Below, one piece after another: positions 1 to 64,000 of a DNA stretch of 64,000 nucleotides. Under the pieces are notes generated by a model that saw nothing but the letters and a program-made list of their open reading frames with translations, ran no database searches and had not been told where the DNA came from. Origin of the DNA: Actinomycetes bacterium (GTDB lineage Bacteria > Actinomycetota > Acidimicrobiia > Acidimicrobiales > Ilumatobacteraceae). Within the stretch, counting starts at the first letter, position 1. The number at the start of each line of letters is the position of its first letter. Made by a program: the position numbers and the translations under genes. The stretch is from NCBI GenBank assembly GCA_029782355.1, contig JAKOUY010000031.1:248001-312000 (forward strand), written 5' to 3'.

Positions 1-200
1 CCCTGCTCTCCGACCCCGAGCACGCCACCGCCGAGGCCTACGACGTCTGGCGGGAGAAGATGAACTACGGCAAGACGTACATGGGTGTCCTGCGCTCGGC
101 GTTCCTGGTGGACCCGGCCGGCTGGTTGCGCCAGGTGTGGTACCAGATCAGCCCGAAGGACACGCCCACCAAGCTGCTCGGCGCCCTGGCGGCCGGGTGA
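1..200 (+). CDS. bcp: Peroxiredoxin, Bcp/AhpC-TSA family (C-terminal part only)
   Basis: The gene enters from the left edge; the first complete codon is at position 3 and it stops with TGA at 198-200, leaving 65 residues. The fragment reads LLSDPEHATAEAYDVW and then YGKTYMGVLRSAFLVDP, which is the C-terminal half of thiol peroxidases of the bacterioferritin comigratory protein type. These reduce hydrogen peroxide and organic hydroperoxides in the cytoplasm. The peroxidatic cysteine would lie upstream, outside the window, so the catalytic subclass cannot be checked. The stop codon overlaps the start of the next gene (TGATG), so the two are probably co-translated. Confidence 0.85.
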   Translation, partial: LLSDPEHATAEAYDVWREKMNYGKTYMGVLRSAFLVDPAGWLRQVWYQISPKDTPTKLLGALAAG

Positions 201-898
201 TGGGGCGCGACGTCGAGTACACCGTCGACGGCCAGCGCTACGTCGGCTACCTGGCCGAGCCGGCCGGCACGGGCGCCCGGCCCGGTGTGCTGATCTGTCA
301 CGAGGGTCCGGGGTTGACCGACCACCCCCGCCGGCGGGCCGACCGCCTGGCCGAGGAGTTCGGCTACGTGGCCTTCGCCCTCGACTACTGGGGCGATGGC
401 CAGCCGCTGCCGGCCGACCAGGTGGGCGCCCGGCTGGGCGCCTTCATCACCGACCCGTCGCTGGCCCGACCGCGGGCGCTCGCCGGGCTCGACCAGCTGC
501 TGGCCAGTGACCGGGTCGACCCGCAGCGGGTGGCGGCCATGGGCTACTGCTTCGGTGGTTCGATGGCCATCGACCTGGCCCGCGGCGGCGCGCCGATCGT
601 CGCCGCGATCGGGTTCCACAGCGGCTTGGCGCACCCGCACGCGGCCGACGGGCGCCTGACGGCCAAGCTGCTCGTGATGATCGGCGTGCTCGACCCGATC
701 ATCCCGCCCGCCCAGCGTGCCGCCTTCGAGGCGGAGATGAACGCGGCAGGAATCGACTGGCAGATGGTCCTCTACAGCGGGGCGGCGCACAGCTTCACCA
801 ACCGCAACGCCGACCGCGACGGATACCGCTTCCACGAGCCGAGCGACCGCCGCTCGTGGCGGGCGATGGCTGACTTCCTCGCCGAGGTGTTCGCCTAG
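200..898 (+). CDS. Dienelactone hydrolase family protein
   Basis: 232-residue alpha/beta hydrolase. The nucleophile elbow is GYCFGG with Cys117, the acid is Asp165 in GVLDPIIPP and the base is His197 in GAAHSFTN. A Glu35 in the HEGPG motif matches the glutamate that activates the cysteine in dienelactone hydrolases. Family members open lactone rings in chloroaromatic catabolism, but many homologues act on other small esters, so the substrate is unknown. I chose ATG 200 because it overlaps the upstream stop by one base; the frame stays open further upstream to 137 inside the peroxiredoxin gene, but without homology. Likely cytoplasmic and co-transcribed with the peroxiredoxin. Confidence 0.88.
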   Translation: MGRDVEYTVDGQRYVGYLAEPAGTGARPGVLICHEGPGLTDHPRRRADRLAEEFGYVAFALDYWGDGQPLPADQVGARLGAFITDPSLARPRALAGLDQLLASDRVDPQRVAAMGYCFGGSMAIDLARGGAPIVAAIGFHSGLAHPHAADGRLTAKLLVMIGVLDPIIPPAQRAAFEAEMNAAGIDWQMVLYSGAAHSFTNRNADRDGYRFHEPSDRRSWRAMADFLAEVFA

Positions 899-901
899 TC
901 T
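896..901 (+). promoter_or_regulatory. Candidate -10 box of a leaderless promoter
   Basis: TAGTCT sits 8 nt before the ATG of the esterase at 910, and no Shine-Dalgarno sequence lies between. It overlaps the stop codon of the preceding hydrolase, so readthrough transcription is also possible. Confidence 0.4.
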
Positions 902-909
902 CGCCGGCC

Positions 910-1827
910 ATGACACTCGATCTGTCGGCGTCCCGGGTCCTGCAACTGCTCGAATCCCTCGGCGGACCGAAGCTCTACGAGATGACCCCCACCGAGGCCC
1001 GCCAGGCCTTCGCCCAGATGGCCGCCCTCGGCGGCGATGGTGCCGCGGTCGCCGGCGTGGCTCAGCGGGAGGTCGGCGGCGTCCCGGCATTGGTGGTCAC
1101 CCCGAACGGCGCTGGGCCCTTCCCGGTGCTGGTGTGGATCCACGGCGGCGGATGGGTGATCGGCAGCGCCAGCGAGTCGCTGGCCACGGCCCAGAACCTG
1201 GCGTCGAAGGCCGGTTGCGTGGTGGTCTCGCTGGACTACGGGCTGGCGCCGGAGCGCAAGGCCCCGGGGCCGATCGACGACTGCGCCGCCGCCGTCGGCT
1301 GGGTGCTCGACCACGCTGCCGAGCTGAGCGGCGATCCGCATCGCGTGGCGGTGGGTGGGGACTCGGCGGGCGGGCACCTCTCGGCGATGATGTCGCAGCG
1401 CTTCGGGCCTCGCCTGGTCGGCGCGCTGCTGGTCTATCCGGCCACCGACGGGACGTTGTCGCACCCGTCGATCGAGGAGAACGCCGACGGCTACCTGCTG
1501 ACCAAGGTCGACATGGAGTGGTTCGGCGGGCACTTCCTCGACGGCACCGGCCTGGCCCACGACGATCCCCGGGTGTCGCCGATCCACGCCGCCGACGACG
1601 TGCTCGCAGCCAGCCCGCCGACGCTGGTGATCACGGCCGGGTACGACCCGCTGCGCGACGAGGGCGAGGCGTACGCCGAGCGGCTTCGCTCCGTGGGCGT
1701 CGAGACCACCACCCACCGATTCCCCGGGCAGATCCATGGGTTCTTCAGCATGCCGGCGATGGTCCCCGAGGCGGTCGAGGCCGAGGACCTCGCCGCCGAG
1801 TTCCTCCGCGGCCGCTTCGGGCTCTAG
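910..1827 (+). CDS. Alpha/beta hydrolase, hormone-sensitive-lipase (esterase) family
   Basis: 305 residues. The HSL-family oxyanion motif HGGG is at 78-81, the nucleophile elbow GDSAGG at 150-155 with Ser152, the catalytic Asp246 in AGYDPLRDEG and His276 in GQIHGFF. The enzymes of this family cleave short to medium acyl esters. There is no signal peptide, so it is probably cytoplasmic. It follows the dienelactone hydrolase by 11 bp and ends in a hairpin shared with the convergent next gene. Natural substrate unknown. Confidence 0.9.
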   Translation: MTLDLSASRVLQLLESLGGPKLYEMTPTEARQAFAQMAALGGDGAAVAGVAQREVGGVPALVVTPNGAGPFPVLVWIHGGGWVIGSASESLATAQNLASKAGCVVVSLDYGLAPERKAPGPIDDCAAAVGWVLDHAAELSGDPHRVAVGGDSAGGHLSAMMSQRFGPRLVGALLVYPATDGTLSHPSIEENADGYLLTKVDMEWFGGHFLDGTGLAHDDPRVSPIHAADDVLAASPPTLVITAGYDPLRDEGEAYAERLRSVGVETTTHRFPGQIHGFFSMPAMVPEAVEAEDLAAEFLRGRFGL

Positions 1828-1846
1828 CGCGCCGAGACGGCGCGCT
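1826..1846. terminator. Bidirectional hairpin between convergent genes
   Basis: AGCGCGCC (1826-1833), loop GAGAC, GGCGCGCT (1839-1846): a perfect 8-bp GC stem that overlaps the stop codons of both converging genes. There is no T-run on either side, so an intrinsic terminator role is likely but unproven. Confidence 0.5.
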
Positions 1847-2469
1847 CAGCCCTTGCAGTCGACGAAGGCCCACACCGCCTTGCCGCCGTGGATGTTCAAC
1901 CAGGTCTGGGCGGTGAACACGTACGGGCGCCCGTCGTCGCCTTCCACGTCGAGGGCGGCCGGGCCCGGGTCGATGCACCGCCCGTCCACCAAGCGCACGG
2001 CGTAGCGGACGACGAACCCCTCGGCCAGCGGCACGGTTCGGGTGCGCGTGTTGTTGCTGACGACCATGTACGCCGGGTTGTCGAGGATGATGTGCTGCCT
2101 GGGGTCGGCCTTGATGGCTGCAGCCTGTTCGCCCTGGTACACGCACCACAGGTCATAGGCCAGGCTGACGGCCTCGTCGGCGTTGTCGGTGGGCTGGCCG
2201 GCGTCGCTGGTGAGCTGGGTGACCTGACCGGCCCAGACGCCATCCGGGATGACCGCGGGGATCGAGGTGGTGGCGCCGCAGCCCGAGCCGCGCACCGCCT
2301 CGGTTCCCAGCTGCGGCACGGTCTGGAAGTCGACGAACGGCCAGACCACCTGGGCGGGCGGCGGGGGCACGGGCTTGGCGGCCGGCGCAGCCGCGGCGGC
2401 ACCTCCGAGGAAGCCGGAGCCGGCGGTGACGGCGAGTGCGAGGGCGGCGTGGCGTGTCCGGTGCGTCAT
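1846..2469 (-). CDS. Secreted protein of unknown function
   Basis: 207 residues with a clear Sec signal: basic start MTHRTRH, hydrophobic Ala/Leu/Val core, then an Ala-rich cleavage region near residue 28 followed by a proline-rich linker. The mature part has four cysteines (RGSGCG, LWCVYQ, GRCIDP, FVDCKG) that could form two disulfides. I recognise no domain. I prefer ATG 2469 over an in-frame ATG at 2484, because a TACCGT box lies exactly 6 nt upstream of 2469. Monocistronic and convergent with the esterase. Confidence 0.7.
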   Translation of the reverse strand: MTHRTRHAALALAVTAGSGFLGGAAAAAPAAKPVPPPPAQVVWPFVDFQTVPQLGTEAVRGSGCGATTSIPAVIPDGVWAGQVTQLTSDAGQPTDNADEAVSLAYDLWCVYQGEQAAAIKADPRQHIILDNPAYMVVSNNTRTRTVPLAEGFVVRYAVRLVDGRCIDPGPAALDVEGDDGRPYVFTAQTWLNIHGGKAVWAFVDCKG

Positions 2470-2475
2470 GGGCGA

Positions 2476-2481
2476 ACGGTA
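2476..2481 (-). promoter_or_regulatory. Candidate leaderless -10 box
   Basis: On the minus strand TACCGT is followed by 6 nt and then the ATG at 2469; no ribosome binding site is present. Confidence 0.5.
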
Positions 2482-2515
2482 CAACCGGGTCGCTCCCGAC
2501 GGGTCGCGCCCGGCA

Positions 2516-3718
2516 TCACCCAGCTTCGGGACCCGGAGGCGGAGCAGGCGCCGCCGCAGCCTTCTTCTTCGGTGGGGGGACGCCGACGGACGGTGCCCGG
2601 TCGGCCCATTCGGGCCAGCGCCGCCGGCTGACGATCGACAGCGTGCGCAGCAGCTTCATCGCCTTCTCGTCCTCCTGGGCCGGGCGGGCGATGATCGTGC
2701 CGTCAGCGATCATCCGGGTGATGACCTCCTCGCCCAACTCGGTGCGCACGATGGTCAGCGTCCAGTCGTTGTCCTCACCGATGCCGCCGGTCGAGATGTC
2801 GGCGTGCTCGGCGGAGAAGTCCGGGCAGTGCTTGCAGCCCTCGCGGGTCCAGGCGTGGCACTCCTTGAGGTCGATCTCGTGGTAGCTGCCGTCCTTCATC
2901 CAGATCTGGAACACGCCCTTGATGTTCATCTTGACCATGTCCTGCTTGGCCAGGCCGTACTTGGCCTCGAACAGCTCGGGGAAGATGGCGTCGTCGAACG
3001 TCTTCGAGCACAGCAGGCCGATGTTGAACAAGAACGGCTTGGACACCTTGCCCGCCTTGCGGTCCCACATCGTCGGCGGCGACGACGTCTGGCAGCCCAT
3101 GCCGACCAGGGCCAACCGGTTGAGCCCGGCAGCCTTGGCGTCGCGCAGCGCCAGCGGGTTGGCGCAGTAGGTGTAGCGGCTGCCGGCGGTGGCCAGGACC
3201 TCCTCGGCCGTACGCACCAGCACCGGCTTGGCCTTCCACACGTCGCCGTCCTCGACGCCCGACACCATGGCCGCCTCGATGTAGTCGTGAGCCAGCAGCC
3301 AGGTGAGCATGGCGGTGACGAATCCGCCGTCCTGGCCGCGCTGGTGCTGGGTGTCGTCGGCGGCGCGGGTTAGCAGCAGCTGGCGCCAGATGCCGCTCAT
3401 CTCGTCGGGCTCACGGACGCGGCCGAACAGGTGGGCGTCGGCGTTCGGTTCCCACGCCCGGAACCGCGGGCAGGCCCGGGTGCAGGTGGTGCAGCCCTTC
3501 TCCCCGTGGATGCAGTTGTCCGGGCCCAGCTCGTCCTCCAGGTGGAACGGTTTGTACTTGCCCTCGCGGTGTTCGTAGCCGATGACGTCGTGCGGGCAGG
3601 TCACCACGCAACCAGCGCACCCGGTGCACAGCCCGGTGGTGATCACCTCGGCGTACAGCTCCTTCCACTGCGCCGTCCAGCGACCGGCTTGGGCAGGCGT
3701 CTGCAGCGTGTCCGTCAT
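2516..3718 (-). CDS. Coenzyme F420 hydrogenase/dehydrogenase beta-subunit (FrhB) family protein
   Basis: 400 residues. An N-terminal 4Fe-4S ferredoxin motif CxxCxxCxxxCP uses Cys31, 34, 37 and 41. A second cysteine group (CIHGEKGCTTCTRACP) follows near residues 69-84. Further on come the FrhB signatures GMGCQTS, LLCSKTFD and CKHCPDFSAEHADIS. FrhB proteins move electrons between iron-sulfur clusters, FAD and F420. No hydrogenase, Fpo or other partner subunit is adjacent, so this is a stand-alone F420:ferredoxin-type oxidoreductase with unknown partner. The C-terminus ends in a Lys/Pro/Ala-rich tail. It has its own leaderless promoter. Confidence 0.85.
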   Translation of the reverse strand: MTDTLQTPAQAGRWTAQWKELYAEVITTGLCTGCAGCVVTCPHDVIGYEHREGKYKPFHLEDELGPDNCIHGEKGCTTCTRACPRFRAWEPNADAHLFGRVREPDEMSGIWRQLLLTRAADDTQHQRGQDGGFVTAMLTWLLAHDYIEAAMVSGVEDGDVWKAKPVLVRTAEEVLATAGSRYTYCANPLALRDAKAAGLNRLALVGMGCQTSSPPTMWDRKAGKVSKPFLFNIGLLCSKTFDDAIFPELFEAKYGLAKQDMVKMNIKGVFQIWMKDGSYHEIDLKECHAWTREGCKHCPDFSAEHADISTGGIGEDNDWTLTIVRTELGEEVITRMIADGTIIARPAQEDEKAMKLLRTLSIVSRRRWPEWADRAPSVGVPPPKKKAAAAPAPPPGPEAG

Positions 3719-3725
3719 AGACCCG

Positions 3726-3731
3726 ACACTA
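3726..3731 (-). promoter_or_regulatory. Candidate leaderless -10 box
   Basis: TAGTGT on the minus strand, 7 nt before the ATG at 3718. Confidence 0.5.
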
Positions 3732-3753
3732 GGCGGGGACGCTCCACGTCCAG

Positions 3754-3807
3754 CCGTTCTGTGGAGGGATAGAACGCGACGTCGCCATCCGTTCCTCCAC
3801 AGAATGG
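3754..3807. repeat. 54-bp imperfect palindrome, core shared with 33111-33150
   Basis: Left arm CCGTTCTGTGGAGG (3754-3767) pairs with CCTCCACAGAATGG (3794-3807) with one mismatch. The centre GCGAC|GTCGC (3776-3785) is itself palindromic. The middle 20 bases differ at only two positions from the middle of the palindrome at 33111-33150, while the arms are unrelated. It lies upstream of the FrhB-like gene and downstream of the MFS gene, both on the minus strand. No T-run follows. Confidence 0.75.
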
Positions 3808-3830
3808 CCAGGGGAAGGGGCGCGGCCGGG

Positions 3831-5153
3831 TCAGGAGGGCCGGGTGGCCTCGGCCCGGGCGGCTTCGATCCGGTCGGTCGTCAGGCGGGGGATGGCGTAC
3901 AGCGCGGTCAGCGCGCTGAGTGCCGCGGCCACGAACCACGGGGCGCGCAGGGCGAACTCGCGGCTGTGGCCGTGCTGGGCGACCAGCACCACTAGCCCGC
4001 CGAGCGCCGTGCCGATGGGCATCATCCCCCACCCGAAGAACCGATAGACGCTGTTGACCCGGCCGAGCAGATGGTCGGGGATGATCTGCTGGCGCAGCGA
4101 CACGGTGATCACGTTCCACACCAGCGCCGTCAACGTCTCCACCGTGAACACGACGAAGGCGATGACCCAGTGCGAGCTGAGTCCGATGATGACCGGGAGC
4201 ACCGCACCGCTGAGCAGCACGAGCGACAGTGACCGGCCGGGACCTAATCGGGTGCTGACTCGTGAGGCGATGGTCCCGCCGATCACGCCGCCGACGGCCC
4301 CGCCCATGTTGAGGATGGCGAACTCGATCGGCGAGGTCTTCAGCACCTCCTGGGCGAACAGCACCATCGTGGCGAACTGCATCGACCCGATGCCGTTGAT
4401 CAGGCCGAGGACGATGGCCAGCGTGCGCAGCAGGCGGTGGTTCCACAGCCAGCGGACCCCCTCGCGCAGCTCGGTCCGCCACGAGGCACGTGGGGTGGCA
4501 TCCGCGGCAGCCTTGGCTCGGAACTGTCCGGTCAGCAGGGCGACGAGCCCGGCCGCGGCGAAGAACGAGCCGGCGTCGACAGCGAACGGGAGGAAGAAGC
4601 TGACCGCCAGCAGCAGGCTGCCGAGGGGTGGCCCGGCGAACTGGTTGGCGATCATCTCCGCCGACCACATCCGCCCGTTGGCCCGCTCCAACTGATCGGG
4701 GCGCACCACCGACGGAAGGATCGTCTGCGCCGAGTTGTCGCGCAGCACCTCGGCACAGCCGAGCAGCAGCGCCGACGCCACCAGGACCACGTACAGCCCG
4801 ACCCGGGTTCCGGCCACCTGATCGAGGTGCTTGGGGTCGGGCAGGCCCTCACCCAGCCCGAGCACGGCGATGGCGACGCCGGCGGTCAGCAGCCCGCGCA
4901 GGACGTCCATGGTCACCATCAGCCGCCGGCGATCGACTCGGTCGGTGATCACCCCGGCCGGGAGGGTGAAGACCAGCCATGGCAGCTTCTGGGCCGCGGC
5001 GATGACCGCGATCAGCAGCGGGTTGCGGGTGATCGCCGACGCCAGCCAGGGGTAGCCGATCGCGTCGATGCCGTCGCCGAGGTTGGAGATCACGCTGGCG
5101 CTGAACACCTTGCGGTAGTTCGGCCCGAGGGCGGACCGGTCGGTGGCGGTCAT
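3831..5153 (-). CDS. MFS transporter (EntS/MFS_3-like exporter)
   Basis: 440 residues with about 12 hydrophobic segments, and the loop-2/3 motif DRVDRRRLM typical of major facilitator proteins. The start SALGPNYRKVFSASVISNLGDGI and the LERANGRMWSAEMIANQFAGPPLG segment match the EntS-like exporter subgroup. It uses the proton gradient to export a small molecule; the substrate cannot be read from sequence. Its ATG overlaps the stop of the upstream ArsR-type gene by ATGA (5150-5153), so the two form a regulator-exporter operon. A related MFS protein is encoded at 58005-59288. Confidence 0.85.
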   Translation of the reverse strand: MTATDRSALGPNYRKVFSASVISNLGDGIDAIGYPWLASAITRNPLLIAVIAAAQKLPWLVFTLPAGVITDRVDRRRLMVTMDVLRGLLTAGVAIAVLGLGEGLPDPKHLDQVAGTRVGLYVVLVASALLLGCAEVLRDNSAQTILPSVVRPDQLERANGRMWSAEMIANQFAGPPLGSLLLAVSFFLPFAVDAGSFFAAAGLVALLTGQFRAKAAADATPRASWRTELREGVRWLWNHRLLRTLAIVLGLINGIGSMQFATMVLFAQEVLKTSPIEFAILNMGGAVGGVIGGTIASRVSTRLGPGRSLSLVLLSGAVLPVIIGLSSHWVIAFVVFTVETLTALVWNVITVSLRQQIIPDHLLGRVNSVYRFFGWGMMPIGTALGGLVVLVAQHGHSREFALRAPWFVAAALSALTALYAIPRLTTDRIEAARAEATRPS

Positions 5154-5782
5154 GTCGGTTCCTTGAGAGCTGGTTCCGCCGTCGGGAACAGGCTGACGAG
5201 CAGGGCGAACACGGTGTCGCCTCCGCGGGGTGTGGTGGTGAACTCGATGGCCAGCGCCTCCAGCCGGCGGACGAACTCGGCGGCGTCCTCGACGGCGATG
5301 CGCGCATGGCGCAGGGTGGTCATCCCCGGGCCCTCGTGATCCGACGGCGCCGCGCCATACTCGGCCAGGGCGCGGGTCAGGAAGAACGTGCCCTCGCTGG
5401 GGTCGTTGTCGGCGGCCGCCGCCGGGCCGTCCTGGGGGGTGTGGAACCAGATGGTGCGAGCGGTGCGGCCCCAGAACTTCTCGGTGATCGCCCGCACCTG
5501 GCGGGTGCGGACCACCTTGACGAACCCGGCCCGCTCGAGGACCTTCAGGTGGTGCGCCACCGTCCCGTTCGGGCGGCCGACCGCCTCGGCCAGCTCCGAC
5601 GTGGTCGCCGCTCGGTCGAGCAGGAGGTGGAGGATGGCCGACCGGGTCGGATCGGCCGAGGCGCGCAGCTGGTCCGACGTCGTGGTGTGCAGGACCTCGT
5701 CGAGCTCGTAGTCGAGTTGGTGCACCGGACGTCTGCTGGCCCGGTGCCCGGCAATGTCCGGCGTTTGTCGATTGTCCGACAT
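5150..5782 (-). CDS. ArsR-type winged-helix transcriptional regulator
   Basis: 210 residues. The HTH_20/ArsR-like domain covers about residues 35-105: SADPTRSAILHLLLDR, then TTSELAEAVGRPNGTVAHHLKVLERAGFV, the recognition-helix region. The C-terminal half is probably a ligand-binding or dimerisation region; I see no metal-binding CxC motif. It precedes and overlaps an MFS exporter, so it most likely represses that operon until a ligand binds. Autoregulation is supported by an inverted repeat over its own -10 box and start codon. A downstream GTG at about 5725 is an alternative start, but the promoter spacing favours ATG 5782. Confidence 0.85.
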   Translation of the reverse strand: MSDNRQTPDIAGHRASRRPVHQLDYELDEVLHTTTSDQLRASADPTRSAILHLLLDRAATTSELAEAVGRPNGTVAHHLKVLERAGFVKVVRTRQVRAITEKFWGRTARTIWFHTPQDGPAAAADNDPSEGTFFLTRALAEYGAAPSDHEGPGMTTLRHARIAVEDAAEFVRRLEALAIEFTTTPRGGDTVFALLVSLFPTAEPALKEPT

Positions 5783-5792
5783 CTATCGGACA
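5773..5792. promoter_or_regulatory. Inverted-repeat operator over the ArsR-type gene start
   Basis: TGTCCGA (5773-5779), 6-bp spacer, TCGGACA (5786-5792), both arms perfect. It spans the start codon (5780-5782) and half of the -10 box of the regulator. An extra half site TGTCCG lies 18 bp away at 5755-5760. This geometry fits autorepression. Confidence 0.6.
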
Positions 5793-5818
5793 TTACCGGT
5801 GGCGCCAGGCGCCGTCAA
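5790..5818 (-). promoter_or_regulatory. Sigma-70-type promoter of the ArsR-MFS operon
   Basis: On the minus strand a -35 TTGACG (5813-5818), a 17-bp spacer and -10 TAATGT (5790-5795) are followed by 7 nt and the ATG. This is the clearest complete leaderless promoter in the window. Confidence 0.65.
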
Positions 5819-5834
5819 CCGGCCCCCTCGTCCT

Positions 5835-5928
5835 GCATGCGTGCGCAAACCGTCGGATGCGGAGGTCTGCGCACGCATGCAACCGGGACGCGTGCGCAAA
5901 CCGTCGGATGCGGAGGGTTGCGCACGCG
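5835..5928. repeat. Tandem pair of hairpin repeats, 51-bp period
   Basis: Two units share the 27-bp stretch from GCGTGCGCAAACC through GGATGCGGAGG (starts at 5839 and 5890). Each forms a hairpin: GCATGCGTGCGCA (5835-5847) with TGCGCACGCATGC (5868-5880), and CGCGTGCGCAA (5889-5899) with TTGCGCACGCG (5918-5928). They lie just upstream of the ArsR promoter. Only two units exist and the spacing is short, so this is not a CRISPR. Confidence 0.75.
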
Positions 5929-5938
5929 AGCGAGGGGG

Positions 5939-6112
5939 CGAGGGTGCGGGGCGGGGGCGTGCGGGGGTGGACTCGGGCGGCGCGGGGCGCGGGCGGTCGG
6001 GCGGCGCGGGTCGAGGGGCGCGGGGTGGGTGGCGAGGGTCGGGTGGGCGCGGGTCGAGGGTGCGGGGCGGGGGCGTGCGGGGGTGGACTCGGGCGGCGCG
6101 GGGCGCGGGCGG
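5939..6112. repeat. G-rich block with a 58-bp direct repeat
   Basis: Positions 5939-5996 and 6055-6112 are identical over 58 bp, and the DNA between and around them is made of similar GGGGCG/GGGTCG-like motifs. The plus strand is strongly G-rich with many runs of three to five G, so quadruplexes are conceivable. The whole gap 5783-6141 holds this block, the tandem hairpins and the ArsR promoter; I see no gene in it. Confidence 0.75.
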
Positions 6113-6141
6113 AGGGGCGCGGGTGGGGCGGCGCGGGGTGG

Positions 6142-7581
6142 TCAGCCGGCGGTGTTGCGGTCGTTGTAGTCGGTGATCAGCTCGGTGGCCTGGTCCTGCA
6201 TCTCCTGCAGGGTCGCGGCGACGTCGGCGCCGGTGAGGATCTTGGCGACTCCCTCGGCCACGGCCGTGCGCACTTCGAGCAGCGGGCCGACCACCGGGCC
6301 GGCGGAGGTGGGCGCCGCCGGGATGTCCAGCAGCTGCTGGCCGGCGACGGTGAAGCGCGGGTCGGTCAAGGCGGTCTTCAGCGGTTCGAGGGCCTGAGCG
6401 TCGGTGCGCACGGCCACGTACCCGGTGGTGGCTGCCCAGGTGGCCTGGGTCTGGGCCTGGGTCATGTACTCCAGGTACTTCCAAGCTGCGGCGACCTTGG
6501 CCGGGTCGCCGCTGTCGTTGATCCACAGCGAGGCCCCGCCCACCAGCGTGCCCTTGGCGCCGGGCCCGGGCATGGGGGCGACACCGACGTCGTCGGGCGT
6601 GATGTGTGGGAACTGCCCGCCCTTCAGGATCGTCAGCACCGACCCGATCGACGCCGAGGTGGAGATGGCCATCGCGGCCGGGTGGTCCTTGTCGGCCATG
6701 GCCAGCAGGTGGTCGGCGCCGGAGTTGTTGTCGCCCACGTAGACCGCGGTCTTGTCGGCGACCATCTGCTGGAACTGGGTGAGCAGCGTGGCCATCTCCG
6801 GGGTGGCGAAGGTGGCCTTGGTGGCCCGCGCCGTGCGCCCGTTGTCACCGTCGGTGTAGAACTGGCCGAGCTTGGCGAGCCACTGCTCGAGGAACCAGCC
6901 ACCGCCGTTGTCGAAGTTGCTGTCGATGGCGATGCCGTAGGTGGCCGCTCCGCTGTCCACCAGCTTCTTCGAATCGGCGACGACGTCGTCCAGCGTGGTG
7001 GGCGGGATGTTCGGGTCGAGGCCGGCCTTGGCGAACAGCTTCTTGTTGTACAGCAGCACCGGGTCGCTGACGTTGAACGGCAGCGACCACTGCACGCCTT
7101 CGACGCGGTATTGGGCCAGCGCCGAGGGGATGAATGCCGAGGTGTCGAAGCTCGCCGCCGTCATGCACGCACCGACCGGAACGGCGGTGTTCAGGTCGAC
7201 GATGCTGCGGACCATGTACTCGGGCAGCTGGACCACGTCCGGGCGGCTGCGCTGGTCGGCGTCCAGGAACTTGGGGATGGTGTCCTCGTAGCCGCCCTGG
7301 TTGACGTAGTTGACCTTGACCTGGGTCTGCGAGGCGTTGAACTGGTTGGTCAGGTCCTCCATGGTCTTGTTCAACAGATCGGCCTTCATCGACGACCACA
7401 CCGTGATCTCCACCGGTCCTCCGGCGCCGTCGAGCGCCGCCGGATCGCACCCGGGCAGGCCGGCGAGCGCGTCGCCGGCGCCGGCCGAGCCGGAGGGCGG
7501 GGTGGTGGCCGAGGCGGTCCCGGCCAGCAGGGCCAGGACGCAGGCGGTGAGGGTGGCGGCGGTGCGGCGAGTGCGGATCAT
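6142..7581 (-). CDS. ugpB: ABC transporter solute-binding protein, UgpB/MalE-like
   Basis: 479 residues. The signal peptide MIRTRRTAATLTACVLALLAGTA ends in AxA-like residues; a possible processing site is ASATTPP. The mature protein is a family-1 extracellular solute-binding protein (VEITVWSSMKADLLNKTMEDLTNQFN, then VYVGDNNSGADHLLAM). It captures a substrate outside the membrane for the UgpA/UgpE permeases. By operon type this may be glycerol-3-phosphate or a sugar, but specificity cannot be settled. Start ATG 7581 overlaps the permease stop (ATGA, 7578-7581); the frame is open for 248 more codons upstream, but that part is the shadow of the permease gene. Last gene of a four-gene operon. Confidence 0.85.
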   Translation of the reverse strand: MIRTRRTAATLTACVLALLAGTASATTPPSGSAGAGDALAGLPGCDPAALDGAGGPVEITVWSSMKADLLNKTMEDLTNQFNASQTQVKVNYVNQGGYEDTIPKFLDADQRSRPDVVQLPEYMVRSIVDLNTAVPVGACMTAASFDTSAFIPSALAQYRVEGVQWSLPFNVSDPVLLYNKKLFAKAGLDPNIPPTTLDDVVADSKKLVDSGAATYGIAIDSNFDNGGGWFLEQWLAKLGQFYTDGDNGRTARATKATFATPEMATLLTQFQQMVADKTAVYVGDNNSGADHLLAMADKDHPAAMAISTSASIGSVLTILKGGQFPHITPDDVGVAPMPGPGAKGTLVGGASLWINDSGDPAKVAAAWKYLEYMTQAQTQATWAATTGYVAVRTDAQALEPLKTALTDPRFTVAGQQLLDIPAAPTSAGPVVGPLLEVRTAVAEGVAKILTGADVAATLQEMQDQATELITDYNDRNTAG

Positions 7582-8438
7582 CCTTTGACGGCTCCTGCGG
7601 TAAGGCCACGGACGAGGTGGCGCTGGAAGGCGATGAGCATGACGGCGATGGGGAGCGCGGCGATCACCGTACCGGCGGTGACCAGGTTGATGTTGTCCAC
7701 CCGCCCGTTGTCCAGGTGGGCGATGCCGATCTGCAGGGTGCGGTGGGCGGTGTCGTCGACGACGCTCTGCGGCCACAGGTACTGGTTCCAGGTGGTCAGG
7801 AACGTCAGCAGCCCGAGGGCGGCCAGCGTCGGTCGGCTCAACGGTGCAGCGACCTCCCACAGGAACTTGGCGTGGCCGAGGCCGTCCAGCGAGGCCGCCT
7901 CGCGCAGCTCCTGGGGGAGCTGGAGGAACACCTGGCGGAGCAGGAACGTGCCCATGCCGGTGGCCAGCAACGGCACGACGAGACCGACCATCGAGTTCTT
8001 CCACCCCAGCGACTCGATGGTCCGCTTGTTGATCAGGATGGTCACCTCCGCCGGGACCAGCATGGTGGCCAGGAAGACGGCGAACAGGCCGCGGCGCAGC
8101 GGGAAGTGCAGGAAGGCGAAGGCGTACGCCGCGGTCAGGGAGGTGACCAGTACGCCGGCGGTGACCAGCACCGACATCACCAGGCTGTTCCACGACAGCC
8201 GGCCGAGATCGCCGGCGCGCCAGGCGTGGCGCAGGGTGTCCCAGGTCAGGTCGACCGGGAGCAGCGAGCGCGGGTGGCGCACCGAGTCCGGCCCGGACTT
8301 CAGGCTCTGCATCAGGATCGCCCACACCGGTGCCAGCACGATCAGGGCGACGACCACCAACAGGACGTAGCGGCCGACGGTGCGCGCCGGTGAACTGCGG
8401 TCCAGTGCCGGACGGTCGTCGGGCCGGTCACTCGGCAT
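7578..8438 (-). CDS. ugpE: ABC transporter permease, UgpE-like
   Basis: 286 residues with six predicted membrane helices, starting after a short Asp/Arg-rich N-terminal tail. The EAA loop is LREAASLDGLGHAKFLWEVAAP, the contact site for the ATPase. It forms the membrane channel together with UgpA. The start (ATG 8438) lies 11 bp inside the end of ugpA, and the stop overlaps ugpB, so translation is coupled throughout. Confidence 0.88.
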   Translation of the reverse strand: MPSDRPDDRPALDRSSPARTVGRYVLLVVVALIVLAPVWAILMQSLKSGPDSVRHPRSLLPVDLTWDTLRHAWRAGDLGRLSWNSLVMSVLVTAGVLVTSLTAAYAFAFLHFPLRRGLFAVFLATMLVPAEVTILINKRTIESLGWKNSMVGLVVPLLATGMGTFLLRQVFLQLPQELREAASLDGLGHAKFLWEVAAPLSRPTLAALGLLTFLTTWNQYLWPQSVVDDTAHRTLQIGIAHLDNGRVDNINLVTAGTVIAALPIAVMLIAFQRHLVRGLTAGAVKG

Positions 8439-9327
8439 AGTGCACCCGCCGTTCGAGGACCCGGAACTGGATGAAGCTGACGACCAGCAGCAGGACGAAC
8501 AGCAGCACCGCGGTGGCCGACTGGATGCCGATGTCGTTGCGGATCTTCGACGACTTGCCGTAGATCAGGTAGGCGATGGTCTCGGTCGGTCGGCCGGCGC
8601 TGTTCGGGCCTCCACCGGTCAGCAGGTCGATCTCGCCGTAGGTCTGGAACGCCCGGGCGGTCATCACCACGGCGACGAACAGCAGGGTCGGCGAGAGCAT
8701 CGGCAGGGTCACGTTGGTGAACCGCCGCCAGGCCCCGGCCCCGTCGACGAAGGCGCTCTCGTACAGCTCTCGGGGCACGCTCTGCAGGGCGGCGGTGACG
8801 ATGACGAAGGTCAGCCCGAGCCCGGCCCAGATGCTGCTGATGGCCACACCCCACATGGCCGTTCCGCCGTCGTTCAACAGGCCGGGCTTCTTCACCACGG
8901 GGAAGGCGTCCTTCAGCAGGTGGGACAGCAGGCCGATCTGCGGGTTGAGGAGCACCAGCCAGATCAACGAGGCCACGGCGACGCTGCTGGCGATGGTCGA
9001 GGAGAAGATCGTCCGGAACACGCCGATGCCGCGCAGCTGCTTGTCGGCCAGCACGGCGAGCCCGACGCCCAACACCAGACCGATGGGCACCGTCATGGCC
9101 ACGAAGCGCAGCGTGTTCCCGAGGGCGTTCTGGAAGGGCGCGCTGCGCCACACCGTGACGTACTGGTGCCAGCCCACCGTCTTGCAGACTCGCCCGCTGA
9201 CGTTGCACTTGCGGGTTCCGAGCAGGATCGCCCGGGCCAGCGGATAGACCACGAACACGCCGAGCAGCGCCGCGCTGGGGGCCAGCAGCGCCGCCGCGGC
9301 GGGCACGTCGCGCCACCGGCGTCTCAT
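8428..9327 (-). CDS. ugpA: ABC transporter permease, UgpA-like
   Basis: 299 residues, six predicted membrane helices. The EAA loop is YESAFVDGAGAWRRFTNVTLP. The first periplasmic loop contains two cysteines (RKCNVSGRVCKTVG) that could form a disulfide. ATG 9327 overlaps the ATPase stop as ATGA (9324-9327). It pairs with UgpE in an importer for sugars or sugar phosphates; this is family knowledge, not shown by the sequence. Confidence 0.88.
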   Translation of the reverse strand: MRRRWRDVPAAAALLAPSAALLGVFVVYPLARAILLGTRKCNVSGRVCKTVGWHQYVTVWRSAPFQNALGNTLRFVAMTVPIGLVLGVGLAVLADKQLRGIGVFRTIFSSTIASSVAVASLIWLVLLNPQIGLLSHLLKDAFPVVKKPGLLNDGGTAMWGVAISSIWAGLGLTFVIVTAALQSVPRELYESAFVDGAGAWRRFTNVTLPMLSPTLLFVAVVMTARAFQTYGEIDLLTGGGPNSAGRPTETIAYLIYGKSSKIRNDIGIQSATAVLLFVLLLVVSFIQFRVLERRVHYAE

Positions 9328-10352
9328 CCGACGCGCTCCCCGGTCGTGGCGTCGAAGTGATGGCGCACGCCTTCGCCGACCGAGAGGCGAACCGGGTCGG
9401 CGATGGCCGGAACGCCACTGCCCGCCGGTTGGCGGACGACCAGGCGGGCCCCGTCGCAGTCGACGAACACGAGCACCTCGTGACCGAGCTGCTCGACCAG
9501 CCGAACGGTGACGGGCAGCGTGGTGCCATCGTCGGGCGCCGTCGGGCTCACCAGCCGGGCGTCCTCCGGACGGAAGCCGACGCGCACCGAGTCGCCGCCC
9601 AGCACGCCCGGCGGCAGCACGTTCATGGGTGGCGTCCCGATGAACTGGGCGACGAAGGCCGTGGCCGGTGCGGCGTAGACCTCCTGCGGCGTGCCGACCT
9701 GCTGCAGGCGACCATCGCTGAGGACGGCGACCTGGGTGCCCATGGTCATCGCCTCGACCTGATCGTGGGTCACGTACACGAAGGTGCTGTTCAGCCGGTG
9801 GTGCAGCTCGACCAGCTCGGCGCGGGTCTCGCTGCGCATCTTGGCGTCGAGGTTGGACAGCGGCTCGTCCATGCAGAACACGGCCGGGTGGCGGACGATG
9901 GCCCGGGCCAGGGCGACGCGCTGGCGCTGGCCGCCGCTGAGCTGGCCCGGTTTGCGGTCGAGCAGCGTGTCGAGACCGAGCATCGCGGCAGCCTGGCGGC
10001 CCTGCTCGGCCCGCTCGGCCTTGCCGACCCCGCGGGCCTTCAGCGGGAACTCGATGTTGGCGGCGACGGTCTTGTGCGGGTACAGGGCGTAGCTCTGGAA
10101 CACCATCGCCACGTCGCGTTCCTTGGGCAGCACGTCGTTGACCCGCCGCTCGTCGATGAACACGTCGCCCGAGGTGGGCGTCTCCAGGCCGGCGATCATC
10201 CGCAGCAGGGTCGACTTCCCGCATCCCGACGGCCCGAGGAGGATCATGAACTCGTGGTCGGCGATGTCGAGCGACACGTCGTCGACGGCCCTCACCTCAC
10301 CACCACCCGAGCCGAAGGTCTTGGTGACGTGCTCCAGGCGTACCCGTGCCAT
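9324..10352 (-). CDS. ugpC: ABC transporter ATP-binding protein, UgpC/MalK family
   Basis: 342 residues. Walker A GPSGCGKST is at 40-48, Q-loop FQSYALYPH at 85-93, signature LSGGQ at 138-142, Walker B VFCMDEP at 158-164, and the switch His is in VTHDQVEAM. The C-terminal third is a TOBE-type regulatory domain (VGFRPEDARL). It hydrolyses ATP to drive import through UgpA/UgpE. As the first gene of the operon it has a leaderless promoter. MalK-type ATPases often serve several importers, so it could be shared. Confidence 0.9.
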   Translation of the reverse strand: MARVRLEHVTKTFGSGGGEVRAVDDVSLDIADHEFMILLGPSGCGKSTLLRMIAGLETPTSGDVFIDERRVNDVLPKERDVAMVFQSYALYPHKTVAANIEFPLKARGVGKAERAEQGRQAAAMLGLDTLLDRKPGQLSGGQRQRVALARAIVRHPAVFCMDEPLSNLDAKMRSETRAELVELHHRLNSTFVYVTHDQVEAMTMGTQVAVLSDGRLQQVGTPQEVYAAPATAFVAQFIGTPPMNVLPPGVLGGDSVRVGFRPEDARLVSPTAPDDGTTLPVTVRLVEQLGHEVLVFVDCDGARLVVRQPAGSGVPAIADPVRLSVGEGVRHHFDATTGERVG

Positions 10353-10360
10353 GGCCGCGC

Positions 10361-10366
10361 ACCCTA
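10361..10366 (-). promoter_or_regulatory. Candidate leaderless -10 box of the ugp operon
   Basis: TAGGGT on the minus strand, 8 nt before the ATG at 10352. Confidence 0.45.
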
Positions 10367-10402
10367 CTCAGCTGCTCGGCGCGCCGGCCACCTTCCCGGT
10401 GG

Positions 10403-12313
10403 TCAGGCCGGCGTGGTGAAGCCGGCGTCGGTCAGGTAGGCGATGATCTCGTCGGCGGCCTGCTCAGCCGAGCGACGGGTGGTGTCGATGTGCAGCTCGG
10501 GATGCTCGGGCGTCTCGTAGGCCGAGTCGACGCCGGTGAAGTTGACCAGCTCGCCGCGCCTGGCCTTGGCGTACAAGCCCTTCGGGTCGCGCTGTTCGGC
10601 CACGTCCAGCGGGGTGTCGACGTACACCTCGACGAACTCGCCGTCGCCGACGCGCTGGCGGGCCGCGGCGCGCTCGGCGCGGAACGGGGAGATGAACGAG
10701 ACCAGCACGATCAACCCGGCATCGGCCATCAGCGCGCTGACCTCGGTGACCCGCCGGATGTTCTCGACCCGGTCGGCGTCGGTGAATCCCAGGTCGCGGT
10801 TCAGGCCGTGGCGGACGTTGTCGCCGTCGAGCAGGTAGGTGTGCCGGCCGAGGGCGACCAGCTTGCGCTCGACGATGTTGGCGATCGTCGACTTGCCCGA
10901 CCCGGAGAGCCCGGTGAACCACAGCACGCAGGGCCGCTGGCCCTTGAGGGTGGCCCGGACGGTCTTGCCGGTCTCGATCGCCTGCCAGTGGACGTTGTCC
11001 GCCCGGCGCAGGGCGAAGTGGATCATCCCGGCGGCGACCGTGGCGTTGGTCAGCCGATCGATGACGATGAACCCGCCGAGGTCGCGGTTGTCGGCGTAGG
11101 GCTCGAAGGCCACCTGGACGTCGAAGCTCAGGTTGCACACCCCGATCTCGTTGAGCGTCAGGGTCTTGGCCGCGGTGTGCTCGAGGGTGTTGACGTTGAT
11201 CTTGTACTTCGGATGGGCGATCGTGCCCGGCACCGTGCGCGTCCCGATCTTGAACAGGTAGGAGCGCCCGGGCAGCATCTCGTGGTCGTCCATCCACACC
11301 ACGTGGGCCTCGAACTGGTCGGCGGCGGACGGCGGCGCAGCCGACGTGGCGATGACGTCGCCACGGCTGATGTCGATCTCGTCGGTCAGGGTCAGGGTCA
11401 CCGACTGCCCGGCGACGGCCTGGTCGAGATCACCGTCGGCGGTGACGATGCGGGCGACCGTGCTGTCCCGACCCGACGGTACGACGCGCACCCGGTCGCC
11501 GGGGCGGACCATCCCGCTGGCGATCTGCCCGGAGAAGCCGCGGAAGTCGAGGTCCGGTCGGTTGACCCACTGCACCGGGAGGCGGAACGGGCGCCGCTGG
11601 GTGTCGTCGTCGACGTCGACGGTCTCCAGATGGCGGATCAGGGTGGGGCCGTCGTACCACGGCATGTTCGGGCTCGGCGCGGTGATGTTGTCGCCGCGCA
11701 GTGCCGAGATCGGGATGCACGTGACCGAGGGGATCGCCAGCTGCTCGGCGAAGGCCCGGTAGTCGTGCTCGATGGCGGCGAACACCTCGGCCGAGTAGTC
11801 GACCAGGTCGAGCTTGTTGACCGCCACCACCACCTGGCGGATGCCGAGCAGGCTGACCAGGAACGTGTGCCGGCGGGTCTGGGTGAGCACACCCTTGCGG
11901 GCGTCGACCAGGATCACGGCCAGCTCGGCGGTGGAAGCCCCGGTGACCATGTTGCGGGTGTACTGCTCGTGGCCCGGGGTGTCGGCGACGATGAACTTGC
12001 GCGTCTCAGTGGAGAAGAACCGGTAGGCCACGTCGATGGTGATGCCTTGCTCGCGCTCGGCGGCGAGACCGTCCACCAGCAGGGCGAAGTCCAGCTCGCC
12101 GCCCTGTGTGCCGACCGTCTTGGAGTCGGCCTCCAGCGCCGCCAGGTGGTCCTCGAACACCAGCTTCGAGTCGTACAGGAGCCGGCCGATCAAGGTGCTC
12201 TTGCCGTCGTCGACACTGCCGCAGGTGATGAACCGGAGCATCGACTTGCGCTCGTGGAGCGCCAGGTAGGCCTCGATGTCGGTGGCCAGGAGGTCGCCGG
12301 CGGCATGGCTCAT
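10403..12313 (-). CDS. cysNC: Bifunctional sulfate adenylyltransferase subunit 1 / adenylylsulfate kinase (CysN-CysC)
   Basis: 636 residues. The GTPase half carries P-loop GSVDDGKST (32-40), DTPGHEQY and NKLDLVDY and drives APS formation by CysD. A linker leads to the APS kinase half, whose P-loop GLSGSGKST starts at residue 468; [16 protein letters not shown] follows. The protein makes PAPS from sulfate and ATP in the cytoplasm. ATG 12313 shares one base with the cysD stop (TGATG). A frame open upstream to 13144 is a shadow of cysD. Confidence 0.95.
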
Positions 12314-13254
12314 CAGAAGTAGCCCTCCTGCTTCTTGCGCTCCATCGAGGCGTTGCCGTCGTGATCGATGACCCGCCCCTGGCGCTCGGAGCTGGTGGCC
12401 AGCAGCATCTCCTGGATGATGGCCGGCAAGGTGTCGGCGGTGCTCTCGATCGCCCCGGTCAGCGGGTAGCACCCGAGCGTCCGGAACCGGACGCTGCGGA
12501 TCTCGGGTTCCTCGCCCGGCTCCAGCCGCATCCGCTCGTCGTCGACCATGATCCAGGTGCCCGAGCGGCGGACCACCGGGCGCGGCGCGGCCAGGTACAG
12601 CGGGACGATCGGGATGCCCTCCAGGTGGATGTACTGCCACACGTCGAGCTCGGTCCAGTTGGACAGCGGGAACACCCGCACGCTCTCGCCCGGGTTGCGC
12701 CGGGCGTTGTAGAGGTGCCACAGCTCCGGGCGCTGGGCCTTGGGATCCCACCGGTGCTGGGCGGAGCGGATCGAGAACACCCGCTCCTTGGCGCGGGACT
12801 TCTCCTCGTCGCGCCGTGCCCCGCCGAAGGCCGCGTCGAAGCGGTACTGGTCGAGGGCCTGCTTCAACCCCTCGGTCTTCCACAGGTCGGTGTGCGTCGC
12901 CGAGCCGTGGTCGAACGGATTGATGCCCCGGGCGACGCAGTCCGGGTTGTGGTGGACGAGCAACTCCAGGCCGCTCTCGGCCACCATCCGCTCGCGGAAC
13001 CGGTACATGTCCTGGAACTTCCAGGTGGTGTCGACGTGCAGCAGCGGGAACGGCGGGAGCGAGGGGAAGAAGGCCTTGCGCGCCAGGTGGAGCATGACCG
13101 AGCTGTCCTTGCCCACCGAGTACAGCATCACCGGGCGCTCGCACTCGGCCACCGTCTCGCGCATGATCTGGATGCTCTCGGCCTCCAGGCGCTGCAGGTG
13201 GGTCAGGGTCACACCGGGCGCGACGGGCCGGGGGGGTTGGTCGACGGGGCTCAC
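12313..13254 (-). CDS. cysD: Sulfate adenylyltransferase subunit 2 (CysD)
   Basis: About 313 residues. The PP-loop SVGKDSS lies near residue 46; the family signatures [33 protein letters not shown] and [15 protein letters not shown] are all present. It forms APS from sulfate and ATP, coupled to GTP hydrolysis by CysNC, with which it overlaps. The start is uncertain: GTG 13254 is used here, but a TTG directly upstream (13257) stands 7 nt after a TAGGCT box and could be the first codon of a leaderless transcript. The gene begins only 13 bp after the P450 stop on the same strand. Confidence 0.93.
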
Positions 13255-13267
13255 CAAGCCGTCGAGC

Positions 13268-14497
13268 CTACGGGGTGAGGCGCACCGGCAGCTTCTTGAT
13301 GCCGTGGACGAACGAGCTGCGCAGACGGGGGACGTCGCCGGCCAGCTCGACCCGGCCGACCTGGCTGGTCAGTTGCTCGAACAGCACGCGCATCTCCATC
13401 TTGGCCAGGTTGAAGCCGAGGCAGAAGTGCGGGCCGCCGCCGCCGAAGGTGACGTGCGGGTTCGGGTGGCGGTGGATGTCGAAGGTGAACGGCCGGTCGA
13501 ACACGTCCTCGTCGCGGTTGGCGCTGACGTACAGCATGCAGACCGCGTCGCCCTCGTGGATCGTCACGCCGTGCAGCTCGACGTCGCAGGTCGCGGTGCG
13601 CACGAAGTGGTTGACCGGGGTGGCCCAGCGGAGCATCTCCTCCACGGCGTCGGGGATCAGCGACGGGTCGGCGCGCAGCTCGTCGAAGGCGTCGGGATGG
13701 TCGATCAGCGCCAGCACGCCGTGGCTGATGCCGTTGCGGGTGGTCTCGTTGCCGGCGACCGAGAGCAGCAGGACGAACAAGTCGAACTCGTGCTCGCTGA
13801 GCTGGTCGTGGCCCTCGGCGGACACCAACGCGCTGATCAGGTCGTTGCGCGGCTCGGCGCGCCGCTCGGCGGCCAGCTGGTTGGCGTACAGGTACAGCTC
13901 CATCGAGGCGTTGGTGGCGTCGTCGATGCCGCCGCTCATGTCCGGGTCGGTGGCCCCGATCATCCGGTTCGACCAGTCGAACACCTTGCGGCGGTCCTCG
14001 GCCGGCACGCCGAGCAGCTCGGCGATGGCGATCAGCGGCAGCTCGGCGGACACCCGGTCGACGAAGTCGATCTCTCCCCCACCGGCGCAGGCGTCCAGCG
14101 CCTCGCGCACCAGGCGCTCGGCGACCTCACGGAAGTGGTCCTCCAGCATGCGTACGGCCTTCGGGGTGAACCCGCGATTGACCAGGTTGCGCAACCGGGT
14201 GTGCTCCGGCGGGTCCTGGTCGATCATCATCCTGGCCAGCTCCAGGTCGGGGCGCTCCTGGTTCATCAGCGCCCCCTTGCGCGCCGACGAGTACACCTGG
14301 AACTGCCGGCTGACCTCGACCACGTCGGCGTGACGGGTGATCGCCCAGAACCACGGCGGCGACCCGGGCTCGATGCCGCGGTGCCGGATGACCGGGGCGT
14401 CGTGGCGCATGAGCGTCAGCAGGTCGTGGGGAGGACCCTCCCGGTAGGCGTCGTTGGAGATGACGTCGAGCGTGTCGTAGGCCAGCCGCGGGTCCAT
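13268..14497 (-). CDS. Cytochrome P450, CYP124/CYP125-like
   Basis: 409 residues. I-helix oxygen-binding motif AGNETTR is at 248-254, ExxR at 287-290 (EMLR) and heme-ligand loop [11 protein letters not shown] at 351-361 with Cys359. The NETTRN sequence is typical of the actinobacterial CYP124/125/126 group, whose members hydroxylate the terminal methyl of cholesterol or of methyl-branched lipids. It lies 1.2 kb from a ChsH/Ltp2-type side-chain operon, so a role at the start of side-chain oxidation is plausible. A redox partner could be the ferredoxin at 56171. ATG 14497 was chosen because 43 upstream codons are Arg-rich and overlap a repeat. Confidence 0.9.
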
Positions 14498-14503
14498 GCC
14501 CTC

Positions 14504-14509
14504 ATTGTG
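14504..14509 (-). promoter_or_regulatory. Weak candidate leaderless -10 box of the P450 gene
   Basis: CACAAT on the minus strand, 6 nt before ATG 14497. It departs from TANNNT at the first base. A GAGGG stretch lies too close to the ATG to act as a normal ribosome site. Confidence 0.3.
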
Positions 14510-14546
14510 TCCCACGTCCGTGGACGACCTCCCATCGGTGTGTCGC

Positions 14547-14590
14547 GGCGGCGACCGTCGCAGTGTCGGGGCGGCGACCGTCGCAGTGTC
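14547..14590. repeat. Two 21-bp tandem repeats with small hairpins
   Basis: Positions 14547-14567 and 14570-14590 are the same 21 bases (23-bp period). Each contains the small palindrome GCGAC-C-GTCGC. They sit in the 179-bp region between the divergent P450 and secreted-protein genes. Confidence 0.6.
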
Positions 14591-14676
14591 ACGGCGGTGG
14601 CGGCGCGCCCGGCGCGGAGTCGTCAAGCTCGCCGAGCACGCGCATCGGCCTCGTGGCCCCGATCAAGGAGAAGACC

Positions 14677-15726
14677 GTGTTCACACCCGTCGTGACCGCC
14701 CCCATCACCAGCCTGGTGGCGCTCGCCACCCTGATCTCGGCCAACCCGGCCGCGGCTCCCACGCCCGGCACCGGGGTCCCTCCGACGGCTCCGTCCGGTT
14801 CGGCAGCGCCGCCCGACGCGCCGTTGCGGGCGAGGAAGATCTTCGAACTCGCCGACACGTTTCTTCGAGCTGTGACCACCGACGACGCCGGCATCGTGAT
14901 CGTCACCAGCGGGGCGGGCAATCAGACCGGTCTCGTGAAGTTCGATCCGACGGGCACGCCGCTCGGCTTCGATGCGCCGGTGTCGGGCAGCTTCCTGAAC
15001 GCCCCCATCGACATCGGCAACGACCTCTACCTGGCGATGACGACCAGCACGGACACGTGCGTCCTCCACCACGTCGATCCCGCCAAACCAGCCTTCGGTC
15101 CGGAGATCCCGCTGACCAACGAGCACTGCAGCGGCTGGGCGATTGGCTCCGGCGCCCGGCCGACGGTACTCACGACGATCGGGAGCGGGGACGCCGGTCG
15201 CCTGCGCGTCGTGGAGGTCGATGCGACCACGGGTGCTGCGGTGCGGACCATCGACCTCAGCCCCAGCCAGCCGGCCGACGGTTGCCAGTTCATCGATCTC
15301 GGCGTGATCGGCGACGTCACGTTCGTCGGATGCAACCAGGCCGAGGGGAAGACGTCCCGACTGATCCGCGTCGCCGCTGACGGCGCGCAGACGGTGATCG
15401 AGGCCACGAAGTCCTTCTACGTCAACGGCGGACGGGTCCAGACCAACGACGCCGTCTACGACCCGGTCACCTTGCAGACGTCGCCGCGCCCGCCCTACGT
15501 CCCGGCTCCCGTTCGCGCTGCCGGCAAGCAGTGGTCGATCCACGTCGACCACACCACGGTGACGGTGGACGAACTCTCCGACGACGGCACGGTGAAGCGA
15601 TCCGTCGCGGTCGAGGCCGCAGCCTCGGGCGAAGTGTTCATGGCCAGCCTCCACGACGTCGGCGGCTCCGTGGTGTTGCTGACGGTCGCGACGGACGTGC
15701 GCGGCTTCCAGATCTCCGGGGCGTGA
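14677..15726 (+). CDS. Secreted protein of unknown function, possible beta-propeller
   Basis: 349 residues. The N-terminus MFTPVVTAPITSLVALATLI is a signal peptide with likely cleavage after ANPAAA, followed by a Pro/Thr/Ser linker. The mature part shows repeating short beta-strand-like units such as GIVIVTSGAG, DVTFVGCNQAEG and SVVLLTVATD, which would fit a propeller, but I recognise no named domain. Start GTG 14677 is chosen for its strong AAGGAG seven bases upstream; it is one of few genes here with a classical ribosome site. It converges with ltp2, leaving only 3 bp between the two stops. Confidence 0.7.
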   Translation: MFTPVVTAPITSLVALATLISANPAAAPTPGTGVPPTAPSGSAAPPDAPLRARKIFELADTFLRAVTTDDAGIVIVTSGAGNQTGLVKFDPTGTPLGFDAPVSGSFLNAPIDIGNDLYLAMTTSTDTCVLHHVDPAKPAFGPEIPLTNEHCSGWAIGSGARPTVLTTIGSGDAGRLRVVEVDATTGAAVRTIDLSPSQPADGCQFIDLGVIGDVTFVGCNQAEGKTSRLIRVAADGAQTVIEATKSFYVNGGRVQTNDAVYDPVTLQTSPRPPYVPAPVRAAGKQWSIHVDHTTVTVDELSDDGTVKRSVAVEAAASGEVFMASLHDVGGSVVLLTVATDVRGFQISGA

Positions 15727-15729
15727 TCC

Positions 15730-16929
15730 CTACTCGGCGGCGCTGAGGATCAGGCCGCTGGTGGGAACACCGGTTCCGGCGGTGACCAGCACGTGGTGCA
15801 CGTCGGGCACCTGGTTGACGCTGGTCCCGCGCACCTGGCGGACGGCTTCGGCGATGCCGTTCATCCCGTGGATGTAGGCCTCGCCGAGCTGGCCGCCGTG
15901 GGTGTTGATGGGCAGCGCCCCGCCCAGCTCGAGGCGCCCGTCGGCCACGAAGTCCTTGGCCTCGCCTCGCCCGCAGAAGCCGAACTCCTCGAGTTGCATG
16001 AGCACGTACGGCGTGAAGTGGTCGTACAGCACGGCGGTCTGGATCTCGGCGGGGGAGAGCCCGGACCCGGCCCACAGCTCATCGGCCACCACCTTCATCT
16101 CGGGGAGCTGGGCGATGTCGTCGCGGTAGAAGCTGGTCATCGTCCACTGGTCGACACCGGCGCCCTGGGCGCAGGCGCTGACCACGGCCGGCGGGTTCGG
16201 CAGATCCTTGGCCCGCTCGGCGGAGACCACCACGAGCGCCTGTGCGCCGTCGCTCTCCTGGCAGCAGTCCAAGAGGTGCAGCGGTTCGACGATCCAGCGG
16301 CTGGACTGATGATCGTCCATGGTGATGGGTTGCTCGAAGAACCAGGCTTTCGGGTTGGTAGCGGCATGCCTGCGCCCGGCCACCGCGACATGACCGAAGC
16401 TCTCGCTGGTGGCACCGGTGACGTGCATGTAGCGCCGGGCCACCATGGCCACCCAGCTGGCGGGAGTCAGCTGACCGAAGGGGGTGGTGTAGGAGAACTG
16501 GGCGCGCTCGGCGGTGGCCGCGTTGGGGATGTCCTGCACCCCGGCACCGAAGCGTCGGCCACTGCGCTCGTTGAACGCCCGGTAGCAGACCACCGCATCG
16601 GCTGCGCCACTGGCGATGGCCATCGCCGCCAGGGCGACCGTGCCGCAGGCCGCCCCGCCGCCGTAGTGCACCCGGCTGAAGTGGCGCAGCGCGCCGATGC
16701 CGGTGTGCCGGGCGATCTCCACCTCCGGGTTGTTCTCCGGGGTGTAGGTGACCATGCCGTCGATGTCCGCCGGTTCCAGCCCGGCATCGCGGATGGCGGC
16801 CAGGGCGGCCTCGCAGGCCAGCGACATCTCGCTGCGCCCGCTGTCCTTGCTGAACTCGGTGGCACCGATCCCGGCGATCGCCACCGCCCCGCCGAGACCG
16901 TTGCCGCGCCGCGGTCGTGTGCTCCTCAT
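15730..16929 (-). CDS. ltp2: Thiolase-fold lipid-transfer protein, Ltp2-type retro-aldolase
   Basis: 399 residues with the thiolase fold (VAIAGIGATEFSKDSGRSEMSL, INTHGGQLGEAYIHGMNGI) but no thiolase active-site cysteine pair. As I recall, Ltp2 aldolases use two tyrosines 50 residues apart; here Tyr302 (AVLYDHFTP) and Tyr352 (GEAYIHG) have that spacing. Ltp2 cleaves the 17-hydroxy-C3-CoA side chain of steroids, releasing propionyl-CoA, in complex with the DUF35 part of ChsH2. It is the last gene of a four-gene operon in which every junction is an ATGA or GTGA overlap; its ATG overlaps chsH1. The actual substrate may be a non-steroid branched acyl-CoA. Confidence 0.82.
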   Translation of the reverse strand: MRSTRPRRGNGLGGAVAIAGIGATEFSKDSGRSEMSLACEAALAAIRDAGLEPADIDGMVTYTPENNPEVEIARHTGIGALRHFSRVHYGGGAACGTVALAAMAIASGAADAVVCYRAFNERSGRRFGAGVQDIPNAATAERAQFSYTTPFGQLTPASWVAMVARRYMHVTGATSESFGHVAVAGRRHAATNPKAWFFEQPITMDDHQSSRWIVEPLHLLDCCQESDGAQALVVVSAERAKDLPNPPAVVSACAQGAGVDQWTMTSFYRDDIAQLPEMKVVADELWAGSGLSPAEIQTAVLYDHFTPYVLMQLEEFGFCGRGEAKDFVADGRLELGGALPINTHGGQLGEAYIHGMNGIAEAVRQVRGTSVNQVPDVHHVLVTAGTGVPTSGLILSAAE

Positions 16930-17351
16930 GGCAGTTCGACCTCGACGGTGGCGTTGACGTGGTCGCCCAGGCCGTTGGCGCCGCGCACGGCGATGGTGGC
17001 CCGGCGGGTGGCCGGGTCGACGGCGGTCACCGACCCGGTCATCGTCATCGTGTCGCCCGGATAGTTCGGTGCGCCGAGGCGCACCTTGACCGCCCGGATC
17101 TGGGCGTTGGGGCCGGCCCAGTCGGTGACGAAGCGTCCGACGAACCCGGTGGTGGTCAAGATGTTCATGATCACGTCCTTCGAGCCGCGCTGGCGGGCGA
17201 TGTCCGGATCGTGGTGGACCTCCTGGTAGTCGCGCGTGGCGATGGCCGTGGCCAGGATCAGCGTGCGGGTCAGGGGAATGGCCAACTCGGGGAGCTCGTC
17301 GCCGACGGCGACGTCGGTGAACGGGCGGGTCGGCGGGAGGATCGTGGTCAT
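16926..17351 (-). CDS. chsH1: MaoC-type enoyl-CoA hydratase subunit, ChsH1-like
   Basis: 141 residues, a single hot-dog fold. The hydratase-2 motif is intact: Asp41 and His46 in RDYQEVHHDPDIARQRG. In the mycobacterial igr system ChsH1 carries the catalytic residues and pairs with the MaoC-like half of ChsH2 to hydrate the shortened side chain; gene order and size (about 140 residues) agree. Both ends overlap neighbours by four bases, so stoichiometric translation with Ltp2 and the dehydrogenase is likely. Confidence 0.83.
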   Translation of the reverse strand: MTTILPPTRPFTDVAVGDELPELAIPLTRTLILATAIATRDYQEVHHDPDIARQRGSKDVIMNILTTTGFVGRFVTDWAGPNAQIRAVKVRLGAPNYPGDTMTMTGSVTAVDPATRRATIAVRGANGLGDHVNATVEVELP

Positions 17352-18439
17352 GAGCGAGCTCCGGTGGCGAGATGGGTGCCGAGGGCGGCGAGGTGCGAGC
17401 TGGCCGTGCCCAACGAGTTGGCCAGCTGGGTGGCCCACAGGAAGTAGCGATGGATGGGGTAGTCGATGTCGGCGCCGATCCCGCCGTGGAGGTGCTGGGC
17501 GGCCAGCGTGATCCGCTGGCCGCCCTCGGCCGCCCAGTACGCGGCGATCAGGCAGTCGGCCGTGGTGTCGTGGCCGTGCTCGCCACCGTCGGCCAGCCGC
17601 CACGCGGCGCTGTACACGCAGACGCGCAGCGCTTCGGCGGTGATGTAGGCGTCGGCGGCGCGGTGGGCGGCGCCCTGGAACGTGGCCAGCGGTCGCCCGA
17701 ACTGCTGGCGGCCGGCGAGGTAGGCCGCGGTCTGGGCGAGGGCGCCCTCGGCCAGACCGAGCACGGTGGCTGCCTGGCCGACCATCCACCACCGTCGCAG
17801 CCGGTCGAGCGCCGCGCCGTCGCCGACCCGGGCTGCAGCCGGCACCGCCACGTCGAGGTCGAGATGCGCCGCCGGCTGGCGGTCGGTCGTGCGGACCGGC
17901 TCGGCGCGCACCCCGTCGCCGGCCGGGACGGCGAACACGGCGACCTCGCCACCGGCCAGCGCCGGCACGAGGACGACCGCTGCCTGCTGACCGTACGGGA
18001 CCGACCGTCGCTCGCCGTGCAGCCGCCACCCGTCACCGGCCGGTTCGGCCGTCAGCGTCGGGCGACCGTCGTTGACGCCGGGCTCGGCCAGTGCGGCGGT
18101 GAGCACCGCGTCCCCGCTGATCGCCGCGGACACGTCGTGGCCAGCCGCCGCCAGCAGGGCGGCCGCGGCGATCGTGGGCAGCAGCGGGGCGGGGGCGACG
18201 TGGCGACCCTGGGCCTGGCACAGCAGGGCGAGCTCGACGGGCCCCATCCCGCTGCCCCCCGCCGACTCGGGCAGGCACAGCCCGAGCAGATCGGCGCCGG
18301 CCAGCTCGGCCCACAGCCGGCGGTCGAAGTCCCCGTCGGCCTCGGCGGCGCGGACCCGCTCGAGCGTGGTTTGCCCGGCCAGGATCTGCTCGGCCAGGTC
18401 GGCCACGGCCTGCTGGTGCTCGTCGAGGTCGAAGTTCAC
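17348..18439 (-). CDS. Acyl-CoA dehydrogenase, ChsE1/FadE28-like
   Basis: 363 residues, shorter than the usual 380-400. It has ACAD-type N-terminal helices (NFDLDEHQQAVADLAEQIL), ESAGGSGMGPVELALL and a C-terminal region with QQFGRPLATFQGAAH and HLHGGIGADIDYPIHRYF. The short length and HGGIG-type end fit the FadE28-like subunit of heterotetrameric steroid-side-chain dehydrogenases, which work as alpha2beta2 with a second subunit. No second subunit is encoded in this operon. Start is GTG 18439 from the GTGA overlap with chsH2. Confidence 0.8.
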   Translation of the reverse strand: MNFDLDEHQQAVADLAEQILAGQTTLERVRAAEADGDFDRRLWAELAGADLLGLCLPESAGGSGMGPVELALLCQAQGRHVAPAPLLPTIAAAALLAAAGHDVSAAISGDAVLTAALAEPGVNDGRPTLTAEPAGDGWRLHGERRSVPYGQQAAVVLVPALAGGEVAVFAVPAGDGVRAEPVRTTDRQPAAHLDLDVAVPAAARVGDGAALDRLRRWWMVGQAATVLGLAEGALAQTAAYLAGRQQFGRPLATFQGAAHRAADAYITAEALRVCVYSAAWRLADGGEHGHDTTADCLIAAYWAAEGGQRITLAAQHLHGGIGADIDYPIHRYFLWATQLANSLGTASSHLAALGTHLATGARS

Positions 18440-19407
18440 GAGTGCCCGCCGATCACGGCGAACGGCAGGCGGGTCGACTCGTCGACCGGGCGGACCTCGA
18501 TGGTCACCTCCTGGTCGATGCGCACGTCCCCCGGGTCCACGCCGGCGGTGTTCATGACCATGCGGATGCCCTCCTCGCCGGGCCCGGTGAGCTCGACGAG
18601 CGCCACCGGAAGCGGGTACTCGAAGCTCGGCACCTGCGGGTAGTGGACGACGACGAAGCTGTGGATCCGTCCCGTGCCGGCGGCCTCCACGGTGTCCCAC
18701 CGGGTCGAGGTGCAGGCCGGGCACATCGGTCCGGGCGGGTTGCGCAGCCGGCCGCACTCGGCGCAGCGCTGGATGAGCAGCTTGCCGGCATTGAGCGCCT
18801 CGAACCAGAAGGCGTTGTCGTGGGTCAGCGCCGGGCCCGGGCGGGGCGGTCGGGTGGCAGGCGCGACGGGCCGGGCCGCGGGACGGAAGCGGATGATCCG
18901 GAACAGCATCGAGCCGACCAGCTCGCCGTCGGCGTCGTAGTAGTCCTGGCGGGTGGTCACGAAGTGTCCGGTGCCGAGCGCCGTGGTCTTCTGCGGGCTG
19001 ATCGAATCGATCACCGTGCGCATCGTGATCCGGTCGCCGGGATGCAGGTAGCGGACGTAGGTCTGTTCGCAGTTGGTGGCCACCACGCTGGTGAACCCGC
19101 GGCTGAACAGCAGCTCGTTCATCTGCTCGTACGGGCTGTCGCCTCCCCGGCCGGGACCTTCGATCCCGGTCATCACCCAGGCCTGGAGCATCGTCGGCGG
19201 GGCGACCAGCCGGCCGTGCACCGACGCCGCTCCGGCCGCCTGGGAGACGTAGACCGGGTTGGTGTCGCCGAGCGTCTCCACCAGGTGGCGGATCATCGGA
19301 GCATTGACCTCGTCCGGCCCGGGCTTGGGGGGACCGATCTCCATGCCGACGAAGGACTGCAGCAGCTCGTCGAACTGGGCATCGCTGAGTTCGCCCGTGG
19401 CGGTCAT
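18436..19407 (-). CDS. chsH2: MaoC-like/DUF35 fusion protein, ChsH2-like
   Basis: 323 residues in two parts. Residues 1-175 are a hot-dog MaoC-like domain without the catalytic Asp/His pair. Residues 195-323 are DUF35: a zinc ribbon with Cys215, 218, 229 and 232 (CAECG...CPAC) and an OB-fold. The same architecture is seen in mycobacterial ChsH2, where the first half pairs with ChsH1 and the second binds Ltp2, channelling hydratase product to aldolase. It is the first gene of the operon, with GGAAGG about 11 nt before the ATG, and it faces a 19-bp operator-like repeat at 19462-19480. Confidence 0.85.
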   Translation of the reverse strand: MTATGELSDAQFDELLQSFVGMEIGPPKPGPDEVNAPMIRHLVETLGDTNPVYVSQAAGAASVHGRLVAPPTMLQAWVMTGIEGPGRGGDSPYEQMNELLFSRGFTSVVATNCEQTYVRYLHPGDRITMRTVIDSISPQKTTALGTGHFVTTRQDYYDADGELVGSMLFRIIRFRPAARPVAPATRPPRPGPALTHDNAFWFEALNAGKLLIQRCAECGRLRNPPGPMCPACTSTRWDTVEAAGTGRIHSFVVVHYPQVPSFEYPLPVALVELTGPGEEGIRMVMNTAGVDPGDVRIDQEVTIEVRPVDESTRLPFAVIGGHS

Positions 19408-19461
19408 GTCGGTGCGGATCCTTCCTCGGCGGGCAGGCGGCTACATTGCTCCCGGAACGAT

Positions 19462-19480
19462 TTCTGAAAGTGTGTCAGAT
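19462..19480. promoter_or_regulatory. Operator-like inverted repeat, site 1 of 4
   Basis: TTCTGAA-agtgt-GTCAGAT: 7-5-7 layout like the sites at 22389, 36602 and 45546, with two changes in the left arm. It lies between the divergent chsH2 operon and the SnoaL-like gene, so one regulator could control both. Confidence 0.6.
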
Positions 19481-19521
19481 TCCACCCTGCCGAGGGGAAG
19501 TCGCGAGGAGGTGCGGACGCG

Positions 19522-20049
19522 GTGAACGAACTGGCCACGACCGACCCGCTGGCCTACCTGCTGGCCTGCGAGCAGATCCGCCAGCTGGCCAGCCGCTACG
19601 CGGTCGCGTTGAACCATCGCGACCTCGAGGCCCTCGTCGCCCTGTTCGTCGAGGACGTTCGGGTCGGTCGCCACGGCTCGGGCCGCGAGGCGTTGCGCGG
19701 GGACTTCGCCGCCCAACTGGAACCCCTCGGGCGGACCGTCCTGCAGGTGACCAACCAGGTCATCGACGTGACCGATGCCCGGCGAGCGACGGGCATCGTC
19801 GGGACTCGTGGGGAGATCGAGCTGGACGGCCAGTGGGTGGTCCAGGTCATCGAGTACCACGACCAGTACGAGTGCCGCGACGGCCAGTGGCTGTTCGTTC
19901 GCCGCCGGCACCGGTTGTGGTACGGCGCCCCGTTCGACGTCTCGCCCATCGGCCTGCCGCCGGCGAACTGGCCGGCCAGCGCGGTGGGGACCGGCGATCT
20001 ACCCGACGCCCTCGATTCCTGGAGGGCCTGGACGAGGAGGACCTCGTGA
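19522..20049 (+). CDS. SnoaL/NTF2-like fold protein
   Basis: 175 residues. The N-terminal part CEQIRQLASRYAVALNHRDLEALVALFVEDVRVG is typical of the SnoaL_4 class in the NTF2 superfamily, a cone-shaped fold used by isomerases, dehydratases and hydroxylase subunits. Catalytic residues cannot be assigned. GTG 19522 has GAGGAGG upstream at a slightly long spacing. Its stop overlaps the start of the F420 oxidoreductase (GTGA), and it is divergent from chsH2 with a shared operator. Confidence 0.78.
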   Translation: MNELATTDPLAYLLACEQIRQLASRYAVALNHRDLEALVALFVEDVRVGRHGSGREALRGDFAAQLEPLGRTVLQVTNQVIDVTDARRATGIVGTRGEIELDGQWVVQVIEYHDQYECRDGQWLFVRRRHRLWYGAPFDVSPIGLPPANWPASAVGTGDLPDALDSWRAWTRRTS

Positions 20050-20930
20050 AGTTCTGGTGTGCATCGGCCTTCATCGGCACGACCGAGTTGGTCGGTCTCG
20101 CCCGGCAGCTCGACGAGCACGGCTACCACGGTCTGATGGTCAGCGACCACCTGATGTACCCCCGCCAGCTCGGCTCGCGCTACCCGTACTCGCCGCACCC
20201 CGACGGCCGGCCGATCTGGGAGCCGGAGACCGAGTGGCCCGAGGCCTGGGTGGCGATCGGGGCGATGTCGGCGGTGACCACCCGGTTGCACTTCGGGACC
20301 AACGTGTACATCACCGCGATGCGCCCGCTGCTGACCATGGCCAAGGAGATCGCCACTGCGGCGGTGATCTCCGGCGGCCGGGTGACCCTCGGGGCCGGTG
20401 CCGGATGGATGCGCGAGGAGTTCGAGATCCAGGGCCAGGACTTCGACACCCGTGGCCGGCGGTTCAGCGAGCAGATCCAGGCCCTGCGCGCCCTGTGGCA
20501 GCCGGGGTGGGTGTCCTTCGACGGCGAGTTCTACCAGGTGCCCGAGGTGCGCATCGGCCCGACCCCGCCCGGACCGATCCCCGTGCTGGTCGGTGGGCAG
20601 ACCGACGCGGCGATGCGCCGCGCCGCCCGCCTGGGTGACGGGTGGATCGGCACGCAGTACACGTGGGATCAGGCGGTGGAGGTGGTCGGGCGGTTGCGCC
20701 GGTTCCTCGACGCCGAAGGCCGTGACCCGGCCGGCTTCGAGATCGTCATGGCGCTCTACGCCGCGCCCAGCGTCGAGCTGTTCCAGCGGGCCGAGGCGGA
20801 GCTGGGCGTGACCGGTGTGGTCTGCATGCCGTGGGCGATGCGCCAGTTCGCCGGTGAGGCGCGCACTCCGACGATGATGGCCGAGGAGATCGCCCGATTC
20901 GCCGAGTCGATCGTCGCCCATTGTTCGTAG
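20046..20930 (+). CDS. LLM-class (luciferase-like) F420-dependent oxidoreductase
   Basis: 294 residues, TIM-barrel. Family marks include VSDHLMYP near the N-terminus, the LHFGTNVYITAMRPLLTMAKE barrel segment, RVTLGAGAGWMREEFEIQG and IPVLVGGQTDAAMRRAARLGDGWI. Actinobacterial proteins of this type use F420 rather than FMN; other F420-linked genes in the window support that. Start GTG 20046 by overlap with the upstream stop, with GAGGAGG ahead of it. The substrate is unknown, but linkage to the chs/ltp2 operon through a shared operator suggests reduction of a ring or acyl-CoA intermediate. Confidence 0.85.
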   Translation: MKFWCASAFIGTTELVGLARQLDEHGYHGLMVSDHLMYPRQLGSRYPYSPHPDGRPIWEPETEWPEAWVAIGAMSAVTTRLHFGTNVYITAMRPLLTMAKEIATAAVISGGRVTLGAGAGWMREEFEIQGQDFDTRGRRFSEQIQALRALWQPGWVSFDGEFYQVPEVRIGPTPPGPIPVLVGGQTDAAMRRAARLGDGWIGTQYTWDQAVEVVGRLRRFLDAEGRDPAGFEIVMALYAAPSVELFQRAEAELGVTGVVCMPWAMRQFAGEARTPTMMAEEIARFAESIVAHCS

Positions 20931-20947
20931 CGGGCTTGCCGGCCCGC
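20930..20947 (+). terminator. Hairpin after the SnoaL-F420 oxidoreductase operon
   Basis: GCGGGC (20930-20935), loop TTGCCG, GCCCGC (20942-20947), directly after the stop codon. No T-run. Confidence 0.4.
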
Positions 20948-20955
20948 CGTCCGCG

Positions 20956-20985
20956 GTGACTGCGCCGAGAGGGCGCTGCTACGGT
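20956..20985 (+). promoter_or_regulatory. Candidate promoter of the first Liv-type binding protein
   Basis: A weak -35 GTGACT (20956-20961), 18-bp spacer and -10 TACGGT (20980-20985). Unlike most promoters here it is followed by about 50 nt of leader with a GGGGGAG ribosome site before ATG 21039. None of the 19-bp operators is present. Confidence 0.4.
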
Positions 20986-21038
20986 CGCCGGCGAGGCGGG
21001 GTCAGGGGGCGTCGCCCGGAGCGAACCTTGGGGGAGCG

Positions 21039-22370
21039 ATGCGCGTTCGACGGATGGCTGCAGTGGTGGGCACGACCCTGGCGCTCGGATTCGGCGCCAC
21101 CGCCAGCGCGACCACCCCGCCGACCAGCGCGGGCACGACCGCGGGCGCTGCCGGCCCCGGCGACTTCGGCGACCTGAAGGCCGTGTGCGGCCCCGGCGAC
21201 GCCAAGGGAGCCACGGCCCAAGGGGTGACCGACACGGAGATCACGGTGGGAACGATGTCCGATCCGGGCAACACCATCGTGCCCGGGCTGAACCAGGAGC
21301 TGTTCGACGCCGCCGACGCCTTCGTCGGCTGGTGCAACGACGCCGGCGGCATCAACGGTCGCAAGCTCAAGCTGAACAAGCACGACGCCAAGCTGTTCGA
21401 GGCCGGGCCACGGATGGTCGAGGCCTGCCAGACCGATTTCATGCTGGTCGGTGCCGGCATCGTCTTCGACGACGCCGCCAACCAGCCACGGATGGACTGT
21501 GGATTGTCGGAGATCGCCGGCTACGCGGTGTCGGAGACGGCCGGGCAGTCGGACAACCTGCTGATCGGCATGACCACCTCGATCAAGGTCTCGGCGATGG
21601 AGCCGATCTTCAAGGCGATCGCCGCTCAGGATCCGGCGGCCAAGGCCAGCCTGGCCATCTGGAACCTGGCCACCAACTCGGTGCTGCCCGTGGGCAAGCG
21701 GGACATGGCCGGGGCGATCCGCCAGGGGTACAGCCCCACCGTGTACGAGGAGATCCCGACCGCGGTGGACAACTGGCGGCCCTACGCCGAGAAGCTGAAG
21801 GAGAAGAACGTCCAGGTGCTGTACGTCGCCGGCACGCCCGAGAACCTCGTGGCGGCCATGCGGACGATGAACGACGTCGGCTACTTCCCGAAGTACATCA
21901 CCGTCTCCACCAACTACTACAACCCCAAGCTGGTGGCCGAGGGCGGTGACCTGCTGGACAAGACCCACATCGTGCTGATCGGCAACTTCCCTCCGTTCGA
22001 GCAGGCCGACCAGTTCCCGGCACTCGCCACGTACATCGCCAACCTCCAGCACTACGTCAGCGGCGCCGAGCCCAAGGCCCTCGGTGTCAACGCCACCTCC
22101 GCCTGGCTGGCGTTCGCGGTGTCCGCCAAGCAGTGCGGCAGCGAGCTGACCCGCGAGTGCGTGATGAAGAACGCCGCGGCGCTGACCAACTGGACCGGTG
22201 GTGGGCTGCACCCGGCGCGACCGATCGCCAACCTCACCGGACCCGGCCCGAAGTGCCTGTACACGCTCACCGCGACCAGCAAGGGCTTCGCCGTCGATCC
22301 CCTGATCACGCCCAACGAGGGCATCTACTACTGCGCCGACGACAACTTCCCGCAACTGCCGAACACGTGA
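21039..22370 (+). CDS. ABC transporter substrate-binding protein, LivK-like (copy 1)
   Basis: 443 residues. Signal peptide of about 24 residues ends ATASA, followed by a Thr/Ala/Gly linker. The periplasmic-binding fold (Peripla_BP_6) shows QGVTDTEITVGTMSDPGNTIVPGLNQELFDAADAFVGWCNDAGG and GFAVDPLITPNEGIYYCADD. It presents a substrate to the LivHM permease encoded downstream. Liv-type importers in actinomycetes carry amino acids but also aromatic and steroid-like acids. It is a tandem paralogue of the next gene; most segments align directly, including eight or so shared cysteines. Confidence 0.87.
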   Translation: MRVRRMAAVVGTTLALGFGATASATTPPTSAGTTAGAAGPGDFGDLKAVCGPGDAKGATAQGVTDTEITVGTMSDPGNTIVPGLNQELFDAADAFVGWCNDAGGINGRKLKLNKHDAKLFEAGPRMVEACQTDFMLVGAGIVFDDAANQPRMDCGLSEIAGYAVSETAGQSDNLLIGMTTSIKVSAMEPIFKAIAAQDPAAKASLAIWNLATNSVLPVGKRDMAGAIRQGYSPTVYEEIPTAVDNWRPYAEKLKEKNVQVLYVAGTPENLVAAMRTMNDVGYFPKYITVSTNYYNPKLVAEGGDLLDKTHIVLIGNFPPFEQADQFPALATYIANLQHYVSGAEPKALGVNATSAWLAFAVSAKQCGSELTRECVMKNAAALTNWTGGGLHPARPIANLTGPGPKCLYTLTATSKGFAVDPLITPNEGIYYCADDNFPQLPNT

Positions 22371-22382
22371 GGGCTGCACCGG

Positions 22383-22412
22383 TTGAACATCTGACGACGA
22401 GTCAGATACTGT
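22383..22412 (+). promoter_or_regulatory. Promoter with operator site 2 filling the spacer
   Basis: -35 TTGAAC (22383-22388), then 18 bp, then -10 TACTGT (22407-22412). The spacer plus the first base of the -10 is exactly the perfect inverted repeat ATCTGAC-gacga-GTCAGAT (22389-22407). A bound regulator would block RNA polymerase. This promoter drives the second binding protein and probably the permease and ATPase genes. Confidence 0.75.
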
Positions 22413-22504
22413 CGGCCGCGGGGTCGGTGTGCCATTCGGCACGTCCGAATTCATCGGGGTGCCAGTCCGGGCACGTCCGTCACTACGTCCTGGGAGGTAC
22501 CTGA

Positions 22505-23869
22505 GTGAGATCACGATCAACCGGCCGCCGGCTGCTGGCCGCGGCATGTGTCATCGGTCTGGGAGCCGGGGTGGCCGGCACGGCATCGGCCAGTTCGTCC
22601 AGCACTCCCGGGACCACGGCCGGCACGGCCGCCACCGGATCGGCCGCGGCCGGTCCCGGCGACTTCGGCGACCTCAAGGGCGTGTGTGGTCCCGGTGACG
22701 CCAAGGGCAGCACCGAGCAGGGCGTCACCGACACCGAGATCGTCGTCGGCACCTCCTCGGATCCGGGCAACACCGTGGCGCCGGGTCTCAACCAGGAGAT
22801 CTTCGACGCCGCCGACGCCTTCGTCGGTTGGTGCAACGACGCCGGCGGCATCGCCGGCCGCAAGATCAAGCTGAACAAGCGCGACGCCAAGCTGTTCGAG
22901 GCCGGGCCGCGCATGGTCGAGGCCTGCCAGACCGACTTCATGCAGGTCGGCATCGGCATGGCGCTGGACAACACCGCCGTCGAGCCGCGCAAGGCCTGCG
23001 GCATGCCGCAGATCGCCGCCTACACGGTCTCCCAGGAGGCCGGGCGCTCGGACGGCTCGATCGAGTCGATCACCAACAGCGACACCACCTCGCACCTCGG
23101 ACCGATCCTGCGCCATCTGGCGGCCAAGGACGCCACGGCCAAGGACTCGCTGGCGCTGTGGAACAACAACTTCGCCTCGGTGACCCCGACCGGCAACCGG
23201 ACGAAGAAGGCCGCCGAGCTGGCCGGCTACCAGGTCAAGGTCTACGAGGAGCTGCCCACGGCCGTCGACAACTGGCGTCCGTACGTCGAGAAGCTGAAGG
23301 AGCAGAACGTCCAGGTGCTCATCGACTACCACTCGGCCGAGACGTTGGTGGCGGCGATGAAGACGATGAACGACGTCGGCTACTTCCCGAAGTACATGGT
23401 GCTCGAGGGCAACTTCTACAACGACAAGATGATCAAGGAGGCCGGCGACCTGATCGGCAAGTCGACGATCCTGGTCAACGCGATGATGTGGCCGTTCGAG
23501 GACGCCAAGGACAACCCGGCGACCCAGCAGTTCATCGACATCCTGAAGAAGTACGTGCCGGATGCCACCCCGAAGTCGCTCGGTGTCAACGCCTTCTCCG
23601 CCTGGCTGCTGTTCGCCCAGAGCGCGCGTGACTGCGGTTCCGATCTGACCCGCAAGTGCGTGATGGAGAAGGCCGGGGCGGCCAAGGACTGGACGGGCGG
23701 TGGGTTGCACGTCAAGGTCCTCCCCGGGCCGACGACCTCGCGGAACAGCGACTGCTTCTCGATCCTCCAGGCGACGGCGCAGGGCTTCGCGGTGGCCACC
23801 GACTACGTGCAGCCGAACGACAAGATCTACAACTGCGATCCGTCGAACAGCGAGCCACTGCCCAGCTGA
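22505..23869 (+). CDS. ABC transporter substrate-binding protein, LivK-like (copy 2)
   Basis: 454 residues. Signal peptide MRSRSTGRRLLAAACVIGLG with probable cleavage after GTASA, then a Ser/Thr/Ala linker. Same fold and many identical stretches as copy 1 (GDFGDLK.VCGPGDAKG, DAADAFVGWCNDAGGI, KLFEAGPRMVEACQTDFM). The middle region, residues about 150-240, differs more and may carry the specificity difference. GTG 22505 follows a GGGAGG ribosome site. It has a private regulated promoter, and a strong hairpin separates it from the permease. Confidence 0.87.
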   Translation: MRSRSTGRRLLAAACVIGLGAGVAGTASASSSSTPGTTAGTAATGSAAAGPGDFGDLKGVCGPGDAKGSTEQGVTDTEIVVGTSSDPGNTVAPGLNQEIFDAADAFVGWCNDAGGIAGRKIKLNKRDAKLFEAGPRMVEACQTDFMQVGIGMALDNTAVEPRKACGMPQIAAYTVSQEAGRSDGSIESITNSDTTSHLGPILRHLAAKDATAKDSLALWNNNFASVTPTGNRTKKAAELAGYQVKVYEELPTAVDNWRPYVEKLKEQNVQVLIDYHSAETLVAAMKTMNDVGYFPKYMVLEGNFYNDKMIKEAGDLIGKSTILVNAMMWPFEDAKDNPATQQFIDILKKYVPDATPKSLGVNAFSAWLLFAQSARDCGSDLTRKCVMEKAGAAKDWTGGGLHVKVLPGPTTSRNSDCFSILQATAQGFAVATDYVQPNDKIYNCDPSNSEPLPS

Positions 23870-23877
23870 CCTGACCG

Positions 23878-23908
23878 GTCGGGGTGGGGCGGCGGGCCCC
23901 ACCCCGAC
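23878..23908 (+). terminator. Strong hairpin between binding protein 2 and the permease
   Basis: GTCGGGGTGGGGC (23878-23890), loop GGCGG, GCCCCACCCCGAC (23896-23908): a perfect 13-bp stem. There is no T-run. In the middle of an operon it may act as a partial terminator or 3' mRNA protector, allowing more binding protein than permease. Confidence 0.6.
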
Positions 23909-23948
23909 ATCTCCCTGACCGTCATCGATCGGAGCGCGCGGCCTTTCC

Positions 23949-26144
23949 ATGCAACTGCTGTGGACCTACATCGTCAGTGGCCTGACCACGGCGGCGATCT
24001 ACGCCATCGCCGCCACCGGGTTGGTCCTGACCTACACGACGACGGGCGTGTTCAACTTCGCCCACGGCGGCGTCGGCATGATGGCGGCGTTCACCTACTG
24101 GCAGATGCGCTTCGGGTGGCACTGGCCGGCGCCCGTCGCCCTGGTCCTGGTGCTGTTCGTGCTGGCCCCCCTGTTCGGGGCGCTGCTCGAGCTGGTGATG
24201 ATGCGCCGGCTCGACGGCACCAGTGACACCACCAAGCTAGTGGTCACCCTGGCGCTGATGTTGGCCACCATCGGCGCGGCCACCTGGATCTGGAACCCCA
24301 ACGAGGCCCGACCGATCCGCAAGTTCTGGGAGAACTCGGTGGTCACCGTGTTCGGCGTGCGCCTGCCCTGGCACCAGGTCATCGCCCTGATCTTGGCCGC
24401 GGTGGTGGCGGTGGCGCTGCGCCTGCTGCTCACCCGCGTTCGCCTCGGTGTGGCCATGCGCGCCTGCGTGGACGATCGGGCCCTGGCATCCCTGAACGGC
24501 GCCCGCCAGAGCCGGGTGGCGATGGCGTCGTGGGCCATCGGCACGTCGCTCGCCGCCCTGGCCGGCATCCTCATCGCCCCCACCCTGAACCTCTCCCAGC
24601 TGCCCCTCACCCTGCTGATCATCAACGCCTACGCCGCGGCCATGATCGGCCGGCTGCGCAGCCTGCCGATGACCTTCGTCGGGGCGATCATCCTCGGCGT
24701 GTCCACCGATCTGCTGAAGGGATACGCCGACCGGATCAGCTCGTGGACCTCGATCGACTCCAAGTTCCTGTCCGGCTTCTACCAGTCGTGGCCCATCGTC
24801 GTGCTGTTCCTGGTGCTGCTGCTCCTGCCGCAGAACCGTCTGCGCAGCCACACCGCCACCCGCAACCGGGAGTACATCGTCAAACCGACCTGGCCGGGCA
24901 CCGGGTTGTTCGTCGGCATCATCGTCGGCGGGGCGATCATGCTCAGCTACGTGCTCCCCAAGGCCGACCTGTTCAGCCTCAACAAGATGTGGGGGCTCGG
25001 CATCATCGGGCTGTCGATGATCCCGCTGGTCGGGTACTCCGGGCACATCTCGCTGTGCCAGCTCAGCCTGGCCGGCGTCGGCATGGTCGTCATGCATCAC
25101 ATGGGGGCCCACGGCAACCCGATCGCCCTGGTGTGGGCGGCCGTCGTGGCCGGCATCGTCGGGTTCATCGTCGCCCTCCCGTCGCTGCGGCTGTCGGGCA
25201 TCTACCTGGCACTGTCGACTGCGGCGTTCGCCGTGCTGATGGACCGCTGGATCTTCGTCCTGCCGAAGTGGAAGTTGTTCGGCTACAGCTTCGATCTGTT
25301 CAACGGCGGCAACCTGAACATCGTCAAGACCCGCTTGTTCGGCATGCGCCTCACCGGGTACCGATCGTTCTTCGTCTTCGCCTCGGTGGCCTTCGCCCTG
25401 GTCGTGATGGTCGTGGTGCTGATCCGTCGCAGCACCTACGGCCAGCGGCTGATCGCCCTGAAGGACAGCCCGGCGGCATGCGCCACGCTGTGCATGAACC
25501 CGAAGATCACCCGTCTGTCGGTGTTCACCATCTCGGCGGCGATCGCCGGGTTCGGCGGGGCGATCTACGGCCAGGCCATGCAGTCGGTGACCCCGCAGTC
25601 GCTCGACTTCGTGGCCGGTCTCTCGATCCTCATGGTCATGGTCATCGGCGGTCTGACGTCACCCGGTGCCGCGCTGTTCATGGGCATGTTCCTCGGCTCG
25701 CCGTTCGTCGCCAACGTGGCCGGCAAGGTGGTGCCGTCGTTCAGCCAGCTGCAGACGGTCCTCGTCGGTCTGGTGGGCATCGGGCTGGGGAAGAACCCGA
25801 ACGGGTTCATCCCCAGCGACATTCGCCCCAACTGGAACATCTTCCTGAAGCATCGTGCGGCGCTGGGCGCCGTGCTGGTGGCCTTCGTCGGCCTGTGGAT
25901 CCTGCGCCGGGCCGACGTGTTCGACAACTGGGTGTTCGCCTGGTGCTGCCTCGGCCTGCTGGCCCTGGCCCCGGTGGTCCTGCGGATCATCACCAAGGAG
26001 CCCTTCCCGCCGCGCCGGGAGCCGGGCGCCGAGGTCCCCAAGCTCAGTGTGCCGGTCGACCAGCTCGGCCTGACCGGTCCGGTGTCCGACGAGGACGCCC
26101 GGACCCTCGACCAGATGCTGGCCCTCCCGTCGGTGAGCGGCTGA
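23949..26144 (+). CDS. Fused LivH-LivM branched-chain-type ABC permease
   Basis: 731 residues, about twice a normal permease. Residues 1-300 are LivH-like (TYIVSGLTTAAIYAIAATGLVL, VFNFAHGGVGMM). Residues about 335-660 are LivM-like (GYSGHISLCQLSLAGVG, FTISAAIAGFGGAIYG, GLTSPGAALFMGMF). A hydrophobic tail with two more helices and a soluble C-terminal end follows. Such fusions occur in actinobacterial Liv systems for hydrophobic acids. It forms the whole channel with the two ATPases downstream, with which it is translationally coupled (TGATG). Confidence 0.9.
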   Translation: MQLLWTYIVSGLTTAAIYAIAATGLVLTYTTTGVFNFAHGGVGMMAAFTYWQMRFGWHWPAPVALVLVLFVLAPLFGALLELVMMRRLDGTSDTTKLVVTLALMLATIGAATWIWNPNEARPIRKFWENSVVTVFGVRLPWHQVIALILAAVVAVALRLLLTRVRLGVAMRACVDDRALASLNGARQSRVAMASWAIGTSLAALAGILIAPTLNLSQLPLTLLIINAYAAAMIGRLRSLPMTFVGAIILGVSTDLLKGYADRISSWTSIDSKFLSGFYQSWPIVVLFLVLLLLPQNRLRSHTATRNREYIVKPTWPGTGLFVGIIVGGAIMLSYVLPKADLFSLNKMWGLGIIGLSMIPLVGYSGHISLCQLSLAGVGMVVMHHMGAHGNPIALVWAAVVAGIVGFIVALPSLRLSGIYLALSTAAFAVLMDRWIFVLPKWKLFGYSFDLFNGGNLNIVKTRLFGMRLTGYRSFFVFASVAFALVVMVVVLIRRSTYGQRLIALKDSPAACATLCMNPKITRLSVFTISAAIAGFGGAIYGQAMQSVTPQSLDFVAGLSILMVMVIGGLTSPGAALFMGMFLGSPFVANVAGKVVPSFSQLQTVLVGLVGIGLGKNPNGFIPSDIRPNWNIFLKHRAALGAVLVAFVGLWILRRADVFDNWVFAWCCLGLLALAPVVLRIITKEPFPPRREPGAEVPKLSVPVDQLGLTGPVSDEDARTLDQMLALPSVSG

Positions 26145-26872
26145 TGGCGCTGCTCGACATCCAGGGCGTGTGCGTCCGCTTCGGCGGCCTGATGGCCGTC
26201 GACACCGTGACGCTCTCCGCCGAGCGAGGCAAGGTGACCGGGCTGATCGGACCGAACGGCGCCGGGAAGACCACCACCTTCAACGTCATCACCGGCTTGC
26301 AGCAGCCCACCAAGGGCCGGGTGTTGATCGACGGCGAGGAGGTCAATCACCTGGCCCCGCACAAGCGGGCCCGACGTGGCATGGCTCGGACCTTCCAGCG
26401 ACTCGAGCTGTTCGGGGTGCTCACGGCGCGCGAGAACGTGATGGCGGCCGCCAGCATGTCGGCGCGCTACCGCGACAGCAAGGAGTCGCCGGCCGTGGTC
26501 GCCGACCGATTGCTGGAGCGGGTCGGCATCACCGAGGTCGCCGACGTGCCCGCCGGGCGGCTGCCCACCGGCCAGGGCCGCCTGGTCGAGCTGGCCCGTG
26601 CCCTGGCGACCAAGCCGCGCCTGCTGCTCCTCGACGAGCCGGCCTCCGGGCAGGACGACGCCGAGACCCAGCACTTCGCCGGGCTGCTGCGCCAGCTGGC
26701 CGACGAGGGCATGGCGGTGCTGCTCGTCGAGCACGACATGGGCCTGGTGATGTCGGTCTGCGACTATCTCTACGTGCTCGACTTCGGCCGCCTGCTGGCG
26801 GAAGGCTCGCCGGACGAGGTCCGCCACCATCCCGACGTGCTGGCCGCCTATCTCGGACGGGAGTATCAGTAG
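26144..26872 (+). CDS. livG: Liv-type ABC ATPase, LivG-like
   Basis: 242 residues. Walker A GPNGAGKTT is at 36-44, the Q-loop in ARTFQRLELFGVLTARENV, Walker B LLLLDEPASG, switch His in LLVEHDMGLVMSVCD. The signature region reads LPTGQGRLVELARAL, a departure from the usual LSYGQ-type sequence: Pro-Thr replaces Ser-Tyr/Gly. It shares one base with the permease stop (TGATG 26142-26146) and one with livF (TAGTG). Confidence 0.9.
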   Translation: MALLDIQGVCVRFGGLMAVDTVTLSAERGKVTGLIGPNGAGKTTTFNVITGLQQPTKGRVLIDGEEVNHLAPHKRARRGMARTFQRLELFGVLTARENVMAAASMSARYRDSKESPAVVADRLLERVGITEVADVPAGRLPTGQGRLVELARALATKPRLLLLDEPASGQDDAETQHFAGLLRQLADEGMAVLLVEHDMGLVMSVCDYLYVLDFGRLLAEGSPDEVRHHPDVLAAYLGREYQ

Positions 26873-27576
26873 TGGGCGACGCACTCCTCGAACTGCGCGG
26901 CGTGCGCGCCGGCTATGGCGGCATCGAGGTGGTCCACGGTGTCGACCTGGTGGTCGAGCGCGGCCAGGTGTTCGGCGTGCTCGGGCCCAACGGAGCCGGC
27001 AAGACCACGCTGATGAAGGTCGCCGCCGCCCTCCATCCGCCGACAGCGGGCGACGTCATCGTCGCCGGCCGACGGGTCAACGGGGCCACGCCGGATCAGC
27101 TGGCCCGCGCCGGGCTGTGCCTGGTGCCCGAGGGGCGCGGCATCTTCCCGAACCTCTCCGTGCGCGAGAACCTGTGGATGAACACCTACGCCGGCGCCAG
27201 CATGGCCGACGTCGAGGCGGCGGCCTATGCCCAGTTCCCCCGGCTGAAGGACCGCCGCAACCAGACCGCCGGGACCCTGTCGGGCGGTGAGCAGCAGATG
27301 CTCGCCCTGGCCCGGGCCGTGGCCACCCGTCCAGCAGTGCTGCTGCTCGACGAGCTCTCGATGGGCCTGGCCCCCCAGCTGGTCGAGCACCTGTACGACG
27401 CGGTGGTCGCCATCGCTCGCCAGGGCGTGTCGATCCTGGTCGTCGAGCAGTTCGCCAAGACCGTGCTGGGCGCCGCCAGCCAGGCGGCGATCATGGTCGG
27501 CGGGCGGATCGTCAAGGTCGGCACACCGGCCGAACTCGAGGACGAACTCAGTGCCGCCTATCTCGGCGGGCACTAG
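26872..27576 (+). CDS. livF: Liv-type ABC ATPase, LivF-like
   Basis: 234 residues. Walker A GPNGAGKTT at 38-46, LivF-specific LVPEGRGIFPNLSVRENL, signature LSGGEQQMLALARA, Walker B VLLLDELSMGLAP, switch segment VVEQFAKTVL. It pairs with LivG as the ATPase heterodimer. GTG 26872 overlaps the livG stop. The C-terminal SAAYLGGH end is typical of the family. Confidence 0.92.
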   Translation: MGDALLELRGVRAGYGGIEVVHGVDLVVERGQVFGVLGPNGAGKTTLMKVAAALHPPTAGDVIVAGRRVNGATPDQLARAGLCLVPEGRGIFPNLSVRENLWMNTYAGASMADVEAAAYAQFPRLKDRRNQTAGTLSGGEQQMLALARAVATRPAVLLLDELSMGLAPQLVEHLYDAVVAIARQGVSILVVEQFAKTVLGAASQAAIMVGGRIVKVGTPAELEDELSAAYLGGH

Positions 27577-27594
27577 GAGCGAAGGGGAGATTCG

Positions 27595-27918
27595 ATGAAC
27601 GACCGGGTCGAGCAGTTCAAGGCCGACGTCGCCGAGTTGAAGATCAAGGACTCGGCGTCGGGGCGGGACACGCTGTTCCTGCGCACCGGCGGGGCGTTGA
27701 TGTTCATCGGCTCGCTGCTGTCGTTCATCGCCTACCTGACGAGCCGCAACGACAAGGACCCACTGGCCCAGGGCGGTCATCAGACCCTCGGCCTGTTCGG
27801 TGTGGCCATCGCCGTGGTCGGCGCCGCCCTGTTCCTGCGGTACTCCCTGTCGGGCTTCCTGAAGCTGTGGCTGGCCCGCTACCTGCACGCCCAGCGCACC
27901 CAGCACCCCGCCGACTGA
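27595..27918 (+). CDS. Small membrane protein of the Liv operon
   Basis: 107 residues with two predicted membrane helices, about 30-50 (TGGALMFIGSLLSFIAYLTS) and 64-86 (LGLFGVAIAVVGAALFLRYS), both ends hydrophilic and a short loop between. It begins 18 bp after livF with a GGGGAG ribosome site, so it belongs to the transport operon. I recognise no named family; a role as accessory subunit of the importer is inferred from position only. Confidence 0.75.
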   Translation: MNDRVEQFKADVAELKIKDSASGRDTLFLRTGGALMFIGSLLSFIAYLTSRNDKDPLAQGGHQTLGLFGVAIAVVGAALFLRYSLSGFLKLWLARYLHAQRTQHPAD

Positions 27919-27932
27919 CCGCGCCGACCGAC

Positions 27933-27965
27933 TGCGCCGGGTGGCCGCACCGGGTGGCCGGCGCA
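27933..27965. terminator. Hairpin between convergent Liv operon and SDR gene
   Basis: TGCGCCGG (27933-27940) pairs with CCGGCGCA (27958-27965) over a 17-nt loop. Lies between converging genes; no T-run. Confidence 0.4.
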
Positions 27966-27992
27966 GGTGACGGGCGGCCGATCGTGCGCCGG

Positions 27993-28775
27993 TCAGCGCA
28001 TGCCGCCGGAGACGGAGTGGGACTCGCCGGTGACGAAGCTGGAGGCCGAGCTGGCCAGGTAGACCACCGGCCCGACGATCTCGTCGGTCTCGGCCGTGCG
28101 GCCCTGCAACGTCGCCCCGCCGGCTCGCTCGTAGAAGCCGGGAGCCGTCCGCTCGGCACCCTCGGTCATCTCGCTCTTGATCGGTCCGGGACAGACGACG
28201 TTGACGCGAATCCCGTCCGCGGCCATCTCCCGGGCCATCACCCGGGTGAGGTTGACCAGGGCGGCCTTCGACGCACCGTAGGCCGACTGCCCGTGACCGG
28301 CTTCGTATGCCGCCATCGAGGCGATGTTGACGATGCTGCCGCCACCGCCCGCCTTCATCACGGGGTGGACGCACTGGGACAGTCGCAGCGGGCCCTCGAG
28401 GTTCACGGACATCACCTTGCGCCAGTACGCCAGCTCGGTCTGGACCACCGGCACCCAGGCCGGGCTGATCCCGGCGTTGTTGACCAGCACGTCGATCCGT
28501 CCGAACTCCCCGGCCACGGCATCGACGAAGGCCGGGATGGCGTCCCAGTCACCGACGTGGCAGCCCAGACCGAGGGTCCGCCGACCGGTCGCTGCGGCGA
28601 TCTCGGCGGCAACGCTGGTGCACAGGTCCTGCTTGCGGCTGCTGACCACCACGTCGGCGCCGGCCTCGGCGAGACCGAGGGCGATCGCTCGGCCGAGCCC
28701 CTTGGTGGCACCGGTGACCACGGCGACCTTGCCGGTGAGATCGAAACGGGCGGCGTGCGGGTTGGGGGTGGTCAT
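27993..28775 (-). CDS. Short-chain dehydrogenase/reductase
   Basis: 260 residues, classical SDR. Cofactor motif TGATKGLG at about 21-28, NNAG followed by ISPAWVPV, catalytic Ser in IVNIASMAA, YxxxK in YGASKAALVN, and C-terminal SVSGGMR. The absence of an acidic residue after strand 2 and SSRK in its place favour NADP(H). It oxidises or reduces a hydroxy/keto group; the substrate is unknown. Start ATG 28775 is supported by a TACGTT box 6 nt upstream. Monocistronic. Confidence 0.88.
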   Translation of the reverse strand: MTTPNPHAARFDLTGKVAVVTGATKGLGRAIALGLAEAGADVVVSSRKQDLCTSVAAEIAAATGRRTLGLGCHVGDWDAIPAFVDAVAGEFGRIDVLVNNAGISPAWVPVVQTELAYWRKVMSVNLEGPLRLSQCVHPVMKAGGGGSIVNIASMAAYEAGHGQSAYGASKAALVNLTRVMAREMAADGIRVNVVCPGPIKSEMTEGAERTAPGFYERAGGATLQGRTAETDEIVGPVVYLASSASSFVTGESHSVSGGMR

Positions 28776-28781
28776 GACGGC

Positions 28782-28787
28782 AACGTA
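28782..28787 (-). promoter_or_regulatory. Candidate leaderless -10 box
   Basis: TACGTT on the minus strand, 6 nt before ATG 28775. Confidence 0.55.
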
Positions 28788-28821
28788 GCCAGCGTCCGCC
28801 GCGGCGGGCGACCCGGCTGGG

Positions 28822-30273
28822 TCAGCCGGGGATCCAGGTCCCGTGGAACCCGTACGGCACCCGCTGGGGAAGGCGGATGCGTGCCACCGGCCCGTTGGCG
28901 ACCGCGGTGGCGTCGAGGACGACCAGTTCGCTGGCGTCGTCAGCGGTGTCGTAGACGAAGCCGAGGAGGTAGCCGTGGTCCTCGCCGTCGGACGTCGGCA
29001 CGAACAGCCACTCGCCCCCATGGGCGCCCGGGCCCGGATCCCACACCTGCTGATCGCCGGTGCCGACGTCCAGCTTGATCACGCCGCCGAGATCGACCGT
29101 GGTCTGGCTGGGACGGTTCTCGACCAGGTAGGCGAAGCGGTACGGGCGGCCCACCAGGCGGGGATCGCGCGTGGGCAGCTCGCCGATCCGCCCGTCGGTC
29201 AGGACCGTGTCGGCGACCCTGCCGGATGCCGGGTCGGTGCGCCACCGGTGCGTGGCCAGCCCATTGCCCAAGGTCTGGCCGGGCCGGAAGATCGAGTCCA
29301 AGTGGCACACGTCGACCACCACCTGGTCGCCGTCCTCGTAGGCGTTCAGTCCGTGGAAGACGTAGCACGGGTCGAGGTCGAACCACCGCGGCGGGCCCGA
29401 GCCGTCGAGCGGCATCACCCCGAGCCGCGCCCCGGTTGCCGGATCCCAGCGGTAGGGGAAGATCCCGGACGTCGGGTCCTTGACGTAGGCGACGGCGGCG
29501 GCCAGGTCGAAGCGCACCGGCAGGTCCCAGAACACGGCGTGGTGCTCGGTGATGGCGAAGTCGTGGATCATCGTGCTGGCCGGGATGTCGACCACCGACG
29601 AGTGCGACAGGGTCCCGTCGGGCTCGACGATCCAGTACGTCAGGAACGGCGGAACGAACCCGTAGCCGAAGCCGTGCAGCCGGCCGGTGGTCGGGTCGAT
29701 CTTCGGGTGGGCGGTGAAGGCCGAGGTCAGCCGGCCGGCGAAGTCGAACGGGCCGAGGGTGTCGAGCGTGGCCGGGTCGAGGCGGTACGGCAGGCCGACC
29801 TCGCCGCTGGTCAGCAGGCGCCCGCCGTGCCAGATGGCCGAGACGTTCGACTGGTTGCTGGCGCCGCCCGGCGGGCCCTGCCCGAAGGCGGCGCGGGCCT
29901 CGTACATCGTCGTGTGCACGTAGCGGTTGCGGTACCAGGCGGCCTTGCCGTGCTCGAGGCGCACGCCGTGGACCATGCCGTCGCCGAAGAACCAGTGCGG
30001 CGACACCCCGCTGACCGGGTTGGATCCGTTGCGCACGTAGGTCCCGACCAGCTCCGGCGGCAGCGCCCCGTCCACCTCCAACGGCGCCCGCTCGACCTCG
30101 GCGGTGACCGGGGCGAAGTTCCCGTCGAGCCACCACGGGGTCGCCGGCGGGCTGTGGGTGGTGGCCCGCGCCGGGATGGCGTGCGACATGGCCAACGCAC
30201 TCCCGCCGAGCACCGCCCATCTGGCCAGATCTCGCCGACTGAGACTCGACGCGGACAACGGGTCACCGGCCAT
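28822..30273 (-). CDS. Carotenoid cleavage oxygenase family protein, Tat-exported
   Basis: 483 residues. Seven-bladed propeller family (RPE65/CCD) with four iron-ligand histidines placed as expected, in the motifs FTAHPK, TMIHDFAITEHH, YVFHGLNAYEDGD and the C-terminal YGFHGTWIPG. It splits carotenoid, apocarotenoid or stilbene-type double bonds with O2. The N-terminus SSLSRRDLARWAVLGGSALAMS is a twin-arginine signal (Arg13-14), which is unusual because most CCDs are cytoplasmic. Start ATG 30273 is preferred over 30312 because a TACGGT box lies 6 nt upstream and it gives a normal Tat signal. Confidence 0.9.
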   Translation of the reverse strand: MAGDPLSASSLSRRDLARWAVLGGSALAMSHAIPARATTHSPPATPWWLDGNFAPVTAEVERAPLEVDGALPPELVGTYVRNGSNPVSGVSPHWFFGDGMVHGVRLEHGKAAWYRNRYVHTTMYEARAAFGQGPPGGASNQSNVSAIWHGGRLLTSGEVGLPYRLDPATLDTLGPFDFAGRLTSAFTAHPKIDPTTGRLHGFGYGFVPPFLTYWIVEPDGTLSHSSVVDIPASTMIHDFAITEHHAVFWDLPVRFDLAAAVAYVKDPTSGIFPYRWDPATGARLGVMPLDGSGPPRWFDLDPCYVFHGLNAYEDGDQVVVDVCHLDSIFRPGQTLGNGLATHRWRTDPASGRVADTVLTDGRIGELPTRDPRLVGRPYRFAYLVENRPSQTTVDLGGVIKLDVGTGDQQVWDPGPGAHGGEWLFVPTSDGEDHGYLLGFVYDTADDASELVVLDATAVANGPVARIRLPQRVPYGFHGTWIPG

Positions 30274-30279
30274 CGCCCG

Positions 30280-30285
30280 ACCGTA
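30280..30285 (-). promoter_or_regulatory. Candidate leaderless -10 box
   Basis: TACGGT on the minus strand, 6 nt before ATG 30273. Confidence 0.55.
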
Positions 30286-30326
30286 GCAACGCCTGCCGTC
30301 CCCGGTGAGCACCCGAGCTAATCTGG

Positions 30327-30332
30327 TACGTT
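30327..30332 (+). promoter_or_regulatory. Candidate leaderless -10 box of the OYE gene
   Basis: TACGTT, 6 nt before ATG 30339. It is embedded in a short inverted repeat TGGT-N8-ACCA (30324-30339) that touches the start codon and might be an operator half-palindrome. Confidence 0.5.
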
Positions 30333-30338
30333 AGAACC

Positions 30339-31523
30339 ATGGCAGGATCCGATCTCTTCGCCCCTGCACGCCTCGGGCCCGTCGAGTTGCGCAACCGCAT
30401 CGTCAAGGCGGCGACCTTCGAGGGGATGAGCCCGAAGAACGTCGTGTCCTCCAGCCTGATCGACTTCCACCGGCGGATGGCAGCCGGCGGGGTGGCGATG
30501 ACCACCGTCTCGTACATCGCCGTCTCCCAAGCGGGCATGGGCGCTCCGGCGGAGATCTACATCCACGACGGCGCGGCCGACGGCCTGGCCCGGATCGCCG
30601 AGGTGGTCCACGGCGAGGGCGCCAAGATCGCCGCCCAGATCGGCCACGCCGGTGCGGTGGGCGAGGTCCCCGGCAAGCGGGTCCTCGGCCCCAGCGCCCG
30701 GCGGACCCGGATGGGGGCCAAGGTCGCCGAGATCTCCCGCGCCGAGATCGATCAGGTGGTCGCCGACTTCGCCGCCGCCGGGACGATGCTGCGTCAGGCC
30801 GGCTTCGACTCGGTCGAGCTGCACTTCGGGCACCACTACCTGCTGTCGTCGTTCCTCAGCCCGAGGTGGAACCGCCGCACCGACGAGTACGGCGGCTCGC
30901 TGGACAACCGCGCCCGCCTGCTGCTGCGCGTGCTCGACGCCACCCGTGAGGCCGTCGGCCCGGGCTTGGCCCTGACGGCCAAGATGAACATCCGCGACGC
31001 CGTGCGCGGCGGGTTGGAGATCGACGAGTCGATCGAGTTCGCCAAGCGGTTCGAGGCCTCCGGCCGGCTCGACGCCATCGAGCTCACCGGCGGCGGCTCG
31101 CAGCAGAACCAGATGTACATGTTCCGCGGTGACGTGCCGCGCGCCGAGTTCGAGCAGATCCTGCCGTCGAAGGCGATGAAGCTCGGGTTCCGCCTGTTCG
31201 GCCGGTGGCTGCTCCCCGGCTACCCGTACGAGGAGGCCTACTTCCTGCCGATGGCCGCTCGCTTCCGGGCCGCACTCTCCATGCCGTTGATCTACCTCGG
31301 CGGGGTCAGCCGGGCCGACACCGCCCGGCAGGCCCTCGACGCCGGGTTCGACTTCGTGGCGATGGGCCGGGCGCTGGTGCGCGAACCTGACCTGGTCAAC
31401 CGGATGCGAGACGGTTCGGCCACGGAGGCAACGTGTATCCACTGCAACAAGTGCATGCTCTCGATCTACACCGGTACCCGGTGCACGATCGACCACCCCG
31501 AGCCCCTGAAGCTCGTCCGCTGA
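30339..31523 (+). CDS. FMN-dependent NADH:flavin oxidoreductase, old yellow enzyme family
   Basis: 394 residues, TIM barrel. It begins LFAPARLGPVELRNRIVKAATFEGM, has QIGHAGA, the substrate-binding FDSVELHFGHHYLLSSFLSP and the SPRWNRRTDEYGGSLDNRARLL box, and FVAMGRALVREPDLV at the FMN phosphate site. The C-terminal end CIHCNKCMLSIYTGTRC resembles the cysteine cluster of the larger 2,4-dienoyl-CoA reductase subgroup but lacks the following FAD domain. It reduces activated C=C bonds. It lies 7 bp before the next oxidoreductase gene, so the two are probably co-transcribed. Confidence 0.88.
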   Translation: MAGSDLFAPARLGPVELRNRIVKAATFEGMSPKNVVSSSLIDFHRRMAAGGVAMTTVSYIAVSQAGMGAPAEIYIHDGAADGLARIAEVVHGEGAKIAAQIGHAGAVGEVPGKRVLGPSARRTRMGAKVAEISRAEIDQVVADFAAAGTMLRQAGFDSVELHFGHHYLLSSFLSPRWNRRTDEYGGSLDNRARLLLRVLDATREAVGPGLALTAKMNIRDAVRGGLEIDESIEFAKRFEASGRLDAIELTGGGSQQNQMYMFRGDVPRAEFEQILPSKAMKLGFRLFGRWLLPGYPYEEAYFLPMAARFRAALSMPLIYLGGVSRADTARQALDAGFDFVAMGRALVREPDLVNRMRDGSATEATCIHCNKCMLSIYTGTRCTIDHPEPLKLVR

Positions 31524-31530
31524 GCCGTCC

Positions 31531-32541
31531 ATGAAGCTGGCCCTGACCTTCGGCTACTGGGGCGCGGCCCCGCACGCCGACGCCGTCGCCGTGGCCCAGG
31601 AGGCCGAGCGGGTCGGCTTCGACAGCGTGTGGGTGGCCGAGTCCTGGGGCAACGACGCCTTCACCTATCTGGCGTGGATCGCCGCCCACACCGAGCGGAT
31701 CCGCCTCGGCACGGGCGTGGTGCAGATGGCCGCGCGGACGCCCTCGGCCACGGCGATGGCGGCGATGACGCTCGACCACCTCTCCGGCGGGCGGATGATC
31801 CTCGGGCTCGGGGTGTCCGGGCCGCAGGTGGTCGAGGGGTGGTACGGGCGGCCGTCGGACAAGCCCTTGGCCCGCACCCGTGAGTACGTCCAGATCATCC
31901 GCGATGCCCTGCGGAGGGAAGGACCGCTGACCAGCGACGGGCCGTTCTACCCGCTGCCGTACCGCGGCGAGGGCAGCGTCGGGTTGGGCAAGCCGTTGAA
32001 GATCATGACCCATCCACTGCGGGCGGAGATCCCGATCTTCCTCGGTGCGGAGGGCCCGAAGAACGTCGCCCAGACGGCGCGCATCGCCGACGGCTGGCTG
32101 CCGCTGTACTACAGCCCGTACCGCCAGGAGGTGTACGCCGACCAGCTGGTCGACGCCAAGCCCGGCTTCGAGATCACCGCCCTGGCGCAGCTGACGATCA
32201 CCGACGACGTCAGTGCCGGGCTGTGGCCGGTGCGCGCCATGCTCGGGTTCTACATCGGCGGGATGGGCGCCAAGGGGCAGAACTACCACACCAAGCTGAT
32301 GGCCCGGATGGGTTACGAGGCCGAGGCGCTGCGGGTCCAGGAGCTGTTCTTCGCCGGCCGGCGCGACGAGGCCATCGCCGCGGTCCCGGAATCCTTCGCC
32401 GACGAGATCTCGCTGGTCGGCCCGCCCGAGCGGATCCGCGACAAGCTGGCCGCCTGGCGGTCGAGCCCGGTGACCAGCCTGATGATCTCGACCCACGATC
32501 CGGCCGCCCTCGGTCGGATCGCCGAGCTGGTGCTCGGGTAG
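31531..32541 (+). CDS. LLM-class F420-dependent oxidoreductase
   Basis: 336 residues. Starts KLALTFGYWGAAPHADAVAVAQEAERVGFDSVWVAES, followed by RIRLGTGVVQMAARTPSATAMAAMTLDHLSGGRMILGLGVSGPQVVEGWYG, the hallmark of the F420-binding LLM group related to methylene-tetrahydromethanopterin reductase. IFLGAEGPKNVAQTARIADGWLP is the C-terminal barrel signature. It transfers hydride between F420 and an unknown substrate. It is the second gene after the OYE. Confidence 0.88.
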   Translation: MKLALTFGYWGAAPHADAVAVAQEAERVGFDSVWVAESWGNDAFTYLAWIAAHTERIRLGTGVVQMAARTPSATAMAAMTLDHLSGGRMILGLGVSGPQVVEGWYGRPSDKPLARTREYVQIIRDALRREGPLTSDGPFYPLPYRGEGSVGLGKPLKIMTHPLRAEIPIFLGAEGPKNVAQTARIADGWLPLYYSPYRQEVYADQLVDAKPGFEITALAQLTITDDVSAGLWPVRAMLGFYIGGMGAKGQNYHTKLMARMGYEAEALRVQELFFAGRRDEAIAAVPESFADEISLVGPPERIRDKLAAWRSSPVTSLMISTHDPAALGRIAELVLG

Positions 32542-32544
32542 CGT
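32539..32544 (+). promoter_or_regulatory. Candidate leaderless -10 box of the Ddn-like gene
   Basis: TAGCGT overlapping the stop codon of the LLM gene, 7 nt before ATG 32552. Confidence 0.4.
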
Positions 32545-32551
32545 CGGGCAG

Positions 32552-33043
32552 ATGAGCGAACCGAGCGACCAGCGTGTCGAGCAGGAGTGGGAGACCCCGT
32601 CGCACGAGGAGATCCCCACGATCACCAAGATGCACGTCGCCGGCATGGAAGCGACCAACGCCGACGAGGCCTGGGTGGTCGCCGGGATGCACCACGTGAT
32701 CATCCACACCATCGGGCGCAAGTCGGGCAACGAGCACAAGGTGTCGCTCCCGGTGTGGAAGGACCCGCAGGGCCTGCGCATCGTCGTGGCCAGCTTCGCC
32801 GGTCACGACCAGCACCCGAGCTGGTTCGTCAACCTGCGTGACCGCACGGCCAACCCGCAGGTCCGGGTGCGCTCCCAGCACCACGACTACTGGTGCGAGC
32901 CGGAGATCCTCGAGGGCGACGACTACGCCCAGACCTGGGCCGCGCTCACCGCCGATCGCGCTTGGTACAACGACTACCAAGCGCGCACCGAGCGCACGAT
33001 CCCCCTGGTCCGCCTCCCGGAGACCCGCCCGTACGACGCCTGA
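32552..33043 (+). CDS. F420H2-dependent nitroreductase/quinone reductase, Ddn family
   Basis: 163 residues, split-barrel flavin-type fold. It has the family core HVIIHTIGRKSGNEHKVSLPVWKDPQGLRIVVAS, and HPSWFVNLRDRTANPQVRV, in which HPxWyxNLxanP is the diagnostic Ddn/FDOR-A motif. In mycobacteria these proteins reduce menaquinone or nitro compounds with F420H2 at the membrane. Short N-terminal acidic extension of about 25 residues. It ends upstream of a 40-bp palindrome. Confidence 0.87.
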   Translation: MSEPSDQRVEQEWETPSHEEIPTITKMHVAGMEATNADEAWVVAGMHHVIIHTIGRKSGNEHKVSLPVWKDPQGLRIVVASFAGHDQHPSWFVNLRDRTANPQVRVRSQHHDYWCEPEILEGDDYAQTWAALTADRAWYNDYQARTERTIPLVRLPETRPYDA

Positions 33044-33110
33044 CCGTCCCAGGTCCGCCCAGGCCCGTCGGGACCGCCCCGTCCAGCCACACCCCCCTTC
33101 GCGACGAACT

Positions 33111-33150
33111 TGTCGTGACAAGAAGGCGACGTCGCCTTCCTGTCACGACA
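33111..33150. repeat. 40-bp near-perfect palindrome, core shared with 3754-3807
   Basis: TGTCGTGACA (33111-33120) pairs with TGTCACGACA (33141-33150), and GAAGGCGAC|GTCGCCTTC in the middle is fully self-complementary; only one base pair is mismatched. There is no loop, so it could extrude as a cruciform. The inner 20 bases (33121-33140) match 18 of 20 bases at 3771-3790. It lies in the 160-bp gap between the converging Ddn-like and SDR genes. No T-run follows on either strand. Confidence 0.8.
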
Positions 33151-33203
33151 GCTTGGCCGGGATGGGCGGCTGAGGTCAGCGCGCCGCACCCCTACCGACC
33201 GGG

Positions 33204-33983
33204 TCAGCCCAGCGGGTTGGGGGCGCTCCGCGGCTGGATGGCTGCGTCGGTGCCGCCGTCGACGAACCAGGTCTGGCCGACCACGTAGCTCGACTGCCGG
33301 CCGAGCAGGAAGGTGATCACGTTGGCCAGCTCGTCGGCCGTGCCCTGGCGGCCGATGGGCATCGGGATCTGGGCCAGCGCTTCGTCCATGCCCTCGATGT
33401 CGTGCAGCGAGCGGGTCATGTTGGTGTCGATCACACCCGGGGCCACGGCGTTGATCCGGATGCCCTGGCCGATCCAGCGGGGCAGCACGGCGTGGGAGCG
33501 CACCCAGTAGGCGATGGCCAACTTGCCCGCCGGGTAGGCGTACCACCCCTGGCTGGCCATGGCGTCGACCGCGCCCTGCTCGTCGCCGCCGAGGAACAGG
33601 TCGGCGTGCTCGCGGGTCAGGCCCGGCGTCATCGTGGTGGCCACGCTGGCGATCAGCACGACCGCGGCGTTGCCCGATGCGGCCAGGGCGTCGTGCAGGC
33701 CCTCGACCACCCCGATGGCGCCGAAGTAGTTGATCCGCACGGTGGGCTCCGGACCGATGGTGCCGTTGATCCCGGCGATCGGGGCCAGGCCGTCGAGACG
33801 CCCGTCGCACCGGGCCAGCACCTCGGCCACTGCGGCGGCGCGGCCATCCGCCGTGCCGAGATCGGCGTCGATGTCGCTGCCGCGCAGATCGACGCCGATC
33901 ACCCGGTGGCCGGCCGCCTCCAGTTGGCGCTTGGTGGCCGCGCCCATGCCGTTGGCGGCGCCGGTGACGCAGAAGGTTCCCAT
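33204..33983 (-). CDS. Short-chain dehydrogenase/reductase, 3-alpha-HSD/carbonyl-reductase-like
   Basis: 259 residues. It starts directly with FCVTGAANGMGAATKRQLEAAGHRVIGVDLRGSDIDADL, the compact form in which the NAD site opens with TGAANGMG and Asp32 selects NAD(H). Active-site Tyr and Lys are in WYAYPAGKLAIAYW; the serine is in VVLIASVATTM. End: WFVDGGTDAAI. This subtype includes 3-alpha-hydroxysteroid dehydrogenases. It starts 1 bp after the CoA-transferase stop and is the third gene of the ALDH operon. Confidence 0.85.
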   Translation of the reverse strand: MGTFCVTGAANGMGAATKRQLEAAGHRVIGVDLRGSDIDADLGTADGRAAAVAEVLARCDGRLDGLAPIAGINGTIGPEPTVRINYFGAIGVVEGLHDALAASGNAAVVLIASVATTMTPGLTREHADLFLGGDEQGAVDAMASQGWYAYPAGKLAIAYWVRSHAVLPRWIGQGIRINAVAPGVIDTNMTRSLHDIEGMDEALAQIPMPIGRQGTADELANVITFLLGRQSSYVVGQTWFVDGGTDAAIQPRSAPNPLG

Positions 33984-33984
33984 G

Positions 33985-35127
33985 TCACTCTCCCTGCAGG
34001 TTCAGTGGGAAGGCCAGTTGCTCGCAGTCCAGCTCGTCCTTGCCGACCCAGGTCATCCTGGCCTGGAACTGCGGATCGTCGGGCAGCGTGGCCGGGGTGT
34101 TCACCGGCGCGATGGTCGTGTTGTGCCGGTCGGCCAGCTCCAGCCACTCGGCCGAAGTCCGGGAGCGGAAGATGTCGCGCAGCTCGGCCTGCAGCTCACG
34201 ATTGCCGCGGGCGTGATCGGCGTACTTGCTGCCCGGCCAGCGTTCGAACAGGTCCATCCGCCCGACGGCCTGGCAGAAGTTCTTCCAGAACAAATGCTCG
34301 CTGGCCATGAACAGCACGTGCCCGTCGGCCGACTCGTACAGCTGGTAGCGCACGCCCTCGCGCATGCCCGCCAGCCCGGCCGGGCGCCGCTCGTAGTTGT
34401 CGCTGGGGTTCCCGGTGACCTCGCTCTGCGGGCGGGTGTAAGCCCGCTCGCTCTCGATCCGGTACCAGTCGAAGTAGGCCGAGGCGTCGGACTGGGCGAT
34501 CTCCATGCACGCCGGCTGCCCGGTCGTGCGGGCCCGGACCAGGGCGGCGCAGATGCCGAGTGCGGCGAAGGCAGGGCCGGCGGTGATGCCGATGTTCGGG
34601 GTGTCCGGGGTGGTGCAGAACCCCAACTCGTCGAGCTGTGGCTGGACCGAGCCGGACCACGTGTCGTAGGCCACCCCGTGCGACGGCAGGTTGCGGTAGG
34701 GGCCGGTGGCGCCGTACCCGCTGATCGAGCAGACGACGATGCGCGGGTTGAGGATCTTCAACTGCTCGAAGCCGAACCCGATCTTGTCGAGGAACCCGGG
34801 GCGCATGCCTTCGATGATCACGTCGTGCTCGGGCACCATCGCCGCGAAGCGGGCCTTGCCGTCGTCGGTCTTCAGGTCGATGGTCTCGAACGACTTGCCG
34901 CGGTTGAGGTGCAGGTGCATGAGCGAGAGCGGGCCCTCGTCGCGGGTGTTGATGATCGGCCAGGTCATCTGGCGGACGTAGTCGCCGGACGGTCCCTCGA
35001 TCTTGGTGACGTGGGCTCCCAGATCGACGAGGAAGCCGCCCACCGCTCCCGGACCGAGGATCGACAGGTCGAGGACCTTGACGCCCTCCAGCAGGCGGAC
35101 CGGGGAGCGGAAGTCGGAGACGCCCAT
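33985..35127 (-). CDS. Family III CoA-transferase (CaiB/BaiF)
   Basis: 380 residues. N-terminal LLEGVKVLDLSILGPGAVGGFLVDLGAHVTKIEGPSGDYVR and the NRGKSFETIDLKTDDGKARF segment are family signatures, as are VVCSISGYGATGPYRNLPSHGVAYD and NTPATLPDDPQFQAR. These enzymes move CoA between carboxylic acids. The usual catalytic Asp region reads CMEIAQSDASAYFDWYR. It sits between an ALDH and an SDR, with TGATG overlap upstream. A likely job is activating the acid formed by the ALDH or a derived acid; bile-acid and carnitine CoA-transferases belong to the same family. Confidence 0.87.
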   Translation of the reverse strand: MGVSDFRSPVRLLEGVKVLDLSILGPGAVGGFLVDLGAHVTKIEGPSGDYVRQMTWPIINTRDEGPLSLMHLHLNRGKSFETIDLKTDDGKARFAAMVPEHDVIIEGMRPGFLDKIGFGFEQLKILNPRIVVCSISGYGATGPYRNLPSHGVAYDTWSGSVQPQLDELGFCTTPDTPNIGITAGPAFAALGICAALVRARTTGQPACMEIAQSDASAYFDWYRIESERAYTRPQSEVTGNPSDNYERRPAGLAGMREGVRYQLYESADGHVLFMASEHLFWKNFCQAVGRMDLFERWPGSKYADHARGNRELQAELRDIFRSRTSAEWLELADRHNTTIAPVNTPATLPDDPQFQARMTWVGKDELDCEQLAFPLNLQGE

Positions 35128-36587
35128 CAGCCGGGCCAGACGATCGACTGCATCTCGGTGTAGGCGTGCAGGCCGAACTCCCCGCCGTCCCGACCGACGC
35201 CGGACATCTTGAACCCGCCGAACGGCGTCTCGTGGTTGCGCTGGGCGGTGTTGATGCCCACGTTGCCGCTGCGCAGTTGGCGGGCCACCCGGTAGGCCCG
35301 ATCCGTGTCCTGGCTGAACACGTAGTCGTACAGGCCGAAGTCGGTTCCGTTGGCCAGGGCGATGCCCTCGTCGTCGTCGTCGAACGGCATGGCCACGATG
35401 ACCGGTCCGAAGATCTCCTCCTGCACGGGAGTCATTCCCGCCCGGCAGTCGGCGAGCAGCGTCGGGCCGACGTAGAAGCCGGTGTCCAGGTGACTGGGAC
35501 GCCGACCGTCGACCAGCACCGTGGCACCCTCGTCGCTGCCGGTCTGGATGTAGTGCTCGATCCGCGCGCGCTGGGCGTCGCTGATCACCGGTCCGACCAC
35601 GGTGTCCATGGCGGTGGGGTCGCCGACCTTGAGGTTCGGCGCCGCGGCGGCCAGCGCGGAGACGAGCTGGTCGTACTTGCTGCGATGGACGATGGCCCGG
35701 GTCGGGGCCGTGCAGATCTGCCCGCTGTGGAATCCCCACACGCTGACCAGTCCGGCCACCGCCTTGGCCACGTCGGCGTCCTCCAGGACCAGCGCCGCGC
35801 CCTTCCCCCCGAGCTCGAGGAGCAGGCGCTTCATGGTGGCCGAGCCGGCCTGGTAGATCTTCGTACCGACTACGGTCGAGCCGGTGAAGCTGACCATGTC
35901 GACGTGCCGGGAGGTGGTCAGCGCCGCTGCCGGGTCGGGCGAGGAGCTGGTGATCACGTTGATCACGCCGTCGGGGAACCCGGCCTCGCGGAGGATCTCG
36001 GTCAGCACGATGACGGCCAGAGGGTCCTGCGCTGCGGGCTTCATGACCACCGTGCAGCCGGCCGCCAGCGCCGGACAGATCTTGCCGGCGATGTTCACGA
36101 CCGGGAAGTTGTAGGGCGAGATGGCGGCGACGACGCCGACCGGTTGGCGGTGGACGACGCCGCCGATCAACCCGCCGGCGGCCAATGGCGTGGCCGCCGT
36201 GGGGTAGGGCGGCAGCGGGATCACGAAGTCACGTTCCAGGGCTGCGGCGTAGCGATTGAAGCGATCGATGGCCACCGGGACCTGCATGCGTGACCCCACC
36301 TGGGCGGTGGCGCCGGTCTCGCTGATGATCAGCGGGACGAGGTCGGCCTGCCGCTCGGCGAGCAGCCGCCCGGCGGTGCGCAGCAGCTCGGCCCGCCTGG
36401 CCAGCGGGGTGCGGCTCCAGGCCGGGAAGGCCTCGGCGGCGGCCTGGGCGGCAGCCTCGGCCTGGGCCACGGACGCCTCCGGGGCCTCGCCCACGGGCGC
36501 CTCGGTGGCCGGGTTGGTGATGGGGTAGCTGCCGGCTTCGCCGTCGACCCACTCGCCGCCGATCAGCATCCGATACGTCCGTGACAT
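35127..36587 (-). CDS. NAD(P)-dependent aldehyde dehydrogenase
   Basis: 486 residues, full-length ALDH. Catalytic Cys in SGQICTAPTRAIV, general-base Glu in LLELGGKGAALV, NAD-binding VSFTGSTVVG and AISPYNFPV, and the C-terminal PFGGFKMSGVGRDGGEFGLHAYTEMQS. It oxidises an aldehyde to an acid in the cytoplasm. First gene of the ALDH-CoA-transferase-SDR operon and divergent from an amidohydrolase gene, with a perfect copy of the 19-bp operator in between. ATG 36587 is 7 nt after a TACTCT -10 box. Confidence 0.92.
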   Translation of the reverse strand: MSRTYRMLIGGEWVDGEAGSYPITNPATEAPVGEAPEASVAQAEAAAQAAAEAFPAWSRTPLARRAELLRTAGRLLAERQADLVPLIISETGATAQVGSRMQVPVAIDRFNRYAAALERDFVIPLPPYPTAATPLAAGGLIGGVVHRQPVGVVAAISPYNFPVVNIAGKICPALAAGCTVVMKPAAQDPLAVIVLTEILREAGFPDGVINVITSSSPDPAAALTTSRHVDMVSFTGSTVVGTKIYQAGSATMKRLLLELGGKGAALVLEDADVAKAVAGLVSVWGFHSGQICTAPTRAIVHRSKYDQLVSALAAAAPNLKVGDPTAMDTVVGPVISDAQRARIEHYIQTGSDEGATVLVDGRRPSHLDTGFYVGPTLLADCRAGMTPVQEEIFGPVIVAMPFDDDDEGIALANGTDFGLYDYVFSQDTDRAYRVARQLRSGNVGINTAQRNHETPFGGFKMSGVGRDGGEFGLHAYTEMQSIVWPG

Positions 36588-36594
36588 GGCTTGT

Positions 36595-36600
36595 AGAGTA
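36595..36600 (-). promoter_or_regulatory. Candidate leaderless -10 box of the ALDH operon
   Basis: TACTCT on the minus strand, 7 nt before ATG 36587. The 19-bp operator begins one base upstream of it. Confidence 0.55.
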
Positions 36601-36601
36601 C

Positions 36602-36620
36602 ATCTGACGCCGCGTCAGAT
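36602..36620. promoter_or_regulatory. Operator-like inverted repeat, site 3 of 4
   Basis: ATCTGAC-gccgc-GTCAGAT, both 7-bp arms perfect and identical to site 2. On the plus strand TTGTAG (36591-36596) and CAGATT (36616-36621), 19 bp apart, could be the promoter of the amidohydrolase gene; on the minus strand the repeat abuts the ALDH -10 box. One bound dimer could therefore block both directions. Confidence 0.75.
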
Positions 36621-36663
36621 TTTCAGCCAAGCGCTCGTGGACGCAGCAGGAGGGACGTGAGCG

Positions 36664-38394
36664 ATGCTCGACGAACTGATCATCGGCGGCACCGTGGTCG
36701 ACGGCACCGGCGCCGCACCGGTTGCTGCGGACGTGGCCATCCGCGGTGGCCGGGTGGTGGCCGTGGCCCCCCCGGGCACCATCGACGAGCCGGCTGCGGT
36801 CACCACGGACGCCACGGGGTGCCTGGTCACCCCCGGGTTCGTCGACCCGCACACCCACTACGACGCCCAACTGCTGTGGGACCCGTTCGCCACCCCGTCG
36901 AGCAACCATGGGGTGACCACGGTGATCGCCGGCAACTGCGGGTTCACCCTGGCCCCGCTGACACCGGGCGACGCCGACTACCTGCGCAAGATGATGGCCA
37001 AGGTCGAGGGCATGCCCCTCCCGGCGCTGGAGAACGGAACGGATTGGTCGTGGGAGACGGTGCAGGACTACTTCGACCGCCTCGACGGCAAGATCGCCGT
37101 CAACGCCGGGTTCCTCGTCGGACACTGCGCGATCCGCCGCTACGTCATGGGCGGCGAGGCCATCGGCAATGCCGCCGACGACGCAACGATCGACCGGATG
37201 CGTGCCGAGCTGGCCCGGGCCATCGATGCCGGGGCCCTGGGCTTCAGCTTCACCAACTCGACGTCGCACAGCGACGGCGAGGGTCAACCGGTGGCCAGCC
37301 GGTGGGCGACGCCGGACGAGCTGCTGGCCTTGGCCGACGAGGTCGGCCGGCACGAGGGCACGACGTTGGAAGGCATCGTCCCGGGGTGCCTGGATCGCTT
37401 CGCCGACGAGGAGATCGAGCTGCTGGCGCAGATGAGCGCCGCGGCGAACCGGCCGATGAACTGGAACGTGCTGACGGTGGACTCGCGCGAGCCCGACCGG
37501 GTTCCCCGCCAGCTGCAGGCCTACGAGCGAGCCCAGCAGGTCGGCGGCAAGGTCATCGCCCTGACCCTGCCCGTGCAGGCGCCGATGAACATGAGCCTGC
37601 TGAACTTCTGCGGGCTGTGGCTGCTGCCCGAGTGGGGGCAGATCCTCGGTGTCCCGGTGCCCGAGCGGATCGAGCGGCTACGTGACCCGGACACCCGCCT
37701 GCGCCTGCTGGAGAACTCCAAGTCGCAGGCCGCCGGGGTGTTCCGCCGTCTGGCGGACTGGGGCGACTACCGGGTGGGCGACACCTACTCGCCGGTCAAC
37801 GACGGCTTGAGCGGGCGGTTCGTCAAGGACATCGCCGCCGAGCGCGGCGTCAGCCAGTTCGGCACCTTCCTCGACATCTCCATCGCCGACGACCTGCGCA
37901 CGGTGTGGTGGCCCACGCCCCAGGACGAGGACACCGAGTCGTGGCGGATGCGCGCCGAGCTGTGGCACGACCCGCGGGCGATGCTCGGCGGGTCCGATGC
38001 CGGGGCCCACCTCGACCGGATGTGCGGGGCGCCGTACCCGACCCGCTTCCTGGCCGACTGCTTGCGTGGCCGCAAGCTGGCCACCGTCGAGCAGGCGGTC
38101 CGGATGATGTCCTCGGTGCCCGCCAAGCTCTTCGGCCTGCGCGACCGTGGTGAGCTGCGCGAGGGTGCCATCGCCGATGTGGTCGTCTTCGATCCCGCGA
38201 CCGTCGACTCCGAGCCGGCCGCCCTGGTGCACGATCTCCCCGGCGAGTCGGCCCGCCTGACTGCCGGCTCGATCGGCGTCCGGCGGGTGTTGGTGAACGG
38301 CACGGCGATCATCGTCGATGGCCACCCGACCGGTGCCACCCCGGGCACGTTGCTGCGCTCCGGCACGGACACCTACACCGTCACCGCTCGCTGA
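36664..38394 (+). CDS. Amidohydrolase family protein, N-acyl-D-amino-acid deacylase-like
   Basis: 576 residues. Amidohydrolase-3 type: a beta-sandwich start (ELIIGGTVVDGTGAAPVAADVAIRGGRVVAV), metal motif FVDPHTHYDAQLLWDP, the AGNCGFTLAPL segment, later metal Asp in MLGGSDAGAHLDRM, and the closing GAIADVVVFDPATV sandwich. Family members cleave C-N amide bonds of N-acyl-D-amino acids or cyclic amides. Closely related long versions are common next to lipid-degradation genes in actinomycetes, so the real substrate may be a conjugated acid. A GGAGGG ribosome site precedes ATG 36664. Divergent from the ALDH operon under a shared operator. Confidence 0.85.
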   Translation: MLDELIIGGTVVDGTGAAPVAADVAIRGGRVVAVAPPGTIDEPAAVTTDATGCLVTPGFVDPHTHYDAQLLWDPFATPSSNHGVTTVIAGNCGFTLAPLTPGDADYLRKMMAKVEGMPLPALENGTDWSWETVQDYFDRLDGKIAVNAGFLVGHCAIRRYVMGGEAIGNAADDATIDRMRAELARAIDAGALGFSFTNSTSHSDGEGQPVASRWATPDELLALADEVGRHEGTTLEGIVPGCLDRFADEEIELLAQMSAAANRPMNWNVLTVDSREPDRVPRQLQAYERAQQVGGKVIALTLPVQAPMNMSLLNFCGLWLLPEWGQILGVPVPERIERLRDPDTRLRLLENSKSQAAGVFRRLADWGDYRVGDTYSPVNDGLSGRFVKDIAAERGVSQFGTFLDISIADDLRTVWWPTPQDEDTESWRMRAELWHDPRAMLGGSDAGAHLDRMCGAPYPTRFLADCLRGRKLATVEQAVRMMSSVPAKLFGLRDRGELREGAIADVVVFDPATVDSEPAALVHDLPGESARLTAGSIGVRRVLVNGTAIIVDGHPTGATPGTLLRSGTDTYTVTAR

Positions 38395-38396
38395 CG

Positions 38397-38423
38397 ACAC
38401 CCGGCCGCGATCTGGCCGGGTGT
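38397..38423 (+). terminator. Hairpin terminator after the amidohydrolase gene
   Basis: ACACCCGGCC (38397-38406), loop GCGATCT, GGCCGGGTGT (38414-38423): perfect 10-bp stem two bases after the stop codon. No T-run, as elsewhere in this GC-rich genome. Confidence 0.6.
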
Positions 38424-38509
38424 CTCGACATCGGGTGTATCAATGTCTTCGGGTCGTGCGTCAGACGGACGTGATGACCACGATCCGGGTCGAGGGGGAG
38501 CGACGAGCG

Positions 38510-38968
38510 GTGAGCGATCAGCCGACAGCGTCGTCGTTCGAGTCCTTCTACCGAACCCATCAGCCGACCCAGGTGCGCCGCGCCGCCCTGCTGGTCGGCT
38601 CCGCCGAACTGGCCGACGACATCGTCCACGAGGCGATGATCGGCGTGTACCGCAACTGGGCCACGGTTCGCGAACCTGGCGCCTACCTCAACCGCTCCGT
38701 GCTGAACGGCTGCCGGGATGCCGGCCGGCGGCGGGTCCGCCAACGCCGGCTCCTGGCCCGGATCGGCACCGAGACCGTTGCCCCGCCGTGCGATCCACTG
38801 GACGACGCGCTCGCCCGCCTGCCCTTCCGCCAGCGCGCCGCCGTGGTGCTGCGCTACTACGAGCAGCGGTCCGTCGCCGAGATCGCTGCCACCCTCGGTT
38901 GCCCGACGGGTTCCGTCGGTCCGTGGATCGACCGGGCCCTGACCACCCTGCGAAAGGCCCTCGCATGA
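38510..38968 (+). CDS. ECF sigma factor, SigE-like
   Basis: 152 residues. Region 2 is SFESFYRTHQPTQVRRAALLVGSAELADDIVHEAMIGVYRNW, region 4 LPFRQRAAVVLRYYEQRSVAEIAATLGCPTGSVGPWIDRALTTL. The GSVGPWI in place of the usual GTVKSRI is notable. GTG 38510 is preferred over an in-frame ATG at 38474, because GAGGGGGAG lies about 9 nt before the GTG. It overlaps the next gene by ATGA, the usual sigma/anti-sigma coupling. Its target promoter is unknown. Confidence 0.85.
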   Translation: MSDQPTASSFESFYRTHQPTQVRRAALLVGSAELADDIVHEAMIGVYRNWATVREPGAYLNRSVLNGCRDAGRRRVRQRRLLARIGTETVAPPCDPLDDALARLPFRQRAAVVLRYYEQRSVAEIAATLGCPTGSVGPWIDRALTTLRKALA

Positions 38969-39858
38969 ACGACACCAGCAGCTTCGAGCCGTCCGCACCC
39001 GACGACGTCGAGCGTCGCCTCGTCGCCGTCCTCCACCGCCGCGCCGAGTCCACTCCGGTCGTCGACCGCCTCGACGCCGTGGTGTCGGGACGGGCGATCA
39101 TCGGCCTGGCGCCGCCGGCCTCCCCCACCCGGCGGCGCTGGGCGATGGTCGCCGCGGCAGCACTCGCCGGGGCGGCAGCAGCCGGGCTGGTGTTCGTGTC
39201 CCTGCTCCCCACGGACCGACCGGAGCGACGCCATCCCGCCGCGGCCAGCGTGCCGGTCAACACCGAGCCGCCGGTGGTTGGCGCTCACTGGCTCGCGGCC
39301 TACAGCATCCACGTGTGCGGTGAGCCGATCCAGCTGACCGGCACGATGGAGGACACCACCTCCGATCCGGCGACCGGTGCCGTCGTGCTGACCAATCAGC
39401 GCTACGCCGCGACCGGTCTGCACAGTCATGACGACGGGGTGATCCACATCCACCCATTCACCGACGCCGGCGCGGGACCCAACGCCACCCTCGGCAACTT
39501 CCTGTCGGTCTACGGCGTGCAGCTCACCGACACCCGCCTGGCGTTCCCGACGACGCAGGGCGGCGGGCGGACGGTCGACGCCGGGTCGACCACCTGCGAT
39601 GGCAAGCCCGCCCGCCTGGTGGTCCGCGTCTGGCCGAACATCGACCACCCCACGGTGATCACCCCTGTCGTCCGGGATCTCGCCGGGGTCCGCTTGACGG
39701 ATGGCTCCGCCGTCGAGCTGGCGTTCGAACCGGACGGCACCGGGCCGGTGATGCCGGCCTCGGTGACGGCCCTGCGGCAGATCTCCACCGACGAGGCCAC
39801 GACCGGCACGGGGGTCGAGTCGACGGTGACGATGACCCCGCCCGGGTCCGGTGGATGA
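38965..39858 (+). CDS. Membrane-anchored partner of the ECF sigma factor
   Basis: 297 residues: a charged cytoplasmic N-terminus of about 55 residues (VERRLVAVLHRRAEST), one membrane helix (WAMVAAAALAGAAAAGLVFVSLL), then an extracytoplasmic domain with two cysteines (IHVCGEP, STTCDGK) and a histidine patch (LHSHDDGVIHIHPF). By position and layout it should act as an anti-sigma regulator, but I see no zinc-binding ZAS motif. The His-rich segment could sense metal. A comparable partner layout is repeated at 61785-62768. Confidence 0.75.
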   Translation: MNDTSSFEPSAPDDVERRLVAVLHRRAESTPVVDRLDAVVSGRAIIGLAPPASPTRRRWAMVAAAALAGAAAAGLVFVSLLPTDRPERRHPAAASVPVNTEPPVVGAHWLAAYSIHVCGEPIQLTGTMEDTTSDPATGAVVLTNQRYAATGLHSHDDGVIHIHPFTDAGAGPNATLGNFLSVYGVQLTDTRLAFPTTQGGGRTVDAGSTTCDGKPARLVVRVWPNIDHPTVITPVVRDLAGVRLTDGSAVELAFEPDGTGPVMPASVTALRQISTDEATTGTGVESTVTMTPPGSGG

Positions 39859-39880
39859 CGGCGACGAGCCCGACCCGACC

Positions 39881-39886
39881 TACCAT
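39881..39886 (+). promoter_or_regulatory. Candidate leaderless -10 box
   Basis: TACCAT, 6 nt before ATG 39893. Confidence 0.5.
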
Positions 39887-39892
39887 CCACCG

Positions 39893-40648
39893 ATGGCCTT
39901 GCAACGGATGTTCGACCTGACCGGACGCGTCGCCGTGGTGACCGGTGCCGGGCAGGGGATGGGGGCCGGCATCGCCCGCGGCCTGGCGGCCCACGGGGCG
40001 TTCGTCGGGGTCAACGACCTGTTCGCCGAGCGGGCCGAGTCGGTGGCGGCCGCGATCGTCGCCGACGGGGGGCAGGCCGTCGCCGTGCAGGGCGACGTGC
40101 GTGATCGGGCATCGGTGGCCGCGGCGCTGGCGGCCACCGTGGCGGCGGGCGGGGGTCCGATCGACATCCTTGTGCACAACGCCGGGATCCCGGCCGACGG
40201 CTTTCCGGTGGCCAAGTTCCACGAGCACGACGAGTCGGCCTGGAACAGGTGGATGGACATCAACTTCACCGGACTGCTGAACGTGGTCAAGGAGGTGCTC
40301 GAGCCGATGATCGAGCGCCGGCACGGCCGGATCATCTTCATCTCCTCCGAGGCAGGGCGCCAGGGTCTGTCGATGGGCGTGTCGCTGTACGGGGCCTCGA
40401 AGGCAGCCGGGGTGCAGATGTGCCGGCACCTCGCCCTGGAGAACGCCCGCAAGGGGGTCACCGTCAACTGCCTGGCCCTCGGGCGGATGAGCGCCGAGAT
40501 CATCACCGACGACAAATTCATGATGCCCGTCGGGCGGCTAGGCTCTCCGGCCGACGTCGCCGCGGCGTGCGTCTACCTAGCCAGTGATGAAGCCTCGTTC
40601 GTGACGGGACAGACCCTCGGGGTCAACGGAGGGGCGTACACGTCCTGA
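39893..40648 (+). CDS. Short-chain dehydrogenase/reductase
   Basis: 251 residues. TGAGQGMG at the cofactor site, VHNAGIPADG, catalytic Ser in IIFISSEAG, YGASKAAGVQM with Tyr and Lys, and GVNGGAYTS at the end. VNDLFAERAES after strand 2 has an Asp suited to NAD(H). Start ATG 39893 rather than an upstream in-frame GTG at 39851 because of the TACCAT box. It precedes the secreted propeller-like protein by 10 bp. Confidence 0.87.
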   Translation: MALQRMFDLTGRVAVVTGAGQGMGAGIARGLAAHGAFVGVNDLFAERAESVAAAIVADGGQAVAVQGDVRDRASVAAALAATVAAGGGPIDILVHNAGIPADGFPVAKFHEHDESAWNRWMDINFTGLLNVVKEVLEPMIERRHGRIIFISSEAGRQGLSMGVSLYGASKAAGVQMCRHLALENARKGVTVNCLALGRMSAEIITDDKFMMPVGRLGSPADVAAACVYLASDEASFVTGQTLGVNGGAYTS

Positions 40649-40658
40649 GGGGAGACCC

Positions 40659-41849
40659 ATGAGATGCCGACCTGTTGCCGCCGTGGTGATGGCCGTTGCG
40701 ATCGGGCTGACCGCCCTGGTCCCCACAGCATCGTCGGCTGGGACGTCGGCGACCATCGCCCCCGAACTGGTTCGCAAGTGCGTGGCCGGCTCCAAGCAGG
40801 CCGCCGTGCTCAACGCCTTCTTCGCCGCCAACAACGCCGCCGGCCTGTCCGGCGAGGACTACCCGCGGGCCTACCGGATCAACGACAGCACCACGCTGTG
40901 GATGTTCCAGGACGCGTTCCGCGGCGTCGATGCCCGGCTGATCGGTGACGGGTTCGGCCACAACCTGGGGATCATCCAGCGCGGCGACTGCTTCAGCGGG
41001 CCGCTGAAGGCGCCGAACCTGAACAAGTCGTGGATCGGCTACGCCACCGAGGTCGTCTCGACGCGCTGGTTCTGGCCGCTGGACGGGGCGATGGGCGCCG
41101 ACGGCTACCTGCACCTGTTCCTCGCCCGGATGGTCAACCCGCGCCACACCGGAGCGGCCATCGGAGCCCTGCCGCGGGAGACCTGGGAGGCCGTGATCCG
41201 CCCGTCCGACCTGCGGATCCTCTCGCTCACCAGGGCCAAGAACCCGGGAACCAAGCTGTACGGCTACTCCATCGTCGACGACGGTGAGTACTCGTACCTG
41301 TACGGCTATTGCAACCGGCAGTTCGACCCGGCGTTCCTGCTCGGGATCAACCCGTGCGAGAACAACGTGTATGTCGCCCGGGTCCCGAAGGGTCGGTTCC
41401 GGGCCACCTACACCTACTGGGACGGGTCGGGCTGGAACACCGATCCGGCGACGGCGGTCGCGGTGATGAACGGTGGGGCACCCGGCCAGGTCAACCCGCC
41501 GTCGGTCCGCCGCATCGGGAACCGCTACGTCAACGTGTACAAGGAGGGCGACTGGTGGGGCAAGCGCCTGTACGTCTACACCGCTTTTCGGCCGGAAGGT
41601 CCGTGGGTGGAGTCGTCGTCGATGGCGCTGGCTCCGGACCACGGATCGGAGACCACCTACGGCGCGTCGGTGATGCCGTGGCTCGATCCGAGTACCGGCC
41701 AGCTGGTCATCGCCCACGCCAACTTCGTCTGGGACGTCTCCCGGGCGATGCGCAACGGCCGGCTGTACCGGGTCTCGTTCCTGAATCTGCCCGTGCCGGA
41801 TCCGCCCACCGCCCGCCAGATCCGCGCCGCCCGCCGCCAGCGCGGCTAG
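40659..41849 (+). CDS. Secreted DUF4185-like / five-bladed propeller protein
   Basis: 396 residues. The signal peptide MRCRPVAAVVMAVAIGLTALV ends near SSAG. The mature part contains STTLWMFQDAFRG, IGYATEVVSTRWFWPLDGAMG, YSYLYGYCNR and VYTAFRPEGPWVE, motifs of the glycosidase-like propeller family often labelled DUF4185. It may bind or cleave extracellular glycans, but no catalytic residues can be assigned. ATG follows GGGGAG. Its TAG overlaps the TAG of the convergent ligase gene within CTAG (41846-41849), so no space exists for a terminator. Confidence 0.72.
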   Translation: MRCRPVAAVVMAVAIGLTALVPTASSAGTSATIAPELVRKCVAGSKQAAVLNAFFAANNAAGLSGEDYPRAYRINDSTTLWMFQDAFRGVDARLIGDGFGHNLGIIQRGDCFSGPLKAPNLNKSWIGYATEVVSTRWFWPLDGAMGADGYLHLFLARMVNPRHTGAAIGALPRETWEAVIRPSDLRILSLTRAKNPGTKLYGYSIVDDGEYSYLYGYCNRQFDPAFLLGINPCENNVYVARVPKGRFRATYTYWDGSGWNTDPATAVAVMNGGAPGQVNPPSVRRIGNRYVNVYKEGDWWGKRLYVYTAFRPEGPWVESSSMALAPDHGSETTYGASVMPWLDPSTGQLVIAHANFVWDVSRAMRNGRLYRVSFLNLPVPDPPTARQIRAARRQRG

Positions 41850-43486
41850 GGAGCCCGACCGGACGCCGCCGCGGCCTCGGCCGCCAGCGCGGCGCGGTCG
41901 TCGTCGGTCAGCAGCCGGTACCGCGGCTCGCGACCCTCGCGCCACCACACCGGGTCGGCGCAGGTCCACGCCGCGGCGCGAAGTGGCTGCTTGTTGAGCT
42001 TGTTGTTCGCCGTCAGCGGCATGTCGGCGACGAGGCGCACGTAGCGCGGCGCCCACTTGGTGCCGAGGTCCGGTTGGTCGGCGACGAACGACCCGAAGGC
42101 CTGCGGATCGAACGGGACCCCCGCGGCCATCTCGATCGCAGCCATCACCTGGTCGCCGGTGCGAGTGTCCGGCACCGGATAGACGGCGACCATCACGGTG
42201 CCCGGGAAGCGGGAGAGGATCTGCTCGACGGGTGCCGCGGCGAAGTTTTCGCTGTCGACCCGCAGCCAGTCGGTGCTGCGCCCGGCGAAGTAGAAGAAGC
42301 CGTCGACATCGCGATAGGCCAGGTCACCGCTCCAATACCACCCGCCGCGCAGACGGTCGGCGGTGGCCTCCGGGTTGTCGTAGTAGCCCTCGAACGTTCC
42401 CAACCCGGCGCGGTTGACCAGCTCGCCGATCGCCTCGTGGCCGTTGGTCAGGGCCCCGTGCTCGTCGAAGCGGGCCGCAGGGCACTCCGCTCCGGTCAGC
42501 GGGTCAGCGACGATCACGTCGCTGTGCTCGGTGCGTTCGGCCACGCCGAGGGCGGCCTCCGGCGTCTGGGGTGTACGGGTCAGCACGATGACCGACTCGC
42601 TCGACCCGTAGTTCTCCAGCAGCTCGCAGCCGAAGCGGTCCTGGAACAGCCGTCGGTCGCGCAGCGACGCCTCCGTGCCGAAGCCGAGTCGGAGGCGGTT
42701 GTCGCGGTCGTGGTCGGTGGGTGGCTGGGCGAGGACGTAGGCGATCGAGCGACCGACGTAGGTGAAGAAGTCGCAGCCGTACCGGCGGACGTCGTCGAGG
42801 AAGCCGCTGGCGGAGAACTTGCGGCGCAGCACCAGGGTTCCACCGGCCGCCAGCGTCGGCGCCCAACAGGCCATCAGGGCGTTGCCGTGGAACAGCGGCA
42901 TCGGGCAGTAGGCCACCGTCTCGGCCGTGAACTGCCACATCGCCTCGCAGCGAAGCCCGGCACCGGCCAGGCGCGCCGTGCTGCAGACCACGGCCTTCGG
43001 GGCGCTGGTCGAGCCCGAGGTGAACAGCAGCAGCAGCGGGTGGTTCGCCGCCGGCAGGACGGCCGGCGGCGTGGCGGTGGCGTAGCGTCCGAAGCCCACC
43101 GGGTAGTCGGGTCCGTCCACCAGCAACGTCGGGATCGACGGGTCCAGCAGACCGGCGTCGGTCGTGGTGGTGACCACCAGCTGGCAGCGGGTGTGGCGGA
43201 TGTCGCGAGTGAGCTCGGCACCGCGACGGGTCGGGTTGACGCCGACCGACGTCGCCCCGGCGATGGCAGCCGCGCCGATCCACCACAGGTGCTCGGGGAC
43301 GTTCTCCAGCAGCAGTCCGATGTTCGGGTCGGCGCCGGGATCGAGCAGGTCGGCGAGCCAGGCAGCGCGCTGGACACATCCGGCGACGAACTGGCGGTAG
43401 GTGATCGAGTCGTCCTCGAACCGCACGGCGACGCGATCGTCGTCAGCCCGACGCAGGAGCAGGTCGGCGAAGGTGGCGACGCTCAC
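41846..43486 (-). CDS. AMP-dependent acyl-CoA synthetase, FadD17-like
   Basis: 546 residues. ANL superfamily motifs: phosphate loop LLFTSGSTSAPKAVV, adenine-binding LENYGSSES, WYWSGDLAYRD, hinge YFAGRSTDWLRVDSENF and the catalytic lysine in ANNKLNKQPLR. It activates a carboxylic acid as acyl-AMP and then acyl-CoA. The SAPKAVV variant resembles mycobacterial FadD17/FadD19, which act on steroid side chains; the substrate is inferred. Start GTG 43486 by GTGA overlap with the SDR gene upstream. Last gene of the amidohydrolase-SDR-ligase operon. Confidence 0.87.
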   Translation of the reverse strand: MSVATFADLLLRRADDDRVAVRFEDDSITYRQFVAGCVQRAAWLADLLDPGADPNIGLLLENVPEHLWWIGAAAIAGATSVGVNPTRRGAELTRDIRHTRCQLVVTTTTDAGLLDPSIPTLLVDGPDYPVGFGRYATATPPAVLPAANHPLLLLFTSGSTSAPKAVVCSTARLAGAGLRCEAMWQFTAETVAYCPMPLFHGNALMACWAPTLAAGGTLVLRRKFSASGFLDDVRRYGCDFFTYVGRSIAYVLAQPPTDHDRDNRLRLGFGTEASLRDRRLFQDRFGCELLENYGSSESVIVLTRTPQTPEAALGVAERTEHSDVIVADPLTGAECPAARFDEHGALTNGHEAIGELVNRAGLGTFEGYYDNPEATADRLRGGWYWSGDLAYRDVDGFFYFAGRSTDWLRVDSENFAAAPVEQILSRFPGTVMVAVYPVPDTRTGDQVMAAIEMAAGVPFDPQAFGSFVADQPDLGTKWAPRYVRLVADMPLTANNKLNKQPLRAAAWTCADPVWWREGREPRYRLLTDDDRAALAAEAAAASGRAP

Positions 43487-44310
43487 CGATCGGCACGGTA
43501 GTGCGGGGCATGCACGTACCCGCCATTGGGGATCGTGTCGTCGTGGAGGATCCGCACCACGGCCTCGCCGATCGGTTCGGGCGCCACGCCTCGTGCGGCG
43601 ACGAATGCCAGGGTCTCGGTGGCCAGCACCCGCTCGGTCGACACGAAGCCCGGGTTGACGTTCACGGCGCGCAGCCCGTCGGTGCCGTACTCCACCGCCA
43701 GCACGTCGGCGATGCGATGGAAGCCGGCCTTGGTGGCGGCGTAGGTCAGCGACCACCCACCCTGCCCGGCCGGTGCGGGTGGGGTGGCCTGCCCGGCATG
43801 GCTGGTGATGTTGACGATGGTGCCGCGCCGCCCGGCGCCGTCGGGTGGGTTGGCGGTCATGTGCTGCACGGCGAGGCGGGTGAGCAGCAGCTGGGCGGTG
43901 AGGTTGCCCGTGACCCGTTTGACCACGTCGGTCGGGTCGACCTCGCCGAAACGACACTCGTTGCCCGGGCCGGCGTAGATGGCGTTGTTGACCAGGACGT
44001 CGACCCGCCCGCCCAGACCGTCGACCGCCGCCGACCAGGCCCCCGGAATGGCGTCCAGGTCGAGCAGGTCCAGCACGATGGCGACGGCGTGGCCGCCGGC
44101 CTCGGCGATCATCCGGGCGGTGGTGTCGAGGCTGCCCTCCAGCGGGCCGCCGGTGTTCGGATTGACACCCGTGCCCTCGTGAACGGTCCGCGCCGTGATG
44201 GCGACATCGTGGCCGTCACGGGCCAACGCCACGGCGATGGCCTTGCCGATGCCACGGCTGGCGCCGGTCACCAGCGCGGTGGGCCGGCGCGCCGCGGTCG
44301 CGATGGTCAC
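43483..44310 (-). CDS. Short-chain dehydrogenase/reductase
   Basis: 275 residues. TGASRGIG cofactor site, NNAIYAGPG in place of the usual NNAG, catalytic Ser in VNITSHAGQ, YAATKAGFHRI, and NVNPGFVSTERV. A loop before the Tyr rich in Pro/Gly (ATPPAPAGQGGW) is longer than usual. GTG 44310 starts 8 bp after the amidohydrolase stop; no ATG is available. Likely oxidises a hydroxyacyl intermediate of the same pathway. Confidence 0.83.
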   Translation of the reverse strand: MTIATAARRPTALVTGASRGIGKAIAVALARDGHDVAITARTVHEGTGVNPNTGGPLEGSLDTTARMIAEAGGHAVAIVLDLLDLDAIPGAWSAAVDGLGGRVDVLVNNAIYAGPGNECRFGEVDPTDVVKRVTGNLTAQLLLTRLAVQHMTANPPDGAGRRGTIVNITSHAGQATPPAPAGQGGWSLTYAATKAGFHRIADVLAVEYGTDGLRAVNVNPGFVSTERVLATETLAFVAARGVAPEPIGEAVVRILHDDTIPNGGYVHAPHYRADR

Positions 44311-44318
44311 GTCGACGG

Positions 44319-45545
44319 TCAGGGCTTCCAGCGACCCGTCGCCGGATCGAGGCGCAACATGGTGATGGCGTTGCCCCGGGCGATCTTCTCGATCAGCACC
44401 GGGTCCATGCCCTCGACCTGCTCGGCGAAGATCTTCTGGGTGTCCGGCCATGTCGAGTCGGTGTGCGGGTAGTCCGTCTCGAAGGTCACGTTGTCGACGC
44501 CGATCGACTCGAGGCTGGCCAGGCCGTGCTTGTCACGGAAGAAGCAGCCGTAGATCTGGCGGTGCCAGTAGGTGCTGGGTGGCTCGGGGATCACGTCGCG
44601 CACCCCGCCCCAGGCTCGGTGCTGCTCCCACACGTCGTCGGCCCGCTCGAGGATGTAGGGAACCCAGCCGATCTGTCCCTCGCTGTAGGCCAGCTTCAAG
44701 GTCGGGTAGCGGACCAGGACGCCGCTGAACAGGAAGTCGCTGAGCGAGCTCATCGCGTTGCCGAAGCTCAACGTGGCCGCCACCGCCGGCGGGGCGTCAG
44801 GAGACGTCGCCGGCATCTGGCTGGACGAGCCGATGTGCATGCAGATGGTGGTCTGGGTCTCGGCACAGGTGCGGAAGAACGGTTCCCAGTACCCGCTGTG
44901 CAACGTGGGCAGCCCGAGCTTGGCGGGGATCTCGCTGAAGGCCACGGCGGTGACGCCGCGCCTGGCGTTGCGCTCCAGTTCGGCCACGGCCAGATCCATG
45001 TCCCACAGCGGGATGATCTGCAGCGGGATCAGCCGGCCGTCGCCCTGCCCGGCCCACTCCTCGACCATCCAGTCGTTGTAGGCCTGCACGCAGGCCAGGG
45101 CCAGATCCTTGTCGGCGGCCTCGGCGAAGGTCTGGCCACAGAAGCGCGGGAAGGTGGGGAAGGCCAGCGAGCCTTCGACACCGTCGAGGTCCATGTCCGC
45201 CAGGCGGGCCGTGGGGTCGTAGCACCCGGGGCGCATCTCGTCGTAGGTGATCGGCGAGGCGGTCATCTCGTCGCGGTCGAAGCCGACGGCGGCGACGTGG
45301 CGCTTGTGCGGGACGATCAGGTCGCCGTAGATCCAGCAGTCGGCCTTCGGAGCATCGTCGCGCCAGTCGAACTCGTAGGTCGTGCCGCCGCGGTAGGTCA
45401 TCCCGGCCAGCCCACGGCGCTCGACGCGCGGCTTGTCCGGGTGGTCCTGGAACTTCTTCGGCAGCCAACGATCGAACAGGTGCGCCGGCTCGACGACGTG
45501 GTCGTCGACGCTGATGATCTTCGGGAAATGCTGGAAGTCATTCAC
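44319..45545 (-). CDS. Amidohydrolase-2 family protein (ACMSD-like fold)
   Basis: 408 residues. It begins FPKIISVDDHVVEPAHLFDRWLP, where the first metal motif is DxH rather than HxH, then PHKRHVAAVGFDRDEM, IGSSSQMPATSPDAP and VTFETDYPHTDSTWPDTQKIF with the C-terminal metal Asp. Members are metal-dependent decarboxylases or hydrolases; this subgroup is common in actinomycete lipid and aromatic degradation loci with unknown chemistry. GTG 45545 is directly preceded by operator site 4. First gene of a three-gene operon. Confidence 0.85.
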   Translation of the reverse strand: MNDFQHFPKIISVDDHVVEPAHLFDRWLPKKFQDHPDKPRVERRGLAGMTYRGGTTYEFDWRDDAPKADCWIYGDLIVPHKRHVAAVGFDRDEMTASPITYDEMRPGCYDPTARLADMDLDGVEGSLAFPTFPRFCGQTFAEAADKDLALACVQAYNDWMVEEWAGQGDGRLIPLQIIPLWDMDLAVAELERNARRGVTAVAFSEIPAKLGLPTLHSGYWEPFFRTCAETQTTICMHIGSSSQMPATSPDAPPAVAATLSFGNAMSSLSDFLFSGVLVRYPTLKLAYSEGQIGWVPYILERADDVWEQHRAWGGVRDVIPEPPSTYWHRQIYGCFFRDKHGLASLESIGVDNVTFETDYPHTDSTWPDTQKIFAEQVEGMDPVLIEKIARGNAITMLRLDPATGRWKP

Positions 45546-45564
45546 ATCTGAAAAGGTATCAGAT
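45546..45564. promoter_or_regulatory. Operator-like inverted repeat, site 4 of 4, overlapping a leaderless promoter
   Basis: ATCTGAA-aaggt-ATCAGAT, a perfect 6-bp ATCTGA core on each side in the same 7-5-7 layout. It abuts the GTG of the amidohydrolase gene. On the minus strand TACCTT (45553-45558), 7 nt before the GTG, lies inside it as a possible -10. It may also control the divergent SDR-carboxyltransferase pair starting at 45660. Confidence 0.65.
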
Positions 45565-45659
45565 TTCGGGAATCCCGGATCGGGCCGGACGGCGAGGCCG
45601 CTCTAGGATCCGCGGACATCGTCGCGACGGCGCGGCGGGCTCGACCAAGGAGGGCTGCG

Positions 45660-46550
45660 GTGGGCGTGTTGGACGGCAAGGTGGCCATCGTCACCGGCGC
45701 CGGTCGAGGAGTCGGTCGGTGTCACGCCGAAGCCCTCGCGGCCGCCGGCGCGCGGGTGGTGGTCGCCGACCTGGGCGAGAGCGCCCGGGAGACCGTGGCG
45801 GCCATCGCAGCGCGCGGCGGGCAGGCCTCGCCGTTCCTCGGCAGCGTGGCGTCGTGGGAGGCAGCCGAGGCCCTGGTGGCCACGGCGCTGGAGACCTACG
45901 GCGATCTCGACATCGTCGTCAACAACGCCGGGTTCATCCGCGACGCACCGTGCTTCGCCATGGAGGAAGAGCCGTTCGACGCCGTGGTCGAGGTCCACCT
46001 CAAGGGGCACTACGCGGTCACCCGGTTCGCCATCCGCCACTGGCGCGAGGCGGCCAAGGCGGCCGGCGAGGGCGCCGAGCTGGCGCCCCGGCGGATCATC
46101 AACACGACCAGCGAGTCCGGCCTGTTCGGCGGGCCGGGGCAGATCAACTACGCCTCGGCCAAGGGCGGCATCGTCTCGATGACCATGGTCGAGGCCCGCG
46201 AGCTGGGCCGCTATGCGGTCACCGCCAACTGCATCGCCCCGCGAGCTCGCACCCCGATGACCGAGGTCAACCCGAAGTTCGCCCGCCCCGCCGAGGGCTT
46301 CGACCGGTACGACCCGGCCAACGTCAGCCCGGTGGTGGTCTGGCTGGCCAGCGACCTCGCCGCCGGTGTCTCCGGTCAGGTGTTCATCGTCCTCGGCGAC
46401 CAGATCCACCGGATGCAACCGGCGGTCGTCGCCGCCAGCATCACCAACGGTGGGGCGGCCTGGACGCCCGAGCAGATCGCCGCCCGCCACGACGAGCTGT
46501 TCGGTGCGGCGGGCTCGGGCGTGCCGGCCTGGGCAGGGCCGCCGATGTGA
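45660..46550 (+). CDS. Short-chain dehydrogenase/reductase, MFE2/3-hydroxyacyl-CoA dehydrogenase-like
   Basis: 296 residues. TGAGRGVGRCHAEALAAAGARVVVADLG is like the dehydrogenase part of type-2 multifunctional enzymes; NNAGFIRDAPCFAM, IINTTSESGLFG, YASAKGGIVSMTM and NCIAPRARTPMT follow. The C-terminal extension of about 45 residues is also found in such hydroxyacyl-CoA dehydrogenases. GTG 45660 follows AAGGAGG. The stop overlaps the carboxyltransferase start as GTGA. Confidence 0.85.
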   Translation: MGVLDGKVAIVTGAGRGVGRCHAEALAAAGARVVVADLGESARETVAAIAARGGQASPFLGSVASWEAAEALVATALETYGDLDIVVNNAGFIRDAPCFAMEEEPFDAVVEVHLKGHYAVTRFAIRHWREAAKAAGEGAELAPRRIINTTSESGLFGGPGQINYASAKGGIVSMTMVEARELGRYAVTANCIAPRARTPMTEVNPKFARPAEGFDRYDPANVSPVVVWLASDLAAGVSGQVFIVLGDQIHRMQPAVVAASITNGGAAWTPEQIAARHDELFGAAGSGVPAWAGPPM

Positions 46551-47992
46551 GCCGCGACGAGTGGGAGCCGCTGCTGGCCGACCTGGCCGATCGTCAGCGA
46601 GCCGCCCGGGCGATGGGCGGCGAGGACAAGCTGGCCCGCCACCGCGCCGCCGGCAAGCTGACCGCCCGCCAGCGCATCGCCGCGCTGTGCGACCCGGGGA
46701 CCTTCACCGAGATCGGTGCCCTGGCCGGTGACCTGCCGGCCGACGCCTTCGTGGCCGGCAGCGGATTGGTCGACGGGCGCCCGGTCCTGGTGGGCGCCGA
46801 GGACTTCACCGTCGCCGGCGGCTCGATCGGGCGGGCCAACACCACCAAGCGCAATCGCATCGCCACCCTGGCGATCCGCCAGCGGTGCCCGCTGGTGATG
46901 CTGCTCGAGGGAGCCGGCCACCGTCCGCCGATGCCGGACGACCCGCCACCGGCGGCCGCGCCCACGGATCTCCAGCCGCTCGCCGAGCTGCGTGGGGTGG
47001 TACCCCTGGCGACCGCCGTGCTCGGGCCGTCGGCCGGTCACGGTGCCCTGGCGGCGCCCATGGCGGACTTCTCGGTGATGACCGAGCGAGCGGCGATCTT
47101 CGCCGCCGGTCCGCCGTTGGTGAAGGCCTCGCTCGGCGAGGACGTCGACGCCGCCACCCTGGGCGGCCCGTCCGTGGCCCTCGCCAGCGGGCTGATCCAC
47201 AACGTGGCCGACGACGACGAGGGGGCCCTGGCGCTGATCCGCCGGTGGTTGTCCTACCTGCCCAGCGCGGCCGGCGAGCCGGCTCCGCTGGCCGGGGGCG
47301 ACGGTCGGCGGCTGATCGACGACCTGCTCGACATCGTGCCGCGCAACCCCCGTCAGGCCTACGACATGACCGACGTCGTCACCCGGGTGGTCGACCACGG
47401 CACGTGGATGGAGATCCAACCGCGCTACGGCCCGTCGCTGCTCACCGGGCTGGCCCGCCTCGGTGGGCGAACGGTGGGGGTGGTCGCCAACCAGCCGGCC
47501 AGCCATGCCGGCTCGATCACCGTGGATGCGGCGTGGAAGGCAGCCGACTTCATCACCAACCTCGAGCCGTTCGCCATTCCCCTGGTGTTCCTGACCGACA
47601 ATCCTGGGGTGCTGGCCGGGACCGCCAGCGAGCGGGCCGGCATCCTCCGGGCGGCGGCACGGATGTACGCCGCCCAGCACCGATCCCGGTCGGCGAAGCT
47701 GCAGGTCACCCTGCGCAAGGCCTACGGGTTCGGCAGCTCGGTCATGGCCATGAACCCGTTCGACAACCAGACGTTGAGCGTGGCCTACCCCGGCGTGACC
47801 TTCGGCGGCATGCCGGCGCGCGGCGCGGATGCGGCGATGCGGGCGTCCGACGAGGACGCCGCGGCCATGGTTCGTGCCGAGCTGGCGTCGGGGTACCGCT
47901 CGGCCGCCGGTGGTGCGGTCGACGACCTGATCGACCCGCGCCAGACGCGCAACGTGCTGCTCGACGCCCTCCGCCTGGTCCACCCGACCTGA
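46547..47992 (+). CDS. Acyl-CoA carboxylase carboxyltransferase (beta) subunit
   Basis: 481 residues, shorter than PccB (about 520-540). It carries KLARHRAAGKLTARQRIAALCDPGTFTEIGALAG, then LVMLLEGAGHRPP, VPLATAVLGPSAGHGALAAPMADFSVMTE, PRNPRQAYDMTDVVTRVVD and KAYGFGSSVMAMNP. It transfers carboxyl from biotin to an acyl-CoA and needs a biotin carboxylase/BCCP subunit that is not nearby. Substrate class (propionyl, geranyl, or another) unknown. Its pairing with a hydroxyacyl-CoA dehydrogenase suggests a branched acyl-CoA. Confidence 0.87.
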   Translation: MSRDEWEPLLADLADRQRAARAMGGEDKLARHRAAGKLTARQRIAALCDPGTFTEIGALAGDLPADAFVAGSGLVDGRPVLVGAEDFTVAGGSIGRANTTKRNRIATLAIRQRCPLVMLLEGAGHRPPMPDDPPPAAAPTDLQPLAELRGVVPLATAVLGPSAGHGALAAPMADFSVMTERAAIFAAGPPLVKASLGEDVDAATLGGPSVALASGLIHNVADDDEGALALIRRWLSYLPSAAGEPAPLAGGDGRRLIDDLLDIVPRNPRQAYDMTDVVTRVVDHGTWMEIQPRYGPSLLTGLARLGGRTVGVVANQPASHAGSITVDAAWKAADFITNLEPFAIPLVFLTDNPGVLAGTASERAGILRAAARMYAAQHRSRSAKLQVTLRKAYGFGSSVMAMNPFDNQTLSVAYPGVTFGGMPARGADAAMRASDEDAAAMVRAELASGYRSAAGGAVDDLIDPRQTRNVLLDALRLVHPT

Positions 47993-48013
47993 GCCGGTGA
48001 CGGCCGCGACGCG

Positions 48014-49810
48014 TCAGTCCGGGGCGGACGCGGCGACGGCGGGTGGGGCCGGCGGGGGCGGCGGCGTGGACAGCTGGCGGGACTTCGGTGGCTCGCCCAG
48101 CTTGACCCGGGCGACGCGGTGCAGGCGCCGCGAGCCGGGGAAGACCATCGCGTCGGAGATCGCCCGGCGGCTGCGCCGCTCGGCGGCCCGATCCTCCCAA
48201 TCGGCCCCCACCTGGTTGAGCTGCCAGTCGACCGAGTTGAGCATCCGCACCCGGGTGATCATCGCCAGGCCGGCCTCGACCTCGTCGTACGGGCGAACAC
48301 GGCGCAGGCTGAGCACCGCCTTGGCCAAGATCGGCATCAGGTCGAACAGCAAGAAGAAGTACCGCCAGGCGGCGATCTGCGGGCCGAGCGGGGTGTTCGG
48401 CACGAGCCAGGTGCGCAGGCTGCACCACGCGGTGTCCAGCCACCCGCCCGTGCACGTCGGGCTGCGCACGGTGGCCGTGGCCGCCGCGGCGGACGTGGCC
48501 GGCGGTGCCGATGCCCGCGTCGGTGTGGGGGTCGAGGTCGGGGTCGATCCGGCGGTGGCGGGTCCCGGTGCCGTCGCCGCGGCCTGCCCGGCGACGAGCT
48601 GGTTGCCGGCGAGGACGTCGTTCTCCTCGCGCACCGCGGGGGTCGGGTCGACGGCCAACTCCTCGAGGGCTTGGATCTGCAACAGCACCGACGGCTTGAC
48701 GTCGGCGGCGATCTCGTCGAGGCGGGCCTGCTGGCTCTTCTGCAGCTGGGCGATGGCTTGGTGCAGGGCGTCGATGGCCGGTTGGTTGGCGGCCTGGGCG
48801 GCCTGGGCCTGTTGCTGGTAGGTGGCCAGCAGGTTCTGATCGTCGGTGACCCGCTGGTTGACGGCGGTGAGCTGGTCGCCCAGCTTGGCTTGGGCGTCCT
48901 TGTAGGACCGGCACCGTTCGGCGCACTTGCGCTGTCCCGACGTGGTGAACGACGTCCCGTCCGAGAGCGTCCGGGTGATCTGGCGGCCGTTCATCTCCGC
49001 CTGCCACAGCTCCTCGAGGGTGTTGATGTCGGTCTGCATCGTCGCCTGGACCTGCTGGTCGGCCGCCAGCCGATCGGTGACCTGCTGGGCCTCGCCGCTG
49101 GTCCCCCCGGTCTCCAGTGCGGTGATCTCGGCCTGCTTGCGCTGGATCTCGTTCTTGTAATAGGCGTTGATCGCCGTCTGCGACGAGGAGCGGGTGACGT
49201 CGAGGATCGCCCGGGCCCGCCGATCGATGTCGTCCCGGAAGCGGACCAGCAGGACGCCCTCGGCGATGATGAAGCTGAGGCACAGGGCGATGGCGACTCG
49301 CGGGACGAGCCGCACGGCCACGCCCAGCATCGTCCGCAGCCGCCCACCGCGCCGGGCATCGACGATCTCGGCATAGTGCTTGGCCCGCTCGGGGCCCGCC
49401 GACTGCGGATCCCACAACGACTGCCCGATGACCCGGGGCAGGCGCACGGGGTTGAGCGGCAGGGCGACCAGGGCGCGGTCCACCACGAGCACGGCGAGTC
49501 CCAGGATCAGCCCGATGCCCACGGCCGCCGAGGTCCCGATGGTCCCGGCCAGCGCCCAGGTGGTGGCCAGGAAGGCCAGGACGCCCGTGGCCAGCACCAG
49601 CGAGCCGAGCAGCTGGTACTTCTTCTCCTCGGTCGGCATGGTGTCGAGGATCCGGGTGTCGGCGGCCGACAGCTTGACCAGCAGCGAGCCGAACGGACCG
49701 CGCCGGCGAGCGGCGACCAGCGGCTCGATGTTCAGCCGATCACGGAGGATCCCGTCGAGATCGGCCTGCGGGTCGAGATCCCAGAACGGATCGCGGTTCG
49801 AACGCGCCAT
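48014..49810 (-). CDS. DUF4407 membrane protein with coiled-coil domain
   Basis: 598 residues. After an 85-residue N-terminal part (LSAADTRILDTMPTEEKKYQLLGSLVLATG) come two close membrane helices, a third near 170-190 (VAIALCLSFIIAEGVLLVRF), a long helical, Gln-rich coiled-coil region (about 210-400), a Thr/Pro/Ala linker, and a last helix (WRYFFLLFDLMPILAKAVL). The pattern matches the DUF4407 family, function unknown. Four cysteines sit in the external part. Its own leaderless promoter separates it from the upstream selenoprotein operon. Confidence 0.8.
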   Translation of the reverse strand: MARSNRDPFWDLDPQADLDGILRDRLNIEPLVAARRRGPFGSLLVKLSAADTRILDTMPTEEKKYQLLGSLVLATGVLAFLATTWALAGTIGTSAAVGIGLILGLAVLVVDRALVALPLNPVRLPRVIGQSLWDPQSAGPERAKHYAEIVDARRGGRLRTMLGVAVRLVPRVAIALCLSFIIAEGVLLVRFRDDIDRRARAILDVTRSSSQTAINAYYKNEIQRKQAEITALETGGTSGEAQQVTDRLAADQQVQATMQTDINTLEELWQAEMNGRQITRTLSDGTSFTTSGQRKCAERCRSYKDAQAKLGDQLTAVNQRVTDDQNLLATYQQQAQAAQAANQPAIDALHQAIAQLQKSQQARLDEIAADVKPSVLLQIQALEELAVDPTPAVREENDVLAGNQLVAGQAAATAPGPATAGSTPTSTPTPTRASAPPATSAAAATATVRSPTCTGGWLDTAWCSLRTWLVPNTPLGPQIAAWRYFFLLFDLMPILAKAVLSLRRVRPYDEVEAGLAMITRVRMLNSVDWQLNQVGADWEDRAAERRSRRAISDAMVFPGSRRLHRVARVKLGEPPKSRQLSTPPPPPAPPAVAASAPD

Positions 49811-49816
49811 CGGCGC

Positions 49817-49822
49817 ACCGTA
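49817..49822 (-). promoter_or_regulatory. Candidate leaderless -10 box
   Basis: TACGGT on the minus strand, 6 nt before ATG 49810. Confidence 0.55.
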
Positions 49823-49859
49823 CCGCCGCCGGCGCGGGAATGGGCCGCGGCCCCGCCGG

Positions 49860-50384
49860 TCAGCGCGGCCCCACCAGGGCGGCGAGGACCTCGTCGACCA
49901 CCAGATCGGCGTAGGCCCGCATCTCCTCGTCGGTGCGGTCCTGGACGGGGTGCGGCGTGAACACCCGGGCCACCCCCGGCATGCCCAGCGAGCGAGCCTG
50001 GGCATCGGCGCCATCGGCGAAGGGGGCCGAGGCGACGAACACGCTGGGGATGCCTCGGGCTTCGAGATCCACGGTGTCGTGCACACTGCACGACGTGCAG
50101 CTGCCTCAATCGGCGAGGGCCTCGATCATCATCGTGCAGGTGGTGGCGATCTCGTGGCGCAGGTCGACCGGCGCCGGCTTGGTGAACGTCGGCTTGCGGA
50201 ATCGCTTGGTGGCGACCCCCCGCTCGGCCAGCCGCTGCTCGATGCGGTCGAGGAACACGTCGCCGCGCTGTTTGGAGATGTCGAGCAGGGCGACGACCTG
50301 GCCGTCGAGGCGGTCCGGACGTGGCGTCAGCGCCCGTTCGGTGGGACGGTGCTCAGCCGTGGGGTCGAGGATCGTGCGGGTCAC
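49860..50384 (-). CDS. UGSC-family selenoprotein, TGA at codon 93 read as selenocysteine
   Basis: A standard gene finder would split this into a 92-codon and a 74-codon frame. Both are in the same frame, separated only by a TGA at 50106-50108. Read through, the protein has 174 residues and the joining sequence is EALAD-U-GSCTSCSVHD, the defining motif of the UGSC (seleno)protein family, with Sec93, Cys96 and Cys99. The part before it (QVVALLDISKQRGDVFLDRIEQRLAERGV) and after it (GIPSVFVASAPFADGADAQARSLGMPGVARVFTPHPV) both belong to the same family. A hairpin fitting a bacterial SECIS follows the TGA. Start GTG 50384 has AAGGAGG 7 nt ahead. Function unknown; the U-G-S-C layout suggests redox chemistry. 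It ends a three-gene operon. Confidence 0.87.
50076..50108 (-). promoter_or_regulatory. Bacterial SECIS-like hairpin behind the in-frame TGA
   Basis: Read on the minus strand from TGA (50108-50106), 11 nt are followed by GTCGTGC (50094-50088), loop AGTGT (50087-50083), GCACGAC (50082-50076). The 7-bp stem is perfect and can gain an eighth pair, leaving the loop GTG. The apical loop lies 21-25 nt after the T of TGA, with a G among its first two bases. Both features are described for bacterial SECIS elements. Confidence 0.75.
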
Positions 50385-50424
50385 GGGCGGGCCTCCTTGG
50401 GGCGACGAGTCGGTCGGGTCGGGT

Positions 50425-51858
50425 TCATGTTCCCACCAGCCGGGTGACCGGCTCGCTGCCCATCGCCCCGCCGGCCCATCCGCCGATCACGGCCGAGAAC
50501 AGTCCGGCGTCGCCACCGGCGTGGACGAGCAGCAGCCCGCCGGGGCGGAACTTCGGGACCGAGGGGGCCTCGGCCAGGAAGTCGGGCATCCCGTCGGCGA
50601 TCCCTCCGGCCCCCGCCAGCCAGTCCCGACCGGGTTTGGCGCAGCGCTGGTGGATCTCGTCGAGGAACCGGTCGCGGTCCCACCCGGCCTCGGCCACCAC
50701 CCGGGCGTGCTCCGGTCCGAGGACCAGCATCGCGTCGAAGGCGATGGCCAGCTTGGGGGTGTGCACGTGCATCAGCGCGTCGGCCAGCACGGTGGCCAGG
50801 TCGCCGGCGGTGCGGACCTTCTGGTCGACGACGCAGCGCGGTCCCTCGCCGGCGAACACGGTGACCGCATTGCGCCCGGTGGGCACACCCCGGCTGGCCG
50901 CCAGCGAGCTGAACGGGGAGTCGTGCTCCCGTTCGGCGAAGCACAGCCCGAGCTTGCCCGGATTGCCGTGGGTGGCTCGATCGATGCCGCCGGGCCCCGG
51001 CCGACCGCCGCCGACGTTGCGGACCACCAGCTGGACCGCCCGTCCGATGGTCATGTTGGCGCGCACGCCCTGGCCGAGGGCGTTGGCCGAACCGTTCAGC
51101 CCGACGGCCGCGGTGCCGGGACCGTTGGCCACCACCACCGGGCCGACCGGCATGGTGGTGCACAGGACCCCGTGGATGTTGAACTCGTCGGTGCACACCG
51201 CCTCGACCGCGGCGAGCACCCACGGCAGGTGCTCGGGCAGGCAGCCCGCCATCACCGCGTTGATCGCCACCTTCTCGACACTGACGGCAACGAGGTCCGG
51301 CGCCACCGTGGCGACGACCTCGTCGGCCGGGCGGGTGGTCCCGGTCAGCATCCGCAACACCCGCTCGGGGGTGGGCGGGACCACCGGCAGGCCGTCGGTC
51401 AGGTCGCGCTGGAACATGACCTCGAGGTCGTCCTCCGCGTCAGCCAGCTCGATGCGCCGCGAGCGGAGCACGCCACCGTCGAACCGGGCACGCAGCGCGT
51501 CGACCCGATCGGGGTCGACGCTGAGCGACCCGCACCCGGGACGCATCACCGGCAGGTCGGCGCCGAGATCGGCGATGCCCGTGATCCGTCGCCAGTCGTC
51601 GCGGCGCCAGCCTTCGGTGCGCTCGACCTCGATCCCGTCGACCACCCGCAGCAGGGTCGGGACGGTCTCGATGTCGTGGTGCCAGCTCACCGCCAGGTCG
51701 GCGTCGTGGACGGCGGCCACACCCGCCGGGAACTCCGGATCGTCCTGGGTGAACACCGTGGCCGGAAAGGTGGTCAGCAGGGGAGCGACCATCTCGCAGG
51801 TGGCGCACTCGTGCTTGACCACGACGACGAGCCCGTCGGGCAGCCCCGGCCGGCTCAC
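50425..51858 (-). CDS. Thioredoxin-fold / UGSC-associated fusion protein
   Basis: 477 residues. The first about 95 residues are thioredoxin-like: strand LVVVVKH, redox pair Cys18-A-T-Cys21, then cis-Pro in TVPTLLRVVDG. From about residue 155 a large conserved domain starts with DGLPVVPPTPERVLRML. It has conserved Cys206, Cys222 and Cys233, and the motifs NIHGVLCTTMPVGPVVVANG and HGNPGKLGLCFAEREHDSPF. I know this second domain as a regular neighbour of UGSC proteins, with no assigned reaction. GTG 51858 overlaps the hydrolase stop (GTGA). The fused thioredoxin part points to electron or thiol transfer within the operon. Confidence 0.75.
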   Translation of the reverse strand: MSRPGLPDGLVVVVKHECATCEMVAPLLTTFPATVFTQDDPEFPAGVAAVHDADLAVSWHHDIETVPTLLRVVDGIEVERTEGWRRDDWRRITGIADLGADLPVMRPGCGSLSVDPDRVDALRARFDGGVLRSRRIELADAEDDLEVMFQRDLTDGLPVVPPTPERVLRMLTGTTRPADEVVATVAPDLVAVSVEKVAINAVMAGCLPEHLPWVLAAVEAVCTDEFNIHGVLCTTMPVGPVVVANGPGTAAVGLNGSANALGQGVRANMTIGRAVQLVVRNVGGGRPGPGGIDRATHGNPGKLGLCFAEREHDSPFSSLAASRGVPTGRNAVTVFAGEGPRCVVDQKVRTAGDLATVLADALMHVHTPKLAIAFDAMLVLGPEHARVVAEAGWDRDRFLDEIHQRCAKPGRDWLAGAGGIADGMPDFLAEAPSVPKFRPGGLLLVHAGGDAGLFSAVIGGWAGGAMGSEPVTRLVGT

Positions 51859-52727
51859 CCGAGGTGCTCCAGCACCAGCCGGTCGACCTCGGCCGGCTGC
51901 TCGACCTGCAGGAAGTGGCCGGCCCCGTCGATGATCTCGATGCGGACGTGCTCGGGCACCGTGGCCCGTGCCGCCTCGGCGATGTCCACGCCCATGCAGC
52001 CGTCCTGGCGCCCGTGGAGGTAGAGCATCGGCTGGCTGGGGATGGCGAAGCACGCCGCTTGCACGTCGGCCAGCGCCGGGTCGACGTACCCGGCGCCGAG
52101 GGTGGCGCGGTAGTAGCCGAGCGCGGCCTGCAGATGCGCCGGGTCCGCCACGGCCTGCTTCACCAGGGCCGCGTCGGCACGGCCGTCGTAGCCCGGCGAC
52201 CAGTCGGCCCACAACAGGTCGATGAACGCCAGGTCGTCGGCGGGCACGACCAGATCGGCAAGCGGGTGCTGGAAGAAGAACATGTACCAGCTGCGCTTGA
52301 CCTGGGCCAGATCGCTGAGCAGCGCCATGCCGGCCGCCGGGCCCGGCGGGACCGCCATGGTGACGATCCGCCGCCATCGGTCGGGCGCGTGCACCGCCGC
52401 GCCGGTCGCCGACATGGCACCCCAGTCGTGGCCGATGATCACCGCATCGGCGTCGCCACCGAGGGCGTCGTGCACGGCGATGGCGTCGAGGGCCAGCGCA
52501 CCGGTCTGGTACCGACCGTCCGCCGGGACGGCGCTCGGCGCGTAGCCGCGCTGGAACGGGGCGACGGCGTGGTAGCCGGCGGCGGCCAGGTCGGTGAGGA
52601 GGTGGCGGAACGAGTGGGGTGTGTCCGGAAACCCGTGCAGGCACAGGGCCAGCGGACCGCTGCCGAGTTCCAGGTACGCCAACTCGACGTCGTTGACGAC
52701 GACGCGACCCTCCCTCGCTGTGGCCAT
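51855..52727 (-). CDS. Alpha/beta hydrolase, epoxide-hydrolase/haloalkane-dehalogenase-like
   Basis: 290 residues. Oxyanion motif HGFPDTPHSFRHLL, nucleophile elbow GHDWGAMSA with Asp as nucleophile, catalytic acid region LHGRQDGCM, and His in GAGHFLQVEQPAEV. Asp at the elbow is the epoxide-hydrolase or dehalogenase type that forms an alkyl-enzyme ester. First gene of the selenoprotein operon; ATG 52727 is 6 nt after a TACGGT box. Its presence hints that the operon handles a small organic, perhaps epoxidised or halogenated, compound. Confidence 0.83.
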   Translation of the reverse strand: MATAREGRVVVNDVELAYLELGSGPLALCLHGFPDTPHSFRHLLTDLAAAGYHAVAPFQRGYAPSAVPADGRYQTGALALDAIAVHDALGGDADAVIIGHDWGAMSATGAAVHAPDRWRRIVTMAVPPGPAAGMALLSDLAQVKRSWYMFFFQHPLADLVVPADDLAFIDLLWADWSPGYDGRADAALVKQAVADPAHLQAALGYYRATLGAGYVDPALADVQAACFAIPSQPMLYLHGRQDGCMGVDIAEAARATVPEHVRIEIIDGAGHFLQVEQPAEVDRLVLEHLG

Positions 52728-52733
52728 CCGCTC

Positions 52734-52739
52734 ACCGTA
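52734..52739 (-). promoter_or_regulatory. Candidate leaderless -10 box of the selenoprotein operon
   Basis: TACGGT on the minus strand, 6 nt before ATG 52727. Confidence 0.55.
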
Positions 52740-52820
52740 CCCAAGCTGCGACGAAGGTCACGCACCGTGCCCCGTGGACACCGCCCGCCGCGGGTCTACT
52801 GTGACCGGCGAGGGGGCTCA

Positions 52821-53660
52821 GTGATCGCGATCACGTTCTACGGCGTTCGGGGATCGACGCCGTGCCACGGGGAGTCGACCAGGCGGTACGGCGGGAACAC
52901 GTCGTGCGTCGCCGTGCGCGTGCCCGGCGAGTGGCCGCTGGTCCTCGACCTGGGCACCGGGCTGCGCTACCTCGGGCTCGAGGAGCCCGACGACGAACCG
53001 TTCCGCGGCAACTGCTTGCTGACCCATCTGCACTGGGACCACATCCAAGGCGTGGCCTTCTTCACGCCGCTGCTGCGCCCCGGCGCAGAACTGCACATCT
53101 ACGGCCCGGTGCAGGACGACGGGCGGGCGGCCGGTGACGTCATCGCCGACGTGGTCCGTCCGCCGATGTTCCCGATCCCGATCACCGAGATCCCCGGCAC
53201 CGTGCACGTCCACGACGTCGGTCGCTCCGAGTTCGCCCTGGGCCGGATCCAGGTGCTCAGCCGGCCGATCCCCCACGTCGGCACCACGCTGGGGTACCGG
53301 TTGACCTGGGAGGGCCGGTCGGTGGCCTACCTGCCCGACCATCAGCAACCCGAGGACGGCTCGCTCGGCGTGTGCGCCGAGGCGCTGGAACTGGCCGGCG
53401 GAGCCGACGTGTTGATCCACGACGCGCAGTACACGCCCGAGGAGTTCGCCGTGAAGAACACCTGGGGGCACTCGACGGTCGCCTTCGCCTTGGAGGTCGC
53501 TCGGCTGGCCGGTGTGCGCACCCTGGTGCTGTTCCATCACGACCCGCAGCGCATCGACGACGAGGTCGACGAGCAGCACCGCTGGGCGGCGGAGGTCGCC
53601 GGGCGGTCCGGGATCGAGCTGGTGTCCGCCGGCGAGGGCCTGACCCTTCGACTCGACTGA
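52821..53660 (+). CDS. MBL-fold metallo-hydrolase
   Basis: 279 residues. It starts AITFYGVRGSTPCHGESTRRYGGNTSCVAV, has the metal motif THLHWDHIQGV (HxHxDH), a metal-ligating IPHVG and DAQYTPEE, and HSTVAFALEVARLAGVRTLVLFHHDPQRIDDEVD at the end. This resembles the PhnP/RNase Z-like phosphodiesterase branch. Substrate unknown; a cyclic nucleotide or phosphate diester is possible. GTG 52821 has GAGGGG about 7 nt upstream. Divergent from the selenoprotein operon. Confidence 0.85.
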   Translation: MIAITFYGVRGSTPCHGESTRRYGGNTSCVAVRVPGEWPLVLDLGTGLRYLGLEEPDDEPFRGNCLLTHLHWDHIQGVAFFTPLLRPGAELHIYGPVQDDGRAAGDVIADVVRPPMFPIPITEIPGTVHVHDVGRSEFALGRIQVLSRPIPHVGTTLGYRLTWEGRSVAYLPDHQQPEDGSLGVCAEALELAGGADVLIHDAQYTPEEFAVKNTWGHSTVAFALEVARLAGVRTLVLFHHDPQRIDDEVDEQHRWAAEVAGRSGIELVSAGEGLTLRLD

Positions 53661-53730
53661 TCGAGACACCAAACGGCGCAAATCCGGGCTTTCCGGCGGG
53701 TCCGCGGCCTCTCCAACGGCTGCCCGGCTG

Positions 53731-53736
53731 TACGAT
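53731..53736 (+). promoter_or_regulatory. Candidate leaderless -10 box
   Basis: TACGAT, 6 nt before GTG 53743. Confidence 0.55.
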
Positions 53737-53742
53737 CCGAGC

Positions 53743-54117
53743 GTGGTGGCTCGATTGGCGGCGTACGTCCTTGGAGCGGTCTTCCTGTTCTCGGCGGTCA
53801 CCAAACTGATCGACCTGCGGCGGTGGAACACGCAGTCGGCGGCCCTCGGCGTGCCGGTCCGCTATGCCATGCCCGTGCCGTTCGTCGAACTGGCCCTCGG
53901 CTCGTTGCTGGTCGGGCGGGTCGCGCCCGGCATCGTCGCCTGGGTGGCCATCGGGGTGCTGGTCGTCTTCACCCTGTTCCTCGTCCGGCGGATCCGCCAG
54001 GGTCGCCGGCCGCCGTGCGCCTGCTTCGGCGGGTTCAGCAGCAAGCCCATCGGCTGGAGCCACGTGGCCCGCAACGTGGCGTTCATGGCCGTCGGCGTGC
54101 TGGCCGGTCTCGGCTGA
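53743..54117 (+). CDS. MauE/DoxX-like membrane protein
   Basis: 124 residues, about four membrane helices. It begins RLAAYVLGAVFLFSAVTKLIDLRRW and has PFVELALGSLLVG; CACFGGFSSKPIGWSHVARN with a CxCFG motif is typical of MauE-type proteins, which help disulfide formation or electron transfer for methylamine dehydrogenase maturation. No mau genes are present; stand-alone MauE proteins in actinobacteria may belong to redox homeostasis. GTG 53746 is an alternative start one codon later. Confidence 0.78.
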   Translation: MVARLAAYVLGAVFLFSAVTKLIDLRRWNTQSAALGVPVRYAMPVPFVELALGSLLVGRVAPGIVAWVAIGVLVVFTLFLVRRIRQGRRPPCACFGGFSSKPIGWSHVARNVAFMAVGVLAGLG

Positions 54118-56136
54118 TCAGCCCGCCAGCGCGACCAGCAGGAAAGCCACGACCCGGGCTTCGTCGCGCCACGCGTCGTAGCGCCCGCTCGGCCCGCGAT
54201 GCCCGGCGCCGAGCTCGCAGCGGAACACCAGCGGGGCGTCGTTGGTGCGCAGGGCACGCAGCTTGGCGACCCACTTGGCCGGCTCGTGATAGCTGACCGC
54301 CGGATCGTTGAGCCCGCCCGTGACCATCAGCGCCGGGTAGTCCCGAGCGCTCGTCTGGTCGTAGGGCGAGTACCCGAGCATGTAGGTCGCCCACGGCTCG
54401 ATGCGCGGGTCGCCCCACTCCTCCCACTCGGTGACCGTCAGGGGCAGGTCGGGGTCGCTCATCGTCGTGACCACGTCGACGAAGGGCACCTCGGCGACGG
54501 CGGCGGCGAACAGGTCGGGGCGCATCGTGACGCAGGCCCCGACCAGCAGGCCGCCGGCCGAGGCCCCGCGCACGGCCAACCGTCCGGGACGGGCGAGGCC
54601 GGTGGCGACGAGATGCTCGGCGGCGGCGATGGTGTCGGTGAAGGTGTTGCGCTTGTGCAGCAGCTTGCCGTCGAGGTACCACTGCCGCCCGAGTTCGCCC
54701 CCACCACGCGGGTGGGCCACGGCGAAGCTGATGCCGCGGTCGAGCAGTGACAAACGGGCCGGGCTGAACCACGGGGCCAGGCTGATCTCGTAGCTGCCGT
54801 AGCCGTAGAGCACGGTCGGTGCCGGCTGGGCAGCGTCGGCTCGGCGGACCACGTCCACCGGCACCGCCACACCATCGGGAGCCGTGGCCCAGTGGCGTTC
54901 GGCGACGTATCGCGACAGGTCGACCCCCACCACCGCCGTGCGCTTCAGCAGGGTGCGCTCGTCGGTCCGCAGGTCGTGGGCGTGGTGCTCGGCCGGCACG
55001 GTGTACGACTGGTACAGGTACCGAACCGTGGTGGAGTCGTACTCCGGGTTGGCGTCGAGGGCCACGTCGTGGGGCTCGTCGGACAGCTGCAGCACCCGCT
55101 CGGTGCCGTCGCGGCCGACGATGCACAACTCCGGCTGGGCGGCGCGCCACTGCACGAGCACCACGTGCTCGGCAAACGGTTCGACACCGAGGATCCGCCG
55201 CCCGGGCGAGCCGGCCACCAGGGTCGTCCACCGGCCGGGGTCGTCGAGCGGGGCGGTCATCACGGCGAAGTCCGGGTGGACCTCGTTGGTGACGATCACG
55301 AAGCGGTCGCCCCAGTGGTCGACGCCGAACTCGATCCCATCCCGGCGAGGGCGAACGATCTGCGGTGCTCGCTCCGGTTCATCGGCCCGGATCAGCCGGG
55401 TTTCCGAGGTGGTCTGGCTCTCGACGTCGATCAGGATCCACTGGCCGGATCGGGACAGGTCGATCCCCACCGAGAAGTGTTCGTCCGGCTCCTCGAACAC
55501 CAGGACATCGGCGGCCTGCGGCGTGCCCCGCTCGTGGCGCCACACCCGGCACGGCCGGCGGTGCTCGTCGTCGGTGACGTAGAACAGATGGTGGTCGCCC
55601 GCGGCCCAGGCCGTGCCGGCGCCGGCGGTTCCCTCCAGCACGTCGTCGAGATCCCGACCGGTCCGCAGGTCACGGATCCGCATGGTGTAGCGCTCGCTGC
55701 CGTCGAGGTCGGCGCTCCACGCCAGGAGCTGTTGGTCGTGACCGAGATCGAAGGCCCCGAGGGCGAAGAACGGGTGGCCGGTGGCCTCCACGTTCTCGTC
55801 CAGCAGGACGTCGCGGTCGGCGGTCTCCGCGGTCGGGCCCCGGCGGTGCACGGGGTAGTCGGCACCCTCCATCGTGCTGGACGTGTACCACCAGCGGCCG
55901 TGGCGCACGGGCGGCGACTGGTCGGTCTCCTGGATCCGCGATCGCAGCTCGCCGTACACCGCGTCCACCAGCTCGCCGTGCTCGGCGAACCAGGCGTCCG
56001 CGGCGTCGTTCTCGGCACGGAGGTAGGCCAGGGTGTCCGGGTCGTCCCGATCGGCCAGCCAGGCCCACGGGTCGTCGACGTCGCCGGTCGGGCGGCGCCA
56101 CACGTGGGCGACCCGCTTGGCGACCGGCTCGTGCAC
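54118..56136 (-). CDS. ptrB: Oligopeptidase B (S9A prolyl oligopeptidase family)
   Basis: 672 residues. The N-terminal DPWAWLADRDDPDTLAYLRAEND and propeller (YTSSTMEGADYPVHRRG) lead to the C-terminal hydrolase: Ser nucleophile in GASAGGLLVGA, Asp in GGLNDPAVSYHEPAKW and His in GAGHRGPSGRYDAW. Upstream of the Ser is FAVAHPRGGGELGRQWYLDGK. It cleaves short peptides after basic residues in the cytoplasm. GTG 56136 was chosen because a TAGCCT box is 7 nt upstream; the frame continues to 56202 inside the divergent ferredoxin gene. Confidence 0.9.
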   Translation of the reverse strand: MHEPVAKRVAHVWRRPTGDVDDPWAWLADRDDPDTLAYLRAENDAADAWFAEHGELVDAVYGELRSRIQETDQSPPVRHGRWWYTSSTMEGADYPVHRRGPTAETADRDVLLDENVEATGHPFFALGAFDLGHDQQLLAWSADLDGSERYTMRIRDLRTGRDLDDVLEGTAGAGTAWAAGDHHLFYVTDDEHRRPCRVWRHERGTPQAADVLVFEEPDEHFSVGIDLSRSGQWILIDVESQTTSETRLIRADEPERAPQIVRPRRDGIEFGVDHWGDRFVIVTNEVHPDFAVMTAPLDDPGRWTTLVAGSPGRRILGVEPFAEHVVLVQWRAAQPELCIVGRDGTERVLQLSDEPHDVALDANPEYDSTTVRYLYQSYTVPAEHHAHDLRTDERTLLKRTAVVGVDLSRYVAERHWATAPDGVAVPVDVVRRADAAQPAPTVLYGYGSYEISLAPWFSPARLSLLDRGISFAVAHPRGGGELGRQWYLDGKLLHKRNTFTDTIAAAEHLVATGLARPGRLAVRGASAGGLLVGACVTMRPDLFAAAVAEVPFVDVVTTMSDPDLPLTVTEWEEWGDPRIEPWATYMLGYSPYDQTSARDYPALMVTGGLNDPAVSYHEPAKWVAKLRALRTNDAPLVFRCELGAGHRGPSGRYDAWRDEARVVAFLLVALAG

Positions 56137-56143
56137 GGCGGTC

Positions 56144-56149
56144 AGGCTA
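56144..56149 (-). promoter_or_regulatory. Candidate leaderless -10 box of oligopeptidase B
   Basis: TAGCCT on the minus strand, 7 nt before GTG 56136. Only 7 bp separate it from the divergent ferredoxin -10 box. Confidence 0.5.
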
Positions 56150-56156
56150 GGCCCGG

Positions 56157-56162
56157 TAGCGT
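56157..56162 (+). promoter_or_regulatory. Candidate leaderless -10 box of the ferredoxin
   Basis: TAGCGT, 8 nt before ATG 56171. Confidence 0.45.
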
Positions 56163-56170
56163 CGGCGCCG

Positions 56171-56452
56171 ATGCGTGTCTGGATCGACCAGGACCTGTGC
56201 ACCGGCGATGGGCTGTGCGTCGATCACGCCCCGGACGTGTTCGTCCAGCTCGAGGACAACATCGCCTACGTGGCCCAGGCCGGGATCGTGCTCAACGATC
56301 CGGGCGGCGCCGGCTCGCTGGCCGACGTGGCCCCCCGCCGCCACCAGGCGGTGATCGACGCAGCGATGGCCTGCCCGGGGGAGTGCATCTTCATCGAGCT
56401 CGACCCGCCGGTCACGGTGCGCCAGCCGGCCCCGGCGACCGACGCGGCGTAG
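56171..56452 (+). CDS. 3Fe-4S type ferredoxin
   Basis: 93 residues. MRVWIDQDLCTGDGLCVDHAPDVF and MACPGECIFIE are the two halves of a single-cluster ferredoxin of the P450-linked type. Cys10, Cys16 and the later CPxxC give the ligands; the CTGDGLC motif lacks the second cysteine of a 4Fe-4S site. A loop of about 20 residues between the halves (VLNDPGGAGSLADVAPRR) is longer than usual. It may donate electrons to a P450 such as that at 13268-14497. It precedes sufB by about 100 bp. Confidence 0.85.
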   Translation: MRVWIDQDLCTGDGLCVDHAPDVFVQLEDNIAYVAQAGIVLNDPGGAGSLADVAPRRHQAVIDAAMACPGECIFIELDPPVTVRQPAPATDAA

Positions 56453-56502
56453 GCCGGGCGACGCCCGGCGCCGGCCCGGGCGGATCGCCTGGCGAATTGT
56501 TA

Positions 56503-56514
56503 CTATGTGCGTAG
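56503..56514. promoter_or_regulatory. Palindrome upstream of sufB, similar to one before sufD
   Basis: CTATGTGCGTAG: 10 of 12 bases match the perfect palindrome CTACGCGCGTAG at 63381-63392 ahead of sufD. It ends 37 bp before the sufB ATG. Possible site for an iron-sulfur responsive repressor. Confidence 0.5.
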
Positions 56515-56551
56515 TGCAAATTCGTCGGACGTGCCCGCCCCGGAGGTCGCC

Positions 56552-57952
56552 ATGAGCTTCGATCTCGATCTCAGCAAGTACAACCTCGGCTGGAGCGACA
56601 CGGACGTCGAGTACGCCTTCACGCCGACCAAGGGCCTCGATGGCGGGGTGGTCGACCAGATCAGCTGGTGGAAGGGCGAGCCGGCCTGGATGACCCGCTT
56701 CCGGCAGCGCTCGCTGCAGCTCTTCGAGCGCAAGCCGATGGCCCCGTGGTTCGCCGTGAACATGCCCGACATCGACTTCCAGGACATCTACTACTACCTG
56801 AAGCCGGCCACCGAGCAGGTCGACGAGTGGGACGAGCTGCCCGAGCAGATGAAGGCCACCTACGAGAAGCTCGGCATCCCCGAAGCCGAGCGCAAGTACC
56901 TGGCCGGCGTCACCGCGCAGTACGAGTCCGAGGTGGTCTTCCACCGCAACCGGGAGGATCTGGAGCAGCAGGGGATCCTGTTCTGCGACATGGACACCGC
57001 CCTGCGCGAGTACCCGGACATCGTCAAGCGCTACTTCGGCACCGTCATCCCGCCCGGTGACAACAAGTTCGCCGCCCTGAACTCGGCGGTGTGGTCCGGC
57101 GGCTCGTTCATCTACGTCCCGCCGGGCGTCGAGTGCGAGATGCCGCTGCAGGCCTACTTCCGGATCAACTCGGAGAACGCCGGGCAGTTCGAGCGGACGC
57201 TGATCATCGCCGACGAGGGCGCCCAGGTGCACTACATCGAGGGCTGCTCGGCCCCGGTGTACACCAACGACTCGCTGCACTCGGCGGTGGTCGAGATCGT
57301 CGTCAAGCCGCATGCCCGGGTCACCTACACCACCATCCAGAACTGGTCGCCGAACGTCTACAACCTGGTCACCAAGCGGGCCCGGGTGGAGGAAGCCGGC
57401 CACATGGAGTGGATCGACGGCAACATCGGGTCCAAGCTGACGATGAAGTACCCGAGCGTGTACCTCGTCGGCCCGAAGGCCACCGGCGAGGTGCTCAGCG
57501 TTGCCTACGCCGGTCCCGGTCAGCACCAGGACGCCGGAGCCAAGATGGTCCACGCCGCGCCGGAGACCACCTCGAAGATCGTCTCCAAGTCGATCAGCAA
57601 GGACGGCGGCATCACCACCTATCGGGGCCTGGTGCGCGTCGACCAAGGGGCCACCGGCTGCAAGAGCCACGTCCAGTGCGACGCGCTGATCCTCGACGAG
57701 GACAGCGAGAGCCGAACCCTGCCGTACATGGAGGTCGGCGAGCGCGACGCCCAGATCGGCCACGAGGCCACGGTGTCGAAGATCGCCGACGAGCAGCTCT
57801 TCTACCTGATGAGCCGGGGACTGTCCCAGGAGCAGGCGATGAGCATGGTGGTCAACGGCTTCATCGAGCCGATCACCCGCACCCTGCCGATGGAGTACGC
57901 CGTGGAGTGGAGCCGGTTGATCGAGCTGCAGATGGAGGGCAGCGTCGGCTGA
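56552..57952 (+). CDS. sufB: Fe-S cluster assembly protein SufB
   Basis: 466 residues. Family signatures: [121 protein letters not shown] and [25 protein letters not shown]. It is the scaffold on which the SufBCD complex builds clusters. ATG 56552 follows GGAGG. The frame runs 15 codons further upstream without homology. Neighbouring sufC, sufS and sufU are absent; sufD lies 5.5 kb away. Confidence 0.95.
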
Positions 57953-57992
57953 GACCCGTTCCGGTCGGGCCGGCCGCCAGCCGGCGGTCTGC

Positions 57993-57998
57993 TTGAAT
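57993..57998 (+). promoter_or_regulatory. Candidate leaderless -10 box of the MFS gene
   Basis: TTGAAT, 6 nt before GTG 58005. The same TTG could itself serve as an in-frame start codon four codons upstream. Confidence 0.4.
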
Positions 57999-58004
57999 GG
58001 CTCG

Positions 58005-59288
58005 GTGGGCCAGCGACCGCCGGGCGACGATCGCCCGCCCGGTCCGCCGGCCGGCCTCTCCGGGACGTTCTGGCGGTTCTGGTCGGCCGGAGCACTCTCG
58101 AACCTGGGCGACGGTGTGCGCCTCACGGCCCTCCCGCTGCTGGTCGCCACCCTGACTCGGCGGCCGTTCCCGGTCAGCATGGTCACCGCCGCGACGATGA
58201 TCCCGTGGGCCGTGGTCGGTCCGTTCGGCGGGGCCCTGGTCGATCGCCACGACCGCCGGCGGATCATCATCACCGGTCAGACCCTCCGCGGCGTCGCCGT
58301 CGCCGTGCTGGCCGTGCTCGTGGCCACCGGCCACACCTCGCTCACGGCCATCTACGTCGTGGCCGCCACCATCGGGCTGGGCGAGGTGTTCGTCGACTCG
58401 GCGATGCAGGCGGCGATCCCCAAGCTGGCGTCGCCGTCGCAGCTCGAGCAGGCCAACTCGAAGATGGTTGCGGCCGAGGTGGCCACCAACGACGTGGTCG
58501 GCGGGCCGCTCGGCGCGGCACTGTTCGTCGCCGCAGCGTGGCTGCCGTTCGCCCTCGACGCCGCCAGCTTCCTGGTCGGGGCGCTGCTCGTGTCGACCGT
58601 GCACGCCACCCTGCAGGACCGGCGCGACCCGGCGCAGCGGCGCTCGTTGCGCAGCGAGGTCGGCGAGGGCCTCCGGTTCACGTTCGGCCACCCGTTCCTG
58701 CGCGGCGTGGCGATCAGCGTGGCCTGCTTCAACGGCGGCATGACCGCCGCCGCATCGGTCTCGGTGCTGTTCGTGCTGGACGTCTTGCACTCCACCGAGC
58801 GAGCCTTCGGCTGGATGACCGGCATCGGCGCGGTGGGCGGCCTGGTCGGGGCGATCGCCGCCGCACCGGTGGTCCGCCGCGTCGGGAGGCGGCGCATGCT
58901 GGTGGGCTGCTCGGTGGCGACCACGGCGGCGTTCGGGTTGCTCGGCGTGGCCGGGAACGTGGTCGTCGCCACGGCCCTGATGTTCGTGGCCATCGGCTTC
59001 TCCTCGGCGTACAACGTGGTCGGGCGCTCGGCCCGCCAGAGCGTGACGCCTGACCACCTCCTCGGGCGGGTGATCGCGTCCGTGCGGGTCATCGGCCTCG
59101 GGGCCATCCCGGTGGGCGCGGCGATCGGCGGTCTGATCGCCACCTGGATCGGTGTGCGCGCCACGTTCGGCTTCGCCGCCGTGCTCGGCGTGGTCGGCTC
59201 GGCGGTGCTCAGCCGGGCCGTGCGCTGGTTGGCGGATTCGCCGGCGGCGCCCACCGATCCGTCGGCGGACCCGGCCGCCACGGCCTGA
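58005..59288 (+). CDS. MFS transporter (EntS/MFS_3-like exporter)
   Basis: 427 residues, about 12 membrane helices. GTFWRFWSAGALSNLGDGVRLTALPLLVATLT at the start, DRHDRRRIIITG at the loop-2/3 motif, and SPSQLEQANSKMVAAEVATNDVVGGPLG are shared in pattern with the exporter at 3831-5153. Efflux of a small molecule is likely; no regulator is adjacent. GTG 58005 or TTG 57993 are both possible starts. Confidence 0.85.
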   Translation: MGQRPPGDDRPPGPPAGLSGTFWRFWSAGALSNLGDGVRLTALPLLVATLTRRPFPVSMVTAATMIPWAVVGPFGGALVDRHDRRRIIITGQTLRGVAVAVLAVLVATGHTSLTAIYVVAATIGLGEVFVDSAMQAAIPKLASPSQLEQANSKMVAAEVATNDVVGGPLGAALFVAAAWLPFALDAASFLVGALLVSTVHATLQDRRDPAQRRSLRSEVGEGLRFTFGHPFLRGVAISVACFNGGMTAAASVSVLFVLDVLHSTERAFGWMTGIGAVGGLVGAIAAAPVVRRVGRRRMLVGCSVATTAAFGLLGVAGNVVVATALMFVAIGFSSAYNVVGRSARQSVTPDHLLGRVIASVRVIGLGAIPVGAAIGGLIATWIGVRATFGFAAVLGVVGSAVLSRAVRWLADSPAAPTDPSADPAATA

Positions 59289-59289
59289 G

Positions 59290-59295
59290 TACGCT
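59290..59295 (+). promoter_or_regulatory. Candidate leaderless -10 box of the acid-sugar kinase gene
   Basis: TACGCT, 6 nt before GTG 59302, directly after the MFS stop codon. Confidence 0.5.
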
Positions 59296-59301
59296 GCCGC
59301 G

Positions 59302-60450
59302 GTGCTGCCCCTGCTGGTCATCGCCGACGACCGCACCGGCGCCCTGGAGACCGCTGGCGAGCTGGCCGAGCGCCTCCGAGGAGCGGTGACGGTCACGGTG
59401 GGTCGGCGCAGCGATCACCCGGTGAGCGTGGTGGACATCGCCTCGCGCCACCTGCCCGGCTCGGTGGCGGCGGCGCGCCTCGACGGGCTCGGCCTCGATC
59501 GATGGGACGGTCGGCTGGCCCACAAGCTCGACTCGCTGCTGCGCGGCAATTGGGCGGCGGAGCTCGCCGCACTCGGAGCGGCGGGCGGGCGGCGGATCGT
59601 GGTGGTACCCGCATTCCCGGCTATGGATCGGCTGTGCGTCGACGGGGTCGTTCGTGCGGGCGGGGTGCCGGTCGACCAGCTGGCCGATGCTCGCCGGGCA
59701 GCCGCGACCGCTCGCCCGGCCGCGTCGCTCGGCGCCGTGGAGCTGCAGGTGGGCGGTGTGCCCGGTTGGCTGGCCGGTTCGGCACCGGTGGCGGTGTGCG
59801 ACGCCGCCAGCGATGCCGATCTGGCGGCCATCGCTGCGCACCTCGCCGATCACACGGAGGTCATCGTGTCCGGCACCGCCGCGGTGCTCGCCGCGCTGGC
59901 CGCCGCCATCCACCCAAGCTGTTCAGCGAATGTCGATGCCCAGCCGACATTTGCTGATCACCCCGGGGGTGTCGGGCGGGACGGGCGGGCCGGGCACGCC
60001 ACCCACCCAACCTGTTCAGCGAATGTCGATGCCCGGCCGACATTTGCTGATCACCCCGGGGGTGGTAGGCGTGTCGGGCGGGCGGTGGTCGTGTTGGGGA
60101 GCGTCCATCCCGTCGCCCTGGCGCAGGCGTCCGCCGCCGAGGCGTTGCCCGGCGTCACCGTCGTGCGGACCGACCGCTCAGCCGGGTCGACGCCGGACGA
60201 GCTGCTCGACGACCTGGCCGGACGGGCCCGTCCGTGCCTGGATGGCGCCGACCTGATCGTGATGGTCGGCGGGGACACCGCTGCCCACCTGCTGGGCGAC
60301 GACGCCGTCGAGGTCCGCGGGCTGGTCGGGACCGGCATGCCATGGTTCACCTCGACGAGATTCCCCGGCGCGACGATCGTCACCAAACCCGGGAGCTTCG
60401 GGGATCCCGGCACGCTGGCCGACCTGCTGCGCGCCAGGATGTCACCGTGA
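59302..60450 (+). CDS. Four-carbon acid sugar kinase (DUF1537) carrying an inserted repeat
   Basis: 382 residues. N-domain LPLLVIADDRTGALETAGELAERL and HKLDSLLRGNWAAELAAL, then C-domain VVVLGSVHPVALAQ, ADLIVMVGGDTAAHLL and GMPWFTSTRFPGATIVTKPGSFGDPGTL. These kinases phosphorylate D-threonate or D-erythronate for catabolism, and pairing with PdxA2 next door fits. Between the domains, residues about 204-254, a 31-residue unit is repeated (HPSCSANVDAQPTFADHPGG, then HPTCSANVDARPTFADHPGG). It comes from two copies of a hairpin element in the DNA and looks foreign to the fold. Confidence 0.85.
   Translation: MLPLLVIADDRTGALETAGELAERLRGAVTVTVGRRSDHPVSVVDIASRHLPGSVAAARLDGLGLDRWDGRLAHKLDSLLRGNWAAELAALGAAGGRRIVVVPAFPAMDRLCVDGVVRAGGVPVDQLADARRAAATARPAASLGAVELQVGGVPGWLAGSAPVAVCDAASDADLAAIAAHLADHTEVIVSGTAAVLAALAAAIHPSCSANVDAQPTFADHPGGVGRDGRAGHATHPTCSANVDARPTFADHPGGGRRVGRAVVVLGSVHPVALAQASAAEALPGVTVVRTDRSAGSTPDELLDDLAGRARPCLDGADLIVMVGGDTAAHLLGDDAVEVRGLVGTGMPWFTSTRFPGATIVTKPGSFGDPGTLADLLRARMSP
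59911..60064. repeat. Two 61-bp hairpin repeats inside the acid-sugar kinase gene
   Basis: Copies at 59911-59971 and 60004-60064 differ at 2 of 61 bases; the 93-bp period is a multiple of three and keeps the frame. Each has a 13-bp stem, TCAGCGAATGTCG (59923-59935 in copy 1) with CGACATTTGCTGA (59945-59957), containing one G-T wobble pair, and ends in the small palindrome CACCCCGGGGGTG. Confidence 0.85.
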
Positions 60451-61403
60451 CACCGATGGCCATCACCATGGGCGACGCCGCCGGCGTCGGTCCGGAGATC
60501 GTCCTGCGCCGGGCCGCCGCCGGCCAGCTCGGCGACGATGTGGTGGTCTACGGCGATGCGGCGATCCTCCGGCGGGGAGCCGAGCACCTCGGACTGCAGA
60601 TCGACTGGTCGGCGCTGCACGTCGAGGACGCCGGATTGCTGGGAGCGGGCGAGTTCGCCCCCGGTGAGCTGTCGGCGGCGTCGGGTGCGGCGGCACGGGC
60701 CTACGTCGAGCGGGCGACGCGTGATGCCCTCGCCGGGCGGGTGGCCGGGCTGGTGACGATGCCGATGAACAAGGAGGCGACGCAGCTCTCCGATCCCGGG
60801 TTCGTCGGCCACACCGAGTTCATCGCCGAACTGTGCGGCTCGCCGTCGGTGACGATGATGCTTGTGGCCGGGGACCTGGCCGTGACCCATGTCAGCACGC
60901 ACTGCTCGCTGCGCCAGGCCATCGAGCGGGTCACCACCGAGCGGGTGATCGAGGTGATCCGGCTCACCGACGCGACGCTGCGCCGATTCCTCGAGCGCCC
61001 GAGGGTGGCGGTGTGTGGGCTCAACCCGCACGCCGGCGAACACGGTCTCTTCGGCACCGAGGATGCCGACGAGATCGCCCCGGCGATCGCCGCCGCTCGA
61101 TCCGAGGGCATCGATGCCAGCGGGCCGCATCCGGCCGACACCGTGTTCTTCCAGGCCGTGCACCGCCACCGCTACGACGCCATCGTGTGCATGTATCACG
61201 ATCAGGGACACGGCCCCACCAAGCTGCTGGCCTTCGACAGCGGGGTCAACGTGACCGTCGGCCTGCCCATCGTGCGCACCTCGGTCGATCACGGGACGGC
61301 GTTCGACATCGCCTGGACCGGCCAGGCGTTCACCGACTCGCTCGACCACGCCCTGCGCTACGCCTGGCGCCTGGCCGGGCGCCCCGAGGCGATGGCACAC
61401 TGA
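60447..61403 (+). CDS. pdxA2: 4-phosphothreonate/erythronate dehydrogenase (PdxA2)
   Basis: 318 residues. PdxA family: AITMGDAAGVGPEI, MPMNKEATQLSDPGFVGHTEFIAELCG, metal-binding THVSTHCSLRQAIERV, GLNPHAGEHGLFGTED and MYHDQGHGPTKLLAF. PdxA2 proteins oxidatively decarboxylate 4-phospho-D-threonate or -erythronate to dihydroxyacetone phosphate. Linkage to the DUF1537 kinase by a GTGA overlap (60447-60450) supports this over pyridoxine synthesis. No aldolase or isomerase of the pathway is nearby. Confidence 0.9.
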   Translation: MTPMAITMGDAAGVGPEIVLRRAAAGQLGDDVVVYGDAAILRRGAEHLGLQIDWSALHVEDAGLLGAGEFAPGELSAASGAAARAYVERATRDALAGRVAGLVTMPMNKEATQLSDPGFVGHTEFIAELCGSPSVTMMLVAGDLAVTHVSTHCSLRQAIERVTTERVIEVIRLTDATLRRFLERPRVAVCGLNPHAGEHGLFGTEDADEIAPAIAAARSEGIDASGPHPADTVFFQAVHRHRYDAIVCMYHDQGHGPTKLLAFDSGVNVTVGLPIVRTSVDHGTAFDIAWTGQAFTDSLDHALRYAWRLAGRPEAMAH

Positions 61404-61408
61404 CCGCC

Positions 61409-61756
61409 ATGCCCATGCGCGAGGAGTGCCGGCACTACGAGAGCCGGACGTACGCCAACGGGGAGACCGTGCGCAAGTGCAACATCGACCGCGCCCCCGA
61501 CGCACCGTGGCGGTGCCCGGACCCGTGCCCGAGCTTCGAGGTGCGTGTCGGCGTCGGCTGGACGTACGGGTCGCTGGTCAACACCGTCGCGCCGGAGCCA
61601 CCGCCGGGCCTCGACGACGGCAGCGCCGCGGCGATCCTCGACGAGGCCGAGGACGTGGTCAACGCCGCAGCGACGGACATCCTCGCCCAGGTCCAGGCCG
61701 AGCAATCGACCTCCGGTCAGCCTCGAGGCTGGCGCCGCCTCTTCCGCAAACGCTGA
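61409..61756 (+). CDS. Small conserved Cys-rich protein of unknown function
   Basis: 115 residues. The N-terminal half has CRHYESRTYANGETVRKCNIDRAPDAPWRCPDPCPSFE: Cys at about 7, 22, 33 and 37, a likely zinc or iron-sulfur site. It continues VGWTYGSLVNT, then an acidic helix EAEDVVNAAATDILAQVQAEQ, and ends RRLFRKR. I recall similar actinobacterial proteins without an assigned function. It starts 5 bp after pdxA2, so co-transcription is possible, but it may belong functionally with the suf genes 2 kb downstream. Confidence 0.72.
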   Translation: MPMREECRHYESRTYANGETVRKCNIDRAPDAPWRCPDPCPSFEVRVGVGWTYGSLVNTVAPEPPPGLDDGSAAAILDEAEDVVNAAATDILAQVQAEQSTSGQPRGWRRLFRKR

Positions 61757-61784
61757 CGTCACCCGTCGCGTGACCGCCGCGCAG

Positions 61785-62768
61785 TCACGATCCGGGCGGG
61801 ATGGTCATCTTGACGGACCCGCTCGCCGGCTCGACCGTCGCGGTGCTGGCAATTCTGGCCATCACTCCGAGGTTCGATTCGCTCATTCTGCTACCGCTCC
61901 AGCCAACGATCGCGTAGACGCCAGGCTGGATCTCCCAAGCCCACGCTCCGTTGGCGATGCCCGCTAACGCCGCAGAGTGTCCGTCAACGTCGGCGCGTTT
62001 CAGGTCGTGTGTGGAGCTGAGCAGCAGATCCCATTCGACGCCGACGTTGTTGGACACCTCGGCGAAGACGAGGCCCCCCGACGAACCGACCCCGAGGACA
62101 TCGCCGCCGAGCGAAGCGAACTGGCCTGTCGAATACCGCTGCTCGCTCTTCCAGGTCGGGCCCATGATCCCGTCGAACGTGCGGCGATATCGATCAGGCG
62201 GGGTGATCACAGCTCGATCCCCATCAACACGCACCAAGTCGGCGAGACGGACGAGTTCGTCATGGCCCAGGTCGCCGCGAATCTCCGCAGTGAAGCGGCC
62301 CAGTTGCCAGCGGTAGCGGTACGGCGAGACCACACCCGGCTTGCCGCCCACCTCAGACGGTAACGGCACAACCGGGTAGCTAACCATTGCGGTGTGGTAG
62401 GCGAACGTGCCGTCGACGTCGCGTAGAACGATGGCTTGAGGGCCAGTTCCGGGTCCGATGTTGCGAATCGCAGAAACGGGGTCGGGCACGGTGAGCGTCG
62501 TGCCATCGGCTCGAAGTTGGATCGTGAACTTGGGTGTTTCAGGCTCGGCACCGGTGGGTGGCGCCGAAGCCAGTGATGGCACCGGCAGGTGCTGCGCGCC
62601 GATCGCCGCGAGGCCGGCCACGATTGCTGCTGCCCCGGCAAGCGTCGGCCACACGCGGCGCGGTCTCCCGATTCGAGTCACGGGCGCGCTGCGTTGGGGA
62701 ATCACCAGCGTCTCGGCGTGCCGTATCAGGGCTGCGCGGAGTTCGTGTTCGAATTCGATGTCAGTCAC
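61785..62768 (-). CDS. Membrane-anchored partner of the second ECF sigma factor
   Basis: 327 residues: cytoplasmic start IEFEHELRAALIRHAETLV, one membrane helix (WPTLAGAAAIVAGLAAIGAQ, about residues 40-60), then an external domain without recognisable family. GTG 62768 overlaps the sigma stop by 8 bases. By position it should regulate the sigma factor, but as in the pair at 38.5-39.9 kb there is no ZAS motif. The base composition is less extreme than its neighbours, with more A/T in third positions, which may indicate recent acquisition. Confidence 0.72.
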   Translation of the reverse strand: MTDIEFEHELRAALIRHAETLVIPQRSAPVTRIGRPRRVWPTLAGAAAIVAGLAAIGAQHLPVPSLASAPPTGAEPETPKFTIQLRADGTTLTVPDPVSAIRNIGPGTGPQAIVLRDVDGTFAYHTAMVSYPVVPLPSEVGGKPGVVSPYRYRWQLGRFTAEIRGDLGHDELVRLADLVRVDGDRAVITPPDRYRRTFDGIMGPTWKSEQRYSTGQFASLGGDVLGVGSSGGLVFAEVSNNVGVEWDLLLSSTHDLKRADVDGHSAALAGIANGAWAWEIQPGVYAIVGWSGSRMSESNLGVMARIASTATVEPASGSVKMTIPPGS

Positions 62769-63261
62769 GGTGAATCTCCTCGCGTAGGCGTTCGAGGGCT
62801 CGGTGCACGGTCGACTTCACCGTGCCGACGCTGACACCCATGACGCGGGCCGTCTCGGCCTCACTGAGGTCGGCGTAGAAGCGCAGCACCACGGCGGTGC
62901 GTTGGCGAAGTGGCAATCTCGACACGGCATCGACCAAGGGTTCAGTCGGTGCCGGGTCACCGCTCGGCCCCGGCATCAAACGTGGTGCGTACCGGCCGGC
63001 CGTACTTCGCCGTCGGCGCTCGTTGAGACATGCGCGTACCACCACGACGCGCAGCCAGGCCGAGGGCGACTCGACCCGATCGAGTTGGCGGTGGAGCGCT
63101 GCGAACGCCTCCTGCACCACGTCGTCAGCGTGAGCGGTGGAACCGAGCGTCATCGCAGCTAGTCGTACGAGCCCGTGACGGTGCTCGCGGTAGAGCGCCT
63201 CGAACGTGCGGCCTGCGCCCGATGTTTGGACCCGCTCCCCGATCACTACCTCCAGTGTCAC
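62761..63261 (-). CDS. ECF sigma factor, SigE-like
   Basis: 166 residues. Region 2 FEALYREHRHGLVRLAAMTLGSTAHADDVVQEAFAALHRQL, region 4 LPLRQRTAVVLRFYADLSEAETARVMGVSVGTVKSTVHRALERL. GTG 63261 is used; a second GTG at 63246 has a GGAGG only 2 nt away. It directs RNA polymerase to an unknown extracytoplasmic-stress promoter set. Runs opposite to sufD. Confidence 0.87.
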   Translation of the reverse strand: MTLEVVIGERVQTSGAGRTFEALYREHRHGLVRLAAMTLGSTAHADDVVQEAFAALHRQLDRVESPSAWLRVVVVRACLNERRRRSTAGRYAPRLMPGPSGDPAPTEPLVDAVSRLPLRQRTAVVLRFYADLSEAETARVMGVSVGTVKSTVHRALERLREEIHRD

Positions 63262-63294
63262 GCACGCACTCCGAAAGGTTGCCTCGCCGCACCG

Positions 63295-63338
63295 GTGTTC
63301 AGCGCCGATGGTGGAAATCGGGTATTTGCGCTGAACAC
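63295..63338. repeat. Hairpin repeat resembling those in the acid-sugar kinase gene
   Basis: GTGTTCAGCGC (63295-63305) pairs perfectly with GCGCTGAACAC (63328-63338). The stem shares GTTCAGCG, and on the other side ATTTGC-CTGA, with the repeats at 59911-60064. It lies in the gap between the sigma gene and sufD. Confidence 0.6.
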
Positions 63339-63380
63339 GTTGCGGCTTGGGCAGGGCGGCGGTGAGCTTCGGGATTTCTC

Positions 63381-63398
63381 CTACGCGCGTAGTAGAAT
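63381..63398 (+). promoter_or_regulatory. sufD promoter with overlapping palindrome
   Basis: CTACGCGCGTAG (63381-63392), a perfect 12-bp palindrome, is directly followed by TAGAAT (63393-63398), 7 nt before GTG 63406. A protein on the palindrome would cover the -10 region. The similar site before sufB is at 56503-56514. Confidence 0.55.
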
Positions 63399-63405
63399 TC
63401 AGCCC

Positions 63406-64000
63406 GTGCCGACGCCGACGTTGACGTTGCCCACTGCCGAGCAGGAGGTGTGGCGCTACAGCCGGATCGGGGAGTTGCAGCTTGACCGCTACGACGCCAC
63501 CCCGTGCCGAACCACGATCGATGCCCCGGCGGGAATCGTCTGTGACGGCGACGTTCCGTCACTGACGATTCACGACTGCTTCGACGAACTCAGCGAGGCC
63601 CATGCCGAGCCGGTGGTTCTGCGCGTCACGGCGGGCCGGGCCGTCGCCCAGGCGGTGACCGTTGACCACGTCATCGAGGCCAGCGGCTCCTCGAGCTATC
63701 CCCGCCTGGTCCTCGACGTCGGCGCCGAGGCCGACGTGACCGTGATCGAGACGTTCAGCTCTGCCGACGATGTCGATGCGCTGATCGTCCCCCGTGTCCA
63801 GATCCGCGCGGCCCAGGGCGCCCGGGTCAACTACCTGGCGGTCAACCTCCTCGGGCGCCGGACCTGGCAGCTCGGCCACCAGGAGGCGGTGGGCGAGCGG
63901 GATTCGACCATTCGCTTGGCCACCGTGGCCCTCGGCGGGGACTACGCCCGGGTGCGCACCGACGCCAGGGCGGCAGGCCCGGGTGCCACCACCACGCAGG
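63406..64000 (+). CDS. sufD: Fe-S cluster assembly protein SufD (N-terminal part, runs off the window)
   Basis: 198 complete codons to the window end. LPTAEQEVWRYSRIGELQLDRY is the SufD-type start (EEWRY motif); then SSSYPRLVLDVGAEADVTVIETFSS and VEDxxx-like VDALIVPRVQIRAAQGARVNYLAVNLLGRRTWQLGHQEAVGERDSTIRLATVALGGDYARVRTDA match the SufBD fold. SufD works with SufB and SufC. GTG 63406 stands 7 nt after a TAGAAT box with no ribosome site, so the transcript is probably leaderless. SufC and SufS may follow beyond the window. Confidence 0.85.
   Translation, partial: MPTPTLTLPTAEQEVWRYSRIGELQLDRYDATPCRTTIDAPAGIVCDGDVPSLTIHDCFDELSEAHAEPVVLRVTAGRAVAQAVTVDHVIEASGSSSYPRLVLDVGAEADVTVIETFSSADDVDALIVPRVQIRAAQGARVNYLAVNLLGRRTWQLGHQEAVGERDSTIRLATVALGGDYARVRTDARAAGPGATTTQ

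Follow-up and report, generated by a model that had tools for sequence, protein, structure and literature searches.

The window examined here, the whole 64,000-nucleotide stretch of Ilumatobacteraceae DNA, carries a gene of the UGSC family that is interrupted by a single in-frame TGA, and directly upstream of it a gene of no named family that in all likelihood goes with UGSC as a two-subunit unit. The in-frame UGA, a conserved SECIS hairpin behind it and the decoding machinery of the genome together predict, with near certainty, that selenocysteine is inserted at residue 93 of the UGSC protein. The UGSC gene itself is very probably functional and an ordinary member of a known family. What is new is, apparently, the partner as an uncatalogued selenoprotein and the reading of the two proteins as subunits. 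We put the chances at about even that they are the halves of an undescribed selenium-dependent reductase of the Acidimicrobiia, with glycine and proline reductase as distant relatives, and that the partner constitutes an uncatalogued selenoprotein family in which, in one family of relatives, selenocysteine replaces Cys109 and is served by a SECIS hairpin of its own. With a near-constant partner, a Sec/Cys exchange at one partner residue and a probable link to GrdB and PrdB, UGSC would no longer be an orphan; it would become a two-subunit enzyme open to testing, for which candidate catalytic residues can be named.

Table 1. Features of the UGSC locus (window coordinates)
Feature	Positions	Strand	Basis
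UGSC-family gene, predicted selenoprotein; GTG start, 174 residues, TGA stop	49860..50384	-	Frames; NF041046, PF24696
In-frame TGA, predicted to be read as selenocysteine (residue 93)	50106..50108	-	TGA in best 80 relatives; Sec/Cys exchange in paralogues; Sec machinery
Ribosome-binding sequence AAGGAGG, 7 nt upstream of the GTG	50392..50398	-	Sequence
Putative bacterial SECIS hairpin with a stem of 7 bp (GTCGTGC/GCACGAC) and the loop AGTGT (50083-50087)	50076..50094	-	Synonymous freeze; compensatory changes; largely gone from Cys paralogues
Partner gene: N-terminal thioredoxin domain and unnamed core; start codon inferred, stop TGA	50425..51858	-	ORF; upstream linkage; co-occurrence
Partner thioredoxin domain, about residues 1-95	51574..51858	-	VIA-align to StoA
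CxxC (CATC) of the partner thioredoxin domain	51796..51807	-	Alignment
Partner Cys109, without variation across an alignment of 51 sequences (the window's included); a TGA stands here in relatives from the family of genome G187	51532..51534	-	Alignment
Alpha/beta hydrolase, 4-nt overlap with the inferred partner start	51855..52727	-	Upstream of the partner in 30/80 loci

The two frames that the sequence-only reading had joined are both present on the minus strand, which that reading had left unstated (50384-50106, 92 codons from the GTG, and 50084-49860), and continue in phase through the one internal TGA. The read-through product, ...LAD-U-GSCTSCSVHD..., scores 160.5 bits against NCBIfam NF041046 (cut-off 125) and 164.9 bits against Pfam PF24696 (cut-off 25), and both matches span the two sides of the TGA. 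They cover nearly the whole length of the protein, with selenocysteine inside the UGSC motif, and no essential difference separates the window gene from this family; it falls into the subfamily marked by UGSCTSCSVHD, in which the partner bears a thioredoxin domain. Because NCBIfam holds an equivalog model for UGSC, ordinary annotation need not fail at such a gene, and the two fragments or pseudogene that had been expected from it need not result. By 2008 at the latest the family had been published: an ocean survey of that year counted UGSC as one of its major selenoprotein families and, in several non-marine samples, as the commonest one (PMC2398784); the available text of that paper does not name its function.

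Relatives were scanned with only the part of UGSC that follows selenocysteine (pattern CTS[CW]SVHD), so that the scan could not favour TGA over a cysteine codon. Among the best 80 of at least 588 named relatives, which are not phylogenetically independent, the codon at the selenocysteine position was TGA in 80/80, and the motif UGSCTSCSVHD was likewise found in all 80. The residues after the TGA are conserved in these relatives, in agreement with the earlier claim that family sequence flanks the codon on both sides. By their record titles, many of the 80 belong to Ilumatobacteraceae and others to other Acidimicrobiia or to unclassified Actinomycetota, with a few from Myxococcota and elsewhere. 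Carriers available in culture include Ilumatobacter nonamiensis YM16-303 (L094) and Desertimonas flava (L106). Four records titled Bifidobacterium breve (L082, L105, L131 and L134) carry UGSC sequences close to those of Acidimicrobiia, and these titles look wrong.

The exchange of selenocysteine for cysteine at this column, which the sequence-only reading had proposed to look for in an alignment of homologues, does occur in paralogues. A set of 72 further loci parsed from genomes of the class, the three of the source genome included, contained 49 with TGA and 23 with TGC or TGT, the set having been deliberately enriched for rows without a stop. The three UGSC copies of the source genome have one TGA each. 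Locus L084 contains, besides its UGSC gene, an ORF at 9397-9826 (+) that the UGSC profile also picks up (E 3.4e-11), perhaps a second copy.

The source genome (3.79 Mb on 40 contigs, completeness 98.04%) encodes the entire set of decoding components for which a search had been suggested. SelA (E 9.2e-92) and an adjoining match to SelB above the cut-off (263.9 bits) lie on the same contig, SelD is present, and a tRNA-Sec was found with 65.6 bits, for which ARAGORN agrees on the anticodon tca. Across the 296 genomes of the class, SelA was detected in 206 and UGSC in 106. Among the 150 matches listed, which come from 95 genomes with UGSC, SelA accompanied the TGA form in 82/84 genomes and was present in 3/11 genomes with no TGA copy among these matches (Fisher p 5.7e-8). 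The two genomes with a TGA-form UGSC and no SelA match are G188 (79% complete) and G292 (96% complete), for which an assembly gap and a loss of the trait are both conceivable.

We also considered that the TGA might be decoded as an ordinary amino acid such as tryptophan, through a changed code or plain readthrough, since a normal-length family member results from any readthrough. However, TGA also serves as a true stop in this genome, where both UGSC and the partner gene end with it, the residue exchanged at this position in relatives is cysteine, and a full selenocysteine system is at hand. Such decoding is therefore very improbable, and insertion of selenocysteine is the reading we follow.

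The stem GTCGTGC/GCACGAC with a five-nucleotide loop, which had been put forward as a bacterial SECIS element, is indeed present, and its loop occupies nucleotides 22-26 if the T of the TGA is counted as 1, in agreement with the sequence-only reading. According to the available text of PMC13188914, the bSECIS model comprises a loop of 3-9 nt, a stem of 4-16 bp, a G in the first two loop positions and a distance of 16-37 nt from the UGA to the loop, and bSECIS elements are diverse. The UGSC hairpin lies within all of these limits, with a loop AGUGU of 5 nt, a stem of 7 bp, a G at loop position 2 and 18 nt between UGA and loop. Its folding energy is unexceptional (z-scores of -0.33, +0.23 and -1.11 in three folding windows), and we rejected it as a proof of a SECIS element. 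Rfam gave no SECIS match at the gathering threshold over the 64-kb window and none at E up to 10 on positions 49800-50450.

The stem and loop fall into codons +4 to +10 after selenocysteine (ACG TCG TGC AGT GTG CAC GAC). In the window sequence and the best 80 of at least 588 relatives, reduced from 81 to 75 sequences by removal of near-identical ones, the mean relative synonymous entropy of these seven codons was 0.04, while 47 conserved codons elsewhere in the gene averaged 0.74 (Mann-Whitney p 1.2e-5). In 55 distinct 36-mers with TGA, 91.4% of the stem cells were paired and 17 cells had changed on both sides, and neither value was reached by any of 500 shuffles; two weaker measures of the same test were reached by 15/500 and 22/500. 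Slid versions of the stem pair at 11 to 53%. The covariation score of the version slid by +2 was 0.139 versus 0.155 for the true stem, with only 51% of that version paired.

The compensatory changes are clearest at the apical base pair. It is C-G in the ...TSCS... subfamily; in the selenocysteine forms of the ...SWS... subfamily, with the exception of L162, the tryptophan codon TGG goes with the valine codon GTC and the pair is G-C. In the Cys paralogues L022, L023 and L045, TGG stands with GTG, which leaves an apical mismatch; the Cys form L032 has kept both the apical pair and the whole stem. Counted over distinct 36-mers, 6.40 of the seven pairs are kept on average in selenocysteine forms versus 3.95 in cysteine forms, and the apical three base pairs are intact in 49/55 versus 2/22. 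As the comparison of relatives shows, the putative SECIS hairpin is beyond chance.

These observations bear on the possibility that a nonsense change or a sequencing error has split an ordinary Cys-type gene. A lone in-frame TGA can arise in this way, and the folding energy of the hairpin is ordinary. On the other hand, the TGA occurs at the same codon throughout the best 80 relatives, the residues on both sides of it are conserved, the hairpin is frozen at synonymous sites and the genome possesses the selenocysteine machinery, all of which makes a pseudogene even less credible than decoding as an ordinary amino acid.

The partner gene that lies directly upstream of UGSC encodes a protein of about 477 residues. 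Its thioredoxin-like part is best matched by StoA in VIA-align (Z 8.7, rmsd 2.7 over 93 residues), whose rows for this protein cover about residues 1-95 only, and a PDB sequence search likewise matched thioredoxins to its first part. The CxxC reads CxTC in 62/63 loci scored among the best 80 of at least 588 relatives and CRGC/CHGC in the remaining one. A filtered Pfam search of the protein at E up to 10 found no match, and NCBIfam returned thioredoxin alone, below the cut-off (E 0.062). With the whole partner as a Foldseek query, class I fumarase and cyclic amide hydrolase ranked high; their TM-scores to the query were about 0.2 or below, and these rows were set aside.

The linkage of the two genes is close to constant. 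Enough DNA was available at 67 loci, and at 64 of these the partner lies upstream of UGSC at a distance of at most 600 bases; of the remaining three loci, two have it about 7 kb from UGSC, and one gave no partner. Across the 296 genomes of the class, 103 have both genes, three UGSC only, three the partner only and 187 neither (Fisher p 6e-72). The other two UGSC copies of the source genome repeat the association in different forms. The second (L011, motif UGSCTSWSVHD) has a separate partner core without a thioredoxin domain upstream of it, and the third (L012, motif MGC-U-GSC) is fused to a partner core in a single frame. An SDR-like frame downstream of the second copy and a cytochrome-P450-like frame ahead of the fusion were recognised by eye.

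A fusion of this kind has been reported. The Global Ocean Sampling selenoproteome contains a UGSC/Unknown_1 fusion (PMC2398784), in which UGSC is joined to an unknown domain as in L012. Unknown_1 would correspond to the partner core; the available text does not mention a selenocysteine in the unknown domain.

The AlphaFold2 model of UGSC (pLDDT 92.2, pTM 0.87) alternates strand and helix five times and places Sec93 just before a helix. The Foldseek and VIA rows listed, all generic, include flavodoxin, TIR, PurE and LacI-type folds, the top VIA row being a designed protein with a Z of 11.7, and a PDB sequence search with UGSC gave nothing useful. The predicted fold appears flavodoxin/Rossmann-like. 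The 2008 paper had considered a thioredoxin-like fold likely (PMC2398784, available text). The latter view would favour UGSC as a thiol peroxidase or thioredoxin-like protein acting alone, with no part for the partner, as would the 3/67 loci in which the partner is distant or was not found and the three genomes with UGSC and no partner match. Against it stand the linkage and co-occurrence with the partner, the natural fusion of UGSC to the partner core and the Rossmann-like order of elements in a confident model. We regard a stand-alone protein as unlikely and retain the two-subunit unit.

Several sequence comparisons point to a probable distant kinship of the selenocysteine region of UGSC with GrdB and PrdB, the selenocysteine subunits of glycine and proline reductase. 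This kinship does not extend to a family match: a filtered search of the window protein against PF07355 was negative at E up to 10, and UGSC is therefore not placed in that family. The PF07355 model, which ends at selenocysteine and is blind to the region after it, also had no match in the source genome. In NCBIfam the window protein gave weak matches to GrdF (E 0.057) and GrdB (E 0.15), both located at the selenocysteine. An untrimmed comparison of UGSC and GrdB profiles gave no match. After trimming of gap-rich columns, the UGSC profile aligned to the C-terminal end of GrdB with the selenocysteine columns in register (probability 50.9). The probability rose to 89.6, again with the selenocysteine columns in register, for short PrdB-like selenocysteine proteins of the same class, which in turn matched the GrdB profile with a probability of 99.4. 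The 16 PrdB-like genes fetched from this class (L183-L198) all read on through one TGA into a U-P-x-C-type motif.

The UGSC profile was also used to rank a pool of 4,491 ORFs, 12 GrdB and 16 PrdB-like sequences. The ranking opened with 48 UGSC halves and the ORF of L084 mentioned above, 49 rows in all, and the next 14 were all GrdB or PrdB-like. With the selenocysteine column masked, the six rows that followed an equal number of leading rows were still GrdB or PrdB-like (best E 6.3e-5), and the rest mixed with noise. Besides the aligned selenocysteine columns, most of the proteins compared share E-x-x-G-[IVL]-P and, further on, H or HP; the first half of UGSC remains unaligned, and the Pfam-level match is missing. 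A further difference concerns the UxxCxxC motif, which in GrdB likely interacts with GrdA (PMC13188914, available text). The window protein has this spacing (U93-C96-C99), whereas the 12 GrdB proteins of the class read UGTGTR or UGTSTR and hence are without its first cysteine. Searches of the source genome for PF09338 and for GrdA gave no match, and the controls were silent too. Taken together, the alignments point to a probable distant kinship between the selenocysteine regions of UGSC, GrdB and the PrdB-like proteins.

In four genomes of a single family, that of genome G187, a scan of the class revealed partner genes of the thioredoxin type that contain one TGA. The partner is present in 46/48 genomes of this family, and of 45 matches spanning the column of window Cys109, 41 have one TGA and four have none. 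The TGA falls exactly on that column: the window sequence RPG-C-GSLSVDP corresponds to KPG-U-GSLTVDP or KPG-U-GSLSVDP in these relatives. A strict pattern read 25 of 36 loci, and all 25, four of which repeat others, have TGA at this position. A looser reading of the rest took in six of nine loci, with L221, L227 and L230 left out, and added three TGA forms (L215, L216 and L234) and three Cys forms (L225, L226 and L228), the latter coming from the four stop-free matches. The TGA-bearing loci are thus L199-L202, L205-L220, L222-L224, L229 and L231-L234. In the UGSCTSCSVHD-type loci among the best 80 of at least 588 relatives, the column is occupied by cysteine codons, TGC in 49/63 and TGT in 14/63. 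Two partner cores of another subfamily, L203 and L204, have listed TGAs; those of L204 precede the likely start, and L203 gave no frame.

Downstream of the partner TGA there is a separate hairpin with a five-nucleotide loop, typically GTCGAYCC-CGGGC-GGRTCGAC. It was found in 24 of the 25 loci that were folded, which are the strictly read ones; in the exception, L233, the stem contains an N. One read-through copy (L201) had no Pfam match at E up to 1, and its only NCBIfam match was thioredoxin, below the cut-off (E 0.13). Judged from these sequences, some related bacteria appear to have a partner that is itself a selenoprotein, and apparently an uncatalogued one. Since cysteine and selenocysteine exchange at the Cys109 column, this residue is probably redox-active. 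With selenocysteine in place of Cys109 and a SECIS hairpin of their own, some of these operons would make two selenoproteins of one enzyme. Neither a selenoprotein partner of UGSC nor a link between UGSC and GrdB is described in the available text of PMC2398784, PMC13188914, PMC5029168, PMC9312934, PMC1088965, PMC7539508 and PMC12013277, and a literature search on selenoproteins and Ilumatobacter gave no paper.

The likely mechanism is that of a two-part, thioredoxin-fed selenol reductase. UGSC, with its predicted Rossmann-like fold, its selenocysteine just before a helix and its UxxCxxC spacing, would form one reductase with the upstream partner. Sec93 would attack the substrate, and the resulting selenenylsulphide would be resolved either within UGSC, by a nearby cysteine, or by partner residue Cys109; the partner's own thioredoxin domain (CATC) would supply the electrons. 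The chemistry would resemble that of the selenocysteine subunits GrdB and PrdB, and for such reductive chemistry in UGSC we see the odds as evenly balanced.

In the loci of the best 80 of at least 588 relatives, many of which end early, an alpha/beta hydrolase was found 30 times, an MBL hydrolase 38 times and MauE 28 times, nearly all upstream and at similar distances; no substrate could be derived from any of the three. A DUF4407 protein at 48017-49810 (-) adjoins UGSC in the window. A tblastn search at E 1e-12 of the flanking DNA available for the same 80 loci found DUF4407 in none, and a longer frame that includes it matched five of the relatives' loci. In the window, a MauE-family membrane protein at 53743-54117 (+; E 2.9e-23) and an MBL-fold hydrolase at 52821-53660 (+) lie beside the operon in divergent orientation.
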